Positions 1 through 64,000 of a stretch of 64,000 nucleotides of DNA are shown piece after piece. The stretch comes from Pycnococcus provasolii (lineage: Eukaryota > Chlorophyta > Pseudoscourfieldiophyceae > Pseudoscourfieldiales > Pycnococcaceae): contig OW568868.1 of NCBI GenBank assembly GCA_938743325.2, positions 496,001-560,000 on the forward strand. Reading direction: 5' to 3'. Positions within the stretch are counted from its first letter, which is position 1. The number at the start of each line of letters is the position of its first letter. Below the pieces are notes generated by a model. The model did no database searches and was not told the DNA's origin. It worked only from the letters and a program-made list of their open reading frames with translations. A program made the position numbers and the translations under genes.

Positions 1-1
1 G

Positions 2-477
2 CTGGACATAAACCCGTCGCAGGAACAGCTTCGCATCATACTTGACGAGGTTCGTTGCGGCCGTCGGCTCAGGGCAGCTCAGGTCGTCGGCTAAGCTGCT
101 TGCTCACACTCTCCTCCAAACACAAACACACAAACACACAAACACACAAACAGGTGCGAGGTGAGGACACAAGCACAGGAATGGTGGACTACGGACGCTT
201 CGAGTCCGTTCTCGTCAGGCACTTCACGGAGATGACTCCCAGCTACGTGCGCGATACGGAGGACCGGCTCATGCGTGCGTTCCGCGCCTTTGACCCGGAT
301 AATAAGGGGTACATCGACGCGGACGTGTTCAAAACCATTATTGCGTCGAAGGGCGACGCGTTCCGTCAGGAGGAGGTGGAAGTCATGCTCGGAGCGTGTG
401 TCGAGGAGGGCAAGATCTTCTACGAGGACTTCTCGCGCCTGCTTGCCGAGGACACGTTCGAGAGGAAATACGTCTAA
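2..477 (+). CDS. DRC8: Dynein regulatory complex subunit 8 (DRC8/EFCAB2-like), 5' partial
   Basis: EF-hand protein of the nexin-dynein regulatory complex of motile cilia. Coding exons are 2-49 (frame open to the window edge, reading LDINPSQEQLRIILDE) and 154-477, joined by a phase-0 intron at 50-153. The joined order (short EF half, then YGRFESVL, then an EF loop near DPDNKGYIDADVF and a C-terminal degenerate EF) follows the calmodulin-like layout of EFCAB2/DRC8. The ATG at 181 is internal: the frame runs through it from the acceptor at 153, and the spliced product aligns across the junction. The N-terminal EF pair lies outside the window. A centrin or calmodulin-like protein is the alternative, but the spacing and the region after the second EF fit DRC8 better. 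It implies the organism makes motile flagella. Confidence 0.75.
50..153 (+). other. Intron of the DRC8-like gene
   Basis: GT-AG intron of 104 bp between codon-complete exon ends (phase 0). The donor is GTTCGT, weaker than GTAAGT. The 3' end is preceded by a repeated ACAAACAC tract (about 120-150) and CAG. Removing it restores a continuous DRC8-like protein. Confidence 0.65.
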
Positions 478-904
478 ACGATGGCAAATTTTTTTATTTT
501 CTCAAAGCCTTTGCGTCTGGCTGCTGTAAATGAGTGACTCTTTTCTACGATTTATTTATTTTATTCTCTCGGTTTCTGTCGTCTTTGTGTGTATTTGTGC
601 GTGCGTGCGTATGTGTGTGTGTGTCCACGTGTGCACGTGCGTGCGTGCATGCGCGCGCGCGTGTGCCTCTGCGTGTGTGTTGTTGCAGGTTTGATTGTTA
701 TCTTGTTATCGAACACGACGGAGAACCTCGTCGGCTTACACGCAAAACAAATTCACAATTCCAGCCAGTTGTGTGCAGACGCTTATTTCAATTCTTTTCG
801 TTTTTTTTATCGGTCCACTCACTCACCACGCCATCTTTGATCTTTTGCTGTCGTGTGTTGCCAACAAACTTTTTCCGTTCGCACCGTCCACACAGGGAGC
901 TAGT
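478..904. repeat. Intergenic stretch with (GT)n/(CG)n-rich low-complexity tract
   Basis: No gene is supported here. Positions about 585-680 are an alternating TGTG/TGCG tract with purine-pyrimidine alternation, flanked by T-rich sequence. The stretch separates the 3' ends of the convergent DRC8-like and uL22 genes. Long open frames crossing it are low-complexity shadows. Confidence 0.6.
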
Positions 905-1477
905 TTATGCAGCGGCGATCGACTTGGAACCGCTCTTGATGGCAGCCACGCGAAGCGCCGACTTGCGGCTGAGCTTGAGTCCCGACTCGTCGCCCTTGGC
1001 AACCGCCTCCGCCTTCTCGGAAAGGACGAGCTCAACGTGGCAGGGCGAGCTCATGTACGGGTTGATGCGTCCGTGCGCACGGTACGTCCTTCGCCTCTGC
1101 TTCTGCGCCTGGTTCACCTGGATGTGGCTGATGACGAGCGCATCGGTGTCCAGTCCCTTCACCTCGGCGTTGCTCTCTGCGTTCTTGAGCAGACCCAGGA
1201 GGAACTCGCAGCTCTTCTTCGGCCAGCGCGCCTGTCCGTTCGTGCTGTCGGTGTTCTTCGCCTGCGCGGTGCGTCCGACGCCACCGCAGAATCGGTGGAA
1301 GGGGATGGCGCGTCGGTGTTCGAGCACAGCCTCGAGGTAGGACTTCGCCTTGTCGAGCTGCATGTTTTTGATCGCGAGCGCGGACTCACGCGTGTTCTTG
1401 AAGTGCACGCGGAGGTCGGAGCCTCGCGCCTTGCACGACTTCGTCGGGTTCTCAGCTTCCTTGGCGTACTTCACCAT
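905..1477 (-). CDS. RPL17: 60S ribosomal protein L17 (uL22)
   Basis: Cytosolic large-subunit ribosomal protein of the uL22 family, 190 residues, the usual eukaryotic length. It starts [20 protein letters not shown] and contains the diagnostic run [18 protein letters not shown] followed by a basic core ([20 protein letters not shown]) that lines the exit tunnel. The ATG at 1477 is chosen because it begins the conserved MVKYA; the 21 codons upstream in frame resemble 5' UTR, and TTTTCACAG just upstream could be the 3' splice site of a 5'-UTR intron. It is convergent with the DRC8-like gene and divergent from glucokinase. The C-terminal tail (about 25 residues after [12 protein letters not shown]) is species-specific. 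Confidence 0.95.
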
Positions 1478-1670
1478 TTTGGCACGAACAAGCTGTGAAA
1501 ATGAGCAGGAGTGCAATTCCAATGGAGACAAAAGAGGCACGCCGCCGCACTGCCCTCAGGGAGAGGGGACTGAGGGAAGGGGTATCCACGAAAAGTCCCC
1601 GTGAATGTACGCTACCGGGTACATTCACCCGTACACCCCTCGGTTTCAGGTCGGGGGTTTCGGGAGCTGG

Positions 1671-1735
1671 GACCCTAAGCCCTAAGGGCTTAAGAGTAAC
1701 CCCTAACCCCTAAAACCCCAAAACCCTAACCAGGA
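1671..1735. repeat. Degenerate interstitial telomere-like CCCTAA tract
   Basis: Several near-copies of CCCTAA and CCCCTAA with short interruptions, in the intergenic space between uL22 (minus) and glucokinase (plus). It could be an ancient interstitial telomere tract or a telo-box-like promoter element; similar tracts precede several other genes in the window. Confidence 0.6.
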
Positions 1736-1860
1736 CAGGCTGGATCTGCCTCAGAAAAATACATATGGGACAAGAAGGCTTCAACAGAAGGCTTCGTTGC
1801 CCCCCGAACCCTTTTTTACACCCCAGAACCCTTTCACTTGTCACAAGCCGTTGTCTCGCC

Positions 1861-3312
1861 ATGGCCCTCATGAAGACGACGACTCCACCCATGGGCAAGG
1901 CTCCTTCGTACCGTCATGTTCGTGTGAACATGGGTTCTCCTCCTCTCGGCCACTGCAGCACATCCATTTCAATTCCTGCCAAAGGATCGTACCTGGTAGC
2001 GGCACGACATGGACATGGACGAAGCAGCAGCAGGGGTCGTGGTCATCGGGCACTCCCTTCTACGCAGCAGAACAGTTTGCGGGCGGTAAATAGCCTCAAT
2101 GCTGCCTCAATCGATGGCATGCTTGGTGAGGGAACCATGCCCATGAACGCTGTCGCCATACCGCCGGGAACGCTCATGCTCTCGGGGGACATCGGAGGCA
2201 CGAACAGCCGACTTTGCCTGTGGGCGAGCGCAGCAGAAGGAAACGCGCTCGTCTCCGACGACGGACACCTCGAGGAGGGGGACGTGCCGTGCGAACTCGT
2301 GTACGAAAAGAAGTACCGCAACGACCAGTACGACTCGTTCAACAAGGTGGTGATGGAGTTCCTCGAAGAGGCGCCCGTCGACAACCCCGTCGTCGTCGCC
2401 GCGTGCTTCGCGGTCGCCGGACCCGTCAGCAACAACTCCGTCAGCTTCACAAACAGGTCAAGCTGGGTCGTCGACGGCGCGGCGATGGCCGAGGACTTTG
2501 GAATGGCGCGTGGAAGCGTGAGGCTCATCAACGACTTCGTCGCCAACGGCTATGGACTGCTCACGCTCCAGCCGCACGAGCTGCACGTCATCAACGACGT
2601 CGCGCCGACGCCGCGCGCGCCCATGGCGTGCGTCGGCGCGGGAACGGGACTCGGGTGCACGTACCTAACATGTCCCCCCGACGGCGGCGTGTACGACGCC
2701 TATCCTACCGAGGGTGGGCACACCGAGTTTGCGCCACGAACAAACCTCGAGATTGAAATGCTCAAGCACCTCATGGCGCAGTTCGATACGATTCACCGCA
2801 TCAGTGACGAGCGCATCGTCTCAGGCCGAGGAATCCACGCCGTGTACGGATTCATGCGAAAGCGCTTCCCAGAAAAGGTGGACGCCGAGCTCGACGCCGC
2901 GATCGAGGAGGCGGGAGACATGGCTGGAGGCACCATCGCGCAGAACATCGACAACAACGTGCTCTGCAAGTGGACGATGGAGGTGTTCTGGAGCACGTAC
3001 GGAAGCGCGGTGGGATCTGCGGCGCTGAAGTACCTGCCATACGGAGGCCTGTACATCGCCGGTGGCATTGCGCCGAAGAACATCGAACGCATGTTCGACG
3101 AGCGCGACGTGGCGTTCTGGGGCGACGTCACACACACGGAGAAGAAGTCCTTCCGCACGGGATTTCTGCCGGCTTACAATGATAAGGGTCGCGTGAGGGG
3201 AGTTCTCGACAGCATTCCCCTGTACGTCGTGCTGGCGGAGGACGTGGGGCAGCGTGGTGCGAAGCTCATGGCGTACCGTCTCCTGGGACGTGTAGTTTCG
3301 AGCGGCCTCTGA
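1861..3312 (+). CDS. glk: Glucokinase, bacterial (Glk/ROK-hexokinase fold) type, probably organelle targeted
   Basis: Phosphorylates glucose with ATP to glucose-6-phosphate. The conserved core starts at LMLSGDIGGTNSRL (phosphate loop DIGGTN). It continues through VAACFAVAGPV, the catalytic Asp region RLINDFVANGYGL, GAGTGLG, the glucose-binding EGGHTEFAP and the C-terminal LYIAGGIAPKN, all typical of Glk (PF02685). Eukaryotic animal hexokinases lack this layout. An ATG at 1861 in good context (GCCATGG) begins a leader of about 100 residues rich in Ser/Arg/His and poor in acids, consistent with a transit peptide. An in-frame ATG at 1765 would add 32 residues of UTR-like sequence. Single exon, 483 residues. 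Green algae and protists commonly carry such bacterial-type enzymes; the compartment is inferred. Confidence 0.88.
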   Translation: MALMKTTTPPMGKAPSYRHVRVNMGSPPLGHCSTSISIPAKGSYLVAARHGHGRSSSRGRGHRALPSTQQNSLRAVNSLNAASIDGMLGEGTMPMNAVAIPPGTLMLSGDIGGTNSRLCLWASAAEGNALVSDDGHLEEGDVPCELVYEKKYRNDQYDSFNKVVMEFLEEAPVDNPVVVAACFAVAGPVSNNSVSFTNRSSWVVDGAAMAEDFGMARGSVRLINDFVANGYGLLTLQPHELHVINDVAPTPRAPMACVGAGTGLGCTYLTCPPDGGVYDAYPTEGGHTEFAPRTNLEIEMLKHLMAQFDTIHRISDERIVSGRGIHAVYGFMRKRFPEKVDAELDAAIEEAGDMAGGTIAQNIDNNVLCKWTMEVFWSTYGSAVGSAALKYLPYGGLYIAGGIAPKNIERMFDERDVAFWGDVTHTEKKSFRTGFLPAYNDKGRVRGVLDSIPLYVVLAEDVGQRGAKLMAYRLLGRVVSSGL

Positions 3313-4379
3313 GCATCGTCGCCATCGCCGTCAATCCGCGTGCACGTGGGAGACAGGAGAACCAAACATGGGGACAGTGGGTCTGTTATGTAACGACGAC
3401 AATTTTTAATTTTTTTGTGTTCTATGTGATGAAAGTGGCGGAATTTGTTGTTTGTTGTCACACAACACAACACCGCCACAGGCCGGCCGGTTCGTAGACG
3501 TGCAACAGTAAGAAGAGCCGCGACGCGTCCGCACGTGGCAAGCAACACGAACGAGCGCGCCAGGAGGTTAAGTTCCCCGCACACGCGCACGTGATTGTTC
3601 TTCTTGAGCAGCGAGATGGAGCGTTTTATTGAACGGTAGAGGCACAAGAACGTCCGTCGAGGAAAAAGTTAATTTTAGTAGTACTACTTACAGTCGGTCC
3701 CTTCGCACGCAGCACCTCAGTCGGCCAAACTCCTCCCCGCTTGCGACTGCGCGCAAGCTTTCAGGAGTGCAAGAGTGCAAGACTGCAAGTTCGCGGCCGT
3801 TGTTGCATGACGTGAATTGAGGTGGTCAAGACTTGTGTGTCGTAATTGTGTTGCACAGATGTGTCGCACTGTGAACTTTACATAGGGGATATCCCCGTGA
3901 AAAAAACAATTTGCATTTGCTTCACCAGTTCCCCGCGTCCGTCGACTGCGCTCGCCAGGATTCCAACACCCCGCGTACATAAACCTCCTCCTTCCTACCA
4001 ACTATGTAAACCGTAGGAAGCAGGAGGTCCGCGGCGAGACGATGTGCCCCTCAGGGTTCCGAAAGCCAAACCGGCCGGGAGGGAGCAGAGTGCAGACCCC
4101 TTCCTTCTTCCCTCTTCCTCTTCTTGCAAGGCCAGTTTTATACAAATATGCGCCTGGCCACGTGCGCCTGGCCAGTGGCCTTAAACCCTAACCATAAAGT
4201 TTACAGGTGAGGAAAACTAAACTTGTTCAAACTGGTTCACCGGGTGGGAACCCTCTTTTTTTTGAGGACGAATCTTGGCGCGCGCGCGTGTATAAGTACT
4301 TTGTATTCGTTGTCTTATTCTTATTCTTCTTTTCGTGTGTGTGCGTTTTGGCTTAGGTGTTATTATTTTTTGTTGGGAT
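3313..4379. other. Intergenic region upstream of the Atg22-like gene
   Basis: No gene is supported. It contains a GATATCCCC-type motif (about 3885-3898), a telo-box-like TTAAACCCTAACC at 4181-4193, a repeated CGCCTGGCCA at 4151-4173, and a possible TATA box (TATAAG near 4290) about 90 bp before the ATG at 4380. Confidence 0.5.
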
Positions 4380-7131
4380 ATGCAGCAGCATCAGCAGCAG
4401 CAGCATAATCAAACTACTGCTGCAGCAGCTGCGCTGGACGCGAGCTATGGAGCGGGCGCGTTGGCGAGTGCAAGAGGAGGAGGGGGAGCACCACGACCAC
4501 CCGCCGAAACACCTACCTATACTGCGCACACGGAGAACCTCGCGGTGGTGCCAACACCAACTCCTAGCGCATACAGCCCAAGCCGCGCGCCGTCAAGTGC
4601 GGGACGCTCGCCGCCGCAGGTGTTCTACGGCGATGCGAGCGCCGCCTCCTCACCACCGTCCACGGCTGCGGGGAGAAGAGGAGGAGGAGGAGGAATAGGA
4701 ATAGGAGGAGGAGGAACGCCGACACGGCCGCGATCAGGACAAGGTCAAATTCAAATGTGGGACGGCTCTTACCTCGACCTTGGAGGCAGCTTCGCGGTGC
4801 CGGGAAAGAAATTTCCACTCACGGGTGCAGGCAGCTTGACACCCGTGCCGTCGAGGTCGGCGTCGAGGCGACTCATGAGTCCCATGGGAAGTCCAGACGT
4901 CGAGAGTACCACGCAAAACGCGCACGTCCACGGCGACGTGCCGGTGGCAGATAAGTCGGAGCGGCGCGGCTTCTTTGCGTACGACTTCGGAAACGGGCCG
5001 CTGGCGGCGGCACTCATCATCTTCACGCCACTGCTCATCGTCGGACAGGCGCAGTATCAAGCGTCCACCAACCACGAGTTCATCGAGTGGAGAGAGGTCA
5101 GCATTGACGGCAGCCTGTGTGTCAACGCCACCGCGAAGCGGTTGAACGCCACGAGCACGTTCGCTCCCGGAGCTCCGTATCCGCAAAACAGTACCACCCC
5201 GTTTAAGCGACCGGAAGGCTATCTAGAAACGTGCCAGTGGTTTCCCGTCAACAAGAACGTTCCTGGCACAGGGTTCGACTACACGTCGCTCGGCGTTTTC
5301 GCGCTCGCTCTCACATCTATCGTCACCGCCGTCGCGCTCATCTTCCTGGGCGCGCTCGGCGACTACGGGAACATGAGAAGACGGATGATGTTCGTGTGCG
5401 TTGTGGTGTACTCTGCGCTCCTAGCTGGCGTCGCGCCGCTTGCTGACTCAAAGTACTGGTACGTCGGACAGATCCTTGGGAGCCTGTGCGCGGTTGCGTG
5501 GAACTACGCGTACCGAGCGCTGCACCACGGGTACATCCCGCTGCTCGTGAGTGCTGACGAGAGCCTGCTTGCTTTGCTCGCGCGCGTCAATCCGTCTCCA
5601 CCCACGGGCGCTGAGATTGAGTCGTTCACGGAGGCGCTGGCTGGGCGCATTACACTAACGAGCAGCGCAAGCTTCATGACGGGGCAGGTGCTTGGCCTTG
5701 CGATGCAGTCAGCCATTGTTCTTGGCGTGGGATCCAACCCAGAAGATCCCGAGGATACGATGGGCGTGCGCGTGGCAATCTTCTCAGGTTGCCTGTGCTG
5801 CTTCATCCTCTCCTTCTTCGGCGTGTGCTATCTGAAGGACCGCATCGGACCCCCTCTCGAGCGAGGCATGGTGGTTCAGACGCTTCTACTGTCTGCCAGA
5901 CGCAGCTTCGCAACGCTCGACCTGGCGAGGCGTGAGCTACCCGAGATGTTCTGGTTCCTCGCTGGACGCACCGCGTACTGGATTGCGGTCAACACGCTCG
6001 TTTACTGCGGCCCACTCTACCTCCAGCGCGAGTTTGGCATGCAGACGGCCGAAATTGCGCCCGGATTGATCGTGTTTATGCTCACGGGCATCGCCGCGGT
6101 CATGCTGTTTCGCGTCATTGTTAAGGGATCGCAAGGTCGCACGCGCTCCTGCCTCCGTGCGCTGACCGTAGGCGGCCTTCTGATTCCCATCTACCTACGC
6201 GTCGGCATGAAAGCGAGATGGGAGATGTACCCGCTATTCTTTGTCGCAGCTTTCGAGGTCAGCCCCTTTGCGGGACTGTGCCGTGCGCTGCTTTCGGAGA
6301 TGACACCTGACGGCTACGCGAGCACCGTGATGGCTCTCGAGGGGACGCTTGAGTACTGCACCACATGGATCGGACCTTTCATCGTCGCGGGAATCATCAC
6401 GATTACCGGCTCGATGCGGTGGGCCGTTTTCGGGATGCTCCTTCCCATGATCATTGGTCTGCCCATGCTGTGGCGCGTCAACATGGAAAAGGCTCGAGAG
6501 CAGCGAAAAAAGCTTGAGCTAGCAGATGCTCGGGCTGAGCAGGTTGAGATTGAGAGGAACGACCACGCTGCTGGTACTCCACTGTCGCCGCCAAACGCTA
6601 CGCCGGTGAATGGCGCGGGATCGTCGAAAGACCAGGGTGATGTTAACCCCGCGTATCCCGCGGTGCAAGCAAGGGTTGTTGGCAAGTTGGCGCCGCTGCC
6701 GCCGCTGTTGGCTGCAAAGAACCAGCCAATTTTGCAGGTATGGCCCCCACTGCCCCCACTTCTGCCGAATCCCATGAAATGACCTGAGATCTCTCATTCA
6801 GTAATATAGTGTACTAACATTCACTTCCACCATTCAGCCCATCGGCACTGACGCGAAGTATGGGATATCCACACCAGATGCTGAACAGTACAATAGGGCT
6901 TCGCGTGAATTGGGTGTTCTGCCAACCAGGCGTTCTGCGCCAGGGAAGTCTAAGCTAGCTCCTGTTGCACAGGAATCCGCTAGCGCTGCCGCCAAAGATG
7001 ATAGCAGCGACTCTGGCGACTCCATTGACTACTACGAAGCAATGAGACTGAGTATACATACGCCTCGCTCCCCCATGGAGTTCATGGGTGATTCGGCCGA
7101 TATGGATGAGAATACGGGACGTAGCGCATGA
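4380..7131 (+). CDS. Atg22/UMF1-like major facilitator membrane transporter
   Basis: Multi-span membrane protein of the Atg22-like MFS group (vacuolar amino-acid effluxer family). The cytosolic N-terminus is low complexity (poly-Gln, Gly-rich, about 190 residues). The first membrane segment is at PLAAALIIFTPLLIV, followed by a loop with NxT/S sequons, then the helix pair containing FLGALGDYGNMRRRMM, the family loop equivalent to ADYGNRRK. The second half carries LCRALLSEMTPDGYASTVMALEG and LEYCTTWIGPFIVAG, matching the Atg22 F-S-E...GPL block. Start at 4380: the first ATG in frame. Exons 4380-6737 and 6838-7131; read-through of the intron would stop at 6782. Exon 2 adds a 97-residue acidic, Ser-rich tail (DSSDSGDSIDYYEAM). 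Substrate unknown; an orphan MFS carrier is the alternative. Confidence 0.75.
6738..6837 (+). other. Intron of the Atg22-like gene with TACTAAC branch site
   Basis: 100-bp phase-0 intron: donor GTATGG, a TACTAAC branch-point consensus at about 6812-6818, then a pyrimidine-rich stretch and ATTCAG acceptor. The downstream frame stays open for 97 codons. The intron also contains a reverse copy of the TTACTGAATGA motif (6791-6805) found at 3' gene ends elsewhere. Confidence 0.7.
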
Positions 7132-7210
7132 AGTAGTACTAGCGTGATGAAGTGTGCGTCAAACAATGTAAATATTTAGGATTGTTTGTTTTCAACAAAG
7201 CTACATAGTA

Positions 7211-7230
7211 CATTCCATTACTGAATGAGC
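7211..7230. terminator. Recurring 3'-end motif CCATTACTGAATGAGC (copy 1)
   Basis: Lies between the stop codons of the convergent Atg22-like (7131) and coiled-coil (7252) genes. Near-identical copies occur at 48157-48175 and 63565-63583, also between convergent 3' ends, and inverted at 6791-6805. A role in 3' processing is inferred. Confidence 0.45.
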
Positions 7231-7251
7231 CATCTTACCCTAGGCTTTTTC

Positions 7252-9207
7252 TCATCCACGCTTTTCGCGCTTGCGGCGCTTCGTACGCCCAACGACATGC
7301 ACCGTGCGATCGAATCGCCCGACGCCCTTCTTCTCTTCATGCCAGTCCTCGAGACCCTGTGTCGTAGCGGCATGAGCCATGCGCGAAGCCATCTTTTGAA
7401 GATTCTTGAGTTTCTTCTCCTCCTTGCGGATGCGCTCGATAGATCGCTTCTCATGATCACGAACGCTCTTCCGTGCCTTGCCCTCCCATTCCTCGATCTC
7501 CTGCTTCGCACGATTCTCCATCTGATTGCGCGCATTCTTGAGAGCCGCAATGGCACGCTCCTGCAGCTTATTCGAGGTCATCGCCTCTACGTGGATCACC
7601 TCGCTTCGCGCCTCGTTAAATTTCTGCGCCTCCTTCTTCGCCTTGGCCTTGGCACTTCGCTTGCGCGACTCGAACAGGTCGCGCGCCACCTTCGCCTCCG
7701 TTCCATCGTACACGTTCGCCTTTGAGGCTGCAATTGCGAGTGCATGTGCACGGGCTGCCTCGGAGTCGCGAACGTGACCCTTGTCCTCAGCATGCGCACT
7801 ATGATGCTTGTCACGTTCCTGCCGAGATTTCTTCGCCGCCTCTTCCATGGCAAGTCGCTCTTGCTCCGCGATTTTTGCGAGTTCCTCGGCTGCCTCAGTC
7901 TCGGCCCGTGCTTGGGCAGCCCGACGGTCAGCCTCGGCGCGCTCTCTCCTCAACTGTTCGATTTCTTCCTCCGCCTTATCGGCAGCTTCGGCAACTGCCT
8001 CCTTCTCTGCTCGCAGGCGATTCAGCTCATCGACCAGCTTCTCCTGCGCAGCCATGGTGGCGGGATCTACGTCGGATGTCTGGCGACTTCCATCGTCGTT
8101 TCCGCTATCTGGGTCTGGACGCTCTTCGGAAACAGGTAAAGACGTCGACGACGTCACTGGCAGCGTCCATGCACCGTCGTCTCCGCTCGGCGTCGGCGCG
8201 TCGTTCGCGTCGTCCGTCGCAATGTCGCCATCAGGCTGCTCCTCCGCTGGCGACGAAGGCGTCGCCGAAGTCACCGGCAGCGTCCATGCACCGTCGTCTC
8301 CGCTCGGCGTCGGCGCGTCGTTCGCGTCGTCCGTCGCAATGTCGCCATCAGGCTGCTCTTCCGCTGGCGACGAAGGCGTCGCCGAAGTCACCGGCAGCGT
8401 CCATGCACCGTCGTCTCCGCTCGGCGTCGGCGCGTCGTTCGCGTCGTCCGTCGCAATGTCGCCATCAGGCTGCTCTTCCGCTGGCGACGAAGGCGTCGCC
8501 GAAGTCACCGGCAGCGTCCATGCACCGTCGTCTCCGCTCGGCGTCGGCGCGTCGTTCGCGTCGTCCGTCGCGATATCTCCGTATCGTGTTCTTTCGTCGA
8601 CAAACGTGGTGACGTCGAGTTCGTCTCCACCTGCCGCCGACTTTTGAACAATTGTAGCGTTATTGCCAAACCTGCGAAAGTTTCGATTCTCAGGAGGCAC
8701 GGCGAGCACGAGTCCCGCGATTCCGGCGACGACTAACCCAAAAGCGAGTACGTAGTGGTATGGCTTCGCCTTAAGTTCTTGTTTAGACGCCTGCGTGCTT
8801 TGCGTAACCTGAACCGCGTCTATTGGCAGCAGAGGATCTGTGAGTGCGCTCGGCGTCTTACTGTGTCTATTTTTCTGCTCGACGTCAACAACCACCTGAC
8901 TGGCTGAGGCCGCCGCCGACGACGACGCCGTCTTTCCCGTGTACGTTCTTTCGCTCGACGATACGGAAGACGACGAGGACGATACGGCTTGTAGCGAGGA
9001 TTCTCTTCTCCCACTCCGACTCCCACTAAAGGTACTACTACTCCCCTGAAAGGAATCATTCAATCTATTAAGATTTCGACGATCGTGACGGCGAGGACCC
9101 GTCCACGCCCAGTCCTTGTGTCTCGACTCTTCATCGCTAATCAAAAGCGGCCGCGTCGCAGAATCACCGCCGTCACCGCCGAACAGACGAGACCAAAACA
9201 CGGACAT
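7252..9207 (-). CDS. Single-pass membrane protein with 39-residue repeats and a long charged coiled coil
   Basis: Not recognised as a named family. 651 residues. The N-terminal ~130 residues are Ser/Arg-rich and soluble-looking. One hydrophobic segment (YHYVLAFGLVVAGIAGLVLAV, about residues 150-171) is followed by four 39-residue repeats beginning GDIATDDANDAPTPSGDDG (last copy divergent). Then comes an Ala/Glu/Arg/Lys-rich heptad region (from about residue 385 to the end) typical of a long coiled coil, ending in a basic KRRKREKRG. With no signal peptide, the TM is probably a type-II anchor. The ATG at 9207 is the first in frame. Open frames on the opposite strand arise from the repeats. Confidence 0.72.
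   Translation of the reverse strand: MSVFWSRLFGGDGGDSATRPLLISDEESRHKDWAWTGPRRHDRRNLNRLNDSFQGSSSTFSGSRSGRRESSLQAVSSSSSSVSSSERTYTGKTASSSAAASASQVVVDVEQKNRHSKTPSALTDPLLPIDAVQVTQSTQASKQELKAKPYHYVLAFGLVVAGIAGLVLAVPPENRNFRRFGNNATIVQKSAAGGDELDVTTFVDERTRYGDIATDDANDAPTPSGDDGAWTLPVTSATPSSPAEEQPDGDIATDDANDAPTPSGDDGAWTLPVTSATPSSPAEEQPDGDIATDDANDAPTPSGDDGAWTLPVTSATPSSPAEEQPDGDIATDDANDAPTPSGDDGAWTLPVTSSTSLPVSEERPDPDSGNDDGSRQTSDVDPATMAAQEKLVDELNRLRAEKEAVAEAADKAEEEIEQLRRERAEADRRAAQARAETEAAEELAKIAEQERLAMEEAAKKSRQERDKHHSAHAEDKGHVRDSEAARAHALAIAASKANVYDGTEAKVARDLFESRKRSAKAKAKKEAQKFNEARSEVIHVEAMTSNKLQERAIAALKNARNQMENRAKQEIEEWEGKARKSVRDHEKRSIERIRKEEKKLKNLQKMASRMAHAATTQGLEDWHEEKKGVGRFDRTVHVVGRTKRRKREKRG
8161..8578 (-). 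repeat. 117-bp coding tandem repeat, 4 copies
   Basis: Copies start near 8161, 8278, 8395 and 8512, nearly identical in DNA, encoding the 39-residue acidic Pro/Asp/Thr repeats of the membrane protein. Identity at synonymous sites indicates recent expansion or homogenisation. Confidence 0.9.
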
Positions 9208-9559
9208 TATTCTTCTTGGAATTATAATCCGATCGGAGCGGAAGGGAAGAAGCGGCCGATGCGGTAAAGTTACTCTTGGGAAAAAGCAAGCATGAAGCAG
9301 GGAAATGTCGACTTGTAAGGCCGTAGTAGCGTAGGCAATTTCCCTCCTAGAGCAGTTGTTAAGGCTCGTTGTTTTCGGATGGAGTTTAAGAGGTTTGAGA
9401 CGGAAACATCTCCTATGGAGGGATTCCTTTTACCGCGTCGGGGGGAGGATCGGGGAAGAACCTTCGACCCCTCCCCTTAATTTGGGTTTTCTGTTTTTTG
9501 TGTTTTTGCAATCCGCGCCGCCGAATCCGCCACATTCTTATTTTTATAGTTTTCATAAT

Positions 9560-11791
9560 ATGTCCGGTGAGGTTTCCCTGGGCGCTGTGAAGAAAGCGAA
9601 ACTCGCATCAGACAAGTCATACAAGAAACACGCCGATGTCTTATCCCGTGGGATCTACGAACAGGCGGAAGCCTTGTTGAAAGAGCGATCACTAGACAAA
9701 GCGCTCGCACTCTTTCTCGAAGCGCAGGCGATCTGTGACGCGTCCGACGCGCCACCGCTCGGGAAAGTGAAAGGTCCGCCGGCAGAAACGAAGGCGAGCG
9801 AGGATGCGTCGAACGCGACGACGAAAGCAAAACCAGCCGCAGCCAGTGAGCACTTCTCCACGCAGGAACCGCCGTCTGTGACGCTGCCCGCGCCGGGATC
9901 AGAGGGACACCGCAACGCGAAGACGACAACGGGGGAAAACACACCCGCAGTCACGTACGCCGTCAACGACGACGCAGTGCTTCAGGCGCACCTGAAACGC
10001 ACGGGAGGCGCGTATGTCACGCGATTCCCACCCGAGCCGAACGGGTACCTCCACCTGGGACACGCCAAGGCGATGCACTTCGACTTCAACGTTGCCACGC
10101 TTGCGCCTAACGGAAAGACGTTCCTGCGCTTCGACGACACCAACCCCACCGGAGAAAAACAGGAGTACATCGACAGCATCATTGAAAGCGTCAGGTGGCT
10201 AGGGCACAAACCTGCAAGAGTCACGTACAGCAGCGACTACTTCGAGGAACTGTACAACCTCGCGGTGAAACTCATTGAAAATGACAAGGCGTACGTCTGC
10301 CACCAGACCAAAGCAGAAACGCTCGCTAGTCGAAAACTCGTGCAGGCATTCCACCACAAGACAAAGGACATGACGCGCGAGGAAAAGTACGCCACGCCCT
10401 TGCCGCAGGGCGCGGAGAGCCCGTACCGCAACCGCCCCATCGCGGAAAGCCTCAGGCTGTTCGCTGACATGCGCCGAGGACTGTTCGCTGAAGGGGAGGT
10501 GGTGCTTCGGATGAAGGGAGACCTGCGAAGCGACGTCACGGCGATGTGGGACCTCGCGGCGTATCGGGTCATCCTCAAGGCGCACCCGCGCACGGGCGAC
10601 GCTTGGTGCATCTACCCAACGTACGACTACACGCACTGCCTCGTCGACAGCCTCGAGGATATCACGCACTCGCTGTGCACTCTCGAATTCGCTCGTCGCC
10701 AGGCACCGGAAGGGTCGTACTACTGGTTGCTCGACGCACTCGACATGTACAAGCCCGTCACATTCGAATTCTCGCGATGCAATGTCACACACAACGTCAT
10801 GAGCAAGCGAAAGCTGACGAAGCTCGTTGAACTCGGGCTCGTGGATGGGTGGGATGACCCACGCCTGCTCACGCTAGAGGGTCTTCGCCGGCGTGGATAC
10901 ACGGAAACAGCAATCAACCGCTTCTGCCACGACCTCGGCGTGACAAAATCGGAACGCGTTTGCGTTCCGTACAGCCGCCTCGAGTACTACATCCGAAATG
11001 AACTCGGCGACGTCGCGCCGCGAAGATTCGCGGTCATCGACCCGATCAAGGTGGTGGTGACAAACCATCCCGGCGAGTCGAGTAGCCCGGAGATTGATGT
11101 GCCAAACCATCCGGCACATCCGGAGATGGGATCGCGGAAGCTTCGATTCACGCCCGTCGTCTACATCGAGAGCTCGGACTTCAAGAGGGAGGACGTGAAG
11201 GGGTATTTTGGCATGGCCCCCGGCAAGACAGTTCGGTTGCTCTACTCATTTGACGTCACATGCGACAGCATCGTCGACGATCCGAAGGATCCCAGTGGAA
11301 AGCCGCTTGAGATTCGATGCTCGTACAATCCAGATAGCTTTGGGCAGAAGCCTCCGAAGGGCACGCTCCATTGGGTTGGCAGCGACGCGGTGAAGGCGGA
11401 CGAGGTTCGCGTGTACTCGAGCGAGCTGTTCACCACGGAGGAGCCAGGCAAGGCGCCGGTGAATGGCGCGGTGGCAGATGGCGGTGCCGCTCCCGCGGCG
11501 TTGGCAGCGGTTGACGACGAAGATCAGGAGGACGAGGACGACGAAGAGGGTGGCGGCGGGGCGAAGTCAGACTGGCTGACTGAGCTCAATGGCGCATCGA
11601 AGGAGGCATACGCGAACGCCCTTCTTGAACCTGCGCTCGCCGCCGAGTGCCGCGTTCCGGAGAAGCACTTCCAGCTTCAGAGGCGCGGTTACTTTGTCTC
11701 GGATCGCCGATTGACGGCTGAGGGTAAGCTCGTGCTGAACATGACGGTATCGCTGAAGGAGAGCGGCTTCACCAAGGCTGTGCGCAAGTAG
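9560..11791 (+). CDS. QARS: Glutaminyl-tRNA synthetase (cytosolic, class I)
   Basis: Charges tRNA-Gln. The catalytic core begins YVTRFPPEPNGYLHLGHAKAM with the class-I HLGH signature and contains the GlnRS family blocks FDDTNPTGEKQEYID, YPTYDYTHCLVDSLEDITHS and the KMSKS-type VMSKRKL. The C-terminal beta-barrel anticodon-binding region follows, with a Gly/Asp/Glu-rich low-complexity insert (about residues 645-675) before the conserved end. The start at 9560 (ATAATGTCC, MSGEVSLGAVKKAK) is the first ATG in frame. The N-terminal ~60 residues (KSYKKHADVLSRGIYEQAEALLKE) look helical and differ from the longer YqeY-like N-domain of many eukaryotic GlnRS. Single exon, 743 residues. Confidence 0.92.
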   Translation: MSGEVSLGAVKKAKLASDKSYKKHADVLSRGIYEQAEALLKERSLDKALALFLEAQAICDASDAPPLGKVKGPPAETKASEDASNATTKAKPAAASEHFSTQEPPSVTLPAPGSEGHRNAKTTTGENTPAVTYAVNDDAVLQAHLKRTGGAYVTRFPPEPNGYLHLGHAKAMHFDFNVATLAPNGKTFLRFDDTNPTGEKQEYIDSIIESVRWLGHKPARVTYSSDYFEELYNLAVKLIENDKAYVCHQTKAETLASRKLVQAFHHKTKDMTREEKYATPLPQGAESPYRNRPIAESLRLFADMRRGLFAEGEVVLRMKGDLRSDVTAMWDLAAYRVILKAHPRTGDAWCIYPTYDYTHCLVDSLEDITHSLCTLEFARRQAPEGSYYWLLDALDMYKPVTFEFSRCNVTHNVMSKRKLTKLVELGLVDGWDDPRLLTLEGLRRRGYTETAINRFCHDLGVTKSERVCVPYSRLEYYIRNELGDVAPRRFAVIDPIKVVVTNHPGESSSPEIDVPNHPAHPEMGSRKLRFTPVVYIESSDFKREDVKGYFGMAPGKTVRLLYSFDVTCDSIVDDPKDPSGKPLEIRCSYNPDSFGQKPPKGTLHWVGSDAVKADEVRVYSSELFTTEEPGKAPVNGAVADGGAAPAALAAVDDEDQEDEDDEEGGGGAKSDWLTELNGASKEAYANALLEPALAAECRVPEKHFQLQRRGYFVSDRRLTAEGKLVLNMTVSLKESGFTKAVRK

Positions 11792-11880
11792 TTACTAGTA
11801 GCTGGTAATTAATTAGGCGAGTGGTGTAACATGTGTTTTGTTTTGTGGTGGAATTTTGAAGGTCTAATGTTTTTATTAAA

Positions 11881-11899
11881 TGCGCGCGCGCGCGCGCGC

Positions 11900-11931
<32 letters not shown>
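11881..11931. repeat. (CG)n-(GT)n microsatellite
   Basis: About nine CG units followed by about fourteen GT units, downstream of the GlnRS stop. The rest of 11792-12473 contains two TAGGGGATA motifs (about 11975 and 12124) and C-rich promoter sequence just before the EF-hand gene; no other gene is seen. Confidence 0.85.
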
Positions 11932-12473
11932 CGCGCCATCCCCTAACTACTAAGATGTGACCACTACTACGATAGGGGATATCTCCTACCTGGATACCAT
12001 CGTCGGAGAAAAATATCGCCCGCATGCCAAACCTTAGTACTACCGGGTAGCGGTACTAAAGAAGAATTGTCGACTTCGCATCCAACTACATAACTTGTGC
12101 ATGCCGGCATGCCCACGTTGTGATAGGGGATATTCCAGCACAGTACCGGGCAAGTAAAGTTTACCGGGTCTAAATTTACCGTACATAGACTACAGTACCA
12201 TTTACAAGTCATAAGGACAGGCCCAACGAACGCTGCACTGCTTCGAAGTGCGTCCGTGATGGGTTTCGTTAGTTTCGTTGCCTGTCCTGTCTGTCCTATG
12301 TAAAACTCCTGCGAGAACTGGTCGGGTTAACGGGCAGGGTAGAGGGATGGCCCCCCCTCCCTCCCTCCCGCCCACGTGCGCGCCCACCTTGCACCTGGCA
12401 ACCGTGCAAGTCCCCGGCCGAGTCACCCGCCCCCGCCCACCCTGCACTTGCACCAACCCTTGAACCGCTTAAC

Positions 12474-13346
12474 ATGGGCTGCGGAAGTTCCACGGAGGCG
12501 CCGCCCCCTAAGAAGGTGGCGGCGGCGCCGACGCCGGCGCCGACCAAGTCTGCCGCGGCCGCGCCAGCGCCAACCAAGCCTGCCGCGGCCGCGCCAGCGC
12601 CCGCAGCCGCGCCGGCGCCGTCAACAGGCAAGGTGTCGCTCACCAAGCTGTTCGCGCAGATCGATACCGACAATAACGGACTCCTCGACCAAAAGGAAAT
12701 CAAACGCGCGCTCAAGGCGCTCAAGGCTGACATCGACGTTGACGGCCTCCTCGAGGCTCTGGACAAAAACGAGGACGGTAAGGTGTCGCTGGAGGAGTTC
12801 GAGAAGGGCCTGCCAGACGACGCGCGCGAGTACATCGCGTCGCGTCTGAACGCGGACGGCGTGATTCCCGAGTTCCGGCCGCTCGTGGACGTGGCGAAGG
12901 TGTTCGACCAGTTCGACCTGGACCACAGCGGGAAGCTGTCTGTGGGCGAGCTGAAGGTTGCGCTGAAGGCGCTCGGGCTTGAGGACTGGGAGGCGAAGGA
13001 CGTGCTTGGTTCGTTCGACGGCGACGGCGACAGCGAGATCTCTCTGTCGGAGTGGAAGGAGAACCTGAGCAAGTACACGCTACGTCTGATGGCGAAGAAG
13101 CTCGACGACCGCGGTCTGATCAAGGGTTTCGACGCGGTGGTCGTGGAGGCTGGCGCGATCGAGGCGAAGCTGGAGGTTGACGACAAGGTGCTCGACCGTC
13201 CGGTATCTCTGAAGCTGACGGCGGATGCACCAGCGTCCGCCGCGGAGGGTGCTGCTCCTCCTTCGTCTTCCGACCTTGCATCAGTCACAATCACCGTCGA
13301 CGAGTCGAATGCCGACAGCCCGATATCGGTCGCCATCACCGCGTGA
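12474..13346 (+). CDS. N-acylated four-EF-hand calcium-binding protein
   Basis: 290 residues. Starts MGCGSS: Gly2 is a predicted N-myristoylation site and Cys3 a palmitoylation site, so membrane anchoring is likely. A Pro/Ala-rich spacer (about residues 8-52) leads to four EF loops: DTDNNGLLDQKE, DKNEDGKVSLEE, DLDHSGKLSVGE and DGDGDSEISLSE (the last atypical at position 7). A beta-rich tail follows. No catalytic domain is attached, unlike the related fusion gene at 16077. The 620 bp at 12639-13258 match that gene almost exactly. A calcium-sensor or buffer role is inferred from the family only. Confidence 0.85.
   Translation: MGCGSSTEAPPPKKVAAAPTPAPTKSAAAAPAPTKPAAAAPAPAAAPAPSTGKVSLTKLFAQIDTDNNGLLDQKEIKRALKALKADIDVDGLLEALDKNEDGKVSLEEFEKGLPDDAREYIASRLNADGVIPEFRPLVDVAKVFDQFDLDHSGKLSVGELKVALKALGLEDWEAKDVLGSFDGDGDSEISLSEWKENLSKYTLRLMAKKLDDRGLIKGFDAVVVEAGAIEAKLEVDDKVLDRPVSLKLTADAPASAAEGAAPPSSSDLASVTITVDESNADSPISVAITA
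12639..13258 (+). repeat. 620-bp segment shared with 16269-16888 (gene-conversion tract)
   Basis: Colinear with 16269-16888 at an offset of exactly 3630 with no indels. I count 8 differences in 620 bp, and none at all between about 12763 and 13081, silent sites included. The flanking promoter, leader and tail sequences are unrelated. Confidence 0.9.
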
Positions 13347-13984
13347 ATAATGATTTGATTACAACAACTTTTTACAAACGCAACTTCAATACCAACCCTT
13401 ACAAACCCAAATCGTCCATTTTAAAACCCTTCCACCCACCGCAAGTCGAAACAAATTGTCTGAAAATGACGGGCACGACATGCGCATCATTTTGCAACCT
13501 TCAATTTTTTTTTCCGTTATAAAAATAATGACGTTTTGGGTTGACCAATAGTGAAGTGAAACATAAAAATGGCGCCGACATTTAAAAAGTTGTGTGCCGG
13601 AGCGGGATCCCACAGGGACTTTTTTTTTCTCAACCTATTTTCTTGAGTCTTGACCTATTTATTTTCTCGGAAAATTGCAAATACGGTTCCGAGGAAATTG
13701 TAAACCGATCAAATCTTACGACCAAACCAAACTTAAGTACGCTATTTACTGATACAGATCTCATCCATGATACGCGTCAGTCGATTCGCGTCGCGCCTCG
13801 TGCTTCGATCGCGCCGACGATCAAAACATATGATAATATATAATGTATGTTTACGGTATGGTGGTATTATGTTTACTAATGTATGTATGTTTGTATATAA
13901 AAGATACAACGTTCGACGGCTTCGTGCACGAGACCGTCCACGCACTGCTCTGGGTAGACGAGAGGGTATCTGAAAGTATCTTGG
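13347..13984. other. AT-richer intergenic region
   Basis: Between the convergent EF-hand and DUF1826 genes. T-rich tracts, and TATATAAAAG near 13895. I see no gene or RNA in it. Confidence 0.4.
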
Positions 13985-14914
13985 TTAGACGCCATCAACC
14001 TTGACAACCAGCCTGAATTTGTCTTGATGCGACAGTTGTGGCGACCGGTGCAGAGGCGCTTCCGCCTCGAAACCTGGCCACTTGGCTCCGCGAATTAGCA
14101 CCGTCTCTCGCTCGGACGCGCTGTTGAAGGTTACGCGGGGATCCATGATAAGCTTCTCCTTGAGGTTGTTCGCGGTGGTATAGTCCTGGTGTTGCATGGC
14201 TTTCTGGATAACGGAGACGATAGCTTCGACTTCAGGCGCTTTCGGATCAGCAAGCCACTCGGTCCCTCGGCCGAGCAGCGTGCAGAACGCGCGCTGGTTC
14301 ACATAGTCAACATGCAAGAGTGGGCACATGGTTCTTCGAATCAGACTGACGGTGATAGCACACCCCTCGAGGTGTGCCGTGGCGTGCGTGGCTGCCGCGT
14401 CGAGCGTGTCGTCGTACACGGCGTCCAAAGCTTCGACGGGTGAGAGAAAGTACTCGAGCCTGAGCTGCGCGCGTAGCTCTGCGGCGGCGTGTGCGCGGTC
14501 AGCGAGCACGTGTGGCGGGAGAAATGCGTGCGCATCAAACGGCGCGATCAGTTCATTCCCCGTCCGTTCGAGTCGTGCGCGCATCGCCTCGCGTGCGTCC
14601 TCGGCGTGTTTTGCGAGTGCGGGTAGTGCGATACGTTTGACTGGCGGCGGCGGCGGCGGCATCGTTAGAGGCAATGCAGAAGGTGAGATGTGCTGCCCAC
14701 GATGGTCATGCTCACACACAGCCGTGTGTGCTTCGTGCGCTTGCTGGTGGTGGTGGTGGTGGTGGTGGTGGTGGTGGTGGTTGTGGTGGTGCGCTGCGCA
14801 GCACGCATCCACTCCTACCATGATGTCGTGTTTCATCACGGAAACGGGTAAAACTTCGTGGCTGTCACACACAGGCACAGGCACAGCAGGGCTGGCAAAG
14901 GTTTCACAGGGCAT
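13985..14914 (-). CDS. DUF1826-family protein with a poly-histidine tract
   Basis: 309 residues. An N-terminal Cys/His-rich segment (about residues 36-75) holds a long histidine run and CEHDHRGQH, a likely metal-binding region. After a poly-Pro stretch the remainder matches the DUF1826 layout: a helical half, then LLHVDYVNQRAFCTLLGRGTEW and ETVLIRGAKWPGFE, ending LHRSPQLSHQDKFRLVVKVD, the family's HRSP...R-L-x-x-x-D end. Bacterial DUF1826 genes are often found with COG0523 metallochaperones in zinc-responsive (Zur) gene sets, so a zinc-homeostasis role is plausible but inferred. Start at 14914 is the first ATG in frame. The poly-His run is encoded by a (GTG/GTT)n tract on the plus strand at about 14746-14790. 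Confidence 0.72.
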   Translation of the reverse strand: MPCETFASPAVPVPVCDSHEVLPVSVMKHDIMVGVDACCAAHHHNHHHHHHHHHHHQQAHEAHTAVCEHDHRGQHISPSALPLTMPPPPPPVKRIALPALAKHAEDAREAMRARLERTGNELIAPFDAHAFLPPHVLADRAHAAAELRAQLRLEYFLSPVEALDAVYDDTLDAAATHATAHLEGCAITVSLIRRTMCPLLHVDYVNQRAFCTLLGRGTEWLADPKAPEVEAIVSVIQKAMQHQDYTTANNLKEKLIMDPRVTFNSASERETVLIRGAKWPGFEAEAPLHRSPQLSHQDKFRLVVKVDGV

Positions 14915-16076
14915 GATGAAATATTTTTTTAATAAAAGTGAGGAATACTATTGAGGACGGTGACGATGACGATGACGAGTAAGAATGACACGAGAGTCGT
15001 GATGTGATGTGATGTGAGGCTGATGCTGAGGCTGATGCTCAGCAACAACACGGAGGCAGCATGAAGAAAGATCAAGACAGATCTTCTCAAAGAAAAAGAA
15101 GAAAAGAAGAAAAGAAGTGTGTGTCGACACGGTTTCAAGGAAACGAAAACAACAAAAAGCGCGCGCACACACAGTGTCTTGCGCAGGTGCGTTGAGCGGG
15201 TGCGGTCGTCACGGTGTGTACAGTGCAATGGCGGCGGCGGGCGGGGGTGGTCACACGAACCCCGAACTCGGGGGAAGTATGAGTTTGGGGGTTGGATTGG
15301 GGGTTGAGTTCTTAAGGTCTTCTGGGGGGTTTCATTCTCATATGTAGGGGATACGTGATTCTCATCATCCCTTGCAGCCTTGGCCTTGGTGGCCTGGCGG
15401 ATGGACGGGACGTGGTGGGACATGGTCACGTGGTGGAGTGCGGCCTGGCACCTCCGGCCATCAAGACCAATCAAGTGGATCAAGAGATCAAGCACTATTG
15501 CGGTATTGACCTTGTCCAACTGTGAACTCGGACCAGTCTTACTGTACACGGACCTATTGACCTACCTACCACCTTGTCCAACTGTGAACTCGGACCACCT
15601 TTACCTACTCTGACCACTCTTACCCATACTCTTCCATAATAAGAACTAAGTTTACCTATGGAACCCGGATATATACAGTATGTACTGTAGAATCCATCTA
15701 AGGTATGATAATTATCTAAACCTTTACGGACCTACCAGACCGACCTAAGATACATACCAGTGGTACAGTATAAACAGAACACTGTGCGGTACACTGTGCG
15801 GTACTGTGTGGTGCATGTGGTAGACGCTCCGCCGCCGGTCACCGGTTAAAGGTTTTAGCGGTACAGAACCTACCAACTACCACTACTGTACAGTAAGGTC
15901 ACGTCGCTCCTAAGGTCAAGCCGGCCGGCCGTTTCGTTTCGTCTGGGGAACGCCTTTTGCTTGGCCTGATCACTCATAGGAATACAACGATCACGCGCCG
16001 CCTAGGGGCCCGGGGGCCCATCACCACATCACATCACATCACATCACGCTCCCACCAACCAACGAACGTTGCAACC
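14915..16076. other. Intergenic region with 27-bp direct repeats
   Basis: No gene supported. A 27-bp direct repeat (ACCTTGTCCAACTGTGAACT...) lies at 15509-15535 and 15571-15597. There is also a GGGGATAC motif near 15346, CTACCTACC/GTACAGT-rich stretches (15540-15900), and an ACATCACATC short tandem array (16026-16046) just before the next ATG. Open frames at 14929-15549 are repeat-driven. Confidence 0.5.
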
Positions 16077-18620
16077 ATGGGGTGCGGCGCGTCGTCACCT
16101 GCTGCTGCTTCATCGTCATCACCACCGTCAGGAGCTGTAGCTTCCTCGAAGAAGAAGTCGCCGGCCGATGCCGTTGCCGACGCAATCACCGCCGCACCTG
16201 CACCGGCCGCTAAGACGGTTGCGCCTGCTCGTGGTGCACCACCTCAAGCCACAACAAACTCGCCAAACCTCACCAAGCTGTTCGCGCAGATCGATACCGA
16301 CAATAACGGACTCCTCGACCAAAAGGAAATCAAACGCGCGCTCAAGGCGCTCAAGGCTGACATCGACGTTGACGACATCCTCGAGGCTATGGACAAAAAC
16401 GAGGACGGTAAGGTGTCGCTGGAGGAGTTCGAGAAGGGCCTGCCAGACGACGCGCGCGAGTACATCGCGTCGCGTCTGAACGCGGACGGCGTGATTCCCG
16501 AGTTCCGGCCGCTCGTGGACGTGGCGAAGGTGTTCGACCAGTTCGACCTGGACCACAGCGGGAAGCTGTCTGTGGGCGAGCTGAAGGTTGCGCTGAAGGC
16601 GCTCGGGCTTGAGGACTGGGAGGCGAAGGACGTGCTTGGTTCGTTCGACGGCGACGGCGACAGCGAGATCTCTCTGTCGGAGTGGAAGGAGAACCTGAGC
16701 AAGTACACGCTGCGTCTGATGGCGAAGAAGCTCGACGACCGCGGTCTGATCAAGGGTTTCGACGCGGTGGTTGCGGAGGCTGGCGCGATCGAGGCGAAGC
16801 TGGAGGTTGACGAGAAGTTGCTCGACCGTCCGGTATCTCTGAAGCTGACGGCGGATGCACCAGCGTCCGCCGCGGAGGGTGCTGCTCCCGCAGCCTCCGC
16901 CGTGGATGCCGATGCACTTCCTGAATGCAAGCTTCGCGTGTTCCACGTGAATGATGTGTACATCCTCGAGCATCTTCCCGCGCTCAAGTCACATGTCGAG
17001 AATTTGGGCAAGGGCGCAGGATGCAAGAACGTGCTGACGACTCTTGCCGGCGACTTCCTTGGACCGAGCCTGCTATCGAGCCTCGACCACGGAACGGGTA
17101 TGGTCGATTGCCTGAATGCGGTTCCCATCGATGCCGTCTGCTTTGGCAACCACGAGACGGACGTGCCCTACGAGAGCCTGAAGAAGCGCATCGGCGAATT
17201 CAAGGGCGCGTTTGTCAATTCCAACATGCCGTCATTCAAGCCGGAGCTTCCGACTCACCACCGCGTTGACCTTGATGGTGGCCGCTCGGTAGTCCTCATG
17301 GGATTCAACCTGCACGAGCGCACGCTGTACCGCGATGGTGCATTCGACGGAGCTGCTGCTGAAATTCAGCCGATTCTTGAGTGCGCCAAGGGTGCCACGG
17401 AGGCTGCCATGGCAGCTGAGCCCACCGCGGACATCGCCATTGCGCTGACTCACCAGGACATGCCCGACGACATTGAGCTGGCAAAGCAGGGTCTCTTCCC
17501 GCTCATCCTTGGTGGACATGACCACTCTGTGCAGAGTGAGCATGTTGACGGCAAGTGCTGGGTTGTCAAAAGTGGCGAGGATGCCAAGACGCTCACGGTG
17601 ATCGATCTCGTGTGGCCCGCGGGCGCCCCGAAGGGTGCATGGCCTACGGTGGAAATTGCGGAAGTTATCCCGCTCGCCCCGCCGAAGGCTAAGAAGGGCG
17701 AGGAGCCGCCGCCATTCGAACTGCGATTCGAGAAAGATGCAGAGCTCGTGAAGACCGTGGCGAAATGGATGGCTCCGGCGATAGAGCTCGAGACGTCGAC
17801 GTTGGAGAAAGTTGAGTACTCGGAAGGCGAGGAAGTTCTCACGTCCGTGGGAGTGCGGCGCGGACCGGCGTCTATGGCAAGCCTCATTGCCACGGCTCTT
17901 CGTGACAATTGTAAGGCGGATGCAGCCGTGATCAATGCTGGTGGCGTGCGAGGCAAGCGCGACTACGCGGACGGGATTGTCACGTACGCGCACTTGAATG
18001 CCGAGTGCCCGTTTCCATCGAGCAACGTCGTAATATCGCTTGACGGGAAAACCTTCTCAGATGCGGTGGCGGCAAGCCGGGCGACGTGGATAAGCAGTCC
18101 CGGCGAGGATGATGCGGACGCTTTCCACTGCGACTACGGCGTGAACACTGATGCGGAGACGCACGCCGTCACTCACGTTGGCGGCGAGCCGTTGGACCCG
18201 GAGAAGGTGTACAAGGTGGTTTGCGACGCGTACATGGTTCGCGTGAATCCGGTGCTGAAGGCGTACGCGGATGAGCATCCCGACCACATTCCACCGGACG
18301 ATGCGGGCCAACCCGCTCTACCAATCCTGGTGTCGTACTTCTGCGACAAGGCATGGCGTAAGCTCACGGACGCGGATGGCGATGGTGACATCGCCGTTGA
18401 GGAGGTGGACAAGTTCTTCGACTCGGCGGACGTCAATCAAGACGGCGTTCTGAACGAGGAGGAGGTGGTTCGCGCGATGACGGAAACTCTCGGTGAATTC
18501 ATGGCGAGCCGCGTCGTTGCGCGTCGCATGCTTAGCCTTGCTGATAGCGACCAGAACGGCACGGTGAGCCGCGAGGAGCTGCGAACGGTGCTCATCGAAA
18601 CGACCAAGCTGCACTCGTAA
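16077..18620 (+). CDS. N-acylated EF-hand / 5'-nucleotidase (metallophosphoesterase) fusion protein
   Basis: 847 residues. MGCGAS start (dual acylation signal), Ser/Ala-rich linker, then four EF hands (about 74-225) nearly identical to the protein at 12474. A UshA/5'-nucleotidase-type metallophosphoesterase follows (about 283-560): LRVFHVNDVYIL, TLAGDFLGPS, CFGNHETD, ALTHQDM and GGHDHS give the metal-ligand series. The nucleotide-binding C-domain (about 590-750) contains INAGGVRG. At the C-terminus are three more EF loops (DADGDGDIAVEE, DVNQDGVLNEEE, DSDQNGTVSREE). The ATG at 16077 is chosen because it gives the myristoylation motif; the frame extends upstream without ATG. Predicted role: calcium-regulated nucleotide hydrolysis at the inner face of a membrane; substrate unknown. 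Confidence 0.85.
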   Translation: MGCGASSPAAASSSSPPSGAVASSKKKSPADAVADAITAAPAPAAKTVAPARGAPPQATTNSPNLTKLFAQIDTDNNGLLDQKEIKRALKALKADIDVDDILEAMDKNEDGKVSLEEFEKGLPDDAREYIASRLNADGVIPEFRPLVDVAKVFDQFDLDHSGKLSVGELKVALKALGLEDWEAKDVLGSFDGDGDSEISLSEWKENLSKYTLRLMAKKLDDRGLIKGFDAVVAEAGAIEAKLEVDEKLLDRPVSLKLTADAPASAAEGAAPAASAVDADALPECKLRVFHVNDVYILEHLPALKSHVENLGKGAGCKNVLTTLAGDFLGPSLLSSLDHGTGMVDCLNAVPIDAVCFGNHETDVPYESLKKRIGEFKGAFVNSNMPSFKPELPTHHRVDLDGGRSVVLMGFNLHERTLYRDGAFDGAAAEIQPILECAKGATEAAMAAEPTADIAIALTHQDMPDDIELAKQGLFPLILGGHDHSVQSEHVDGKCWVVKSGEDAKTLTVIDLVWPAGAPKGAWPTVEIAEVIPLAPPKAKKGEEPPPFELRFEKDAELVKTVAKWMAPAIELETSTLEKVEYSEGEEVLTSVGVRRGPASMASLIATALRDNCKADAAVINAGGVRGKRDYADGIVTYAHLNAECPFPSSNVVISLDGKTFSDAVAASRATWISSPGEDDADAFHCDYGVNTDAETHAVTHVGGEPLDPEKVYKVVCDAYMVRVNPVLKAYADEHPDHIPPDDAGQPALPILVSYFCDKAWRKLTDADGDGDIAVEEVDKFFDSADVNQDGVLNEEEVVRAMTETLGEFMASRVVARRMLSLADSDQNGTVSREELRTVLIETTKLHS
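16269..16888 (+). repeat. 620-bp EF-hand segment duplicated from/to 12639-13258
   Basis: Partner copy of the segment described at 12639. The match starts at CTCACCAAG and ends inside the linker before the nucleotidase domain. Confidence 0.9.
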
Positions 18621-18698
18621 AGTACAGTAGTCTATTTCAGGTAAATATTGACACATATCTCAAAACAAAAACAAATAATGTTTACAAGCAATAGTTCA

Positions 18699-20897
18699 TT
18701 AGCTTTCTTGCACCCAGGCGGTTTCAGAAAAAGCTACCAGTACGCGTCTGTCCTCCTCGCGTAGATTTGCAACGCGAAGAATCTTACCTTCGCGGGAGAA
18801 ATGCTCGCCAATGTCGCTCAAAGCCGCGGCACCCGAAACGTCGAGAACCCGGCATTCGTGCATGTCAATCAGCACCTCCCTGGCAACAAGCGACTTATGA
18901 GGCTGCACACTTCGCTTGAGTTCATCGACGGTGCCGAAAAAGAGTGATCCCGATGCAACGTAGCGATTCACCACGGAATTGTTCGGGTCCCTTTTTGCCT
19001 CCACATGTAGCGACGACGCTTCCACCGCACAGCGAGAGATGGCGGCTGCGCAAAGTCCAGCCACGAAACCCGTGGCGGCATTGCCCACAGCTGTACCAAC
19101 TAGCGCGACAGCAAAGGTGGTAGCATCTCCACCGCGAAATCTCGAAACCTCCGTCAACGTCTGCAACGCGGGCATTCGACGCCACAGCGGCACCTCTGCA
19201 AGCTTTGCCGCGGGAAGGGCGTGGTCCAGTCCCATATCGCCGGTTGAAGTGGACGACGATGTGCTATCGATGGGTGGGAAAACGTTGGTGGCAGGTGCGC
19301 TTACCAAAGCTGCGCCGACGAGTGATCCTGCGACGCATCCGAGGGGAACAAGCTCAAGCATTGGTGCAACGAAAGCGCATGCGCAAATGATGCTCACCGC
19401 GGTGACGAGCCCGCAGAGCGTGCCACGCGATCCGAGAAGAGCCGCGCGGTACGTGCTTGACGCGGACGGTGCACCCGCAAGACCACCAAATAAGCCTGCC
19501 GCGACGTTTGAGATTCCCGACGTGAGCAGTGCACGTTCAACGACGATCCAGCTACTAATCGATGAGAAGGATGGAGAGCTGCTGGTGCTGCCCGTGGCGG
19601 TAGTGGCGGTGGCGGCGGCGGAGGCTGCTGCGGTGGGAACAGAGGAGGTCGTCGGCGAGGAGACGATCCAAACGTCGCCCGAGCGAGCTGGCGACTGTTC
19701 TTCGGCATCTGTCGTCTGAGATGGTGGAAGTGGCGGTGCAATTGACATCACTCGCGTTTCGCATGTGCTCGTCTCCACGGCGCTGGCAAGTGCGATAGCC
19801 ATGGCATACGGGAGCGCATTCAAGATGTCTACGAGCGCCACCGATGGCAGACGTGGCGGCCAAGACCACGAGCCTCCAGACAGCATGGCGATGTCACCGA
19901 GGACTCGGCATTCCGCCCCAAAGGCATTTGCGCAGAGAGACACTATCGCGAGTGCGGCAAATGGCGCGGGAACGATGCGCGACACTGTTGATGGAAGCAG
20001 GCTTGGAAGCACGAGCGTGAGCAAAGCTGTCGTGCCTGCGAGCTGCACGGCGGAGTCGCGACCGAAGTGCATGACGCCGTTGATGTCAGCAACCTGAACG
20101 TTCTCGAGCTGCGCGACGCCGAGCGTGAATGCGACGCCGAGTGCGATTCCGAGCGCGATGGGTCGCGCGAGTGCGAAGCGCACCGCCCGCGTGGCTCCGC
20201 TGAACGATGCGGCGCACTGCATCAGTCCTGCCATGGCGACGGCGAGGAAGCACGCCTCCGGCCCTAGGTCAGCGACGACGGGTGCTGCGACGATGGCGGC
20301 GGATGGCGAGACGGTTCCCACGAGTCGCGGCACGTGCGTCGACGTCGGCGATGCGAGCGCGGTGACGACGGCGTGCACTGCGGCGCTGAACAGTCCTGCG
20401 AGCGGGTGTAGTCCCGCCGCGAGTGCGAGCGCCAGGGCGAGCGGCATGGCGGAGAGCGCGCACGCGATTCCAGCCGAAGCTTCTTTCGTGACTTGGCTTT
20501 TTCTTTGATTAAGCTGCTGCGAGTGCGAATGCTGTGAAGATTCTGGATCGGATTGGGATGGGGAGGAGGTGGTGGAAGCTGCTACTACTAAGGCTGTGCT
20601 GCGTGATGATGGTGGTCCAAGTTGTCGTCGTCGGCAAGGCTTCACTCGTGATGATGATGCTTGTCTAAAAAAGACGGTGCAACTGATGCAGCTTTTTCTT
20701 TGGTTTCGGCCGGGGTTGTTTGTGTTAACAGTATTCTTCACGGTGCTGTTTTTCAAAGAGCCGGCCCAGGCCAAGCTTGGGACTCTTAGGGAGGATCGTG
20801 CGAGTGGCTTTGGTGGTGATGGTGACATCGCCGCCTGCAAGATCGTGGGCATTCTTCGCACGCGAGAACAATCTCGGAGCGACAGTTGAGGTGACAT
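18699..20897 (-). CDS. SulP/SLC26-type anion transporter with C-terminal STAS domain
   Basis: 732 residues. The N-terminal ~115 residues are basic and Ser-rich (possible organelle leader). The membrane core starts near KEASAGIACALSAMPLALAL and includes SulP-typical blocks (VGTVSPSAAIVAAPVV, LLTSGISNVAAGLFGGLAG, LVPLGCVAGSLVGAAL). A Ser/Thr/Ala-rich insert of about 60 residues (near SPARSGDVW) interrupts the core. The end is a STAS domain (SGSLFFGTVDELK ... VLIDMHECRVLDVSGAAAL). The family carries sulfate, bicarbonate or other anions; the substrate cannot be told. It is convergent with the nucleotidase gene (78 bp apart). ATG at 20897 is the first in frame; a later start is possible. Confidence 0.82.
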   Translation of the reverse strand: MSPQLSLRDCSRVRRMPTILQAAMSPSPPKPLARSSLRVPSLAWAGSLKNSTVKNTVNTNNPGRNQRKSCISCTVFFRQASSSRVKPCRRRQLGPPSSRSTALVVAASTTSSPSQSDPESSQHSHSQQLNQRKSQVTKEASAGIACALSAMPLALALALAAGLHPLAGLFSAAVHAVVTALASPTSTHVPRLVGTVSPSAAIVAAPVVADLGPEACFLAVAMAGLMQCAASFSGATRAVRFALARPIALGIALGVAFTLGVAQLENVQVADINGVMHFGRDSAVQLAGTTALLTLVLPSLLPSTVSRIVPAPFAALAIVSLCANAFGAECRVLGDIAMLSGGSWSWPPRLPSVALVDILNALPYAMAIALASAVETSTCETRVMSIAPPLPPSQTTDAEEQSPARSGDVWIVSSPTTSSVPTAAASAAATATTATGSTSSSPSFSSISSWIVVERALLTSGISNVAAGLFGGLAGAPSASSTYRAALLGSRGTLCGLVTAVSIICACAFVAPMLELVPLGCVAGSLVGAALVSAPATNVFPPIDSTSSSTSTGDMGLDHALPAAKLAEVPLWRRMPALQTLTEVSRFRGGDATTFAVALVGTAVGNAATGFVAGLCAAAISRCAVEASSLHVEAKRDPNNSVVNRYVASGSLFFGTVDELKRSVQPHKSLVAREVLIDMHECRVLDVSGAAALSDIGEHFSREGKILRVANLREEDRRVLVAFSETAWVQES

Positions 20898-21019
20898 GAT
20901 CGCTGTTTCAGATAAAAGGGGGTTTGTTGTTGTTGGGAATGCGCGAACGAACGGAACTTAACCTTAGTTATGAACCGGCTTGGCTTCTTGCCACACAGTG
21001 AAGTCTACATTGACATATA

Positions 21020-21376
21020 TTGACCACTTCAACAGGCGTGAATGCAAGACCGGGCAATCCCATGAAGGCCATGAGGGAAAGCTCTTGACCACTTCAACAG
21101 GCGTGAATGCAAGACCGGGCAATCCCATGAAGGCCATGAGGGAAAGCTCTTGACCACTTCAACAGGCGTGAATGCAAGACCGGGCAATCCCATGAAGGCC
21201 ATGAGGGAAAGCTCTTGACCACTTCAACAGGCGTGAATGCAAGACCGGGCAATCCCATGAAGGCCATGAGGGAAAGCTCTTGACCACTTCAACAGGCGTG
21301 AATGCAAGACCGGGCAATCCCATGAAGGCCATGAGGGAAAGCTCTTGACCACTTCAACAGGCGTGAATGCAAGACC
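21020..21376. repeat. 65-bp tandem repeat, about 5.5 identical copies
   Basis: Unit begins TTGACCACTTCAACAGGCGT. Copies start at 21020, 21085, 21150, 21215, 21280 and 21345 (last one partial). Full copies look identical. A diverged partial copy follows at about 21423. It lies in the divergent promoter region between the SulP and NTRC genes. Confidence 0.95.
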
Positions 21377-22006
21377 GATTGGATCTCAGCGGCTCAGCCT
21401 CAGCGGCCGGGACCATCTCGCTCTTGACCACCTGAACAACTGTGATTCCCTAAAGGTACGATAAAGTTTAAGGGTCCCCACGTGGTTCTCGCCCCCGGGG
21501 CGGTGCCAATGCCCCCGGGGGTGCCAATCCCCAAGTGGAAGTCCCAATTACTTCTAAAGTTTTAGTGATTGGACAATAACCACCCAGGGGATCCCTTCAT
21601 GAACCTTCATGGAAACCTTAGACTACGAACCGAGATCTGGGCCAAAAGAGGTATCCCCACCCAGAGGTGGCACCGCCTTTCTCCCCGGACCCGGGTCCGA
21701 GGCTGCCGAGGGTCCCGGGGGAAATCTTCGCCATGTGGTGAAATCGTGTGGCATAGGGGCCCCCAGTGGACTTGGAAATCTGTTCGTTTAGATTTCACTC
21801 GCAGGCCCAGAAGAGAGAAATCAATGCCACCTTGAACTCCCACTCTGCTGGGAACTCTTTTGAAGAAATAACGGGGATTTTCATCGTAGAGGGTTTTGGT
21901 GATTTTGGTCCTACCGTAGAGGCCCTTCTCTCCCTGGGAACAAACGTCATCGCCATCCTCAGAGGAATTCGACGCCACACATATCTACGTAGTGTGAGCT
22001 CTCGCG
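21377..22006. other. Intergenic region upstream of NTRC
   Basis: Contains CCCCCGGGG repeats (21490-21530), the palindrome CGGACCCGGGTCCG (about 21690) and a GGTATCCCC motif (21651-21659). A 123-codon open frame on the minus strand (21607-21978) has no recognisable domain; I do not call it. Confidence 0.4.
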
Positions 22007-23824
22007 ATGTCCTTGGGATTACCCTCTTTAATACAGGGAAGCCATGTTCGTGGGGCTTTGTTGTCGGGCCCACTTCCGTGTGGCGGAACGCGTGCACCTA
22101 CGTATCACCACCCCTCCGCTCCTTCATCCTCATCATCATCCTCTGTCTTTTGTGCTAGGAGGGGAAACTCGGTAGCGTCTTCGTCTTCGTCGTCAGCACC
22201 ACTTTCCTCTTCTTCGCTTCTCAATAGGGGCTCGTCTTCTTTTGGGGTTTCTTTGGGAGCAGTTTCCATCTCGAGGAGAACGTCGTCGTGCTGCGCCGCT
22301 TCGTCGTCGTCGGCGTCGTCAACATCAGCATCAGCATCATCCGACTCGGCTTCTGCTGCTGAGAATGAAAACGTCGAGAACGTTGTCATCGTCGGATCGG
22401 GACCCGCGGGATACACCGCGGCGATCTACGCAAGCAGGGCATCGTTGAGGCCGCTCATGTTCGAGGGTGTCTCGGCAGGGGGCGTGCCGGGTGGACAGCT
22501 CATGACAACCACAGAGGTGGAAAACTTCCCAGGGTTTCCCGAGGGAATCACAGGACCCGACCTCATGGAACGTATGCGAAACCAGGCGGAAAGGTGGGGC
22601 GCAGATCTCCTCACGGAGGATGTCGTCAGCATCGACCTCAACGGAGGAACGCCGCCGTTCAGGATCACCGGAACAGACACGGAGGTGCTCGCGAACGCAG
22701 TGATCGTCGCGACGGGAGCCACCGCCAAAAGGCTCGGCCTGCCCTCAGAGCACACCTTCTGGAGCCGAGGAATCAGCGCGTGTGCCATCTGCGACGGTGC
22801 AAGTCCAATCTTCAAGCGCAAGCCTGTCGCGGTTGTCGGCGGAGGGGACACGGCACTCGAGGAGGCGCTGTACCTCACCAAGTATGCCAGCAAGGTGTAC
22901 CTGCTCGTGCGCAGCTCGATGCGCGCGTCGATGACGATGCAGGAGCGCGTGAAAGCGCACCCCGACATTGAGATTCTGACAAACGTCACGTGCGATGACG
23001 TGCTCGGCGACCCGAAGACGGGCGCGATGAACGCGGTGCGCGTCGTGCCAACGGACGGCAACGGCGACTCGCGCACAATTTCCATCTCGGGAATGTTCTA
23101 CGGCATCGGCCACACACCCAACAGCGCGGTGCTCAACGGCCAGGTGGACCTCGACGAGGCTGGGTACGTGAGCGTCACGGACGGGTGTCGCACGTCCATG
23201 CCCGGCGTGTTCTGCGCCGGTGACCTGCACGACACCGAGTGGCGCCAGGCCATCACCGCCGCGGGAAGCGGATGCATGGCGGCGATCGCCACGGAGCGGT
23301 ACCTTGCGGAGAACGACCTCCTCGTCGAGGTGAAGTCCGTGCCGACGCCCGCGCAGCAGGAGGCACAGAAGGTGGCAAGCGCTAACAAGGCTGCAGCCGA
23401 GGATACGCAGGAGCTCGTTGAGGAGAGCAAGGAAACGTTCGACATCACGCAGACGTACCACAAGGGGCAGTTTGCGCTGCGCAAGTTGTACCACGAGTCG
23501 CCACGATCCATCGTCAAGGTGCTGTACACGTCGCCGACGTGCGGACCATGCCGTGCGCTCAAGCCGATACTGCGCAAGGCGGTGGCGGACATCGACGAGA
23601 TGGATTCGAATGGTGTGCATTTCGTGGAGATTGACATCGAAGCGGATCCGGAGATTGCAGAGGCGGCGGGTGTCACGGGTACACCGACTGTGCACATCTT
23701 CAAGGAGAAGGCGCGTGTTGAGGTGATGACGGGAGTCAAGGGCAAGTCCGAGTACAAGAAGGTGATGGCAGGGCACATTGGCCTGGAGATTGACACGACT
23801 TCGAAGATTGGCGTTTCACGCTAG
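22007..23824 (+). CDS. NTRC: NADPH-thioredoxin reductase C (plastid NTRC: reductase fused to thioredoxin)
   Basis: 605 residues. A long Ser-rich plastid transit peptide (about 1-122) precedes the reductase. FAD site [20 protein letters not shown], active-site disulfide CAICDG, NADPH site [14 protein letters not shown] and the second FAD motif VFCAGDLHD are all present. After a linker of about 55 residues the thioredoxin domain follows with active site [12 protein letters not shown] (CGPC). In plants and cyanobacteria NTRC reduces 2-Cys peroxiredoxin using NADPH, keeping plastid redox balance in the dark. The ATG at 22007 is the first in this frame. The fusion is characteristic of oxygenic phototrophs and supports the green-alga assignment. 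Single exon. Confidence 0.96.
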
Positions 23825-24059
23825 AATTGCCTTGTGAGGGAGTAAGAGAGAGAGAGAGAAAAAGAAAATTTCTAAAAAGAAAATGAGAGTGATTTTGGAG
23901 AATTGTTTGCTTGGGAAAAAAAATGTGATGAAATGAAAGGGAATAATAATTAAAAGTAAAAAGAGAGTGACACATTTTTTTTCATGACGGCGGATAAACA
24001 AAAAACGAACATATAAAAAAAGGAAAAGATGGCAAGATAATAAGTCGAGAAAGCCTTGT
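23825..24059. other. Purine-rich convergent 3' spacer
   Basis: GA-rich (AGAGAGAG) and A-rich sequence between the convergent NTRC and MetRS stop codons; no gene seen. Confidence 0.5.
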
Positions 24060-27000
24060 TTACTTGATGCCAGCATTTTTCACGCTTTTGCTTTTGCACG
24101 GTCCCTTGGATGTTGTAAATGCAACGTCCTTGTACTTCGCAATGCACGCACCATCCGTGGCAAAATCAGGCTGAACAGCCTCCCACATCTTTTTCTTTGG
24201 TGGCATGAATGGTGACTCAGGTTCGGGTACACCGTCGACATCAGTGTATCCTGGGAAGAGAACGCGCTCGCCATTTGGTACGCCCTCAGGAGGCTCGATA
24301 AACTCAACCTTGCCATCTTCGCCCGTCCCACACAGCACCATGCCCTGCGACTCCACGCCTCGCATTTTCGCTGGCTTCAAGTTGCACACGACGAGAACGC
24401 GACGATTCTGCATTTCCTCCAGCGAGTAGTGCTTAACCAGGCCGCTCACCACCGTTCGTGGACCACTCTCCTCGCCGAGGTCAATCTTCTCGACGTACAA
24501 AGCATCTGCATCTGGGTGCTTGCCCACCTCCGTGATGGTTCCCACCTTAATCATCACGCGTGACACGTCGAGAGGGCCTGCCGCAGCTTTGGCGGCGGGA
24601 GCGCCGCCCTTCTTCGGTGCGGGAGCCGGTGCTGTCGCCTTGGCATCCCCACCAGACTTCTTATCCTTTGCCTTTGCCGCTTTCTCCTCGCGCTCCGCCT
24701 GGCTACCGCCGAAGCGTTCGCGGAACGTCTCAACCATGTCATCCGTCAGCTCCTCGAAGAGCGGGAAGAGGTCCGAGGAGATGGGTGCGCCCTGAGGCAT
24801 GAGCGTGTGTGGTGCGATGGCTCCGTCGAGCAGCTCCGACGTGAGCAGGATCGCAGAGTGCACGCTCGGCTTGTCGGCGCTTTTCCCACCACTTCCATCC
24901 TTCAGATTCAGCTGCTGCAGCAAAGCTGCCGTCACCTGAGGCATGAACGGGCAGAGCAGTGCGGCGAGCACTCGCACGATACCCAGCGCGGCGAGAATGT
25001 AGTCGCCGCACATCTCCACATCCTCCTTCACCTTCACCCAAGGCGCGGTGGACTGGAAGAACTGGTTCGCCAGCTTGGAATACAGCATCGCCTTCTTCAG
25101 ACCCTCACGTAGCTGCATCTTGTCCATGTGCTCGATGTAACCCGCAATCTCCTTCTTCGCATCCTTCCCAAATTCCTCAATCTCCTTCAGACCCTTGCCC
25201 GACCACTTCGGAACCTTGCCCTCGAAGCGAGCCTCCGTGAACTTGAGAGCTCTAAGGCAGAAGTTGCCGACATTCGCGAGCAGCTCGTTGTTCAGGCGTG
25301 CCTGGAAATCTGGCCAGCGGAACTGCGCATCCTCCGTCTCGGGGCGTACGGAGAGAAGGTAGAAGCGCCAGGCGCTCGAGATGATGTTTGTATCGCGCGC
25401 ATCCGTCCCGAACACGCCCACGCCACGGCTCTTCGAGAATTTCGTGTCCTCGTAGTTCAGGTACTCTGTGACGGAGATCTTGTTCATCAGCGTCCACGGC
25501 TCGGGATGTGCGGCAAGCAGGCAGCTGGGAAACATCACCGTGTGAAAAGGCACGTTGTCCTTGCCCATGAATTCGACGTACTCTAGGTTTCCATTCTCGC
25601 CGGATGACGACGACGACGCAGACCCTTCGAGGAACGCGCGCCCCTTGCCACTTTGCCACCACTCCTTCCAGTGCTCCTCGCAGTACGCCTTTGTCATCGA
25701 GATGTACCCGATGGGCGCGTCGAACCACACGTAGAACACCTTGTGCTCGAATCCCTTGAGTGGCACGGGAACGCCCCACGTGAGGTCTCGCGTGATGCAC
25801 CGCGCCTGAAGTCCCTTCTTCATCCAAGCCTCGGTGATGCCAACGCAGTTGTCGCTCCACCCTCCGCTGGCGCTCGCCTTGTCGATGTACACCCTCAGCT
25901 TTTCCTGCACCTTGGGCAGGTCAAGGAAGATGTGCGTCGTGCTCTTGAGCACGGGAGTCGCGCCGCTCATCTTGCACTTCGGGTTGATCAGCTCCGTGGG
26001 GTTGAGCAGCGCGCCGCACTTGTCGCACTGATCACCGCGTGCATCGTCGTACTTGCACTTCGGGCACGTGCCCACCACGAAGCGGTCGGCAAGAAACTTG
26101 TTCAGCGCGGGACTGTACAGCTGGTCGATCGTCTTTTCGTACGTGTAGCCGTTGTTGTGAATGGTCTTAAACAGCGCCTGGCAAACCTCCTTCTGCTCAG
26201 GCTCGGACGTGCGCCCAAAGTGGTCAAATGCAATGTCGAACCAGTCGTACACCTCCTTGTGGATGACATGGTACTTGTCGCAGATCTGCCTCGGCGTGAG
26301 CTTCTCCTCGAGAGCCTTCGTCTCCGTGGCAGTTCCGTACTCGTCTGTTCCGCACACGTACAGCACCTGGTCACCGCGTAGGCGTCGGTATCGCGCGTAG
26401 CAGTCCGCGCTGAGAACGCAGCCGATGATGTTTCCGAGGTGCGGAACGTTGTTCACGTACGGCAGGGCGGATGTGATCAGCACGTTCTTCTTGTTCGCCA
26501 CCGGTCGAATCTTACCTGTGGCGCCTGCACATGGGTCTGGCAGTCGTCCACGTTTGCTGAGAGAGATGGCGGGTGGCGCGTTCTTGTCCTTTTTCGCCTT
26601 TTTGGATTCCTTCTTTGATTCTGTTGTGGCTGTGGTGGAATTTTCAAGGGTAGCAGGAGCCTTCTTGTCCTTCTTATCTTTTTTGTTTCCTTCCGACGAC
26701 GACGACGACGTTGCTGCCACCATGGGAGGGAGCGGCTTAGGTGTGGGTGGTGGTGGAGGCGCGGGTATGCTGGTGGGTGGTGCAGGCTTTGGTGTCGCCT
26801 GTTTGTTCGCTCCAGGCAGTGCGTCCCACTGCTTGGTTCCGCCGACGATGGCTTTGTGCTTGGCCATAGATGCCATGAACGCCTTGACGTTTGCATATTC
26901 TTGCACGACATCTTCGGGTGTCGTTAGCAACGTGCAGAAGATGGCAATATCCGCGACTGTGGCTTCCGGCGTTCCCGCGAGTGTTTTGCTTTTCGCGAGA

Positions 27001-27437
27001 GCGTCGTCAATCTGCTTCAGGGCCGATTTGACGTTCGTCGTGTTTCGGTCGTATATGGCTGGCGCGAGCGTGTGTGTATCAAAAGCGAGCCACGACTCCA
27101 TGCGCGCGAGAGCCGCCGATTCCGACGTGATGAGCGTCGACTTGATCGCTTTCGCAAGGCTCACAAGAATTACGTTCGGCGAAGTCACGACCACAATGTG
27201 GCTGGCGGCCGCATTAGAAGGAGAGGTGATTGCGAGTACCGCCGAAGAACCCTCTGGGGCAGCGACCCCATCGAACATGCCAAACGACCCCGACGACGCC
27301 GACGACGACGAAGGCAACCCATCGACGGAACTAACCAAAGAGACTGAAGATGAAGACGAAGACGCCGATGCCAATACAGATAGTGCTTTCAACGACGCGG
27401 AGTCGTAGGGAGAAACAAACAGCTTCAAAGAAGACAT
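24060..27437 (-). CDS. MARS: Methionyl-tRNA synthetase with N-terminal GST-like and C-terminal EMAPII-type tRNA-binding domains
   Basis: 1125 residues, single exon. The N-terminal ~190 residues resemble a GST-C-like domain. A Lys/Pro-rich linker (about 215-290) leads to the class-I core: NVLITSALPYVNNVPHLGN (HIGH-type HLGN), YVCGTDEYGTATE, a zinc-knuckle insert (CPKCKYDDARGDQCDKC), WFDAPIGY and a KMSKS-type motif (DTKFSKSRG). After the anticodon helical domain and a Lys/Ala linker, residues about 950-1050 form the EMAPII/Arc1p OB fold (VMIKVGTITEVGKHPDADAL), which binds tRNA non-specifically. The three-part layout matches cytosolic MetRS of eukaryotes. ATG at 27437 begins MSSLKLFVSP. A CCCTAA-type box lies about 55-75 bp upstream. 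Confidence 0.95.
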   Translation of the reverse strand: MSSLKLFVSPYDSASLKALSVLASASSSSSSVSLVSSVDGLPSSSSASSGSFGMFDGVAAPEGSSAVLAITSPSNAAASHIVVVTSPNVILVSLAKAIKSTLITSESAALARMESWLAFDTHTLAPAIYDRNTTNVKSALKQIDDALAKSKTLAGTPEATVADIAIFCTLLTTPEDVVQEYANVKAFMASMAKHKAIVGGTKQWDALPGANKQATPKPAPPTSIPAPPPPPTPKPLPPMVAATSSSSSEGNKKDKKDKKAPATLENSTTATTESKKESKKAKKDKNAPPAISLSKRGRLPDPCAGATGKIRPVANKKNVLITSALPYVNNVPHLGNIIGCVLSADCYARYRRLRGDQVLYVCGTDEYGTATETKALEEKLTPRQICDKYHVIHKEVYDWFDIAFDHFGRTSEPEQKEVCQALFKTIHNNGYTYEKTIDQLYSPALNKFLADRFVVGTCPKCKYDDARGDQCDKCGALLNPTELINPKCKMSGATPVLKSTTHIFLDLPKVQEKLRVYIDKASASGGWSDNCVGITEAWMKKGLQARCITRDLTWGVPVPLKGFEHKVFYVWFDAPIGYISMTKAYCEEHWKEWWQSGKGRAFLEGSASSSSSGENGNLEYVEFMGKDNVPFHTVMFPSCLLAAHPEPWTLMNKISVTEYLNYEDTKFSKSRGVGVFGTDARDTNIISSAWRFYLLSVRPETEDAQFRWPDFQARLNNELLANVGNFCLRALKFTEARFEGKVPKWSGKGLKEIEEFGKDAKKEIAGYIEHMDKMQLREGLKKAMLYSKLANQFFQSTAPWVKVKEDVEMCGDYILAALGIVRVLAALLCPFMPQVTAALLQQLNLKDGSGGKSADKPSVHSAILLTSELLDGAIAPHTLMPQGAPISSDLFPLFEELTDDMVETFRERFGGSQAEREEKAAKAKDKKSGGDAKATAPAPAPKKGGAPAAKAAAGPLDVSRVMIKVGTITEVGKHPDADALYVEKIDLGEESGPRTVVSGLVKHYSLEEMQNRRVLVVCNLKPAKMRGVESQGMVLCGTGEDGKVEFIEPPEGVPNGERVLFPGYTDVDGVPEPESPFMPPKKKMWEAVQPDFATDGACIAKYKDVAFTTSKGPCKSKSVKNAGIK

Positions 27438-27561
27438 GCTGACGAGGAATGATTCCGGAATGGAGATAACAAAAGGGGAAGATGGCGGCGCCTACCCGTA
27501 ACCCTAGCCCTGAACCCCTAATCAGGATGGGGAGTTTGTGAATTTACACATGTATGTTAGT

Positions 27562-28227
27562 TTAGTACCTGTCGACGGGCTTCAAATGGACTTCGCCAAC
27601 ACCCTCGCGTCTCACGACAATGTCGACTCTACTCATGCCGAACTGGTCCGCATTCACGTTCGCTGTCACCTTGCGCGTCAAAAAACCGCCATCGAGAACC
27701 GTCCCGCGCCGCTTGCCGCGACCGTGAGGGACTTTCGCGCGCAACTCAACGCCGGCGTCGTCCACGTACGTGAACACGAGGAACGGGTACAGCGGTTCGT
27801 CAAAGAGACCGAAGATCCATAAACCTCCACCGTCGAGCGGATTCTCCGACTTCGCGTCAGGATCCTCGCAAAGAAGCCACCTTCCAAGTTCCGTTCCATC
27901 GTCGACAGTGCGCACAACGCCCTGCGGCGGCTCGTACCCTTCGTCGCAGTCGAATACCACGCGCGTCGTGTTTGCCGACTCGTCGTCCTTCATCTTCGTG
28001 CGCATCACCCACGTCGTCGTGGCGTCGAGCGTCGCCTTCGGGCCGGAGTATTTATCATCACCTTCCCCGTCGTCGTTGGAGGAGTCGGATGGGTTCGAGA
28101 ACGCCTTGAATAGGCACTGCGCGTGCACTGATCTGCTGCGCCTGCGAATAAAGGTGGTGAGGAGGGCGCGTGGTCTGATCGAGGTCGATGAGCGCGCGTG
28201 CAATGAGCGCGAGGTCGATGGCACCAT
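27562..28227 (-). CDS. Conserved-looking protein with probable plastid transit peptide, function unknown
   Basis: 221 residues. The first ~40 residues are Ser/Arg/His-rich with almost no acids, as in plastid or mitochondrial leaders. The remainder (KATLDATTTWVMRTKM, RVVFDCDEGYEPPQG, LWIFGLFDEPLYPFLVFTY, a Lys/Arg-rich turn, then GEVHLKPVDRY) is a compact alpha/beta-looking domain that I do not recognise. MetRS lies beyond its 3' end (its start codon is 125 bp away) in the same orientation. ATG at 28227 is the first in frame; a telo-box-like CGTAACCCTAAC lies about 115 bp upstream. Function is not assigned. Confidence 0.65.
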   Translation of the reverse strand: MVPSTSRSLHARSSTSIRPRALLTTFIRRRSRSVHAQCLFKAFSNPSDSSNDDGEGDDKYSGPKATLDATTTWVMRTKMKDDESANTTRVVFDCDEGYEPPQGVVRTVDDGTELGRWLLCEDPDAKSENPLDGGGLWIFGLFDEPLYPFLVFTYVDDAGVELRAKVPHGRGKRRGTVLDGGFLTRKVTANVNADQFGMSRVDIVVRREGVGEVHLKPVDRY

Positions 28228-28372
28228 CGATCGCGATCGCGATCGGAGGAGGAGGGAACGAGAATGCCAACAATCCCAAAAAAAGGGGAAACCGCAACCA
28301 ACTACCGCAACCCCGAACCCCGAAAACAGGTTTGGTACCCTATCGTAACCCTAACTGAAAGTCTGAAACCCC

Positions 28373-30241
28373 TTTTTTTTTTTTTTTCCAGACTATTGGG
28401 GTTACAAGAAGAAGTTCCTGTACCTAAACGAAGACAGAACAAGTATATGCAGTATGTGTACCATCAGACAAATCCACCCTACATACAAATAACACTCAAA
28501 ACATCCCAATTCAAGCCCATAAAAGTTCCCCTGCTAGTTGAGCAAGCCTCCCACATCCCTGATTTACCATTTTCGCCCCCAGACTCTTCTCCATGTGTTG
28601 GTTGACGTGTTAGGAGAGGATCTCTTCCTACGTGTGTTGAGTAGACTTAAGAGTCTTGTTGGGTTTCGTGTGTTAGTGGCGGGGAGCAGTTCATGATCTG
28701 ATTGGTTAGTTCTTCTTTGAACTTGGTTTCTTTTAGGTGTTTGGCGGAGAGTGTGGGCGTGCATTTTGCAGTTAGGAGAGGGTTCCATATTGAGAGGGGG
28801 AAGCTTCGTCTGGAGTGTCTGACTGATCGTTCTGTAGTTATGTAAGAGAGTATGAAGAAGAGAAATCGTTTGAGGGGGGATGGGGGGAGTGGCTCGCCTG
28901 GGCTGTGGAAGACGCATTCGCATCTGCAGTTCCAGATGGATTTGAGGGCTATGCTGTGGATAAGGGCCCATAGCGGGAGGTGGTGGTTGTCTCGAGTTTT
29001 GGGTCGTTGTTGAATTGGAGGAGCGTTGAGTGCCTCAGCCTGATCTTCCCATGACATGGGTTGTGGCGTTACAGTGGATTGTGGGTTGGAGGGGGGGTTG
29101 AGAACGAATCCTGAAGCCATGGCGAATAGTGAAGATCGCAGTTCCTGCATCGGGATGGCAGCGTCGATGCCTAGGTGTGTGAGTGTGATTTCCATGGCTT
29201 GCCATACTGCAATGGAATAAGGGCATTCTTTGAGCAGGTGAGTGAGATGTTCTGTGGGGGGTGTTGTGTTGTGTTCTGTGGGTTTATGGCGACATGTGGA
29301 GCATGTATCTGGTATGCTTCCATTGGTTTTGCCGGATAAGGCTTGAGCGGTGATGGGTGCCCTCATTGTGAAGAGCTTTCGTGTTGAAGCGAAGTATGCA
29401 TCGGAGAGCGCGATTTGCTGGCGGTGGACGTTGGCAGTGGTGCATTTTTCATGATGGAGGATTGGATCTGGGGGTCCGGGGATGTTGGCGTCTTTGCGTT
29501 GCCAGTAGTCGAGAATGGAGTCCGCTCCTTGGCTGTGTGGGTGTCATGGTCGCATTCAATGTTGTGATTACATGGTGTTGGTGGTGTGATGCTGTGGGTG
29601 TGTGTGTGTTTGGATGATGTGTGGGTGTTGTTGGTGCAGTTGCTGTTATCTGATTGATGTGTTGTAGTGTTGATGGGATGTTTGTGTGATTGTTTGTTGG
29701 GTTTGTGTTAGGGGTGCTGTTGTGTTGCTTGTCGTGTGGCTGTTAAGTGTTGAGGTTATTGTTGTTGTTGTGGTTGATGACTTACTGTTGTCGAGATGGT
29801 TGTTTGGTGGTTCCGTTAGGACGGTATTTTTGTGGTGTGTGTGTAAGCAAAAATAGTGAGTTTCACTTGCCCTGTGACCCGACCGAAGCCGCGCTCCGAG
29901 ATCCTCATGCATTGTTTGCAGATTGCATCGTATGTGCCGGTTGGATGTCTGCGGTTGCTGGGAGAGGCGGTTGACGCTCTGAACGCTCAACCGCCTCTCC
30001 CCCTTTCAGATATCCCTGCGCTGTCGCTGATGCTAAAGAGCTTTCCGTGCGCTGTTTGCACTCTCGTCCTTGATCTGCTTCTGCATGATTTTGATGCGAC
30101 AACGGTGACCGCCCTTACCTCAACGGATCCTTGACCGTACACAATGACGTTTGCTGCGTTCTGTCTGCGTGCCTCCTGCTGCGTAACGCCGCCGCCACCA
30201 TGACCCCCGCCATGGGATCGATCCTCCGAGGGAAGAAAGAT
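28373..30241 (-). mobile_element. 5'-truncated non-LTR retrotransposon (LINE-like) with poly(A) tail and target-site duplication
   Basis: Reading on the minus strand, a reverse-transcriptase C-terminal region (see 28647-29545) is followed by a 3' segment ending in a run of 15 A (T15 on plus at 28373-28387). The 13-bp AGTCTGAAACCCC directly abuts the tail at 28360-28372 and recurs at 30242-30254. This is the arrangement expected for target-primed insertion of a LINE. The 5' part (29546-30241) is GT-rich low-complexity sequence plus a 15-bp-arm hairpin (about 29960-30003) and shows no recognisable domain. The element lies just upstream of the MAEA start. Confidence 0.65.
28647..29545 (-). pseudogene. 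LINE reverse-transcriptase C-terminal fragment (zf-RVT region)
   Basis: An open frame of about 300 codons without upstream RT palm motifs. It reads IALSDAYFASTRKLFTMRAP, then a zinc-knuckle-like CSTCRHKPTEHN...EHLTHLLKECPYSIAVWQ, then LIHSIALKSIWNCRCECVF, the pattern of the RT C-terminal zinc-binding region of plant and fungal LINEs. The first ATG in frame is at 29366 but the frame begins at about 29545 after a stop, so this is the remaining 3' piece of a larger ORF2. Confidence 0.6.
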
Positions 30242-30361
30242 AGTCTGAAACCCCTATCCCTTCTCCCTCCCCTCCCAGGCTCCCTGCCACCTGAAGGTGA
30301 GGGGTTGCCGCGTCACACATCTCCCCCCCATTTTCCGCCATGGAACCCGTCCTCGTATGGC

Positions 30362-31636
30362 ATGGCATCTGCTTCCACACCACCAGACAACAACAACGCC
30401 TTCACAGCACCAATTGTTCCTCATCCCATGGAGTCTTACATGATGTTCACTCCTCTGTACCGCACGTTGAAGGCGTGTGTCCTTGTGCGTCAAAAACCCC
30501 TCTTGGAGTCCATGATGACTTTGACTTCACCTTCATCTTCTTCTTCCTGTGTTGGTGAAATGGCGAATAATAAAAAGAGATCTTTGGAATCGCTGGAAGA
30601 AGCACTCAACGGTGCCTCCACAGTCTACGACCACGCGTACTCGCGAATGAAAAAAAGAATCGCGTACCTGCGTGAGTGTGAAACCAACTTCAACCAAGGT
30701 CAAGGTGGCGCAAACTCTCATAAACCGCCGAGAAGAAGACTCGACATGGCCCTGTTAGACTTCATGCTCGCGAAAGGAAGGTTCGAAACGGCGATACAGT
30801 GGCTCAGAGACGATGAAGAACTCGCAAACCTTGTCGACGTCGAACCGTTCGAAACGGCACAAAATGTCGTGCAGGCGCTCAGAAAACACAACCTTGCACC
30901 CGCCATCGCGTGGTGCGACGAACACAGAGCACAAAGGGCAAAGCTAGGGTGCACGCTAATGTTCCAGCTACGTGTGCAGGAAATGGTGGAAATGGTCTCC
31001 GCCGGTGGCGAGAACGTGTGGGCGGACGCCATCAAGCACGCGCGAAAGCACCTCGCCACGTCGGAGGCGGCACTAGCTGACAGCGAAGGACTCGCGCGAC
31101 TGACGCGCGCTATGCTCGCATGCCTCGTGTTCGGTGGAGGAGGTGGTGGCTTGGTGGGCAATTCGCCCGCGGGGGGCGGTGCCGTGCCCACGCAGTACGC
31201 CAAGCTCTTCGCGCCAGAGCGATGGGACGCCTTGATTGAGCGGTTCGTGCACATGAACCACGCGCTGCACGCGCTGCTTCCGGCATCCTCCGAGCCGCTG
31301 TTCACCGCCGCGGTGCGTGCTGGCGCCGCGGCGCTGAAGCGTGCGGACGGCGACGTGAGCAACGCCGCTCTCGAGGACCCTCTTCGCGACCCGCACGTCG
31401 CGGAGCTCGCATCCAGCCTTCCCACGGCGAAAGCGGGGGGCACGCGCCTCGTCTGCCGCATCACGGGCACGCTCATGTCCGGCGACAACCTGCCTCTCGC
31501 GTGCCCGAGCGGCCACGTGTACGGCGCTATGGGCGTGAACGCGGTTAGTGAACGGACCGTTGACGGGTGCTTCGTGGACCCGATAACGAGCGCGAAGTAT
31601 CACATGAACGACATGAGGCGCGTCTACATCATGTAA
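30362..31636 (+). CDS. MAEA: MAEA/GID9-type E3 ubiquitin ligase subunit (CTLH/GID complex)
   Basis: 424 residues from the ATG at 30362 (GGCATGGCA), close to the 396 of human MAEA; the frame runs further upstream into low-complexity sequence. Domain order fits: an N-terminal helical segment (SLESLEEALNGASTVYDHAY), a LisH/CTLH-like region (DMALLDFMLAKGRFETAIQWL; NVVQALRKHNLAPAIAWCDEH), a CRA-type region (DAIKHARKHLATSEA), and the Gid-type RING at the end (LVCRITGTLMSGDNLPLACP ... YHMNDMRRVYIM). The terminal VYIM matches MAEA exactly. The complex ubiquitinates metabolic enzymes and regulators. A Gly-rich insert (GGGGGGLVGNSPAGGG) lies in the CRA region. The LINE insertion ends about 107 bp upstream of the start. 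Confidence 0.88.
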   Translation: MASASTPPDNNNAFTAPIVPHPMESYMMFTPLYRTLKACVLVRQKPLLESMMTLTSPSSSSSCVGEMANNKKRSLESLEEALNGASTVYDHAYSRMKKRIAYLRECETNFNQGQGGANSHKPPRRRLDMALLDFMLAKGRFETAIQWLRDDEELANLVDVEPFETAQNVVQALRKHNLAPAIAWCDEHRAQRAKLGCTLMFQLRVQEMVEMVSAGGENVWADAIKHARKHLATSEAALADSEGLARLTRAMLACLVFGGGGGGLVGNSPAGGGAVPTQYAKLFAPERWDALIERFVHMNHALHALLPASSEPLFTAAVRAGAAALKRADGDVSNAALEDPLRDPHVAELASSLPTAKAGGTRLVCRITGTLMSGDNLPLACPSGHVYGAMGVNAVSERTVDGCFVDPITSAKYHMNDMRRVYIM

Positions 31637-31787
31637 CCTGTTTTTGTTTTTTTCCAAACCCCGGGTAGTCGTAGCGATACTGATGCCGGTACCGGTACAG
31701 TACGGACTGACAAGCCGATACAGTAGTGTAGAATAGGATGGTGTGACTCTTTTTAAGTACCACAGGGATAGTTAAACATATTTTGCC

Positions 31788-32762
31788 TTACAGGTCGACG
31801 TGTCCGAATGGCCCAGCGACGCCGGCGGGAGGCGCCTCGCCGTAGTGGTTGACTCCCCAGCACGCCATGCTGCCGTCGCGTCGAAGCGCGAGCGAGTGAT
31901 AGTGCCCCGCAGCGATAGCGACGAAGTCGCCGTCGACGCCGCCGGGAGGAGCCTGGCCGGTGCGGTTCAGTCCCCAGCACGCGATCCTTCCGTCGCGTCG
32001 AAGCGCGAGCGAGTGGCAGACACCCGCAGCGATTGCGACGAAGTCGCCGTCGACGCCGCCGGGAGGCGCTTGGCCTTGGGCGTTGTCTCCCCAGCACGCG
32101 ACATTTCCGTCGCGTCGAAGCGCGAGCGAGTGCCTGCTCCCCGCAGCGATTGCGACGAAGTCGCCGTCGACGCCGGCGGGAGGCGCCTGGCCGTTGCCGT
32201 TGTCTCCCCAGCACGCGATGCCACCGTCGCGTCGAAGCGCGAGCGAGTGATAGCCCCCCGCGGCGATTGCGACGAAGTCGCCGTCGACGCCGGCGGGAGG
32301 CGCCTCGCCGTAGTGGTTGACTCCCCAACACGCGATGCCACCGTCGCGTCGAAGCGCGAGCGAGTGATAGCCCCCCGCGGCGATTGCGACGAAGTCTCCT
32401 GCGACGCCGGCGGGAGGCGCCTGGCCGTCGGCGTTCTGTCCCCAGCACGCGATCCTTCCGTCGCGTCGAAGCGCGAGCGAGTGAGCCCATCCCGCAGCGA
32501 TCGCGACGAAGTCGCCGTCGACGCCGGCGGGAGGCGCCTGGTCGTAGTAGTCGGCTCCCCAGCACGCGATGCCGCTGTCGCGTCGAAGCGCGAGCGAGTG
32601 CGAGCCCCCCGCAGCGATTACTCTCGACGAAAGTCGCGCTAAGCGAATACGCTCCTGCTCCTTCGCAACCCGTCGTTCGCGCTGCCACGGTATGAATGCG
32701 AGTCGGAGCGCTTCGTACGCCAACTCTCCCTGGAGCACAGGGTCCACAGAGTGCGCAGACAT
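31788..32762 (-). CDS. RCC1-like beta-propeller protein with highly uniform repeats
   Basis: 324 residues: a basic helical N-terminus (about 1-50), then seven repeats of 39 residues with consensus FVAIAAGxxHSLALRRDGxI and ACWGxNxxGQAPPAGVDGD, the RCC1/BNR-type blade pattern (the GxxHSLAL turn and CWG strand). Seven blades make a complete propeller. Repeats are nearly identical in DNA, unlike classical RCC1, so it is probably not the Ran exchange factor. It resembles RCC1-like repeat proteins of bacteria and algae. Ligand unknown. Other frames across the repeats are also open; this frame is chosen because it gives the propeller signature and an ATG at 32762. Confidence 0.8.
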   Translation of the reverse strand: MSAHSVDPVLQGELAYEALRLAFIPWQRERRVAKEQERIRLARLSSRVIAAGGSHSLALRRDSGIACWGADYYDQAPPAGVDGDFVAIAAGWAHSLALRRDGRIACWGQNADGQAPPAGVAGDFVAIAAGGYHSLALRRDGGIACWGVNHYGEAPPAGVDGDFVAIAAGGYHSLALRRDGGIACWGDNGNGQAPPAGVDGDFVAIAAGSRHSLALRRDGNVACWGDNAQGQAPPGGVDGDFVAIAAGVCHSLALRRDGRIACWGLNRTGQAPPGGVDGDFVAIAAGHYHSLALRRDGSMACWGVNHYGEAPPAGVAGPFGHVDL

Positions 32763-33215
32763 GGCAAAAAGTCAAAATGGAGGTCGAAACAGTTGTCACG
32801 TCAAGAGCAGGTCCCCGAAACTCCCCGAAACCCAAACCCCGAAACCGAACACACCCACCCATAAAAACAAACCAGAAAACCCGAAAAACCCAGAAACCAC
32901 TCAAACAGAACAGAATCCCCCAGGCTGCCAGGGAAGTATCCCCACACACAGGGAGGTTATTACCACCCTCACCACCGCTCGTTTTCGTGTGATTCCGTTT
33001 CGTTTTATTGGTTTTTACCACTTCCTATTACGAGGTTTTTTGCCCGAACGAATTGAGCGGTTCTGAGGACGGCTTCACTTTGAGAAAAAAAAACGCGTTG
33101 AGTTTCGTTCGCGTGCGGGGACCCTTCGAAACAAAGGTACAAAAGCCCGTCCGGGGTAGTAGTGGGGGTGTCACGGGCACAATTTCACGTCCCATTTTCT
33201 TCTCACTCTCTCTCA
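32763..33215. other. Intergenic region before the secreted-protein cluster
   Basis: CCCGAAACC/CCAGAAACC-rich sequence (32810-32920), one GTATCCCC motif (32935-32942) and T-rich stretches. No gene seen. Confidence 0.4.
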
Positions 33216-34491
33216 ATGATGATAATGGCGTTCTCCACCATGATAGCACTCATGCTGACCTTCCTCTCTGTCAGCGCCGATGACCACGTCGATCAGATGA
33301 TGATGGCCGCGCCCGAGCCGGAGGCGGAATTCGATCTTGCGACTTCGCGCTCGCGTGTCAACCAAGATCCGGCGACGCTTACGCGCCCGGAGCTGCGATA
33401 CGGAAACTACCTGCCGCTGCTCGGTCGTGGACGCAGGCTCCTCGACGGCCACTCGGAGGAGGCGGAAGACATGGAGGAGATGATGGCGCCAGCCAGCTAT
33501 GATGACCGCCGCCGTCAACTTCTCGATTCGGAGGAGGCTGCTGCTGCTCCCGCACCAACGGAAGATGAGGAGGGAACGCTCGAGCTCGCGACGGAGCGTG
33601 GTAGGCTTGGAGGGCGCACCGGGATGAACTTCGGAACGGGAACGCTGTACACGCAGAACCGCTTCGACAACCGCCGCCGTCAGCTTCTCGACAACCACGC
33701 AGCTCCCGCGCCTGAAGATGAAGCTGAGCTCGTCATGAGCACCGAACGTAAGTCTACCTCTAACCACCACAAATAAAAAAGAAAACGATCACTAACAACC
33801 TAACACGCTAAATAAAACAGGTGGTCGAATTGGAGGACGCACAGGCTACAACTTCGGAACGGGACAGCTGTATACGCAGAACCGCTTCGATGACCGCCGC
33901 CGTCTTCTGGAGGCGGAGGCGGAGGCGGAAGACCATGACGACCATGACGACCACGACGACCACGACCACGACCACGACCACGAGGCGGAGGCGGAGCCTG
34001 CTGCTGCTGTCGTCGATGATGAGATGGCGTCGATGATGATGATGATGGCGCCAGAGCCTGAGATGGATCTTGCGACGACGCGTGCTCGTTTGGCTTTCTC
34101 GCCAGGGCGCTCCTTCGACGCAAACGACTCTCCTGCACTGCTGGCCGCGCTAGGAAATGTCGGTCGCCGCCGTCAACTGCTCGGAGAAGAGATGGAGTCC
34201 GAGATGATGATGATGGCGCCCGAGCCAGAATTCGATCTTGCGACGTCGCGTGCTCGTTTGGCTTTCGCGCCAGGGCGCTCCTTCGACGCAAAAGACTCTC
34301 CTGCACTGCTGGCCGCGCTAGGAAATGTCGGTCGCCGTCGTCAGCTTCTCGGAGAAGAGATGGAGTCCGAGATGATGATGATGGCGCCGGAGCCAGAAGC
34401 AGATCTTGCGACGGAGCGTGGTCGAATTGGCGGGCGCACAGGCTTCAACTTCGGAACGGGACAGCTGTATACGCAGAACCGCTTTGACTAA
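33216..34491 (+). CDS. Secreted modular protein A with polybasic sites (candidate peptide precursor)
   Basis: Exons 33216-33747 and 33821-34491 (phase-1 intron), 400 residues. A signal peptide (MMIMAFSTMIALMLTFLSVSA) leads to about seven modules. Typical modules run from an acidic APEPE(F/M)DLAT(S/T)R stretch, through a variable core (RPELRYGNYLPLLG, or GRIGGRTGFNFGTGQLYTQN, or PALLAALGNVG), to a basic RR/RRR followed by xLL(D/G/E). The middle carries an Asp/His tract (DHDDHDDHDDHD). The protein ends LYTQNRFD with no basic site after it. The G-RRR and G-RGRR contexts resemble prohormone cleavage/amidation sites; RRxLL sites also resemble processing sites of algal wall proteins. No family recognised; secretion is well supported, peptide release is inferred. 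Confidence 0.72.
33748..33820 (+). other. Intron of secreted protein gene A
   Basis: 73 bp, donor GTAAGT, CACTAAC branch site about 28 bp before the AAACAG acceptor, phase 1. Splicing joins STE and R-GRIGGRTG, restoring the module; read-through stops within 10 codons. An identical intron occurs at 35358-35430. Confidence 0.8.
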
Positions 34492-34610
34492 GAATTTGGG
34501 GAGAAAGAGAACAACAATTGAATGTACTGTTGCGCGTGCACACGCACTAAGAATTTGGGGAGAAAGAGAACAACAATTGAATGTACTGTTGCGCGTGTAC
34601 ACGACGAGTT
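34488..34610 (+). repeat. 59-bp direct duplication in the 3' UTR of gene A
   Basis: CTAAGAATTTGGGGAGAAAG and what follows appears at 34488 and again at 34547. A single copy follows gene B (about 36374) and two copies follow gene C (about 37248 and 37312), so copy number differs between paralogs. Confidence 0.85.
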
Positions 34611-34861
34611 GCGCGGTGAGCAACAACACAACAAACACGTAAAACATTTCGCACAAATAAACTCTCCATCCCCAATCAATTGAAATTTGAAGCCGACCAA
34701 CCGATCAGGATATTTTTCTCGGGGGATCTCTCGGCAGGTGCGCTTAGAGGAAGCGGGGGTTCGGATCGGTTCGGATCCGAGGATTACCCCACTTCAAAAC
34801 GCCGATGGAAATCATCCTGAGTTTTCTCACATTTCACAACGCACAAGGAAAAGCAAACGAC

Positions 34862-36293
34862 ATGGCGTACTCAGCTGTCGCGCTCCTCGCATTCTTTGCC
34901 GCATTTCACAACGCCGATGGCGTCCTCGGTGGTGACTCGATGGCGACTGCCTCATCTTCCGAACGTACCTTGGTGGACGAGCCCATGATGATGGCACCCG
35001 AGCCAGAATTCGATCTTGCGACGTCGCGCGCGCGTGTCAACCAAGATCCGGCGACGCTCTCGCGCCCGGAGCTGCGATTCGGAAACTACCTGCCGCTGCT
35101 CGGTCAAAGTGGACGCAAGCTCCTCGACTCGGAGGAGGCTGCTGCTGCTCCCGCACCAACGGAAGATGAGGAGGGAACGCTCGAGCTCGCGACGGAGCGT
35201 GGTAGGCTTGGAGGGCTCACCGGGATGAACTTCGGAACGGGAACGCTGTACAACGTAGATGGGTTGGGGCGCTTCGACAACCGCCGCCGTCAGCTTCTCG
35301 ACAACCACGCAGCTCCCGCGCCTGAAGATGAAGCTGAGCTCGTCATGAGCACCGAACGTAAGTCTACCTCTAACCACCACAAATAAAAAAGAAAACGATC
35401 ACTAACAACCTAACACGCTAAATAAAACAGGTGGTCGAATTGGAGGACGCACAGGCTTCAACTTCGGAACGGGACAGCTGTATACGCAGAACCGCTTCGA
35501 TGACCGCCGCCGTCTTCTGGAGGCGGAGGCGGAGGCGGAAGACCATGACGACCATGACGACCACGACGACCACGACCACGACCACGACCACGAGGCGGAG
35601 GCGGAGCCTGCTGCTGCTGTCGTCGATGATGAGATGGCGTCGATGATGATGATGATGGCGCCAGAGCCTGAGATGGATCTTGCGACGACGCGTGCTCGTT
35701 TGGCTTTCTCGCCAGGGCGCTCCTTCGACGCAAACGACTCTCCTGCACTGCTGGCCGCGCTAGGAAATGTCGGTCGCCGCCGTCAACTGCTCGGAGAAGA
35801 GATGGAGTCCGAGATGATGATGATGGCGCCGGAGCCAGAATTCGATCTTGCGACGTCGCGTGCTCGTTTGGCTTTCGCGCCAGGGCGCTCCTTCGACGCA
35901 AAAGACTCTCCTGCACTGCTGGCCGCGCTAGGAAATGTCGGTCGCCGCCGTCAACTGCTCGGAGAAGAGATGGAGTCCGAGATGATGATGATGGCGCCGG
36001 AGCCAGAAGTAGATCTTGCGACGGAGCGTGGTCGAATTGGCGGGCGCACAGGCTTCAACTTCGGAACGGGACAGCTTTACACGCAGAACCGCTTCGACAA
36101 CCGCCGTCATCTTCTGGAGGCGCATGACGACCATGACGACCACGACGACCACGACCACGACCACGACCACGAGGCGGAGGCGGAGCCTGCTGCTGCTGTC
36201 GTCGATGATGAGATGGCGTCGATGATGATGATGATGGCACCCGAGCCAGAATTCGATCTTGCGACGACCCGCGGATATTTATATGTTCATTGA
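34862..36293 (+). CDS. Secreted modular protein B with polybasic sites (candidate peptide precursor)
   Basis: Exons 34862-35357 and 35431-36293, 452 residues. Signal peptide MAYSAVALLAFFAAFHNADG. An upstream in-frame ATG (34805) would put 19 hydrophilic residues before the signal and is disfavoured. Module structure is as in gene A, with an additional Asp/His tract and acidic module at the end (RRHLLEAHDDHDDHDDHD). The reading frame stops at 36293 inside a palindromic 34-bp sequence, where the paralogs have the terminal GRTGFNFGTG...LYTQNRFD module. That module is still readable just downstream (36303-36375) in another frame, so the C-terminus has been altered or is joined by an unseen splice. 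Confidence 0.68.
35358..35430 (+). other. Intron of secreted protein gene B
   Basis: 73 bp, appears identical to the gene A intron (offset 1610): GTAAGT donor, CACTAAC branch site, AAACAG acceptor, phase 1. Confidence 0.8.
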
Positions 36294-36303
36294 ACATTCC
36301 GCG
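36270..36303. repeat. 34-bp palindromic insert in gene B
   Basis: CGCGGA and TCCGCG form the outer arms; inside lies the perfect palindrome ATGTTCATTGAACAT. A 5-bp direct repeat CCGCG (36269-36273 and 36299-36303) flanks the insert, as a short target duplication would. Confidence 0.6.
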
Positions 36304-36687
36304 TGGTCGTTTGGGGGGCCGAACAGGCTTCAATTTCGGATCGGGAACGCTTTATACGCAGAACCGCTTTGACTAAGAATTTGGGGAGAAAGAGAACAAC
36401 AATTGAATGTACTGTTGCGCGTGTACACGACGAGTTGCGCGGTGAGCAACAACACAACAAACACGTAAAACATTTCGCACAAATAAACTCTCCATCCCCA
36501 ATCAATTGAAATTTGAAGCCGACCAACCGATCAGGATATTTTTCTCGGGGGATCTCTCGGCAGGTGCGCTTAGAGGAAGCGGGGGTTCGGATCGGTTCGG
36601 ATCCGAGGATTACCCCACTTCAAAACGCCGATGGAAATCATCCTGAGTTTTCTCACATTTCACAACGCACAAGGAAAAGCAAACGAC

Positions 36688-37251
36688 ATGGCGTACTCAG
36701 CTGTCGCGCTCCTCGCATTCTTTGCCGCATTTCACAACGCCGATGGCGTCCTCGGTGGTGACTCGATGGCGACTGCCTCATCTTCCGAACGTACCTTGGT
36801 GGACGAGCCCATGATGATGGCACCCGAGCCAGAATTCGATCTTGCGACGTCGCGCGCGCGTGTCAACCAAGATCCGGCGACGCTCTCGCGCCCGGAGCTG
36901 CGATTCGGAAACTACCTGCCGCTGCTCGGTCAAAGTGGACGCAAGCTCCTCGACTCGGAGGAGGCTGCTGCTGCTCCCGCACCCGCGGAAGATGAGGAGG
37001 GAACGCTCGAGCTCGCGACGGAGCGTGGTCGTTTATACGGTCGTTTCCGGGGGTATACCGTTGGTCGAACAGGTATGAACTTCGAAAAAGTCGGTCGCCG
37101 CCGTCTGCTCGGAGAAGAGATGGAGTCCGAGATGATGATGATGGCACCCGAGCCAGAAGTAGATCTTGCGACGGAGCGTGGTCGAATTGGCGGGCGCACA
37201 GGCTTCAACTTCGGAACGGGAACGCTTTACACGCAGAACCGCTTTGACTAA
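36688..37251 (+). CDS. Secreted modular protein C, short paralog
   Basis: 187 residues, single exon. Same signal peptide and first module as gene B (offset 1826), then a different junction (GRLYGRFRGYTVGRTGMNFEKV) leading to GRRRLLGEE and the terminal acidic module ending LYTQNRFD. It lacks the intron, the Asp/His tract and the middle modules, consistent with formation by tandem duplication plus internal deletion. Expressed status unknown; promoter sequence is shared with gene B. Confidence 0.68.
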   Translation: MAYSAVALLAFFAAFHNADGVLGGDSMATASSSERTLVDEPMMMAPEPEFDLATSRARVNQDPATLSRPELRFGNYLPLLGQSGRKLLDSEEAAAAPAPAEDEEGTLELATERGRLYGRFRGYTVGRTGMNFEKVGRRRLLGEEMESEMMMMAPEPEVDLATERGRIGGRTGFNFGTGTLYTQNRFD

Positions 37252-37527
37252 GAATTTGGGGAGAAAGAGAACAACAATTGAATGTACTGTTGCGCGTGCA
37301 CACGAGTTGCACTAAGAATTTGGGGAGAAAGAGAACAACAATTGAATGTACTGTTGCGCGTGTACACGACGAGTTGCGCAGTCAATACGTGTATGGCAAT
37401 AATTGAAGGGCGTTGCATCAACGGACATTTCAAGGACATTACATCAGGACATCAACAAGGACGTTGCCAAAATTCCTTGTAATTAACTTCAATTCAATTC
37501 ATTATAAAAAATCTAGTACACAACATT
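37252..37527. other. 3' region between gene C and the CH/EF-hand gene
   Basis: Two copies of the 3'-UTR repeat (AAGAATTTGGGGAGAAAGAG), then AT-rich sequence. No gene seen. Confidence 0.5.
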
Positions 37528-40170
37528 TTACCTCGCATGAGCAGCAACTCCAACACCCACCGCCGCCTTCTTGCGCCTCTGTGCCGCAACCTTTCTGCTA
37601 ATTATTGCAGTAGTAGTCTGTGCCACTCCTTCCTCCTCGCCAAGCAGGATGCGGGACACGCCCTCGCATAGCATGTCTGCATACGCACGTGATGCAGGGT
37701 GGTTAACGAGCGAGAGTACGAGGTCGCGCTGCTGCGTTGCAGCATCGAGACGCATGACAACTTTCGCAAGCTCTGACTGTGCCACATCTAGTTCGTGGCG
37801 AAGCTTGCTCTCATAATCTCCGCTGCTCCTCCTCCGCTCATTAGGCCGCTCCTCCACTCCTTCCTCCTCGCAACTCCAACACCCACCGCCGCCTTCTTGC
37901 GCCTCGGTGTCCCACCTTCCAATCTCATGCGAAGAAGCAAAGAAGTCGTCAGCGCATTCATCGTCGACGCAGATGTCATCGTTCACGACCCACCAGTACG
38001 CCTTCCCACCTCGTTTCTTTTGCCTCGACGAGCCGGCTGGCGCGCACCAAACAGAGATGGCATGGCGCAAGCTCTCGACGCTCACACCGCCGCCTCCATC
38101 GTCACCTCTGCCGCAACCGCATCGGGGCATGAAGCTCAGCGTGGTCATGAGCGATCGCACCATCTTGCACTCGTCCGCTCTCCGTATCGGCTGACCGATA
38201 CGATCGGCACCAGCCAATGCGCCCCTGAATGCCTCAACGACAGATGCACGAGGAACGAGAGCTTCGCCGTCTCTCGTCGCCAGAAGCGCAAGCAACTTCC
38301 TTCTCCTCGCCGGACGTTCGCTCGTTCCAGCCCTTAGGCGTTCGACCGCGTAAACACCCCAAGCGCGAGCTTTCTCGGCGGGAGCCAAATTCTGCCTCGG
38401 CAAGCCGCCAGGCTGGCTCGCGGCATTGTGACGGCCGACATTCTCCGTCGGCGGTGGTCGCGGCGACATCATACCTTCTCCTCCACCACCCGAGGGTGGC
38501 GAAACGCTCTCTCCCGCCGATGCCAGCAGCGACGGGTCCATCAAGAACGAGGGCAGGTCGACGAGGCCCGCGGCATGAGCGACGTGCAGCTCGGCGTAGC
38601 GGCATTCTCTGACACTGGAGCAAATCTCGCTGAAAGACATGCGGCCATCGTCATTCAAGTCCAGCATGCTGAGGCAGTAGTTCAGCTGCTCTTTGCTTGC
38701 GGCTGGCATGAGCTCTAGCAGCAACTCGAGCACCTCGTCGTTGTGCAGGATTCCCCCCGAATCTCGGCGATCGGAATGTGTTCGAAAAAGTTCGAGCCAT
38801 TGCGTCCGCAACTTTCCCTTTGCCCGATTCGACTTCAGGTTGTTCATGACGTCGTGCAGCTGCGTGAAAAGGCCCAAGGATACCAGGCACGTGGATAACT
38901 CGTTTGCGGGCACATCTCCTTCCAGCGCCAGCCGACCCTCAGCCATGCTGACGCCACCTTCCACCGTCGACGGCAAGGTGGGTGCCTTTGCTGCACGCCG
39001 GGATCTATCATTCGCCACGCGCGCTCGTGGCACCGCCGACTGCGGCGTTTCCGGAGACAAGACGTGTTCTCCCGACGATGCCGACGAGGCGCTCAGGCTG
39101 CCCACGGCTGAAGGAGTTGAGCTTTCAGAAGGAGTCGCAAGGCTCACCATCGACGACGTCTTCAGCACGCTATCGATGCTCGTGCGTGGAGATTGCGTTG
39201 GACTTGGGGTGGACGTCGCGATCGGCCTCGCGAAGTGCACGTGCTGTCGTCCATGGTAAGCAGTCTGATTCGACGAACGAGGTGACGGCACTTGCTCGGA
39301 CTCCGCAAGCCACTGTTCCGTGGGCGAATCCGGCCGTTGAGCGGTCGGAGAGGAGGGGATGGAGGAGGAGGTGGAGGTGGTGGTTGTGGTGGTTGTGGTG
39401 GTGATGGACGGGGAGGAGGCCTGGCCGTCGCCCGCCATCTCGTCGTCGTCGTCGCCGCCGTTCTGCGCACGACTCTTTTCCTCGGGCGAGCTGCTGTTGG
39501 TAAGCCGTTCCAAAGCCTCGTGTCGTATGGGTTCGATGGCCACTCTGTTGTTTGGCTTAGGCTCGCGTGGAGCTGGGCGTAATTCACGCGTCGACGCGAG
39601 GTTTGTGGTGTCACCCACCATTTTCTTCACAAAGCCGTGCATCCACCTCAAGTTTGCGAGTCTGACTGATTTTTTGTTGCAGTTTGGCAAGTCAAAGTCC
39701 TTGACGTTCGCCCCAAAAGCGCACGCGCACTCGGCGAATACGCGCATGGCTGTGCTGTGCGTAGTTGCCGCCGCCTGTCTGATTTGTGCCTTGGACACGG
39801 CGCCCGGCAAGCAAGCGGCCAGCACCTTAAGCAAGACGACTCCATCGGACGCCGCCTCTAAGGTGGTGAAGCTGGCGTTGACTGTGGAGTTGACGAATGC
39901 GACGAGCTGCGCGGCGGACGGCTTGGCCACCCCGCCAGCTCCCGCTGCTGCATTCCCTTCGTGATGCGCGACCGCCGAAGCCTGCGTGAGTCCTTGGTGC
40001 GTCGTCACGACGTCAAGTGCGTGCTTAAGTTGCCCACCAGCCCCTGCACTACTGGCCGCGGAGCTGGCGTGTGTTGTCGGCCCACCACTTGAAAAGGATG
40101 CGTTCTTCCGATTTGCGGATGCGAGCGCGTGGCCGTGGCTGCTGAAGTACACCGACCCGTACGCGGCCAT
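37528..40170 (-). CDS. EB1-type calponin-homology domain protein with EF hand
   Basis: 880 residues from the ATG at 40170. The 44 codons upstream in frame translate a repeated CCAACGCC tract and are disfavoured. Near residues 88-185 a CH-like domain of the EB1 kind is seen (QLVAFVNSTVNASFTTLEAA, LLKVLAACLPGAVSKAQIR, RLANLRWMHGFVKKM), as in microtubule plus-end proteins. A long Ser/Thr/Pro-rich disordered stretch follows (about 190-420). An EF-hand pair region with one good loop comes next (LDLNDDGRMSFSEICSSV). The C-terminus has a Cys-rich patch (GGGGCWSCEEEG) and a coiled coil (ESKLRHELDVAQSELAKVVM). Microtubule association is inferred from the CH type; it is not a standard EB1, which has a C-terminal EBH domain. 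Confidence 0.65.
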   Translation of the reverse strand: MAAYGSVYFSSHGHALASANRKNASFSSGGPTTHASSAASSAGAGGQLKHALDVVTTHQGLTQASAVAHHEGNAAAGAGGVAKPSAAQLVAFVNSTVNASFTTLEAASDGVVLLKVLAACLPGAVSKAQIRQAAATTHSTAMRVFAECACAFGANVKDFDLPNCNKKSVRLANLRWMHGFVKKMVGDTTNLASTRELRPAPREPKPNNRVAIEPIRHEALERLTNSSSPEEKSRAQNGGDDDDEMAGDGQASSPSITTTTTTTTTSTSSSIPSSPTAQRPDSPTEQWLAESEQVPSPRSSNQTAYHGRQHVHFARPIATSTPSPTQSPRTSIDSVLKTSSMVSLATPSESSTPSAVGSLSASSASSGEHVLSPETPQSAVPRARVANDRSRRAAKAPTLPSTVEGGVSMAEGRLALEGDVPANELSTCLVSLGLFTQLHDVMNNLKSNRAKGKLRTQWLELFRTHSDRRDSGGILHNDEVLELLLELMPAASKEQLNYCLSMLDLNDDGRMSFSEICSSVRECRYAELHVAHAAGLVDLPSFLMDPSLLASAGESVSPPSGGGGEGMMSPRPPPTENVGRHNAASQPGGLPRQNLAPAEKARAWGVYAVERLRAGTSERPARRRKLLALLATRDGEALVPRASVVEAFRGALAGADRIGQPIRRADECKMVRSLMTTLSFMPRCGCGRGDDGGGGVSVESLRHAISVWCAPAGSSRQKKRGGKAYWWVVNDDICVDDECADDFFASSHEIGRWDTEAQEGGGGCWSCEEEGVEERPNERRRSSGDYESKLRHELDVAQSELAKVVMRLDAATQQRDLVLSLVNHPASRAYADMLCEGVSRILLGEEEGVAQTTTAIISRKVAAQRRKKAAVGVGVAAHAR

Positions 40171-41470
40171 ATGGGGCAGGCCAAACCAAGCCCAGCGGCG
40201 AAACAACAGCCCAACGCCAGCCCAACGCCAAGCCCAACGCCGGCAAGATGGACCCACGCGTGCGCAGACTAGTAATGCGTGCGAGGAAGGAGGAGGCCGC
40301 AAAGGAAGGGGGCCCGGACGTGTCCTTTACAGTACCACTGGAAGAATGCGGGAAGGAATTGGAATTCTGGAATGATTTCGATGAATCGATTTTAAAAAAT
40401 CGATAAACCCGAGGACCCAAACAATTCTGCCAAAAGGTCAAATGACGTGGTTACAACCCAAAATTAAATCCTGAATGGCCCCCAGCAACCCATAGTCAGG
40501 GCGGGCGGGTGGGAAAGGTTGCGCGAACAGCGCAACCAGCAGCAGGAATGGTGGTCCGAGGGAGACCACCTTAAACCCTAGCAGCCGAGCCACCCCGCGG
40601 CTCGGCACCTCAGAGGGGGCCCTCTACCGTTTACCCCGACTAAACCCTTCGGTAGAATCGTACATAAACCCGAGGACCCAAACAATTCTGCCATCTTAGA
40701 CTCCACCTGCGGCACCGTGCGGCGCACCGCGCGGCGCTGCTGGCCCAGCCGCCGCAGCGGGGTGAGACAGAGCAGGAAGAAGATGTCCAAAGAAGACAGC
40801 AGCAGCAGCATCGGCTTGAACAGTAGGATCGATCAACGCGCGCTTCCCTACTGACACGAGTTTCTTTTCCTCTCAGCTTGAGGTTTTTCTTCTCAGATAC
40901 GCTTACTTTTCACGGATTTTTTGACTGCTCTGCGGGGTGGTGTGTGATGCACTTTCGGCGAGCGGCACCTCAGCATCTGCATCTGCATCTGTTCACTACT
41001 CATACCGGGACACGAAACGACCCACCGAGGAGGGAAGTCTTCAGCAGGGTAAAGGTAAGATTAACGCCTTTAACGGGTACTGCGCTGTCAAAGAAGAGTA
41101 AACCAACAACTGTAACCTTGTAACCTGTACAGTACATAATAACCACCAACAAGTCGACTGTAAGTAAGTTACCTGACAAACTTCGAACAGTACAAGCCAG
41201 TCACTGAAACGTGTCTTGAAAGTTGAACATGTAAGTTACAACTAAGGTTACAGTACAACAGCCTTACTTATCGTACTTCGTAGGTGGGTGGGAGAGCCCA
41301 TGCATGCAGTCCCTTAAAAAATAAGCTTAGTTAGGGTATAGGGTTAGGGTTAGGGTTACCACGATCATGGAAGCCATTCCAGATGGTATATCCCTCTCCC
41401 CCTTTCCCCCTCCTTGAAAGAAAGTCAGCTGCGCGCGCGAATCTCCGCCATATTGTTCCATAAAAGTAGT
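40171..41470. other. Intergenic region with direct repeats and TTAGGG tract
   Basis: Divergent spacer between the CH/EF-hand and ORAI genes. It has a roughly 30-bp direct repeat (ATAAACCCGAGGACCCAAAC...) at about 40402 and 40661, a near-palindrome ATCGATTTTAAAAAATCGAT (about 40384-40403), a GCCGAG/CTCGGC hairpin (40579-40602), and the TTAGGG tract at 41331-41358. No gene supported. Confidence 0.5.
41331..41358. repeat. Interstitial TTAGGG repeats
   Basis: TTAGGGTATAGGG followed by three GGGTTA units, about 115 bp upstream of the ORAI ATG. The unit TTAGGG (not the plant TTTAGGG) matches the tract at 59265-59287 in reverse. Confidence 0.85.
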
Positions 41471-42589
41471 ATGTCCGTGCCGTTCGACGCCGCGCAGGCG
41501 CTGCTCACGGGCCTCGACACCGCCGCGCAGAGGTCGTGGCGTGACGAAGACCGCGCGTGGAGGTCGGAAGACAGACACTGGCGCAAGGAAGACTTGGCGT
41601 GGAGGGAGGAGGAACGCAACTGGAGACACCTCGAGCAAGACTGGAGGAGAAGGCAGGCGGCGTGGAGACGAGCAGACATGGACCAAAGACTGGTGGAAAA
41701 CGCGAGGCAGCTGTGGAGCCGATTCGTCGAGAAAAATAGAAGAGATGTCGAGGAGAAGTCTGAGCAGCTCAAGACGCTCAGCAACCTCAGCGCGCTTCTC
41801 GCGGGTTTCGCGGTCGTCAGCCTCGTGGAGATGCAGTTCGAGGAGAAGGAGGAGATGGCGTGGCTCGTCGCGTGCTTCGGGGCGACGACCGCACTCACAG
41901 TCGGGCTGATGGTCAACGCCATGGTCACGTCGAGCCTCATGCTCGCGTCCATCCTCAAAAACGGCAAGACGTACGTGGCGGAGGAGGAGGAGGCGGAATT
42001 CATGGCGCGGTGTCGCAGCTTTAGCGTGCACTACAAGCCTGGCGACCGACCCCCGGCACCCAAACGCACGTTCCAGAAGCACTGGGAGTCGCGGTGCGAG
42101 GACAGCTGGCAGCGTGCATTCGGCATGTTCACCGCGGGCGTGCCGTGCTTCCTTGCGAACCTCGCGTTCGCCTCTTGGCTGAAGTTTGACGGCGTGGCGA
42201 CGAGCATCACAATCACCACCATCATGTTCGTGTCCACGATCGTGTGGGCCAACACGCAGAACACGTGGGCGTGGTACCTCATCAAGAGCCGCGACCTGGA
42301 GCGAGATAAGCTTCGACGCGACCAGTCGGTTACTCACGTTCCCGCTGGACTGCCGTTCGACTGGCACGCGCGACCTCGGCCTCCATACGAGGCTATTCTA
42401 AACAGCACGACTTTCGACGCATCCTTCTCGGCACGGGACGCAAACTTCTCTTCACCAACACCGCCGCCAACGGAAATGAACTCGATCGGAATCCACCGCC
42501 GCACACCGAGCGAGACTCCCACGGACGAGGTTGTTGACGCGGCGGCACCTGCGACGGAGTCGGAGGTTGTGAGCGGTGTCGTACCATAG
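41471..42589 (+). CDS. ORAI: ORAI-type calcium release-activated calcium channel with N-terminal Trp-heptad coiled coil
   Basis: 372 residues. The pore helix LSNLSALLAGFAVVSLVEMQ aligns with ORAI TM1 (animal LLSGFAMVAMVEVQ), with the selectivity-filter glutamate at Glu120. TM2 (ACFGATTALTVGLMVNAMVT), TM3 (FGMFTAGVPCFLANLAFASW) and TM4 (SITITTIMFVSTIVWAN) follow in family order. The N-terminus has tryptophans at 23, 30, 37, 44, 51, 58 and 65, exactly every seven residues in a W-R-x-x-D/E pattern, predicting a charged helical coil. The ATG at 41471 is chosen since upstream codons lack an ATG. ORAI conducts calcium across the plasma membrane; algal homologs are known, but STIM is generally not found in algae, so gating is unclear. 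Confidence 0.85.
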   Translation: MSVPFDAAQALLTGLDTAAQRSWRDEDRAWRSEDRHWRKEDLAWREEERNWRHLEQDWRRRQAAWRRADMDQRLVENARQLWSRFVEKNRRDVEEKSEQLKTLSNLSALLAGFAVVSLVEMQFEEKEEMAWLVACFGATTALTVGLMVNAMVTSSLMLASILKNGKTYVAEEEEAEFMARCRSFSVHYKPGDRPPAPKRTFQKHWESRCEDSWQRAFGMFTAGVPCFLANLAFASWLKFDGVATSITITTIMFVSTIVWANTQNTWAWYLIKSRDLERDKLRRDQSVTHVPAGLPFDWHARPRPPYEAILNSTTFDASFSARDANFSSPTPPPTEMNSIGIHRRTPSETPTDEVVDAAAPATESEVVSGVVP

Positions 42590-42636
42590 TTTAAATTTTT
42601 TCTTTTTTTTTGTTCAGCTGATTTTACAAGCGCCAT

Positions 42637-43113
42637 TCAAGGCATGGCATCGGTAACATCCATTCTCTCGTCGTCGTCGTCGTCGTCGTCATCCTCGTCG
42701 CCGCCGTTTTCCTGATCTTCGTCGCGCGCCATCTCCGCCTCCTTGAACTCCCACGTTCTTCTGCATATTGGACACTTCGGTTCCGCCCCGGCACCCGCGC
42801 CGCCTCCCTGCGGCTGCGCGAGCCATTTTGTGATGCACTGCAGGTGAAAGGCATGAGCGCACTTTCCCCACACCACTGGACTGTCGTCACCCGGAAACTT
42901 CGCGCCTGGCGGGCACCCTTCGAACGCGACGCGACAAATGCCGCAGACGTCGTCGCCGGCGTCCCAGTGCCACTGCGCGACGGCGTGGTACTCCTTGACC
43001 TGCACGACGAACCCGCGTCCCGTGTGCGGCGGAGGGATCGGTTGGTCCGCGGCGGCGGAGGACGCCGGCGCGTGTGCGTTCGGCGTCGACGGCGCAGCTG
43101 TGGCGGTCGCCAT
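42637..43113 (-). CDS. APC11: Anaphase-promoting complex subunit 11 (RING-H2)
   Basis: 158 residues, longer than the usual ~85 because of low-complexity ends. The core VQVKEYHAVAQWHWDAGDDVCGIC matches APC11 VKIKxWNGVAxWxWxANDExCGIC. It continues with the RING-H2 ligands (CGICRVAFEGC, VVWGKCAHAFHLQCITKWL, KCPICRRTWEFKE). The Pro/Ala-rich N-terminus and the Asp-rich C-terminal tail are additions. It provides the E2-binding RING of the cell-cycle E3 ligase APC/C. It is convergent with ORAI (48 bp between stops). A larger overlapping frame is a shadow. Confidence 0.92.
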   Translation of the reverse strand: MATATAAPSTPNAHAPASSAAADQPIPPPHTGRGFVVQVKEYHAVAQWHWDAGDDVCGICRVAFEGCPPGAKFPGDDSPVVWGKCAHAFHLQCITKWLAQPQGGGAGAGAEPKCPICRRTWEFKEAEMARDEDQENGGDEDDDDDDDDERMDVTDAMP

Positions 43114-44360
43114 GCTTTTTGACGCTCCGGCGAAGTGCGGAGAGGGGGGGCGCGAAAAGTCCAGAGCACAACTCGGATTTGGAAAATGCGAATCAGTTGG
43201 GGGTTGGTTTTATTTTCGGGGTGTTTGGGGGTTTGGCTTTTTTGGCTGGGTCGTTTCGATCATGGATCATGGGGACTCCTCCTGTATTTTTTCTTGCTGT
43301 GGACTTGGGCGCGCGCTCTCTTGGGAAAAAAAATATTGCGGCCTCCGCTCATCGCCCCGCCTCCGGCGCGCCGTCGTCCGTCCGTGACTCGAGCACAGAG
43401 GGATTCGCGAAGGGCATCGATCTACGCGGAACAATGCGAGGATTTTATAGACTTGATCACTTGTAGAGGTATCGGCCGCTCGCATCAAACAGAATGAGAT
43501 AAAACATGAAAATCGGGGTCCCACTGATCCTTGCAGAAGATGCAAATATTCGGAAAAATACCGCAAGTTTCAGTTTGCAGGACATAGCGGCAAAGCGTGC
43601 AACGCCCATGCAAGTCGTTGATTTTCTTATTTTCTTTGACGGAAGTCGGTGGAAACTTGGATTCGCAGGAGGGTGGAATCCCTTCGGAATTTTCGCCAAT
43701 CATAGAGATTGCAGCAGGCAACGTCTTCGAGCCCACCACAAGCACAAGAAGGCAGGCACGCCACGCAACCACGTGCCAGCACCTCGCACGCACGCAACTG
43801 ACGCAAGTATCCCCAAAAAAAAATGAAAAGAAGAAAAAAAAGATGAAAACGAAGAGAAACCATCCGAGTCGTCCTATGATACTGTACACTGTGCACGATG
43901 AATTAATTACCACGGAAATCAACCGCCAGCACAGTGCGCAGCCCAATCAGGATTCAGGCGGACGTTTGATTCGTTTTCCACCGTCCTAATACGAGGTTTG
44001 GCAGAGTGTTACAAACACGGCTGGGTCGCTGAGAAAGTCCGAACGCAAGTGCACGCAGCCGGGAGCCCAGCCTCGAGGCGTGACAACAAGCCACCCGAGA
44101 AGGACAAGCCCACGCCCACCTAAGTTTAGTCGGAGCCTCCTGCACAAGCCATTCGCCCGCGAACAAGCAGCGGCAGCGTGCACGCGCGCAGCACGACAAC
44201 ACAGCCTTGTGCTCTGGTCACTGGTGTCGTCCCACACAAAGGGACCCAGTCGACAGAAGCCGGCCGCGCGACGGGCGGTGCGGGCAAGGCGGCACGGTCC
44301 TGTGGAGGTTGGCCATCAGTGAGGTGATCTCGCGACGATCACGGCGGTGATCTTGGCAAG
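43114..44360. other. Intergenic region with a possible zinc-ribbon fragment
   Basis: No confident gene. On the minus strand about 43500-43700 a frame reads RCTLCRYVLQTETC ... NICIFCK ... DFHVLSH, a CxxC...CxxC...FH pattern. It may be a decayed transposase zinc ribbon. A GTATCCCC motif lies at 43807-43814. Confidence 0.3.
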
Positions 44361-46094
44361 ATGGCGACAGATAACAGAGTTCACAACTTGGCCGCGACGA
44401 AGCGTTTGCTCGGTGCGTTACATACGCAAGATCAAAGCGGCATAAATGAGGAAAACTCTGCTGACGGGAAGAGCACACACACAACACACACACACACAAA
44501 CACGATGAACAACGCAGATCTCGAGCCTCCGAGTGTTCCGAAGACGGTGGCGGACGTGACCATCCCAGAGGCGGACTTCACCGGTGCGGCCGAAGAGCAG
44601 CAGCTCACACCGCTCTCCGAGGAGACGCAGGGAACGCTCGCGTACAGACTTGAGCAACTCGAGCTCGTGCTGAACCGCGTCTCCGAGCTCGAGCGCAGTC
44701 AGCACCATCCCGCCCTTTGGGAGGAGGATGAGAAACAGCACCTTGGCGGAAGTCCTCGCTCGTCGAACGCATCAGTTAGTGACGTGGAGGACGAGTCACA
44801 CGAGAGCACGCCGTCGTCGCTCCCCGAGGCAACGGCGGGGACGGCGGCGGCGTCGGCGGCGTCGGCGGAGGCGTCGGCGGCAGCAGTGGCCACCTCGGCA
44901 ATCCCACTGCACCAGCTGTCGGTCCCTGAGCTGCAGCAGCGCTTTGAGGCGACGTTCGGAGCGCCGAGCGGTGTGAGCGATAACGCTTGGCTGCTCCGTC
45001 GTCTCGAGGATGTGGAGCGCAACCACATGCAGCAGCAGCAGCAGCAGAAACGTCGACGCAAGGTGGCAGCACCCGCGTCTGGGACAGCGATTGGCAGCAA
45101 GTCACGCAAGCCAGCGAGGAGGAGCGTTGCCTCGACGTCAGCGGCGGTGGCTAAGAAGGAGCTGCCTCTTCCCCCAAGCTCAAGCCGCACGTTGCCAAAG
45201 AAGATGACAAGTGGTGGTGATGCGAGCAGGGCGTCGTCACTCAACGCGACTCCTGGATATGCCATCCCCGCAACTCCAGTCAAGAAGGCGGCGGCGGCGG
45301 CGGTGTCGGCACCACCGCCACCACAGCTACCTGACGGTGGCATGACGACACCACCTCGCCAGCCACACAGGGTGAGCGGCAAGTCGTCCAAGGCACCACC
45401 AGCCTCTGAGGATCAGCCTGCTGCATCGACGCCGTCTCGCCGTGCGGATGGCAAGCGTCGATCTCGGCCGAATGTTCGGTACAGCAATGGGAAGGCGGCT
45501 TTGCCACCGCCGACTTCTCCCGTCTCTGGCATCCCCGCCGCGCCGCCGCCGGCGACGGCAGCTACCTCGCACGTGGCACCTCCGCGAGCGTCACGCAAGC
45601 GCGCCGTACCCGACTCCTCTGGCGACGACGACGTGGGTGCCGACAGCGCCCGACGACGCAAGCATCACAACCCGTGGACGCTCGAGGAGGCTGAGGCGCT
45701 TATCGAGGGTGTTGCCACGTGCGGTGGTGGGAAATGGGCTGACATAAAGAAGCTCGGCCACGAGGCGATTGCCATGCGCAGTGCCGTGGATCTGAAGGAC
45801 AAGTGGCGCAACCTTCTGCGCATTGCGCGCCTTCCGGCGGGTGAAAGTTTGCCCGGCGATCGCACGCGGCGTGAGCTTCCGGTTCACACGCTTGAGCGCG
45901 TGCGCGAGCTGGCGAAGCTGAACGAGACGAAAGAGGATGGTTTCGAGGATGCTCCTGCCACCACTATTACCACCAGGTCTCCTCCTGCGTCTAAGAGAGC
46001 TGCGACAGCGACGAAGACGGCACGCAAGTCCACACGTTCTTCAGGCCGTTCTTCTTCTGCAAGGCCGAGCCGGGTGGCGGCATCCAGAAGGTAG
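44361..46094 (+). CDS. Telobox Myb protein (TRF-like, predicted telomere-repeat binding)
   Basis: 577 residues. The N-terminal two-thirds is low complexity (poly-Ala, poly-Gln, Ser/Pro). Near residues 433-490 is a single Myb/SANT domain, NPWTLEEAEALIEGVATCGG, ending in VDLKDKWRNLL (about 476-486). The VDLKDKWRN telobox is the signature of plant TRF-like and TRB proteins and animal TRF1/2 that read double-stranded telomere repeats. A basic Ser/Arg-rich tail follows. The C-terminal position of the Myb is as in TRFL/TRF. A role at telomeres or at promoter telo-boxes is inferred. ATG at 44361 (AAGATGGCG) is the first in frame; a short CACA-rich stretch encodes a His/Thr run near residue 45. Confidence 0.82.
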   Translation: MATDNRVHNLAATKRLLGALHTQDQSGINEENSADGKSTHTTHTHTNTMNNADLEPPSVPKTVADVTIPEADFTGAAEEQQLTPLSEETQGTLAYRLEQLELVLNRVSELERSQHHPALWEEDEKQHLGGSPRSSNASVSDVEDESHESTPSSLPEATAGTAAASAASAEASAAAVATSAIPLHQLSVPELQQRFEATFGAPSGVSDNAWLLRRLEDVERNHMQQQQQQKRRRKVAAPASGTAIGSKSRKPARRSVASTSAAVAKKELPLPPSSSRTLPKKMTSGGDASRASSLNATPGYAIPATPVKKAAAAAVSAPPPPQLPDGGMTTPPRQPHRVSGKSSKAPPASEDQPAASTPSRRADGKRRSRPNVRYSNGKAALPPPTSPVSGIPAAPPPATAATSHVAPPRASRKRAVPDSSGDDDVGADSARRRKHHNPWTLEEAEALIEGVATCGGGKWADIKKLGHEAIAMRSAVDLKDKWRNLLRIARLPAGESLPGDRTRRELPVHTLERVRELAKLNETKEDGFEDAPATTITTRSPPASKRAATATKTARKSTRSSGRSSSARPSRVAASRR

Positions 46095-46296
46095 AGGCCT
46101 GGACAAGTCCGTCCATCATCGGCACACATCTATATATGTTTTTGCCCCTCCACGGGCGATTATTTCAGTTATTTCCCCTTGTTTATAAAACATGGAAGCG
46201 GCAAAGCGCAAGCAAGTAACCTTAGTATTTTTCTCCAAAAAAAATCAACAAATGAACGATTCAGCCGGGGTGCTGACATCGTTTGCCCCCGCCGTG

Positions 46297-47220
46297 TGTG
46301 TAAGCTTACTGGTGACGTAAAGACGGAGGGTCAGCACACCAATAACGCAAAGCAAAGCAGAGCAGCGTGTAAAGTGCACGCAATGTGTGTTGTGAACGAA
46401 ACACAGGAAAGCAGGGGAGGGAGAGGCAGACGCGCCCGCCGCTCTCAAGAGCACGTACAGTACGTCTTGAGTTGAGTTCAAGCTGTGTTGGAAAAGAAAC
46501 ACACGTGCTGAACCCTAGGGACCAAGTCGGCGGGTCCTTCGCAGTCGTGGTGGTGGTGGTGGCGGTGGTGGTGGTGGTTTTCAAGACGGTTTTCAAGACG
46601 GTACAGTACACAGTACACAGCTTGAAGCAGTCTCGAAGCACACAGGGGAAGGAGATATTTCAGTCAGGTGAGGACGTGCTTGCAATTGGTCTTGTCTTTC
46701 CTGATGCGGCGTCTTGAACAAAACAACCGTCTTCGTTTTGCTCTGGTGTCTGGTGAATGAAGAACGTCGTGCTGAGGAGCTTCTAGAGGGGAAAAGGTGG
46801 GTGGGTGACGTGTTGTTGTTGTTCGACCCGCCTTCCTTTTTTTCCCGACCATTTGTCTCGAACCATCGAAGAATTCGGTTGCTTTTTTTTGGTTTCGGGA
46901 CACTTTTTCAGCAGTTTGCCGGGACACTTTTGCTTTCCAGCCTTTTTTGCTTTTTTCTCAGAAAGATATTTAATTTTTTTGCCGTTCTATTCGGGTTTTC
47001 CCATCCCTGGAAAATGTTTTTTTTCAGTTCGGGTTTTCGTTCCTCTCGTAAACCTTTACGGTTAGCCTCCAGCCTCATCTCGCGTCGATCCGGCTTCATT
47101 CTTTCGTTCTTCGTGGCGGCGGCGTGGCTTTTTGCTGTTTTCGCTGTTGCGTGCGCGCTGTATCCTTGCATCGACAAACAAATAAATAAACTCTGAAGTC
47201 TGTCAACCATGGGGTGGTTC
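46297..47220. repeat. Left arm of a ~0.9-kb inverted repeat
   Basis: The reverse complement of this arm matches 48546-49415 over nearly the whole length, with indels and substitutions (TGTAAGCTTACTG at the outer end; ATGGGGTGGTTC at the inner end). It carries a copy of the TIM13 upstream region and its first four codons. A 160-codon frame inside it (46714-47196) has a counterpart in the other arm and is not a gene by its composition. Confidence 0.85.
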
Positions 47221-47660
47221 TGTGACAGTAGTTCTTCTCGAGGACAACGTAGGCGCGGTGACGAGAGAGATGGTGAAGGAAAAGTATGGAGTCGTTACAA
47301 GGGAGAGAATAGGTCGAGCCCAATTCTATAACGGGGCGTCCCGTTATAGGGGTTTATCACGTGATCGGTCACGTGATCAACCAACGGTTCCCTTGCGCGA
47401 GATAGAATGCAGAGTGATACTGCAATATCATATCGCGTGCATCGGCATAACCATAGCAGTGCAGAAAGAAGAGATAGAAATGGCCGTTTGCGCATGACAG
47501 CGTAGATGTTTCGGAATGTAGATGTAGATGGTAGATCCAATGACTCTGAGTAAGGATAAGTCTTGTACTCCCTCGATAAGCCATTCAGCTGCAGGTATTT
47601 TGCCGGTAGCAGAATGTATTAGATTGTTGCGAATCATGGCAAGAGTCTTGGGCTCGGCTC
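47221..47660. other. Spacer between inverted-repeat arms with short palindromes
   Basis: Contains the perfect hairpin TATAACGGG-GCGT-CCCGTTATA (47328-47349) followed by two CACGTG boxes in a TCACGTGATC repeat (about 47358-47380). No gene seen. Confidence 0.5.
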
Positions 47661-47890
47661 CATGTCAACGCTCCTCGCGCTCACCCGATCCTCGGAAAGC
47701 TGCTCAACCACATCCGGTGCGGCACCATCCAAGTCCCTCCCTAGTTCGAAGAGGAGCTGCTTTCCATGGGCCTCGACGTGCGCAACCAGAAGATCGTGCA
47801 GCGCGACAGCCGATGGGGAGAGGAGTACATGCCCGCCTTCCGGGAGTACTACGAGAAGGAGGGCCATGTCAACGCTCCCCAAACTAGAGA
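47661..47890 (+). pseudogene. Helicase-associated (HA) domain protein fragment
   Basis: One frame reads HVNAPRAHPILGKLLNHIRC, an in-frame stop, FEEELLSMGLDVRNQ, then RWGEEYMPAFREYYEKEGHV and NAPQ. This is the W...L..Y...GH.NVP pattern of HA domains (PF03457), which often occur in tandem in marine protists. The internal stop and lack of start or flanking repeats mark it as a remnant. The downstream sequence to 48077 stays open but loses the pattern. Confidence 0.5.
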
Positions 47891-48156
47891 CCGGAGCGGG
47901 ATCCCAAAAAGACCTTCCATTCTTGAGGGAAACGGTTGTACCACTCTACGGTGGTTCCCCAGAATATCGCTCGATTCTCTGACGATGCACGGTTTTGGTG
48001 GCGCTGGTGACGACAACAATGACAACAAGCGCAAGTGGAGCTCTCACGCCGGACGCCAGGGAAAAAAGGCCTCCTAAGTAGTAGCTTCGAAGTGACCAGC
48101 GCCATGTTATACGTCCGTCCATTGAATGGGCTGAGTGGTTGAGTGTGAAAACCAAG

Positions 48157-48175
48157 TTCCATTACTGAATAACGA
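48157..48175. terminator. Recurring 3'-end motif TTCCATTACTGAATAACGA (copy 2)
   Basis: Sits about 30-47 bp past the TIM13 stop codon (minus strand), facing the HA-domain remnant. Shares TTCCATTACTGAAT with the copy at 7213. Confidence 0.4.
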
Positions 48176-48203
48176 TCTTAGGTACAATCATCTGGTCGCT
48201 CAC

Positions 48204-48557
48204 TCAGTGCTTGCCCTCGAGTGAAGTCACGACCGCCTGCGATATGATAGCGAGTGCCTCCCGATACCTGTCGCAGCAGTTGGTGAGACACTTGCTCTCG
48301 CCTCCACTTAGCGACGTCGACGGTCTCGTGACACACTTCTCGAAGCACTTGTCGCGCACGGTTTGGAAGAACTCCTGCGCGTATGCATCCGCCATCTGGC
48401 TTTGGAGTGTCTGCATGACCGCGGCGGTTTCCGACGACCCCGCTCCCATGCCAGCCGCGCCTGCGTGCATTTCGTGGTACGCGTTCGAGTCGTCGAACTG
48501 AACGCCGCCGCTCTTCGGCGGCGGCGCGGCCGAGGATCCTCCTCCGAACCACCCCAT
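48204..48557 (-). CDS. TIM13: Mitochondrial intermembrane-space chaperone Tim13
   Basis: 117 residues. Twin CX3C: CFEKC and CLTNC separated by VTRPSTSLSGGESK, within RDKCFEKCVTRPSTSLSGGE and KCLTNCCDRYREAL, the Tim13 pattern. Small Tims chaperone hydrophobic precursors (with Tim8) to the TIM22/SAM machinery. The N-terminal 40 residues (MGWFGGGSSAAPPPKSGGVQ) are an extra disordered extension. The start at 48557 lies inside the right arm of the large inverted repeat, so promoter and first codons are duplicated at 47209. Single exon. Confidence 0.9.
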   Translation of the reverse strand: MGWFGGGSSAAPPPKSGGVQFDDSNAYHEMHAGAAGMGAGSSETAAVMQTLQSQMADAYAQEFFQTVRDKCFEKCVTRPSTSLSGGESKCLTNCCDRYREALAIISQAVVTSLEGKH

Positions 48558-49415
48558 GGTTGGCAGACTTCAGAGTATATTTATTTGTTTGTCGATGCAA
48601 GGATACAGCGCGCACGCAACAGCGAAAACAGCAAAAAGCCACGCCGCCGCCACGAAGAACGAAGAATGAAGCCGGATCGACGCGAGATGAGGCTGGAGGC
48701 TAACCGTAAAGGTTTACGAGAGGAACGAAAACCCGAACTGAATGAAAGAAGAGGAACTCCAGGGATGGGAAAACCCGAATAATAGAACGGCAAAAAAAAA
48801 AGATATTTCTGAGAAAAAAGCAAAAAAGGCTGGAAAGAGCAAAAGTGTCCCGGCAAAAGGCTGAAAAAGTGTCCCGAAACCAAAAAAAAGCAACCGAAAA
48901 CTTCGATAGACAAATGGTCGGTAAAAAAAGGTCCAAGGCGTCGAACAACAACAAACACGTCACCCTTCTAGCTTTTCCCCTCTAGAAGCTCCGGAGCACG
49001 ACGTTTGAAGACGAAGCTCGCCACAGTACAAGAAACAGGGGAAGGAGATATTTCAGGACGTGTGTTTCTTGAAAACCAACACCACCGCCACCACCACCAC
49101 CACCACCACCACCACCACCACCACCACCACGACTGCGAAGTTTTGCTCAGGACCCTCGAAGCCGACTTGGTGGGACCCTAGGGTACTTTTTCAGCACGTG
49201 TGTTTCAGCACGTGTGTTTCTTTTCACCAGCAACACAGCTTGAACTCAATACGTCTTGAGCGGCGGGCGCGTCTGCCTCTCCCTCCCCTGCTTTCGTTCT
49301 CTGTGTTTCGTTCACAACACACATTGCGTGCACTTTACACGCTGCTCTGCTTTGCTTTGCGTTATTGGTGTGGTGTGCTGACCCTCCGTCTTTACGTCAC
49401 CAGTAAGCTTACTGC
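48546..49415. repeat. Right arm of the ~0.9-kb inverted repeat
   Basis: Partner of 46297-47220. Includes the TIM13 promoter and MGWF codons, a CCACCACCACC microsatellite (49080-49130) and sequence up to CAGTAAGCTTAC. The arm ends about 245 bp before the LOV-F-box-Kelch start. Confidence 0.85.
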
Positions 49416-49661
49416 TTACTGCTCTCACTCCTCGCGCGCGCACTTGCGTGTGCGCACACACCTAGTTAGCCAACGTAGTAAGCCAACTAAGGTGCAGATC
49501 AGGCTCACAGCTTTCGGGTGGATACGTTTGCTCGCCTGCTTGCCTGCCTGCGCACAGCACAGAGCACAAAGTCCCTTCAAGGGAAAAAAAAGTAAACTCG
49601 CGACCGTTTGATCTCGCAGCAGCAGCAGCAGCAGCAGACAAGTGTTCACGACAACAACAAC

Positions 49662-52600
49662 ATGAACAGCAACAGCAACAACAACAACAACAGCAACTCT
49701 GGTTTGCAGCAGCAGCCGCAGCTACAACATAAGAACACCACTGGGGCTGCCTCAACAAATCTCACAGCAGCAGCAGCAGCCTCCATGATTGTAGACCTGC
49801 CTCCTCACGTGGGAACGTTAGACGCATCCGCGCGTGCCAAGGTGGAGGCGGCCATGACGAGCCACCCGTGCGGGTTGCTGGTGTGCGACGCACTGGAGGA
49901 TGACTTCCCCATCCTCTACGTCAACCGCCAATTCGAGACAGCCACGGGATACGCCGCGTCTGAAATCGTCGGCAAGAACTGCAGGTTTTTGCAGTTTCGT
50001 GGTCCGCACGCGCTCGAGCGACACCCTCTCGTCGACGGTAAGCTCGTCGCGAAGATGCGAGACGACATTACGCACGGGCGCGACTTTCAGGGTACCGTCC
50101 TGAACTTCACCCGCGACGGAACGCCCGTGATGAACGACCTGCTCATGTGTCCCATCTTTGGAGACACTACAAGGCCAACGCGCGTGACGCACTACGCGGG
50201 CATACAGAGATTTCATCCAGCACCGCAGCATATTGTGGATGCCATCTCGCGTGAAACAGCTGCGGCAGAAGCTACACCAGCAACAAACGCCTCAGTCGCA
50301 CAAGCGCAAGCACAAGCAGCTGCAGCAGCAGCAGCAGCAGAGCGACCGCCTCAGTCGCAGTATCAGCAGCCGCAGCCGTCCACCTCGGGAGGACGAGACT
50401 CGTCCTCTTCGGAACCTGAGGCGAAGCGAGCTAGAATAGGAGGCACAGGTGACGACGACGGAGCTGGCACGACGACGACAGCTGCACGAGATGCTACCGC
50501 GCCTGCTTCAAATACTCAGCAGCAGCAGCGCGGCACCGTCACGTTTGCACGCTTCACCGGAGGTGGAAGTCCCACCACTGCGCCGCTCCTACAAATGGGT
50601 GACGAGGTGCTCGCGCTCATAGCCGCGAAGTGCGACCTGCCATCTCTCGCCTGCCTGAGCGCCACGTGCAAGAAAATGCGTAGCATCACATACAACAACG
50701 GAAATCTGTGGTACACTGCCGCACTGGAAACGTGGGGTGCCACAGAAACGACACTCGCGATGATGGACTCGCTTCTGCACCTTGCCAAGGTGGCAGGTTG
50801 GCGTACCGCCATTCGCGACGTCTGCGCTCTCGATAAGTGCCGCTGGCGAACACTGCAGGTGCGTGGTAGCGTTACACCGCATCGCACAAATTGTACGGCG
50901 TGTTCTGTGGGAAGTCGCATTGTCGTGTTCGGTGGAGAGGGTTCTGGTTCCCAAGCTTTCTCCGACACGCACGTCCTCGACCTTTCGTCGTCGATGAGCT
51001 GGCAGGATGGAGGATCAAGACCAGATGCGCCGTCCGCAATCCGACAGCCGCCTCCACCCTTGGATCGCGGGGAGGCGACGGATGGTACACCCCCGGAATT
51101 AAGGTCGCCGGGCAGTCATCGTGCCACAGGTGCAGGTGCAGGTGCAGGTGCTGCCGTCGTCGCCGCCGCAGCGGTGGAACCACCACCACCACCAAGGCAA
51201 CAGTCAGAAGCCGCCGCCGCTGCAGGAGCAGCAGCGGCACCACCACCACCACCAGCACCAGGGGCGGCACCATCGTCCGCCGCCGCCGCAACAGCAGCAG
51301 CGGCGAATGCAGCTCACGCTCACGCACCGCCACCAAATCCTCTTTCAGCTCCTGCCGTCCAATCTGGCGACTCGGATTCAGGAAGCGGCGAACAGCAGAG
51401 GCTTCTGCTTCAGCACAAACAGCAGTGCAGTCAACAGCAGCGCGGCCAAGGCCAAGTGGAAGCTCGGTGGAAGCCTGTGGAGACGGACTGCCATCCTCCA
51501 GGACGCTGGGGACACACTCTCACGTGGCTTTCCGAGACAAAGGTACTCTTGTTCGGAGGCTGCGATGCCACGACCGTGATGAATGATCTCTGGGTCCTAA
51601 CGCTAGACGTGGAGGTGGACAGCTCCGGCAACGAGGTGTTCCCTGACTCGTCATCCGACGACAAGACGAGCAGCGGCAACGCAACGACTAACAATGCCAT
51701 CTCGCTTGCACCCGAGGCTGTGAAGCTCATGCGACGCCGTCAGCGTGAGCGTCGCGAGCACATGGCGAGGCTGCCGCCGCACCGTCGCATATCGACTTGG
51801 CGCCGTGTGCAGACGATTGGCACGCCCGAGCCACGAAGCTGGCACAGCTGCTGCGTGGTGAATAATCGCGAGCTCGTCATCTCTGGAGGATGCTCGGCAT
51901 CCGGACGCCTCATGAATGACCTTCACATCATAGACCTTAGTGCGGTGCTCGATGATGATTACAGCACCGTGGCATGCTGGCACGAAGTGAACTCTAGCAT
52001 CAAGCATACGCCACGCCTTGGCCACAGCCTCGTCTGCGTGACTACGACCAGCTCGTCGTCCAGCAAGCTGCTTTTCCTCTTCGGCGGCCTTGCCACCGTC
52101 GGCAATGTGCGCATTCGCAGCTCGGACGCCTACCTGATTGACCTCAGCGCAGAGTGGCCGACTTGGTGCGAGGTGGCAGGTCCGTACCCAGGTCCGGCAG
52201 TGGCTGTGGGCACCGGAGCTGGCGCCATGGTGGCGGCAGTACCGCCGCCTTTGATTCCACCCCCGCGTCTGGAGCACGTCGCTGCCTCCGTACTCGGTGG
52301 GCGAATTTTGGTCTTCGGGGGCAGCCTGAGCGGCGTTGGGTCAAGCCACGACGTGTTTGTCTTCAAGCCGCACGCCACCTCGCGTGGCGAAGACGATGTC
52401 GCGGGCAATGCAGGTGCAGGAGGCGCGGGTGGCGTGATTGGTCCGATCGTCGCACCACCTCCAGGCACGTTGGCGGCTGATGCAGACGCCGATGTCGTTG
52501 CACAGCACATTAGCGCGTCGTGGAAGCACCTGCGCGTGCACGTTTCGAGCCCACCGAAGGAGGCGTGGGGTTACTCCGCGTGCAACATTGGCTCACGCTC

Positions 52601-53246
52601 CGTCATCGTGCCGTACTCCGAGGGCGGGTACTCTGGCCTCACTGAGCTGCTTGAGCTGATGCTCGTGCGCCATCCCTCCGAGGTGGGTCAGGGGAATGGC
52701 AGCGGCAGCGGCGGCATGGACTCAGGAAGTGCACAGAATCAACATGCGTGGACGCAGATGCGATGGAGTCGTGGCAGCACGAATGATCCGAAGAAGAAGG
52801 AGGCGGACGTACTACCTCCCAAGCCCACTGCCGCGGCTGCGGCCGCGGCTACGCTCGCGGCACCTCCGCCCCTCGCAGACGTGGCGATGGCCCCTCAGCA
52901 CAATGCTGGAGGCGCAGGAGCCGGCGGCGGCGCGGGCGCTGTCGCCGCGGCGAATGCAGAGGTAGAAGCGCGCGCCGTGGCAGCCGCCGACGCTGTCGCG
53001 CGGCACAACATGGGCGTTGGACTGCACGTGCCTAGCACGCTCGACGTTGCGGCGCCGCCGCCGCATCCTGCGGAGGTGCGCGGGGGTGGCGGGTCGAGCG
53101 AAAACCAGAGCGTGAGCAAGGCTTCGGAGTCGGCTCGCATGCGTCAAAATGCCACCTGGTTGGACCGTGAGCAAGGTGGCAGCAGCGACAGAACGAGCAC
53201 ACCGCCTGGAAGCAGTGGCGACGACTCGGTGACAAGCCCCGTTTGA
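49662..53246 (+). CDS. ZTL: LOV-F-box-Kelch photoreceptor (ZEITLUPE/FKF1/LKP2 family)
   Basis: 1194 residues, single exon. Asn/Gln-rich N-terminus. The LOV domain (about 65-180) has the flavin-adduct motif GKNCRFLQ with Cys107 and the ZTL-specific insertion FRGPHALERHPLVD, then DFQGTVLNFTRDGTPVMNDL. An F-box (MGDEVLALIAAKCDLPSLACLSA, about 310-360) is followed by six-bladed Kelch material (VVFGGEG, VLLFGGCD, LVISGGCS, LLFLFGG, RILVFGG). Two long Ala/Pro/Gln-rich inserts lie between F-box and Kelch blades. In land plants these proteins are blue-light-gated E3 adaptors that set clock and flowering-time protein levels. The ATG at 49662 is the first in frame. Length is twice the plant ~610 because of inserts. 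The inserted LOV helix makes this a true family member rather than a chance PAS/Kelch mix. Confidence 0.92.
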   Translation: MNSNSNNNNNSNSGLQQQPQLQHKNTTGAASTNLTAAAAASMIVDLPPHVGTLDASARAKVEAAMTSHPCGLLVCDALEDDFPILYVNRQFETATGYAASEIVGKNCRFLQFRGPHALERHPLVDGKLVAKMRDDITHGRDFQGTVLNFTRDGTPVMNDLLMCPIFGDTTRPTRVTHYAGIQRFHPAPQHIVDAISRETAAAEATPATNASVAQAQAQAAAAAAAAERPPQSQYQQPQPSTSGGRDSSSSEPEAKRARIGGTGDDDGAGTTTTAARDATAPASNTQQQQRGTVTFARFTGGGSPTTAPLLQMGDEVLALIAAKCDLPSLACLSATCKKMRSITYNNGNLWYTAALETWGATETTLAMMDSLLHLAKVAGWRTAIRDVCALDKCRWRTLQVRGSVTPHRTNCTACSVGSRIVVFGGEGSGSQAFSDTHVLDLSSSMSWQDGGSRPDAPSAIRQPPPPLDRGEATDGTPPELRSPGSHRATGAGAGAGAAVVAAAAVEPPPPPRQQSEAAAAAGAAAAPPPPPAPGAAPSSAAAATAAAANAAHAHAPPPNPLSAPAVQSGDSDSGSGEQQRLLLQHKQQCSQQQRGQGQVEARWKPVETDCHPPGRWGHTLTWLSETKVLLFGGCDATTVMNDLWVLTLDVEVDSSGNEVFPDSSSDDKTSSGNATTNNAISLAPEAVKLMRRRQRERREHMARLPPHRRISTWRRVQTIGTPEPRSWHSCCVVNNRELVISGGCSASGRLMNDLHIIDLSAVLDDDYSTVACWHEVNSSIKHTPRLGHSLVCVTTTSSSSSKLLFLFGGLATVGNVRIRSSDAYLIDLSAEWPTWCEVAGPYPGPAVAVGTGAGAMVAAVPPPLIPPPRLEHVAASVLGGRILVFGGSLSGVGSSHDVFVFKPHATSRGEDDVAGNAGAGGAGGVIGPIVAPPPGTLAADADADVVAQHISASWKHLRVHVSSPPKEAWGYSACNIGSRSVIVPYSEGGYSGLTELLELMLVRHPSEVGQGNGSGSGGMDSGSAQNQHAWTQMRWSRGSTNDPKKKEADVLPPKPTAAAAAAATLAAPPPLADVAMAPQHNAGGAGAGGGAGAVAAANAEVEARAVAAADAVARHNMGVGLHVPSTLDVAAPPPHPAEVRGGGGSSENQSVSKASESARMRQNATWLDREQGGSSDRTSTPPGSSGDDSVTSPV

Positions 53247-53348
53247 ATGATACTTGTTGCGTCAAATAACGTCAAATAACGTCAAGTTTTTTTTTGTGTC
53301 AATTTTTTACAGAATCTTGCTCTTTGAAGAAAAAAAATGCTTTCCCAC

Positions 53349-54614
53349 TCATCTTCCTGCTGTTGCGCCGCGCATAACCACGTCAACGTACTCATCGACG
53401 GAAAATCCAACGGCAAGTGCAATTCTCGCGCCGCCATCGTCGAGCCTCTCGGTTGTCTCCCCAGTCGCGGCGTTCACGCAAACGGTGACAGCCTCGGTCT
53501 CCCATATCTTGCGAGAGAGGAGGCCCGCGCACACCACGGGGTCGTAGCAACTAGCACTAGGCATCTCCTGCACTAGAGCGCGCATCGCGTCGCCCGCAGG
53601 TGCAAGTTGTTGAGAGCCAAGTTTGCCAAACGCTTCCACCACACGTTCTTTGCCACTCTCGTTTGCGGTTGCCAAACAACACATCGTCAGCTTAATTCCG
53701 GAATGCACCACCTTCTGCGCCGCCACCGGGTCCAAGTGCATGTTAAGTTCTGCGTTGCCCGCGGCGTTGCCTGGCGCCCTTACGGCGCCACCCATGACGA
53801 CAACTTCGACGTGACTAGGCAAGTCAGGATAGCTGTCAAGTGCCACGGCGAGGTTGGTGAGAGGTCCGAGGCAAAGCAGCTTGCACTTTCCCTCTGGTGC
53901 ACTCTTCGCTCTCTCGTAGATTGCGTCCGCCGCTTCCTGCACGCCACAACTGCTTGGGACACTTGTCTCCTCGTCTTCGCGTGGGAAAGCCGCGGAGTGC
54001 ATGAATCGCTCGAATTGTTTGCGGTAATCTGCGCCCCACTCTTGGTCGGCGATGCTGCCACCTTTGCTCCCATCAAGCCCCCTCTCCGCCCCTTGCACGA
54101 CCGCCACCGTCGGTTGTCCGCAGTGTGCGAGGAGTCGCCTCACGCTGCTTGCAGCCATCTTGGTGGAAGCCATGCCGTGAACAGTGGTTATGAGCGCGGG
54201 TTTTACACCGTGGCTGATAAGGAGCGCGATGCCAAATAAGTCGTCGAATCCCACGTCCGTGTCGACGATGAGCACTGAGTCTTTGACGGAGGCGCCGTTG
54301 ACCATGGATCGTAGCGGGTGGGAACCAGAAAATGACCGTGCAAAACCAACTCCTCTCCTCATCAAGACGCTGACGTGATTCCGAGTCCTGAGCACAGCAG
54401 ACGAAGCAGGCGGGACACGACGACTGCAACTGCAACTGCGACTACTACTGCTCCAGAGATAGAGATGTCTATGATGAGACACACGGGGAAGAAGAGCACA
54501 AGACCCGAATGTTCGAAGGCGACATGCACCCTTATAATGAAGATGAAGGGACGCACAGGTACTACTACTACTGCGACTGCGAGTTAAGGTGCGGAGGAGC
54601 ATGCGAAGTGTCAT
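53349..54614 (-). CDS. Inosine-uridine-preferring nucleoside hydrolase
   Basis: 421 residues. An Arg/Ser-rich leader of about 105 residues (probable organelle transit peptide) precedes the IUNH fold: VLIVDTDVGFDDLFGIALL holds the metal-binding Asp cluster (the usual DTDPG is DTDVG here), CLGPLTNLAVAL, VVMGGAVRAPGN and GNAELNMHLDPVAAQKV complete the family blocks. It splits ribonucleosides into base and ribose (purine/pyrimidine salvage). The ATG at 54614 is the first in frame; a shorter start near 54302 (MVNGASVKDS) would remove the leader. It is convergent with the LOV gene (about 100 bp). Confidence 0.88.
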   Translation of the reverse strand: MTLRMLLRTLTRSRSSSSTCASLHLHYKGACRLRTFGSCALLPRVSHHRHLYLWSSSSRSCSCSRRVPPASSAVLRTRNHVSVLMRRGVGFARSFSGSHPLRSMVNGASVKDSVLIVDTDVGFDDLFGIALLISHGVKPALITTVHGMASTKMAASSVRRLLAHCGQPTVAVVQGAERGLDGSKGGSIADQEWGADYRKQFERFMHSAAFPREDEETSVPSSCGVQEAADAIYERAKSAPEGKCKLLCLGPLTNLAVALDSYPDLPSHVEVVVMGGAVRAPGNAAGNAELNMHLDPVAAQKVVHSGIKLTMCCLATANESGKERVVEAFGKLGSQQLAPAGDAMRALVQEMPSASCYDPVVCAGLLSRKIWETEAVTVCVNAATGETTERLDDGGARIALAVGFSVDEYVDVVMRGATAGR

Positions 54615-56087
54615 TCATCGGCGATGGCCACACGTCGGAAATGATTCGCCAAACGTTCCCCGGGGGGGGGGGACGGAACTTTGAACCCCCGAAGGAATCC
54701 TGCCCAGAAAAAAACAAGAATCCAATTAGGGGTTCCAGGACCTGAGTGCAGGGGGGGGGGGGATACGTCCTAGCTCGAGCTCCCTAGTCTAGGAACGTTG
54801 CTCGGAAGGGATCAAGGGAGAAATGGTGGGCTTTTACCACTAGAACTACCCGGTATGGTGGGGCGGCTCGTGGTGCAGGTGCTCGTGGTGCAGGCAAGTT
54901 GTGCACGCTCGTTGTGGTGGACTGACTTGTGGTGTTGCTCCTTTACGATACAGTAGTGTTGGGACTCGTTCCTGTCTGCCTGAGTGCCTGAGTGCCTGGC
55001 AAGCTGCGCTTTCTGACCGGCCTCGCAACACCTCCCCAGGGTATCCTTGCACCCGCTCGTGGAAAGCTTGGTCGAGACGCGGGCCAGGGGTGAAGCCAAG
55101 CCCTTCGGGGCCCAAAGGTCCAGAGGGAGAATTCCCGACCAGTTCCCCCGACCCAAGTTAGATAATTCCACTCTTTGGGCCCCGAATGGCTTGGCTTCAC
55201 CCCTCCCCGACCAAGCTCCCACTAGCGGGTGCAAGGATACCCCAGGGGCCCTGGCACTCACTCTTCCTTTCGTCGTAAAGTTTACACGTTCACCAAAGGC
55301 AGGAAAGGACGAGACCACACAACTGACAAGGTTTGCTCCACTACCTGGTGCCAACTGCCGAGGTGCGTGTGCCTGCCTGCCTCACACACTTATTATTCCA
55401 CAGACTGACAAGACAGACAGACAGACACCAACTCTCATAAAATCGACAGAAAAAAGGCGTGAAAAAACGAAAAAAGGGTGATGGGAGGAAGAGCTGCTTC
55501 TTCTTCTTCCACGTCCCATCAAGCTGTCATCAAGCTCACCACCATGGGTCTCACCAAGGGTGATCGGAGCACCACCATCGGGAGAGCAGAGCAGAGCAGA
55601 GCAGAGCAGCGAGATGAAGGCCATCGTCTCCAACTTCCAAGGAGGCTCCATCAAAGGCCTCCTCCATCAGCCCATCAGCCCATCAGTTCTCGCTGCTATT
55701 CTCCCAAGTCCCAAGCAGCTGGCCACTGGAGGTAAAGGGTAAAGGTCGCCCTCTCGAGGTGTGCAGACTCCTCCAAGGCTCCAAAGAGCTCAGGCGAAGA
55801 AGGCGAAGGCGAAGGCGAAGGCGAAGAAGGCGAAGGCGAAGGCGAAGAGGAAGGCGAAGAAGGCGGAGAAGAACAACCTCCTCCTCGAAGCCTCCTGAGC
55901 TCCTCCAGTACGCCATCGCGCCCCCTGAGCTCCTTCCTCCTTCCATCGCACACCCTGAGCTCGCCATACGCTGAGCCTCGCCTCGAAGCTGCTCCCTCCC
56001 CTCCCTTCACCAAGCGTATATACGCGCAGCGCCTCGTGGGTGGGCAGGCACGTACCCTGAGCCTAGGCGCTAGCCTCGACCTCCTCC
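54615..56087. other. Intergenic region with poly-G, foldback and GAAGGC repeats
   Basis: Runs of 9-13 G (54660, 54750), a 205-bp inverted repeat (55039-55243), GAGCAGAGCA short repeats (55585-55605) and a (GAAGGC)n tract (55797-55865). No gene supported. Confidence 0.5.
55039..55243. repeat. 205-bp imperfect foldback (long hairpin)
   Basis: Left arm 55039-55117, loop 55118-55172, right arm 55173-55243. The arms match in the outer part (GGGTATCCTTGCACCCGCT) and for about 30 of 31 bases at the inner end (GGGGTGAAGCCAAGC...GGGCCCAAAG), with a small indel between. It could be a foldback/MITE-like element or a hairpin RNA template. Confidence 0.75.
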
Positions 56088-57491
56088 ATGGCCAAGGGCG
56101 GGGCGTCGGCGTCGCCAAGGGCGGCGGCGCTTTCGGCGTCACCACCCTTCGCGGGAGGGGCACTCGAGGGTGCGAAGGCTTTGGCAAGAACGCCAATAGG
56201 GTCCACGGCAGAGACGCCTTCGTCGTCGCGGTCCTCGCTGCAGGGTTTCGTCGATGACGCACCCGCGCCGCCGTCGCCACCCGCGCCAGCGACGGTGGGA
56301 GAGCAGCTGAAGCGCGTCGTGCTCGTGCTCAAGGGACCGGCGGGTATGAGGAGTGCGGAGGTGACGAAACGCACGATCGCTGTCGCGCCCGTGCGAAGAA
56401 CAGCGGCAGGTTTGACGGATGCACCAGGCACGGGAAGTCCTCCAGGGCCGCAGCGGCCGCTCAGCGAGAAGCAGAGGTGCCTCATGGCTCAGGTGCAGCA
56501 GCAGCGTGCCGACGCGACGCGCGCCGCGGCGACGGGGTGCTACATGCCCAGCGGGCTGAGGAAGGGGTACCGCGAGAAGCTCGACGGCAAGTACACGTTT
56601 GCGCTCATCCAGCCCAGCCGCAAGGTGGCGAAGCGAGACCTTAAGCAGTTCTTCGCGAGCTTCACGCGCGAGGGAAGCGATCTGTACAAATATATGGAGG
56701 CGATCTGCACAGCGCGCTCGGAGGATCGCGAGAGCTTCCGAGGCTTCGTCGTCGGCGTGCTGCGCAACGCTAGTGGAACACCCGTGGCTGCCGCCACACT
56801 TCGGCTTGGACCGCTGATGCCCAGCCCGCCGCCGGGAACGTCTTCGTCGCCGCCCATCCCCGTGCCGCGCTTCCACAGAGGCATACGCTACCTGGAGATG
56901 CCTTTCTTCGCAACCTTCCCTCGACACCGCGGCGAGGGACACACCATACGCCTTCTGAACGCGGTGGAGACGCTCGCGGTGCGGTGCAGCTGCACGCACC
57001 TCATCTTGCAGAGCGTACCTGAGGGACCGCATGCGACGAAGTCCTTCTGGTGTCGCAAGTACGGCTTCGACGTTGTCAGCGACAAGGAGACGCTGACCAA
57101 GCTCGGCGCACGCGAAGGTTCCGGACTCTTCGGGACAACCGTGGTGGCACTCGAGGACACGGTCCCGCTCATGAAGCCTCTCGTGTACAACACGGTGCTG
57201 ACGGAGGGTGTGAGACTGGCTGAGCGCGTTGCTGCGGCCAAACAACACGCACGACGGCACGATGACGCCGACTTGGACTGGGGTGAGGCTGTGATGGGTG
57301 CCGGCGTTTTGGCGAAATGTGGTGTGGAGGACTCTCTTGAGGAGTCGCAGGAACAGCAGGAGAATGAGGAGGCTAATGGGATGGATGATGGCGACGACGG
57401 CGACGACGACGACGACGTCTGCGGTGACGACGACGGCGACGACGACGGCGACGAGCGTACGGCAAAACGCGTACGCATGACTTCATCATGA
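56088..57491 (+). CDS. GNAT-fold N-acetyltransferase-like protein
   Basis: 467 residues. A Pro/Ala/Ser-rich N-terminus (about 1-70) and basic middle precede a helix-rich region (YKYMEAICTARSEDRES). The GNAT-like core follows: strand GFVVGVLRNASGTPVAAATL, then EMPFFATFPRHRGEGHTIRL (the motif-A R-x-x-G-x-G/A acetyl-CoA loop reads RHRGEGH), and LILQSVPEG...FWCRKYGFDVV, the closing strand of motif B. This resembles the acetyltransferase part of plant PHD-finger GNAT proteins, but no PHD finger is seen. The acidic tail (Asp-rich, about 425-455) ends in a nuclear-localisation-like KRVRM. Substrate unknown; nuclear role inferred. ATG at 56088 (TCCATGGCC). Confidence 0.65.
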   Translation: MAKGGASASPRAAALSASPPFAGGALEGAKALARTPIGSTAETPSSSRSSLQGFVDDAPAPPSPPAPATVGEQLKRVVLVLKGPAGMRSAEVTKRTIAVAPVRRTAAGLTDAPGTGSPPGPQRPLSEKQRCLMAQVQQQRADATRAAATGCYMPSGLRKGYREKLDGKYTFALIQPSRKVAKRDLKQFFASFTREGSDLYKYMEAICTARSEDRESFRGFVVGVLRNASGTPVAAATLRLGPLMPSPPPGTSSSPPIPVPRFHRGIRYLEMPFFATFPRHRGEGHTIRLLNAVETLAVRCSCTHLILQSVPEGPHATKSFWCRKYGFDVVSDKETLTKLGAREGSGLFGTTVVALEDTVPLMKPLVYNTVLTEGVRLAERVAAAKQHARRHDDADLDWGEAVMGAGVLAKCGVEDSLEESQEQQENEEANGMDDGDDGDDDDDVCGDDDGDDDGDERTAKRVRMTSS

Positions 57492-57584
57492 CAAAGCCCT
57501 TAAAAAACAATATTCTATTTTAGTAAAAAAATTATTTTTTAGCATTTACAACAACAAAGAACAAATAAATCAAGTCCTTCACCT

Positions 57585-59171
57585 TCACCAAGCGAATGAG
57601 AACCAGTACACGACGAACGGTTCGAGGATCACTCGTGTCGCAAAGTAAAACAGAATGCCGAGCGCAATGCTGAATGGAAGAGCGGGCAGTGCCTTCTTCA
57701 TCACCGCGAGAATGAGCAGCGTCAACCCCAAGCCTGATATGATTGCCAGGTACGAGCTGAACACCGTGAGCATGTCTGTCATTGCCGCACGGCCCACCAT
57801 CACGGAGTAGAAGATGAAGTCGCCAAGTCCGAGCTTAATACCGTCGGGCAAATCGAACTCGGAGGAGTCAGACTCATTATCGGCACCTCCACCTGAGTCT
57901 GCGGCCGCTCCAGCAGCAGCTCCTCCTCCTCCTCCTCCTCCTCCTCCTCTATTACCGCCGCCACCGCTGCCGCCACCGCCACCTTCATCTTCTTCGATGA
58001 CAGCATTTGTAATGGGATTTGATCGCCATAGCGTTCTTGCACCCGCGTTGACGTTGTCGTTCTCACCCGTCCCAAAGAGCCATCGCATCACGCCGCTATT
58101 CGATCGTCCCTCGCGCGTCGTCGTCGTTTGTTCGCCGTCAATGAGGCTTGCGCGTTCCTCGTCGCTTGGCGCTCTTGCTCGGCTATGCGCATCAGCCATG
58201 AAGGTGAAGAAGAATGCCGGAACAGCCGGCGTCCTCGTCGTCGCGTTGGAATTTGTCGTCCTACGCTCCACCATTGCCACAGATGCGGGTGCGCCCGTTG
58301 CATTTGGCGCCGAGTTTCGCTGAGTGCGGCCCCAACCTCGCGGAGGTCCGCGCATCGGCCTCGCCTCGTAGACGAGCGCTGGAAGGTCCTCGTCGCGTTC
58401 CTGCGCGAGCTCGACGAGCACCTTGAGAGGTCCCCCTGGTGTGAGTACCGCGTACAGGTCGTAGATGGCCATGGCGGCGAGCAGCAGCCACGTCGTCCAC
58501 TCGGGTATTTTTGTGAACCAGAACGCGACGACGACGCCGACGAACACTAGGTAAGCCTGCTTGAGCGTGAGCGGTGCGGGCATGAAGAAGACGCTGAGCA
58601 CGCCGGCCATGGCGAAGTTGTAGAGGAAGAATAGCAGCGAGTAGATGTCAACGGCGACGTTGAATCTCTGCAGAAGTTGTGTGATGACCACCCCACCGAG
58701 TACGAAGAAGACGTTGAATCCGGCGAACGCCATGTACGCCCATATGATGCTTGTGCACCTGTACTTGAAGAGGAGGAAGAGCACGAACGTCATGGCTGTT
58801 ATGAAGAGTACGAAAATGAGCGCGTTCATGGCACCTCCTTCGAATTTTTCCGTGCTGGATGCGTTATTGTGCTGTGCTTCTTTGTACCAGACTTGTGCGA
58901 TTCCAACTGCGTTTGGATTATCTGATCCGTGCGGCATGAGTGCACGCACGAGTAGAACGCAGAGCAGCATGGTGATGCTGACAGGTACGAATATGCGGTT
59001 GATTTCCTCCCCGAGATATGTCAAAGCGGAGACGGAGACCTGCTGCATCGATGAAGAAGAATGAGCAGGAGCACCAGGAGCAGGAGCACCACCACTGCGA
59101 GATAAGTCGTTCATCAAAGACTGTGAATGTGGTGGTGCGCTATTAGGCTCCGACGACGACGACGACTCCAT
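57585..59171 (-). CDS. PSEN: Presenilin (intramembrane aspartyl protease)
   Basis: 528 residues. Nine hydrophobic segments with the two catalytic aspartates in AIYDLYAVL (Asp238) and KLGLGDFIFYS (Asp451), and the PAL motif in KALPALP near the end. The N-terminus is Ser/Pro-rich. The hydrophilic loop between the catalytic helices is long and Gly/Asn-rich. Presenilin is the protease of gamma-secretase; green plants and algae keep it without Notch, so its substrates here are unknown. ATG at 59171; a CCCTAA tract lies about 95 bp upstream. Convergent with the GNAT gene. Confidence 0.95.
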   Translation of the reverse strand: MESSSSSEPNSAPPHSQSLMNDLSRSGGAPAPGAPAHSSSSMQQVSVSALTYLGEEINRIFVPVSITMLLCVLLVRALMPHGSDNPNAVGIAQVWYKEAQHNNASSTEKFEGGAMNALIFVLFITAMTFVLFLLFKYRCTSIIWAYMAFAGFNVFFVLGGVVITQLLQRFNVAVDIYSLLFFLYNFAMAGVLSVFFMPAPLTLKQAYLVFVGVVVAFWFTKIPEWTTWLLLAAMAIYDLYAVLTPGGPLKVLVELAQERDEDLPALVYEARPMRGPPRGWGRTQRNSAPNATGAPASVAMVERRTTNSNATTRTPAVPAFFFTFMADAHSRARAPSDEERASLIDGEQTTTTREGRSNSGVMRWLFGTGENDNVNAGARTLWRSNPITNAVIEEDEGGGGGSGGGGNRGGGGGGGGGAAAGAAADSGGGADNESDSSEFDLPDGIKLGLGDFIFYSVMVGRAAMTDMLTVFSSYLAIISGLGLTLLILAVMKKALPALPFSIALGILFYFATRVILEPFVVYWFSFAW

Positions 59172-59264
59172 AGCTTCTTCTTACGGTAGCTGCTAAGGTA
59201 CTGTAAGAGTAGGAACACACACGAAAAGCGAATGACAAATGGCGGACGTTAATATTTATTTATG

Positions 59265-59287
59265 AACCCTAACCCTAACCCTAACCC
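59265..59287. repeat. Interstitial CCCTAA telomere-like repeats
   Basis: Nearly four perfect AACCCT units between the divergent presenilin and PPR genes. About 95 bp from one ATG and 120 bp from the other, so it may act as a shared promoter telo-box. Confidence 0.9.
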
Positions 59288-59406
59288 GAAAGGAAAAATC
59301 AATTTAACCCAACGAGGTATCCCCCCCAAACGCACCCCCCAAATGGAAAACACGAAAAAGACTCCGCCGGCCCCCCCCCCCCCCCTCTCGCTCATTTTAT
59401 TCTTCT

Positions 59407-62400
59407 ATGGCGCCGCCGCCAATAAAGCCGTTCGTTCCGAGGGGTGCCCGACTTCCTGTCATGATTATTGGTGTCTCGCAGTTTTCTGTCTCGCGTACAT
59501 CTCGTCGTACATGTCGTCTTGGTGGTGGTGGTATTGGTAATGGTATTTTCAAGGAGTCTTGTCGTCTTGTGCCGTCGTCGTCATCGTCATCATCTCGGCC
59601 TTATTCTGCAGATTCTCAAAATAACAACAACCACGCTCGGAATCGACGATCCTCTTATTCATCAAACAACGCACAACCACGCACGGATCACAAGAGACAC
59701 ACGCCAACGGGAGGAGGAGGAGGAAGAGGAGGAGGAGACTACTCATCGTCGTCGTCGTCGTCGTCCAACTATAATCACAACAACAATAGCAACAACAAGC
59801 GCATTTCCGTGCGAAGCGTCGACAGCCTCCTGCTACTCACCAACCCACCAGCTACCGCTGACGAGGAAAGACGACTCAAGCGGGAACTGCAGGGAGCGGC
59901 AAGGTGGTGCGCGCGAAGAGGAGACGCAGAGCGTGCGCTCGGAATCGCTAGGACGTGGCAGCGCATGAACCTACCAGCCAAGGACTCGCCGTGGGCATCT
60001 GCCGTCGCCGCCGCCGCACGCGCGGGGGGCGGTGCCGCCGCGCGCGATATGCTCGACGTCGCGCTGTTCGAGGCGGCAAAGTCCGCCACGAGACCGTCAA
60101 AGATTAGGTTCGGGGGTGACCACCGCGGCGACGGCGCGGGGCCGTCGCAGTCGCCGCCCGTCGGCGTGTTCAACGCCGCCATCGCCGCGTTCGCAAGAGA
60201 GGGAGATACGGATACTGCCGCCCTGCTCTTCCAGGCGATGACGGATCGCGGAGTTCACGTCACCGAGGCGACGTATCACAGCCTGATGATCGCCGCGGCG
60301 AACGCCACGACGCAAATTGGAGACGCAAGGCGCGTGCGAACGGAGAGCGCGTCCGATGCCGCAAGGCGCATGTACCGCGAGATGGGCGCCGCACGTCTGA
60401 GGCGCACCGCGCGCACCGTCGCCTGCGTGGGACGGTGCGTCAAGGCGGATGGAACGATTGAAGATCTCGTTTGGTACGTTCGAGAGGTGTACAACCCGTG
60501 GAGGTATCGCCATGCCGCGGCGACGGACGGGCCGCTCGCGTCAGCCGGCGGCGACGTTTTCGCCACGAGCGCGCTCGTCTCCGCCGCGGGAGCGGTGGCT
60601 GATCGCACGGGACTTCCGGTGGGCACGATGAGGACGGCTGCCGATAACGACGCGTGGTTGGCGCGCAAGCAGAAACTGCCACGCCCACAGACGCTACGCG
60701 GACTGTCGGCGGCTTCCGCCGCCGCCGCGTCGGATATCGACGTGGCAAAATTGAAAGCGGAGGAATATGAGGCTCTGCAGGAGTTGCCGCCTGCGCCGAT
60801 GTTCGATTCGCCCGAGGGAACGGCGAAGCTTTCCAGCGAATATGACCTGTCGTTCTGGCGCAAGTCGCTCTCGCGATCGAAGCGCTGCGACCCGTACTTC
60901 AAGGACGTGGCTGCTGAGGTACTCACGCAGTGGACCGAGTACGAAGATCGATACTGCTCAAGGCGCTTGGGGATGGATGGGCGCTTCGATCACACGCTGG
61001 ATGGGCTGGAGGGTGCGCGCGGTGGAGCGCCAACAGCCGCCGCGCTACGTCTGTGCCGCTCGCTCGGAATCAGCACCGCGGCTGTGGCTGTCGTGCACGC
61101 GGCATATTCGCCGAGCGGGCTCGATACCACCGACCCTGGAACGGATGCCGCGAAGGAGGCGCGCGAGTTTGCCGCAACTGCCGTGCGCGTGGGATCGAGC
61201 GTGCTGGCGAGCAGCCTGCTAGCGAGCTATGCCGAGACTGGCGACGCCACGCGCGCGCGTCTCGTATACGACTTTTGGCTGCGGCAGCGTCTTGGAGACA
61301 AGGCTGGAGTTGCGCTATCAACGCTGCCTAGCACAGCGCAGGGTCCGAAGGGGGCGCAGCTGCTCGCGGCTCACTACAGCGTCCCGCCACCTGCAAAGGA
61401 CGGCCGGCCACCGCCGCCAGCTCCTCGGCGACGCGATCGATACGGCGACAGTCGCAGTGTTCACCACGCCTTTTCGACAGCCTGCGCAGAATTTGCCTCC
61501 ACTGCCGCCGCGGCGCGCCGCCCAGCCCCACCCAATGCCGACGCGACTGAGATCAGAGCTGCTGCCACCGCCGCGCAGCTCGAAGACCCGAGCCAGTACG
61601 TACGATGGGCATTTCACGCTCTTCTTGTCGACTTGCCGAAGACGTTTGCGACGCCCATCGCCGCAGAGGGTGCGCCGAAACCCAGCGAGGAGGAGATGAG
61701 AAAAGCGCAGAGCCGGCACATGACGGAGGAGGGCACGTGGCGTGCGCTGCTGCACGTCTGCGCCGCAAGCAGATGCCAGGGTCCTCTGGCGCTCGCTGCG
61801 CTGCGGCTGATGCTCGCACAGGGCCACAGGCCCACCTCCGCGGTGGTAACACGCATCGTTTCGGCGTGCGGGCGTGACCGCAACACCGGTCCAGCGGTGG
61901 CTGTGGCGAACTCGCGCCTCGCGGTACGCCTGTGCGCGAACGCGGAGCTGAAGGCAAGAAATGGCGTTGAGCTCCCTCGCTGCCTCGACGGTGCCGCTTG
62001 GACGGCGCTGCTTGACGCGTACGTGAAGGCTGGCCGTCCGGATGCGGCTCTCGCCATCGGCCAGAAGCTTCTCGCCGAGGGTGCCGTCGCCGCGGCGGCG
62101 GAGGAGCAGATCCACGCGGCGGTGGTGATTGGCAAGGCGGCGAACGTGAAGAGTGTGAACACGGCGGAGCTTCCCCCTTCCATCCTGCCGCCCGATGCGA
62201 TGCGCGCGGCGGCTTTCGAGGAGAACCCATCAGAGGAGCTGATGCGCCTCAAGTCCTCGTTCGGCGCGCAGGGATACGGCGTGCTTCTGCGGTGCTGCCT
62301 GCAGCTCAGCGAGGTTCCCGCGGCGTTATCTCTTTACATGGACATGGACCGCAACGTGCCCAGGAGAGAAGCTCGCGGTACCACAAATGCACTGTCGAGC

Positions 62401-63483
62401 GTCGTTGGTGGGTCAGCCGCCCTCGAGTCGGTCGACATGCACCACGACGACCTGCTTGTGCGCATCTGCTCGGGATCGCTCGGCGCGCTTGACGGCGCGC
62501 TGCTGATCGCCAAGGCTAGCATTCGTGACAAGAGTCGGCCACCGCTTCGCTCTTCGACGCTCTTTGCGCTCGTGCGCGCGTTGTGCCGCGGCGCGCAGCC
62601 TAAGCGTGCGTTCCGGCTGCTGAGCCTGTGCAGTTCGCTGGGATATGGCTGGGGCGACCGCGAGACGGTGATGAGCGTGATCGAAAGCCTGTCGAGCGCG
62701 GGCGAGATGACAACCGCGTGGGGACTGTACCAGCGCGCACGCGGCATGGCGAAGACGTCGGAGGTAGGCTGGATGCCGAGCGCGTCTTGCGCGTCGTCGC
62801 TGATCATCCTTCTGTGCCAGGCTGGGCGCGCGGACCGAGCGCTCGGCGTGTACGTCGATCTCGTCACGAGTCGAGACGACGCTCCAGATCGCCTGACTAC
62901 CGTCAGCGACAGCAATCTCGTTCGCAAGTCAACGATGCTCGCTCGGCAGGGCAGGCTCCCGTACGCCAAGGCGATGGCGAGGTTGGTCGTGGCTTGCTGC
63001 GAGAACGGCGACCCAATCAGCGCGAGCAGGCGTGGTGCTCAGGCGAGCACTCGCGTCGGTAGCCGTACGCAGGACGTGTCACGCGACGGCGGCGAGCTGC
63101 TATCTCGCGCGCGCGCGCTGTACTCGCAGCTGCTGGCGATGCCCGGCGGCGACACGGAGGCTGCGAACGAGGGCGTTTGGCGCGCGCTCATTCCCGCGCT
63201 TCTCGCGTGTGGCGACGTGCTTGGTGCCGCCACGGTGTTTGGTGATGCAGACGCCGCGGGTGAAATCGTGAGCGTGGGTCGCGGTGCACTGGCATACCTG
63301 CACGCGCAGATTCTCCACGAGCAAACTTCGCTGGAGAAGGATGGCGGCGATGCTGATGATGTGGCGAAGCTTTCCGAGGCGGCTTCGAAGATCGTCGAGC
63401 ACATGCGCGTGAGTGTCAAGGCTAGCGTGGCGAAGGCGTCGGCGTTGCCAAAAAGGCGCCGAAAAGATGACGACGACATGTAA
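59407..63483 (+). CDS. Large pentatricopeptide-repeat (PPR) protein, probably organellar
   Basis: 1358 residues, single exon. An Arg/Ser-rich N-terminus with Asn and Ser runs (about 1-150) fits an organelle leader plus disordered spacer. Scattered 35-residue helical hairpins of PPR type follow, e.g. VGVFNAAIAAFAREGDTDTA...LLFQAMTDRGVHVTEATYHS, AWTALLDAYVKAGRPDAALA, and YGVLLRCCLQLSEVPAALSL. Spacing between repeats is irregular, as in many algal PPR/OPR-like RNA-binding proteins. Such proteins act in plastid or mitochondrial RNA processing and translation. A basic C-terminal KRRRK. The ATG at 59407 (CTATGGCG) is the first in frame. Confidence 0.75.
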   Translation: MAPPPIKPFVPRGARLPVMIIGVSQFSVSRTSRRTCRLGGGGIGNGIFKESCRLVPSSSSSSSRPYSADSQNNNNHARNRRSSYSSNNAQPRTDHKRHTPTGGGGGRGGGDYSSSSSSSSNYNHNNNSNNKRISVRSVDSLLLLTNPPATADEERRLKRELQGAARWCARRGDAERALGIARTWQRMNLPAKDSPWASAVAAAARAGGGAAARDMLDVALFEAAKSATRPSKIRFGGDHRGDGAGPSQSPPVGVFNAAIAAFAREGDTDTAALLFQAMTDRGVHVTEATYHSLMIAAANATTQIGDARRVRTESASDAARRMYREMGAARLRRTARTVACVGRCVKADGTIEDLVWYVREVYNPWRYRHAAATDGPLASAGGDVFATSALVSAAGAVADRTGLPVGTMRTAADNDAWLARKQKLPRPQTLRGLSAASAAAASDIDVAKLKAEEYEALQELPPAPMFDSPEGTAKLSSEYDLSFWRKSLSRSKRCDPYFKDVAAEVLTQWTEYEDRYCSRRLGMDGRFDHTLDGLEGARGGAPTAAALRLCRSLGISTAAVAVVHAAYSPSGLDTTDPGTDAAKEAREFAATAVRVGSSVLASSLLASYAETGDATRARLVYDFWLRQRLGDKAGVALSTLPSTAQGPKGAQLLAAHYSVPPPAKDGRPPPPAPRRRDRYGDSRSVHHAFSTACAEFASTAAAARRPAPPNADATEIRAAATAAQLEDPSQYVRWAFHALLVDLPKTFATPIAAEGAPKPSEEEMRKAQSRHMTEEGTWRALLHVCAASRCQGPLALAALRLMLAQGHRPTSAVVTRIVSACGRDRNTGPAVAVANSRLAVRLCANAELKARNGVELPRCLDGAAWTALLDAYVKAGRPDAALAIGQKLLAEGAVAAAAEEQIHAAVVIGKAANVKSVNTAELPPSILPPDAMRAAAFEENPSEELMRLKSSFGAQGYGVLLRCCLQLSEVPAALSLYMDMDRNVPRREARGTTNALSSVVGGSAALESVDMHHDDLLVRICSGSLGALDGALLIAKASIRDKSRPPLRSSTLFALVRALCRGAQPKRAFRLLSLCSSLGYGWGDRETVMSVIESLSSAGEMTTAWGLYQRARGMAKTSEVGWMPSASCASSLIILLCQAGRADRALGVYVDLVTSRDDAPDRLTTVSDSNLVRKSTMLARQGRLPYAKAMARLVVACCENGDPISASRRGAQASTRVGSRTQDVSRDGGELLSRARALYSQLLAMPGGDTEAANEGVWRALIPALLACGDVLGAATVFGDADAAGEIVSVGRGALAYLHAQILHEQTSLEKDGGDADDVAKLSEAASKIVEHMRVSVKASVAKASALPKRRRKDDDDM

Positions 63484-63564
63484 GTTCAACTTGTAGTACT
63501 ATAGCACGCCTTAGTATTGAAAAAGCAACAAGTCGCCAACCGTTGAACAAAGTGAACTCTATTT

Positions 63565-63583
63565 TCATTACTGAATGAGCGAT
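63565..63583. terminator. Recurring 3'-end motif TTCATTACTGAATGAGCGA (copy 3)
   Basis: About 80 bp past the PPR stop and 90 bp past the stop of the convergent minus-strand gene at 63671. Matches the copy at 7213-7230 over CATTACTGAATGAGC. Confidence 0.45.
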
Positions 63584-63670
63584 AATAGTTTTACACGCAC
63601 GCACACTTGCACGCAGCTCGTTTGGTGACGACCTCTCTCGAACTATGCGTCAAACAAGATCTTCTCATTC

Positions 63671-63952
63671 TCAGTTCTTCTCTTCTTTGAGCGTGAGACT
63701 CCTTCTTCTGATGCTTTCAATTTTTCGTTTCGCTTCCGTTCGTTGTATCATTTTCTGTTCTTTTGTTGGTCCAAGTCCGAACATGTCTCTGACAATACCA
63801 ATTTCGTGTAGGTTACCGAATTTTATGGCAAGGAACCACAGTCCAATGAGAAATGTACAAAAACATAACAAGGCCATCACCAAACGAAAGGTGTAATAAT
63901 ACTGGATGATATTGATATTGTTACCACCACCACCACCGAACATCTTGCCCAT
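63671..63952 (-). CDS. Small membrane protein or C-terminal part of one, unknown
   Basis: 93 residues from the ATG at 63952, but the frame stays open to the window edge (16 more codons, ending ...VPPSSFAF before the Met), so the true start may lie outside. One strong hydrophobic segment (LVMALLCFCTFLIGLWFLAI) is followed by a basic, helical tail (KEQKMIQRTEAKRKIESIRRR). A Gly/Asn-rich turn precedes the membrane span. Not recognised. Its codons are AT-richer than those of its neighbours. Confidence 0.5.
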   Translation of the reverse strand: MGKMFGGGGGNNINIIQYYYTFRLVMALLCFCTFLIGLWFLAIKFGNLHEIGIVRDMFGLGPTKEQKMIQRTEAKRKIESIRRRSLTLKEEKN

Positions 63953-64000
63953 GAATGCGAATGACGAAGGAGGGACACTTACACTTATGATGCGGCTGAC

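What the first reader, a model, noticed from the sequence alone, without database searches (positions are those of the whole stretch)
33216..37251. Cluster of three secreted, modular proteins resembling multi-peptide precursors
Sequence: three tandem genes, each with a signal peptide followed by 3-9 modules. Typical modules run from an acidic APEPE-DLAT-R stretch, through a conserved core (GRTGFNFGTGQLYTQN or SPALLAALGNVG), to a basic site (GRRR, GRGRR, SGRK, NRRR) and xLL(D/E/G). Proteins A and C end right after LYTQNRFD, without a final basic site. Family knowledge: repeated units separated by G-R-R/K sites are typical of peptide hormone precursors, and amidated secreted peptides exist in Chlamydomonas. 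Inference: the cluster may release several short peptides, or be wall/scale proteins matured at RRxLL sites.
Basis: partly seen in the sequence, partly recalled or inferred. Interest (0 to 1): 0.72.

Follow-up and report, generated by a model that had tools for sequence, protein, structure and literature searches.

The report
Algal secreted precursor with repeated cut-sites
A green alga carries a small family of secreted-looking proteins built like beads on a string, with the same four-letter cutting signal (R-x-L-L) between the beads, so each protein is probably chopped into several small acidic peptides whose job is still unknown.

Summary
Three tandem genes (A, B, C) in a green alga, and a fourth (D) on another contig, encode Cys-free, Lys-poor proteins with a signal-peptide-like start and 3-7 units each. 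Every unit boundary is R-x-L-L followed by D, E or G: 14 of 14 in the window, 19 of 19 with D; no basic pair lies elsewhere. R-x-L-L fits the site-1 protease (S1P) consensus better than a plain dibasic site. The genome encodes an S1P, and I found no subtilase joined to a kexin P-domain. I read the genes as polyprotein precursors cut at R-x-L-L, laid out like diatom silaffins and silacidins but with other sequences. Amidation could occur at only 11 of 19 boundaries, although a bifunctional PAM is encoded. Gene B is interrupted near its end. The APxPE..LAxxRG motif also occurs in other putative secreted proteins, so a matrix role is at least as likely as signalling. No relative was found in viral or prokaryotic collections; no eukaryotic collection was available. 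Cleavage, enzyme and function are inferred, not shown.

The parts
33216..33747 (+). Gene A exon 1: start MMIMAFSTMIALMLTFLSVSA (its own leader, unlike B/C/D), gamma unit, short acidic piece, alpha unit, start of the next unit; three R-x-L-L sites
33748..33820 (+). Gene A intron, 73 bases, GTAAGT...CAG
33821..34491 (+). Gene A exon 2: alpha unit, RRLL site, Asp/His-rich stretch, two beta units each ending GRRRQLL, last alpha unit ending LYTQNRFD-stop
34862..35357 (+). Gene B exon 1: start MAYSAVALLAFFAAFHNADG, gamma unit, RKLL, alpha unit, RQLL, start of the next unit
35358..35430 (+). Gene B intron, identical to that of A
35431..36293 (+). Gene B exon 2: as A exon 2, plus RHLL and a further Asp/His + Met unit; ends RGYLYVH-stop
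36272..36301 (+). AT-rich stretch of about 30 bases inserted in the last unit of B (exact limits uncertain); its core occurs once in the window
   Evidence: sequence
36302..36376 (+). Out-of-frame remainder of an alpha unit (RGRLGGRTGFNFGSGTLYTQNRFD-stop) behind the insert in B
36688..37251 (+). Gene C: same N-terminus as B, two sites (RKLL, RRLL), three pieces, ends LYTQNRFD-stop
34490..34603 (+). 3' flanking repeat (AAGAATTTGGGGAGAAAGAG...), two tandem copies after A; further exact copies start at 36375, 37250 and 37314, and one follows D on C11

Best explanation
The genes encode secreted, probably largely unfolded polyprotein precursors. After entry into the ER each is cut at R-x-L-L|(D/E/G) between units, most likely by the alga's site-1 protease (S1P/MBTPS1/SBT6.1 type) in the Golgi. 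This releases several acidic, Met-rich (MMMMAPEPE) and in part Asp/His-rich peptides of about 27-91 residues, most of which carry one of three conserved cores: alpha (GRTGxNFGTGxLYTQNRFD), beta (SPALLAALGNVG) or gamma (DPATLSRPELRFGNYLPLLG). The last unit needs no site. The products most probably act outside the cell, as matrix or scale components or metal-binding peptides, less probably as signals. Shown by sequence: gene structures, units, invariant sites, protein-level constraint on the alpha core, and presence of S1P in the genome. Inferred: signal peptides, expression, cleavage, the enzyme, and the role of the products.
For: R-x-L-L at 19 of 19 unit boundaries in four genes, P1' always D/E/G, no basic pair outside the sites and their three preceding residues, no Cys. 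Alpha core: pooled pN/pS 0.31 over 10 units, pairs not independent. S1P orthologue on C23: MBTP1_N, Peptidase_S8, MBTPS1_3rd and MBTPS1_4th models all match; aligned over about 700 residues with the S1P of PDB 8uwc at E 1.8e-258, with DTG, GHG and SGTS motifs kept; it has RRLM where that chain has RRLL, the place reported as human autoprocessing site C (PMC8310232). Published consensus (passages read): human S1P prefers RRLL (PMC8310232); plant S1P/SBT6.1 cuts RxxL/RxLx in peptide precursors (PMC13082318; PMC4983112). Precedent (passages): silaffin repeats end in RRIL/RRNL, absent from the mature peptides, and RXL sites close repeats of silacidins, cingulins and frustulins (PMC4557024). In a heuristic set of 39 signal-peptide-like reading frames, an R-x-[LIV]-[LMKTF] site lies within 120 residues after the leader in 3 of 3 family members and 3 of 36 others.
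Against: No transcript, proteome or cleavage data. Every site also contains a basic pair, so a dibasic endoprotease could cut there. The subtilase search gave 24 matches, and plant SBT3.5 shares the RxLx preference (PMC13082318), so S1P is not the only candidate. Motif relatives on C21, C22 and C43 carry the APxPE-type motif with no R-x-[LIV]-[LMKTF] site in the first 120 residues after the leader, so the motif does not need cutting; R-x-L-x sites are not common in the small secretome sample. The AlphaFold2 model is poor (mean pLDDT 45, four sequences), which agrees with disorder but does not prove it. Pooled pN/pS for beta and gamma units (0.56, 0.60) rests on few changes. Two sites in gene C are within the shuffle range.
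Confidence: 0.6

Rival explanations
1. Dibasic peptide-hormone route: a subtilisin-like convertase cuts after the basic residues, a carboxypeptidase trims them, and PAM amidates the units that then end in Gly; the peptides signal between cells, as GATI-amide does in Chlamydomonas.
For: A basic pair at 19 of 19 sites. Gly directly before the basic stretch at 11 of 19 (counted). Bifunctional PAM (PHM + PAL/NHL) encoded on C5. 18 M14 carboxypeptidase matches, subclass not sorted. One subtilase frame (L050, C19) with a membrane-anchor-like N-terminus, by eye. Precedent in Chlamydomonas (PMC6919629, passages; PMC6313938, passages).
Against: 8 of 19 sites have no Gly before the basic stretch and cannot give an amide (seven behind alpha units, one behind the short acidic piece of A). 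The LL at a fixed distance after R, and the acidic or Gly residue after it, would be unexplained. The only P-domain match is in a frame where no subtilase match was listed, though an intron-split gene could be missed.
Confidence: 0.17
2. Uncut extracellular matrix, wall or scale protein: the repeats are structural and the basic sites are binding or cross-linking points.
For: The APxPE..(E)LAxxRG motif is shared with putative secreted proteins that look like matrix proteins: C21 (TSP1 domain), C22 (Cys-rich tail), C43 (Gly/Tyr-rich, motif repeated). The matches of C21 and C22 are weak (E 0.155 and 0.005-0.24) and rest partly on the eye. Repeat length and number vary among A-D.
Against: The R-x-L-L sites are invariant while unit length and order vary. 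The final unit of A, C and D lacks a site, as expected of a precursor and not of a regular fibre.
Confidence: 0.15
3. Metal-handling secreted peptides: the (D)DH repeats bind Zn/Cu/Ni and the Met clusters bind Cu(I); cutting is secondary or absent.
For: Five pieces (one in A, two in B, two in D) hold 7-8 His in an Asp/His run; runs of 4-5 Met in many units (sequences). Sub-threshold match of the Asp/His stretch to the ZrgA zinc-uptake family (20.2 bits against a cut-off of 27.4), probably composition.
Against: Gene C has no Asp/His run and most pieces lack it. The Pfam match is below its cut-off and low-complexity.
Confidence: 0.06

Closest known systems
Diatom silaffin-1 and silacidin precursors (RXL polyproteins)
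   Same: Signal peptide, tandem repeats, and an RRIL/RRNL or RXL site at the end of repeats (PMC4557024 and PMC5525289, passages).
   Different: Green alga, not a diatom. No Lys-rich polyamine units (1-3 Lys per protein). Different conserved cores.
Plant S1P/SBT6.1 peptide precursors (RALF23, GOLVEN1/CLEL6)
   Same: Secreted precursor with an RRxL or RxLx site (PMC13082318 and PMC4983112, passages).
   Different: Those precursors give one mature peptide (recalled); here six cuts would release up to seven pieces. No Pfam family fits over its cut-off.
Chlamydomonas prepropeptides and the amidated GATI peptide
   Same: Green alga, a family of precursor-like genes with a gene cluster, PAM present (PMC6919629, passages).
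   Different: Sites here follow R-x-L-L; 8 of 19 cannot give an amide.
Volvocine pherophorins
   Same: Secreted, matrix-associated; several were found cleaved in the Chlamydomonas secretome (PMC6313938, passages).
   Different: No pherophorin match by Pfam and no Cys.

Membership tests
Substrates of site-1 protease (S1P) | R-x-hydrophobic-(L or similar) cleavage motif | tested here: met
   19 of 19 boundaries R-x-L-L
Substrates of site-1 protease (S1P) | Enters the secretory pathway | tested here: inconclusive
   Hydrophobic N-termini of A, C and D by a simple heuristic (B shares the start of C); no SignalP available
Substrates of site-1 protease (S1P) | S1P present in the same genome | tested here: met
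   L046 on C23; its C-terminal end lies beyond the fetched locus
Substrates of site-1 protease (S1P) | Cleavage by S1P demonstrated | not testable with these tools
   needs an enzyme assay
Neuropeptide-like multi-copy prohormones | Signal sequence, several similar units, no recognised domain | tested here: met
   no Pfam match over its cut-off in A-D; signal sequence heuristic only
Neuropeptide-like multi-copy prohormones | Paired basic sites between units | tested here: met
   RR or RK at 19 of 19, always inside R-x-L-L context
Neuropeptide-like multi-copy prohormones | Kexin/furin convertase (S8 + P-domain) in the genome | tested here: not met
   One PF01483 match, in a frame without a listed S8 match; the search ignores introns, so a split gene could be missed
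Neuropeptide-like multi-copy prohormones | PAM present and amidation glycine at the sites | tested here: inconclusive
   PAM present; Gly at 11 of 19 sites
Neuropeptide-like multi-copy prohormones | Released bioactive peptide | not testable with these tools
   needs mass spectrometry and bioassay
Diatom silaffins/silacidins | RXL at the C-terminus of repeats | tested here: met
   PMC4557024 passages
Diatom silaffins/silacidins | Diatom origin | tested here: not met
   51 LHC matches and a green-type Lhca3
Diatom silaffins/silacidins | Lys-rich (silaffin) units carrying polyamines | tested here: not met
   1-3 Lys per protein
Diatom silaffins/silacidins | Ser phosphorylation and acidic phosphopeptides (silacidin) | not tested
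   Ser content not counted; modification not testable
Pherophorins | Pherophorin domain | tested here: not met
   no such match among Pfam results

The most novel reading that the evidence does not exclude
This is a multi-unit R-x-L-L polyprotein system in the green lineage, which my few paper searches did not turn up. One conserved Golgi protease, S1P, would cut one chain into up to seven pieces of three kinds. The diatom RXL protease, called unknown in PMC5525289 (passages), could then be the same kind of enzyme, so that distant algae would share one processing principle for secreted peptides.
Probability: 0.3. Interest if true: 0.75.

Novelty: new variant of a known kind. Interest (0 to 1): 0.5.

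Why it matters
Multi-unit secreted precursors are known from animals and from diatom silica walls; work on green-algal peptides that I read (PMC6313938, PMC6919629, passages) looks at dibasic and amidated ones. A precursor family with 19 of 19 R-x-L-L boundaries, in a genome with an S1P, is a clean and testable substrate set. It could show which protease shapes algal secretomes and offers a candidate class for the unidentified RXL protease of diatoms. The conserved cores give defined peptides for matrix, metal-binding or signalling assays.

Tried and rejected
Dibasic kexin reading: not excluded, but less specific than R-x-L-L (see rivals). PEXEL/RxLR-type export motif (recalled): rejected, since sites recur through the whole chain and are not confined to the N-terminus. 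Diatom silica protein: rejected because light-harvesting genes place the genome with green algae. One IFT46 match suggests a flagellate stage. Viral collection: 6 pattern stretches with the A exon-2 protein and 13 with the alpha alignment, none a relative. Prokaryote genomes: 31 stretches, none a relative. Other low-scoring places (C20 three times, E 0.02-0.29; C39, E 0.6) were read, showed no motif of this kind to the eye, and were dropped. A genome-wide RRRQLL DNA pattern gave 125 matches against 72 for the backward control, 7 of them in this cluster. RRRQLL covers only 7 of the 19 sites. Not all 125 places were listed; of those listed, the three other pairs under 400 bases apart were read and none gave a secreted multi-site precursor; a repeated frame at C27:146860 was not followed further. 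A general use of the site in the secretome was looked for in a small, biased, heuristic set and not found: 3 of 36 non-family frames, exact R-x-L-L in 1 of 36. One search had a splice junction off by one base, corrected. The B/C comparison at the end was unaligned and is not used. Three paper searches gave nothing that I used. A resemblance of the alpha core to phytosulfokine (YTQ; recalled) is three to four letters and was not pursued.
Full report
What the genome is. The window is part of contig C8 of a 32.3 Mb assembly in 46 contigs. It has 51 light-harvesting-protein matches. One of its PSI antenna proteins matches Lhca3 chains of PSI structures, with entries that I recall as green algal at the top. 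One IFT46 match suggests a flagellate stage. It is therefore a chlorophyte-type green alga. I did not identify the species: the two rRNA searches failed.

The genes. Gene A (33216-33747 + 33821-34491) and gene B (34862-35357 + 35431-36293) have an identical 73-base GT-AG intron. Gene C (36688-37251) has none. A and B are 97.5% identical over 979 aligned bases. A 658-base stretch that covers the spacer before B and the first part of B differs from the matching stretch before and in C at 2 positions, so the cluster is young or homogenised. A has a different leader from B, C and D. Exon 2 of A and B differs at 9 of 666 positions, 7 synonymous and 2 not. A fourth gene, D, lies on contig C11 from 372166, with three rounds of gamma-alpha units separated by Asp/His stretches in one frame.

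Anatomy. Cutting the four proteins at R-x-L-L gives 7, 7, 3 and 6 pieces. Three cores recur: alpha (ERGRLGGRTGxNFGTGxLYTQNRFD), beta (RLAFxPGRSFDAxDSPALLAALGNVG) and gamma (RVNQDPATLSRPELRFGNYLPLLG). Each follows an acidic stretch, often MMMMAPEPExDLATxR; five pieces open with a DDHDDHDHDH-type run holding 7-8 His. The 19 sites are invariant at P4 (R), P2 (L) and P1 (L); P3 is Q 7, K 5, R 4, H 3; P1' is E 8, D 6, G 5. No basic pair lies outside the sites and their three preceding residues, there is no Cys, and Lys is 1-3 per protein. Shuffled proteins give on average 0.16-0.36 such sites; C with two sites is not significant alone, and one or more of 5000 shuffles reached the value of D (all). 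The last units of A, C and D have no site. The alpha core is under protein-level constraint (pooled pN/pS 0.31; 10 units, pairs not independent); beta and gamma have too few changes to say. Gene B is broken off near its end by an AT-rich insert of about 30 bases, with the remainder of an alpha unit out of frame behind it. An AlphaFold2 model of exon 2 of B is of low confidence throughout (mean pLDDT 45).

Who could cut it. Human S1P is reported to prefer RRLL, including its own site C (PMC8310232, passages). Plant S1P/SBT6.1 and SBT3.5 cut RxxL/RxLx in peptide precursors such as RALF23, GLV1 and PROSCOOP12 (PMC13082318 and PMC4983112, passages). In this genome the S8 search gave 24 matches, a lower bound. 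Of the 20 loci returned I scanned 18 (not L056 and L058); one, L046 on C23, carries MBTP1_N, Peptidase_S8, MBTPS1_3rd and MBTPS1_4th. It aligns with the S1P of 8uwc at E 1.8e-258, keeps DTG, GHG and SGTS, and has RRLM where that chain has RRLL. Its C-terminus runs to the edge of the fetched locus and was not examined. The single P-domain match lies in a frame where I saw no subtilase by eye and near which one search lists none; an intron-split kexin could be missed.

Amidation. Eight Cu2_monoox_C places were found and all eight frames were scanned. One, L067 on C5, is PHM plus NHL in one frame and matches full-length PAM (5wm0, E 8.6e-60) and the PAL domain (3fvz, E 1.2e-21). Five carry a Temptin_C domain, one a DOMON domain, and one neither. 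M14 carboxypeptidase matches: 18, not sorted by subclass. Amidated peptides are therefore possible in this alga, but at these genes only 11 of 19 sites have Gly before the basic stretch.

Relatives. In the same genome the APxPE-type motif occurs in putative secreted proteins: C43 (E 1e-5 with the A exon-2 query; two tandem genes, of which the first, Gly/Tyr-rich, repeats the motif), C22 (Cys-rich tail; E 0.24 with A, 0.005 in the reverse search) and C21 (TSP1 domain; E 0.155 with the C22 protein). The last two rest partly on the eye. None of the three shows an R-x-[LIV]-[LMKTF] site in the first 120 residues after the leader. No relative was confirmed in viral contigs or prokaryote genomes. 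No eukaryote collection was available, so presence in other algae is unknown. No Pfam family fits A-D above its cut-off.

Controls. In a heuristic set of 39 signal-peptide-like frames from the window and part of the fetched loci (31 overlapping or family loci left out; biased towards subtilase loci; some frames surely not genes), 3 of 3 family frames and 3 of 36 others had an R-x-[LIV]-[LMKTF] site within 120 residues after the leader; exact R-x-L-L occurred in 1 of the 36. The sites are thus not a general feature of this small sample. A genome-wide RRRQLL DNA pattern is commoner than its backward control (125 against 72), which by itself says little; 7 of the 125 fall in this cluster.

Comparison with known systems. 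The closest in layout are silaffin-1 and silacidin precursors of diatoms, whose repeats end in RRIL/RRNL/RXL (PMC4557024, passages); the protease that removes RXL domains is called unknown in PMC5525289 (passages). A search of the paper library for 'site-1 protease' with 'diatom' and 'silaffin' gave no paper. Searches joining site-1 protease with green algae, and with Chlamydomonas, gave 3 and 1 papers; none looked from its listing to be about such a system. By membership tests the cluster is neither a silaffin nor a pherophorin, and only partly a classical prohormone. It is laid out like an RXL polyprotein.

Verdict. A real, small, recently duplicated family of probable secreted polyprotein precursors; processing at R-x-L-L, most likely by S1P, is the best-supported mechanism, at about 0.6. 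What the peptides do is open; the company the motif keeps (TSP1, Cys-rich and Gly-rich secreted proteins) points to the cell surface or matrix at least as much as to signalling.

Noticed in passing
window 49596-53243 (+): Reading frame with PAS, F-box-like (just under its cut-off) and Kelch repeats, an architecture like the ZEITLUPE/FKF1 blue-light receptors (name recalled).
   Followed up: no
window 57588-59180 (-): Full-length presenilin match (PF01080, E 4.5e-117).
   Followed up: no
window 31788-32762 (-): RCC1-like repeat protein (HSLALRRDG.IACWG...; named by eye) on a 117-base tandem array of about 7 copies, just upstream of gene A on the opposite strand.
   Followed up: no
G000 C31:133072-142609 and 360395-366434: Twelve light-harvesting genes with the same match score, in both orientations, in two clusters.
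   Followed up: no
L032, next gene downstream of D: Another secreted-looking repeat protein (TLRAFAPAAEAAAERFRTDAERLGAEFND units) beside paralog D.
   Followed up: no
L050 and L055 (C19, C38): Subtilases joined to Kringle domains; L050 also has EF hands and a membrane-anchor-like N-terminus.
   Followed up: no
L036, L037, L038, L070, L071: Five Cu2 monooxygenase frames carrying a Temptin_C domain; the first three have signal-peptide-like starts.
   Followed up: no
L073 (C27:146860-146993): Frame with repeated LRLRALRRRRQL units; may be antisense to another repeat protein.
   Followed up: partly
alpha units of genes A, B, C: The alpha core contains LYTQN, similar in three to four letters to phytosulfokine YIYTQ (recalled); probably chance.
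   Followed up: no
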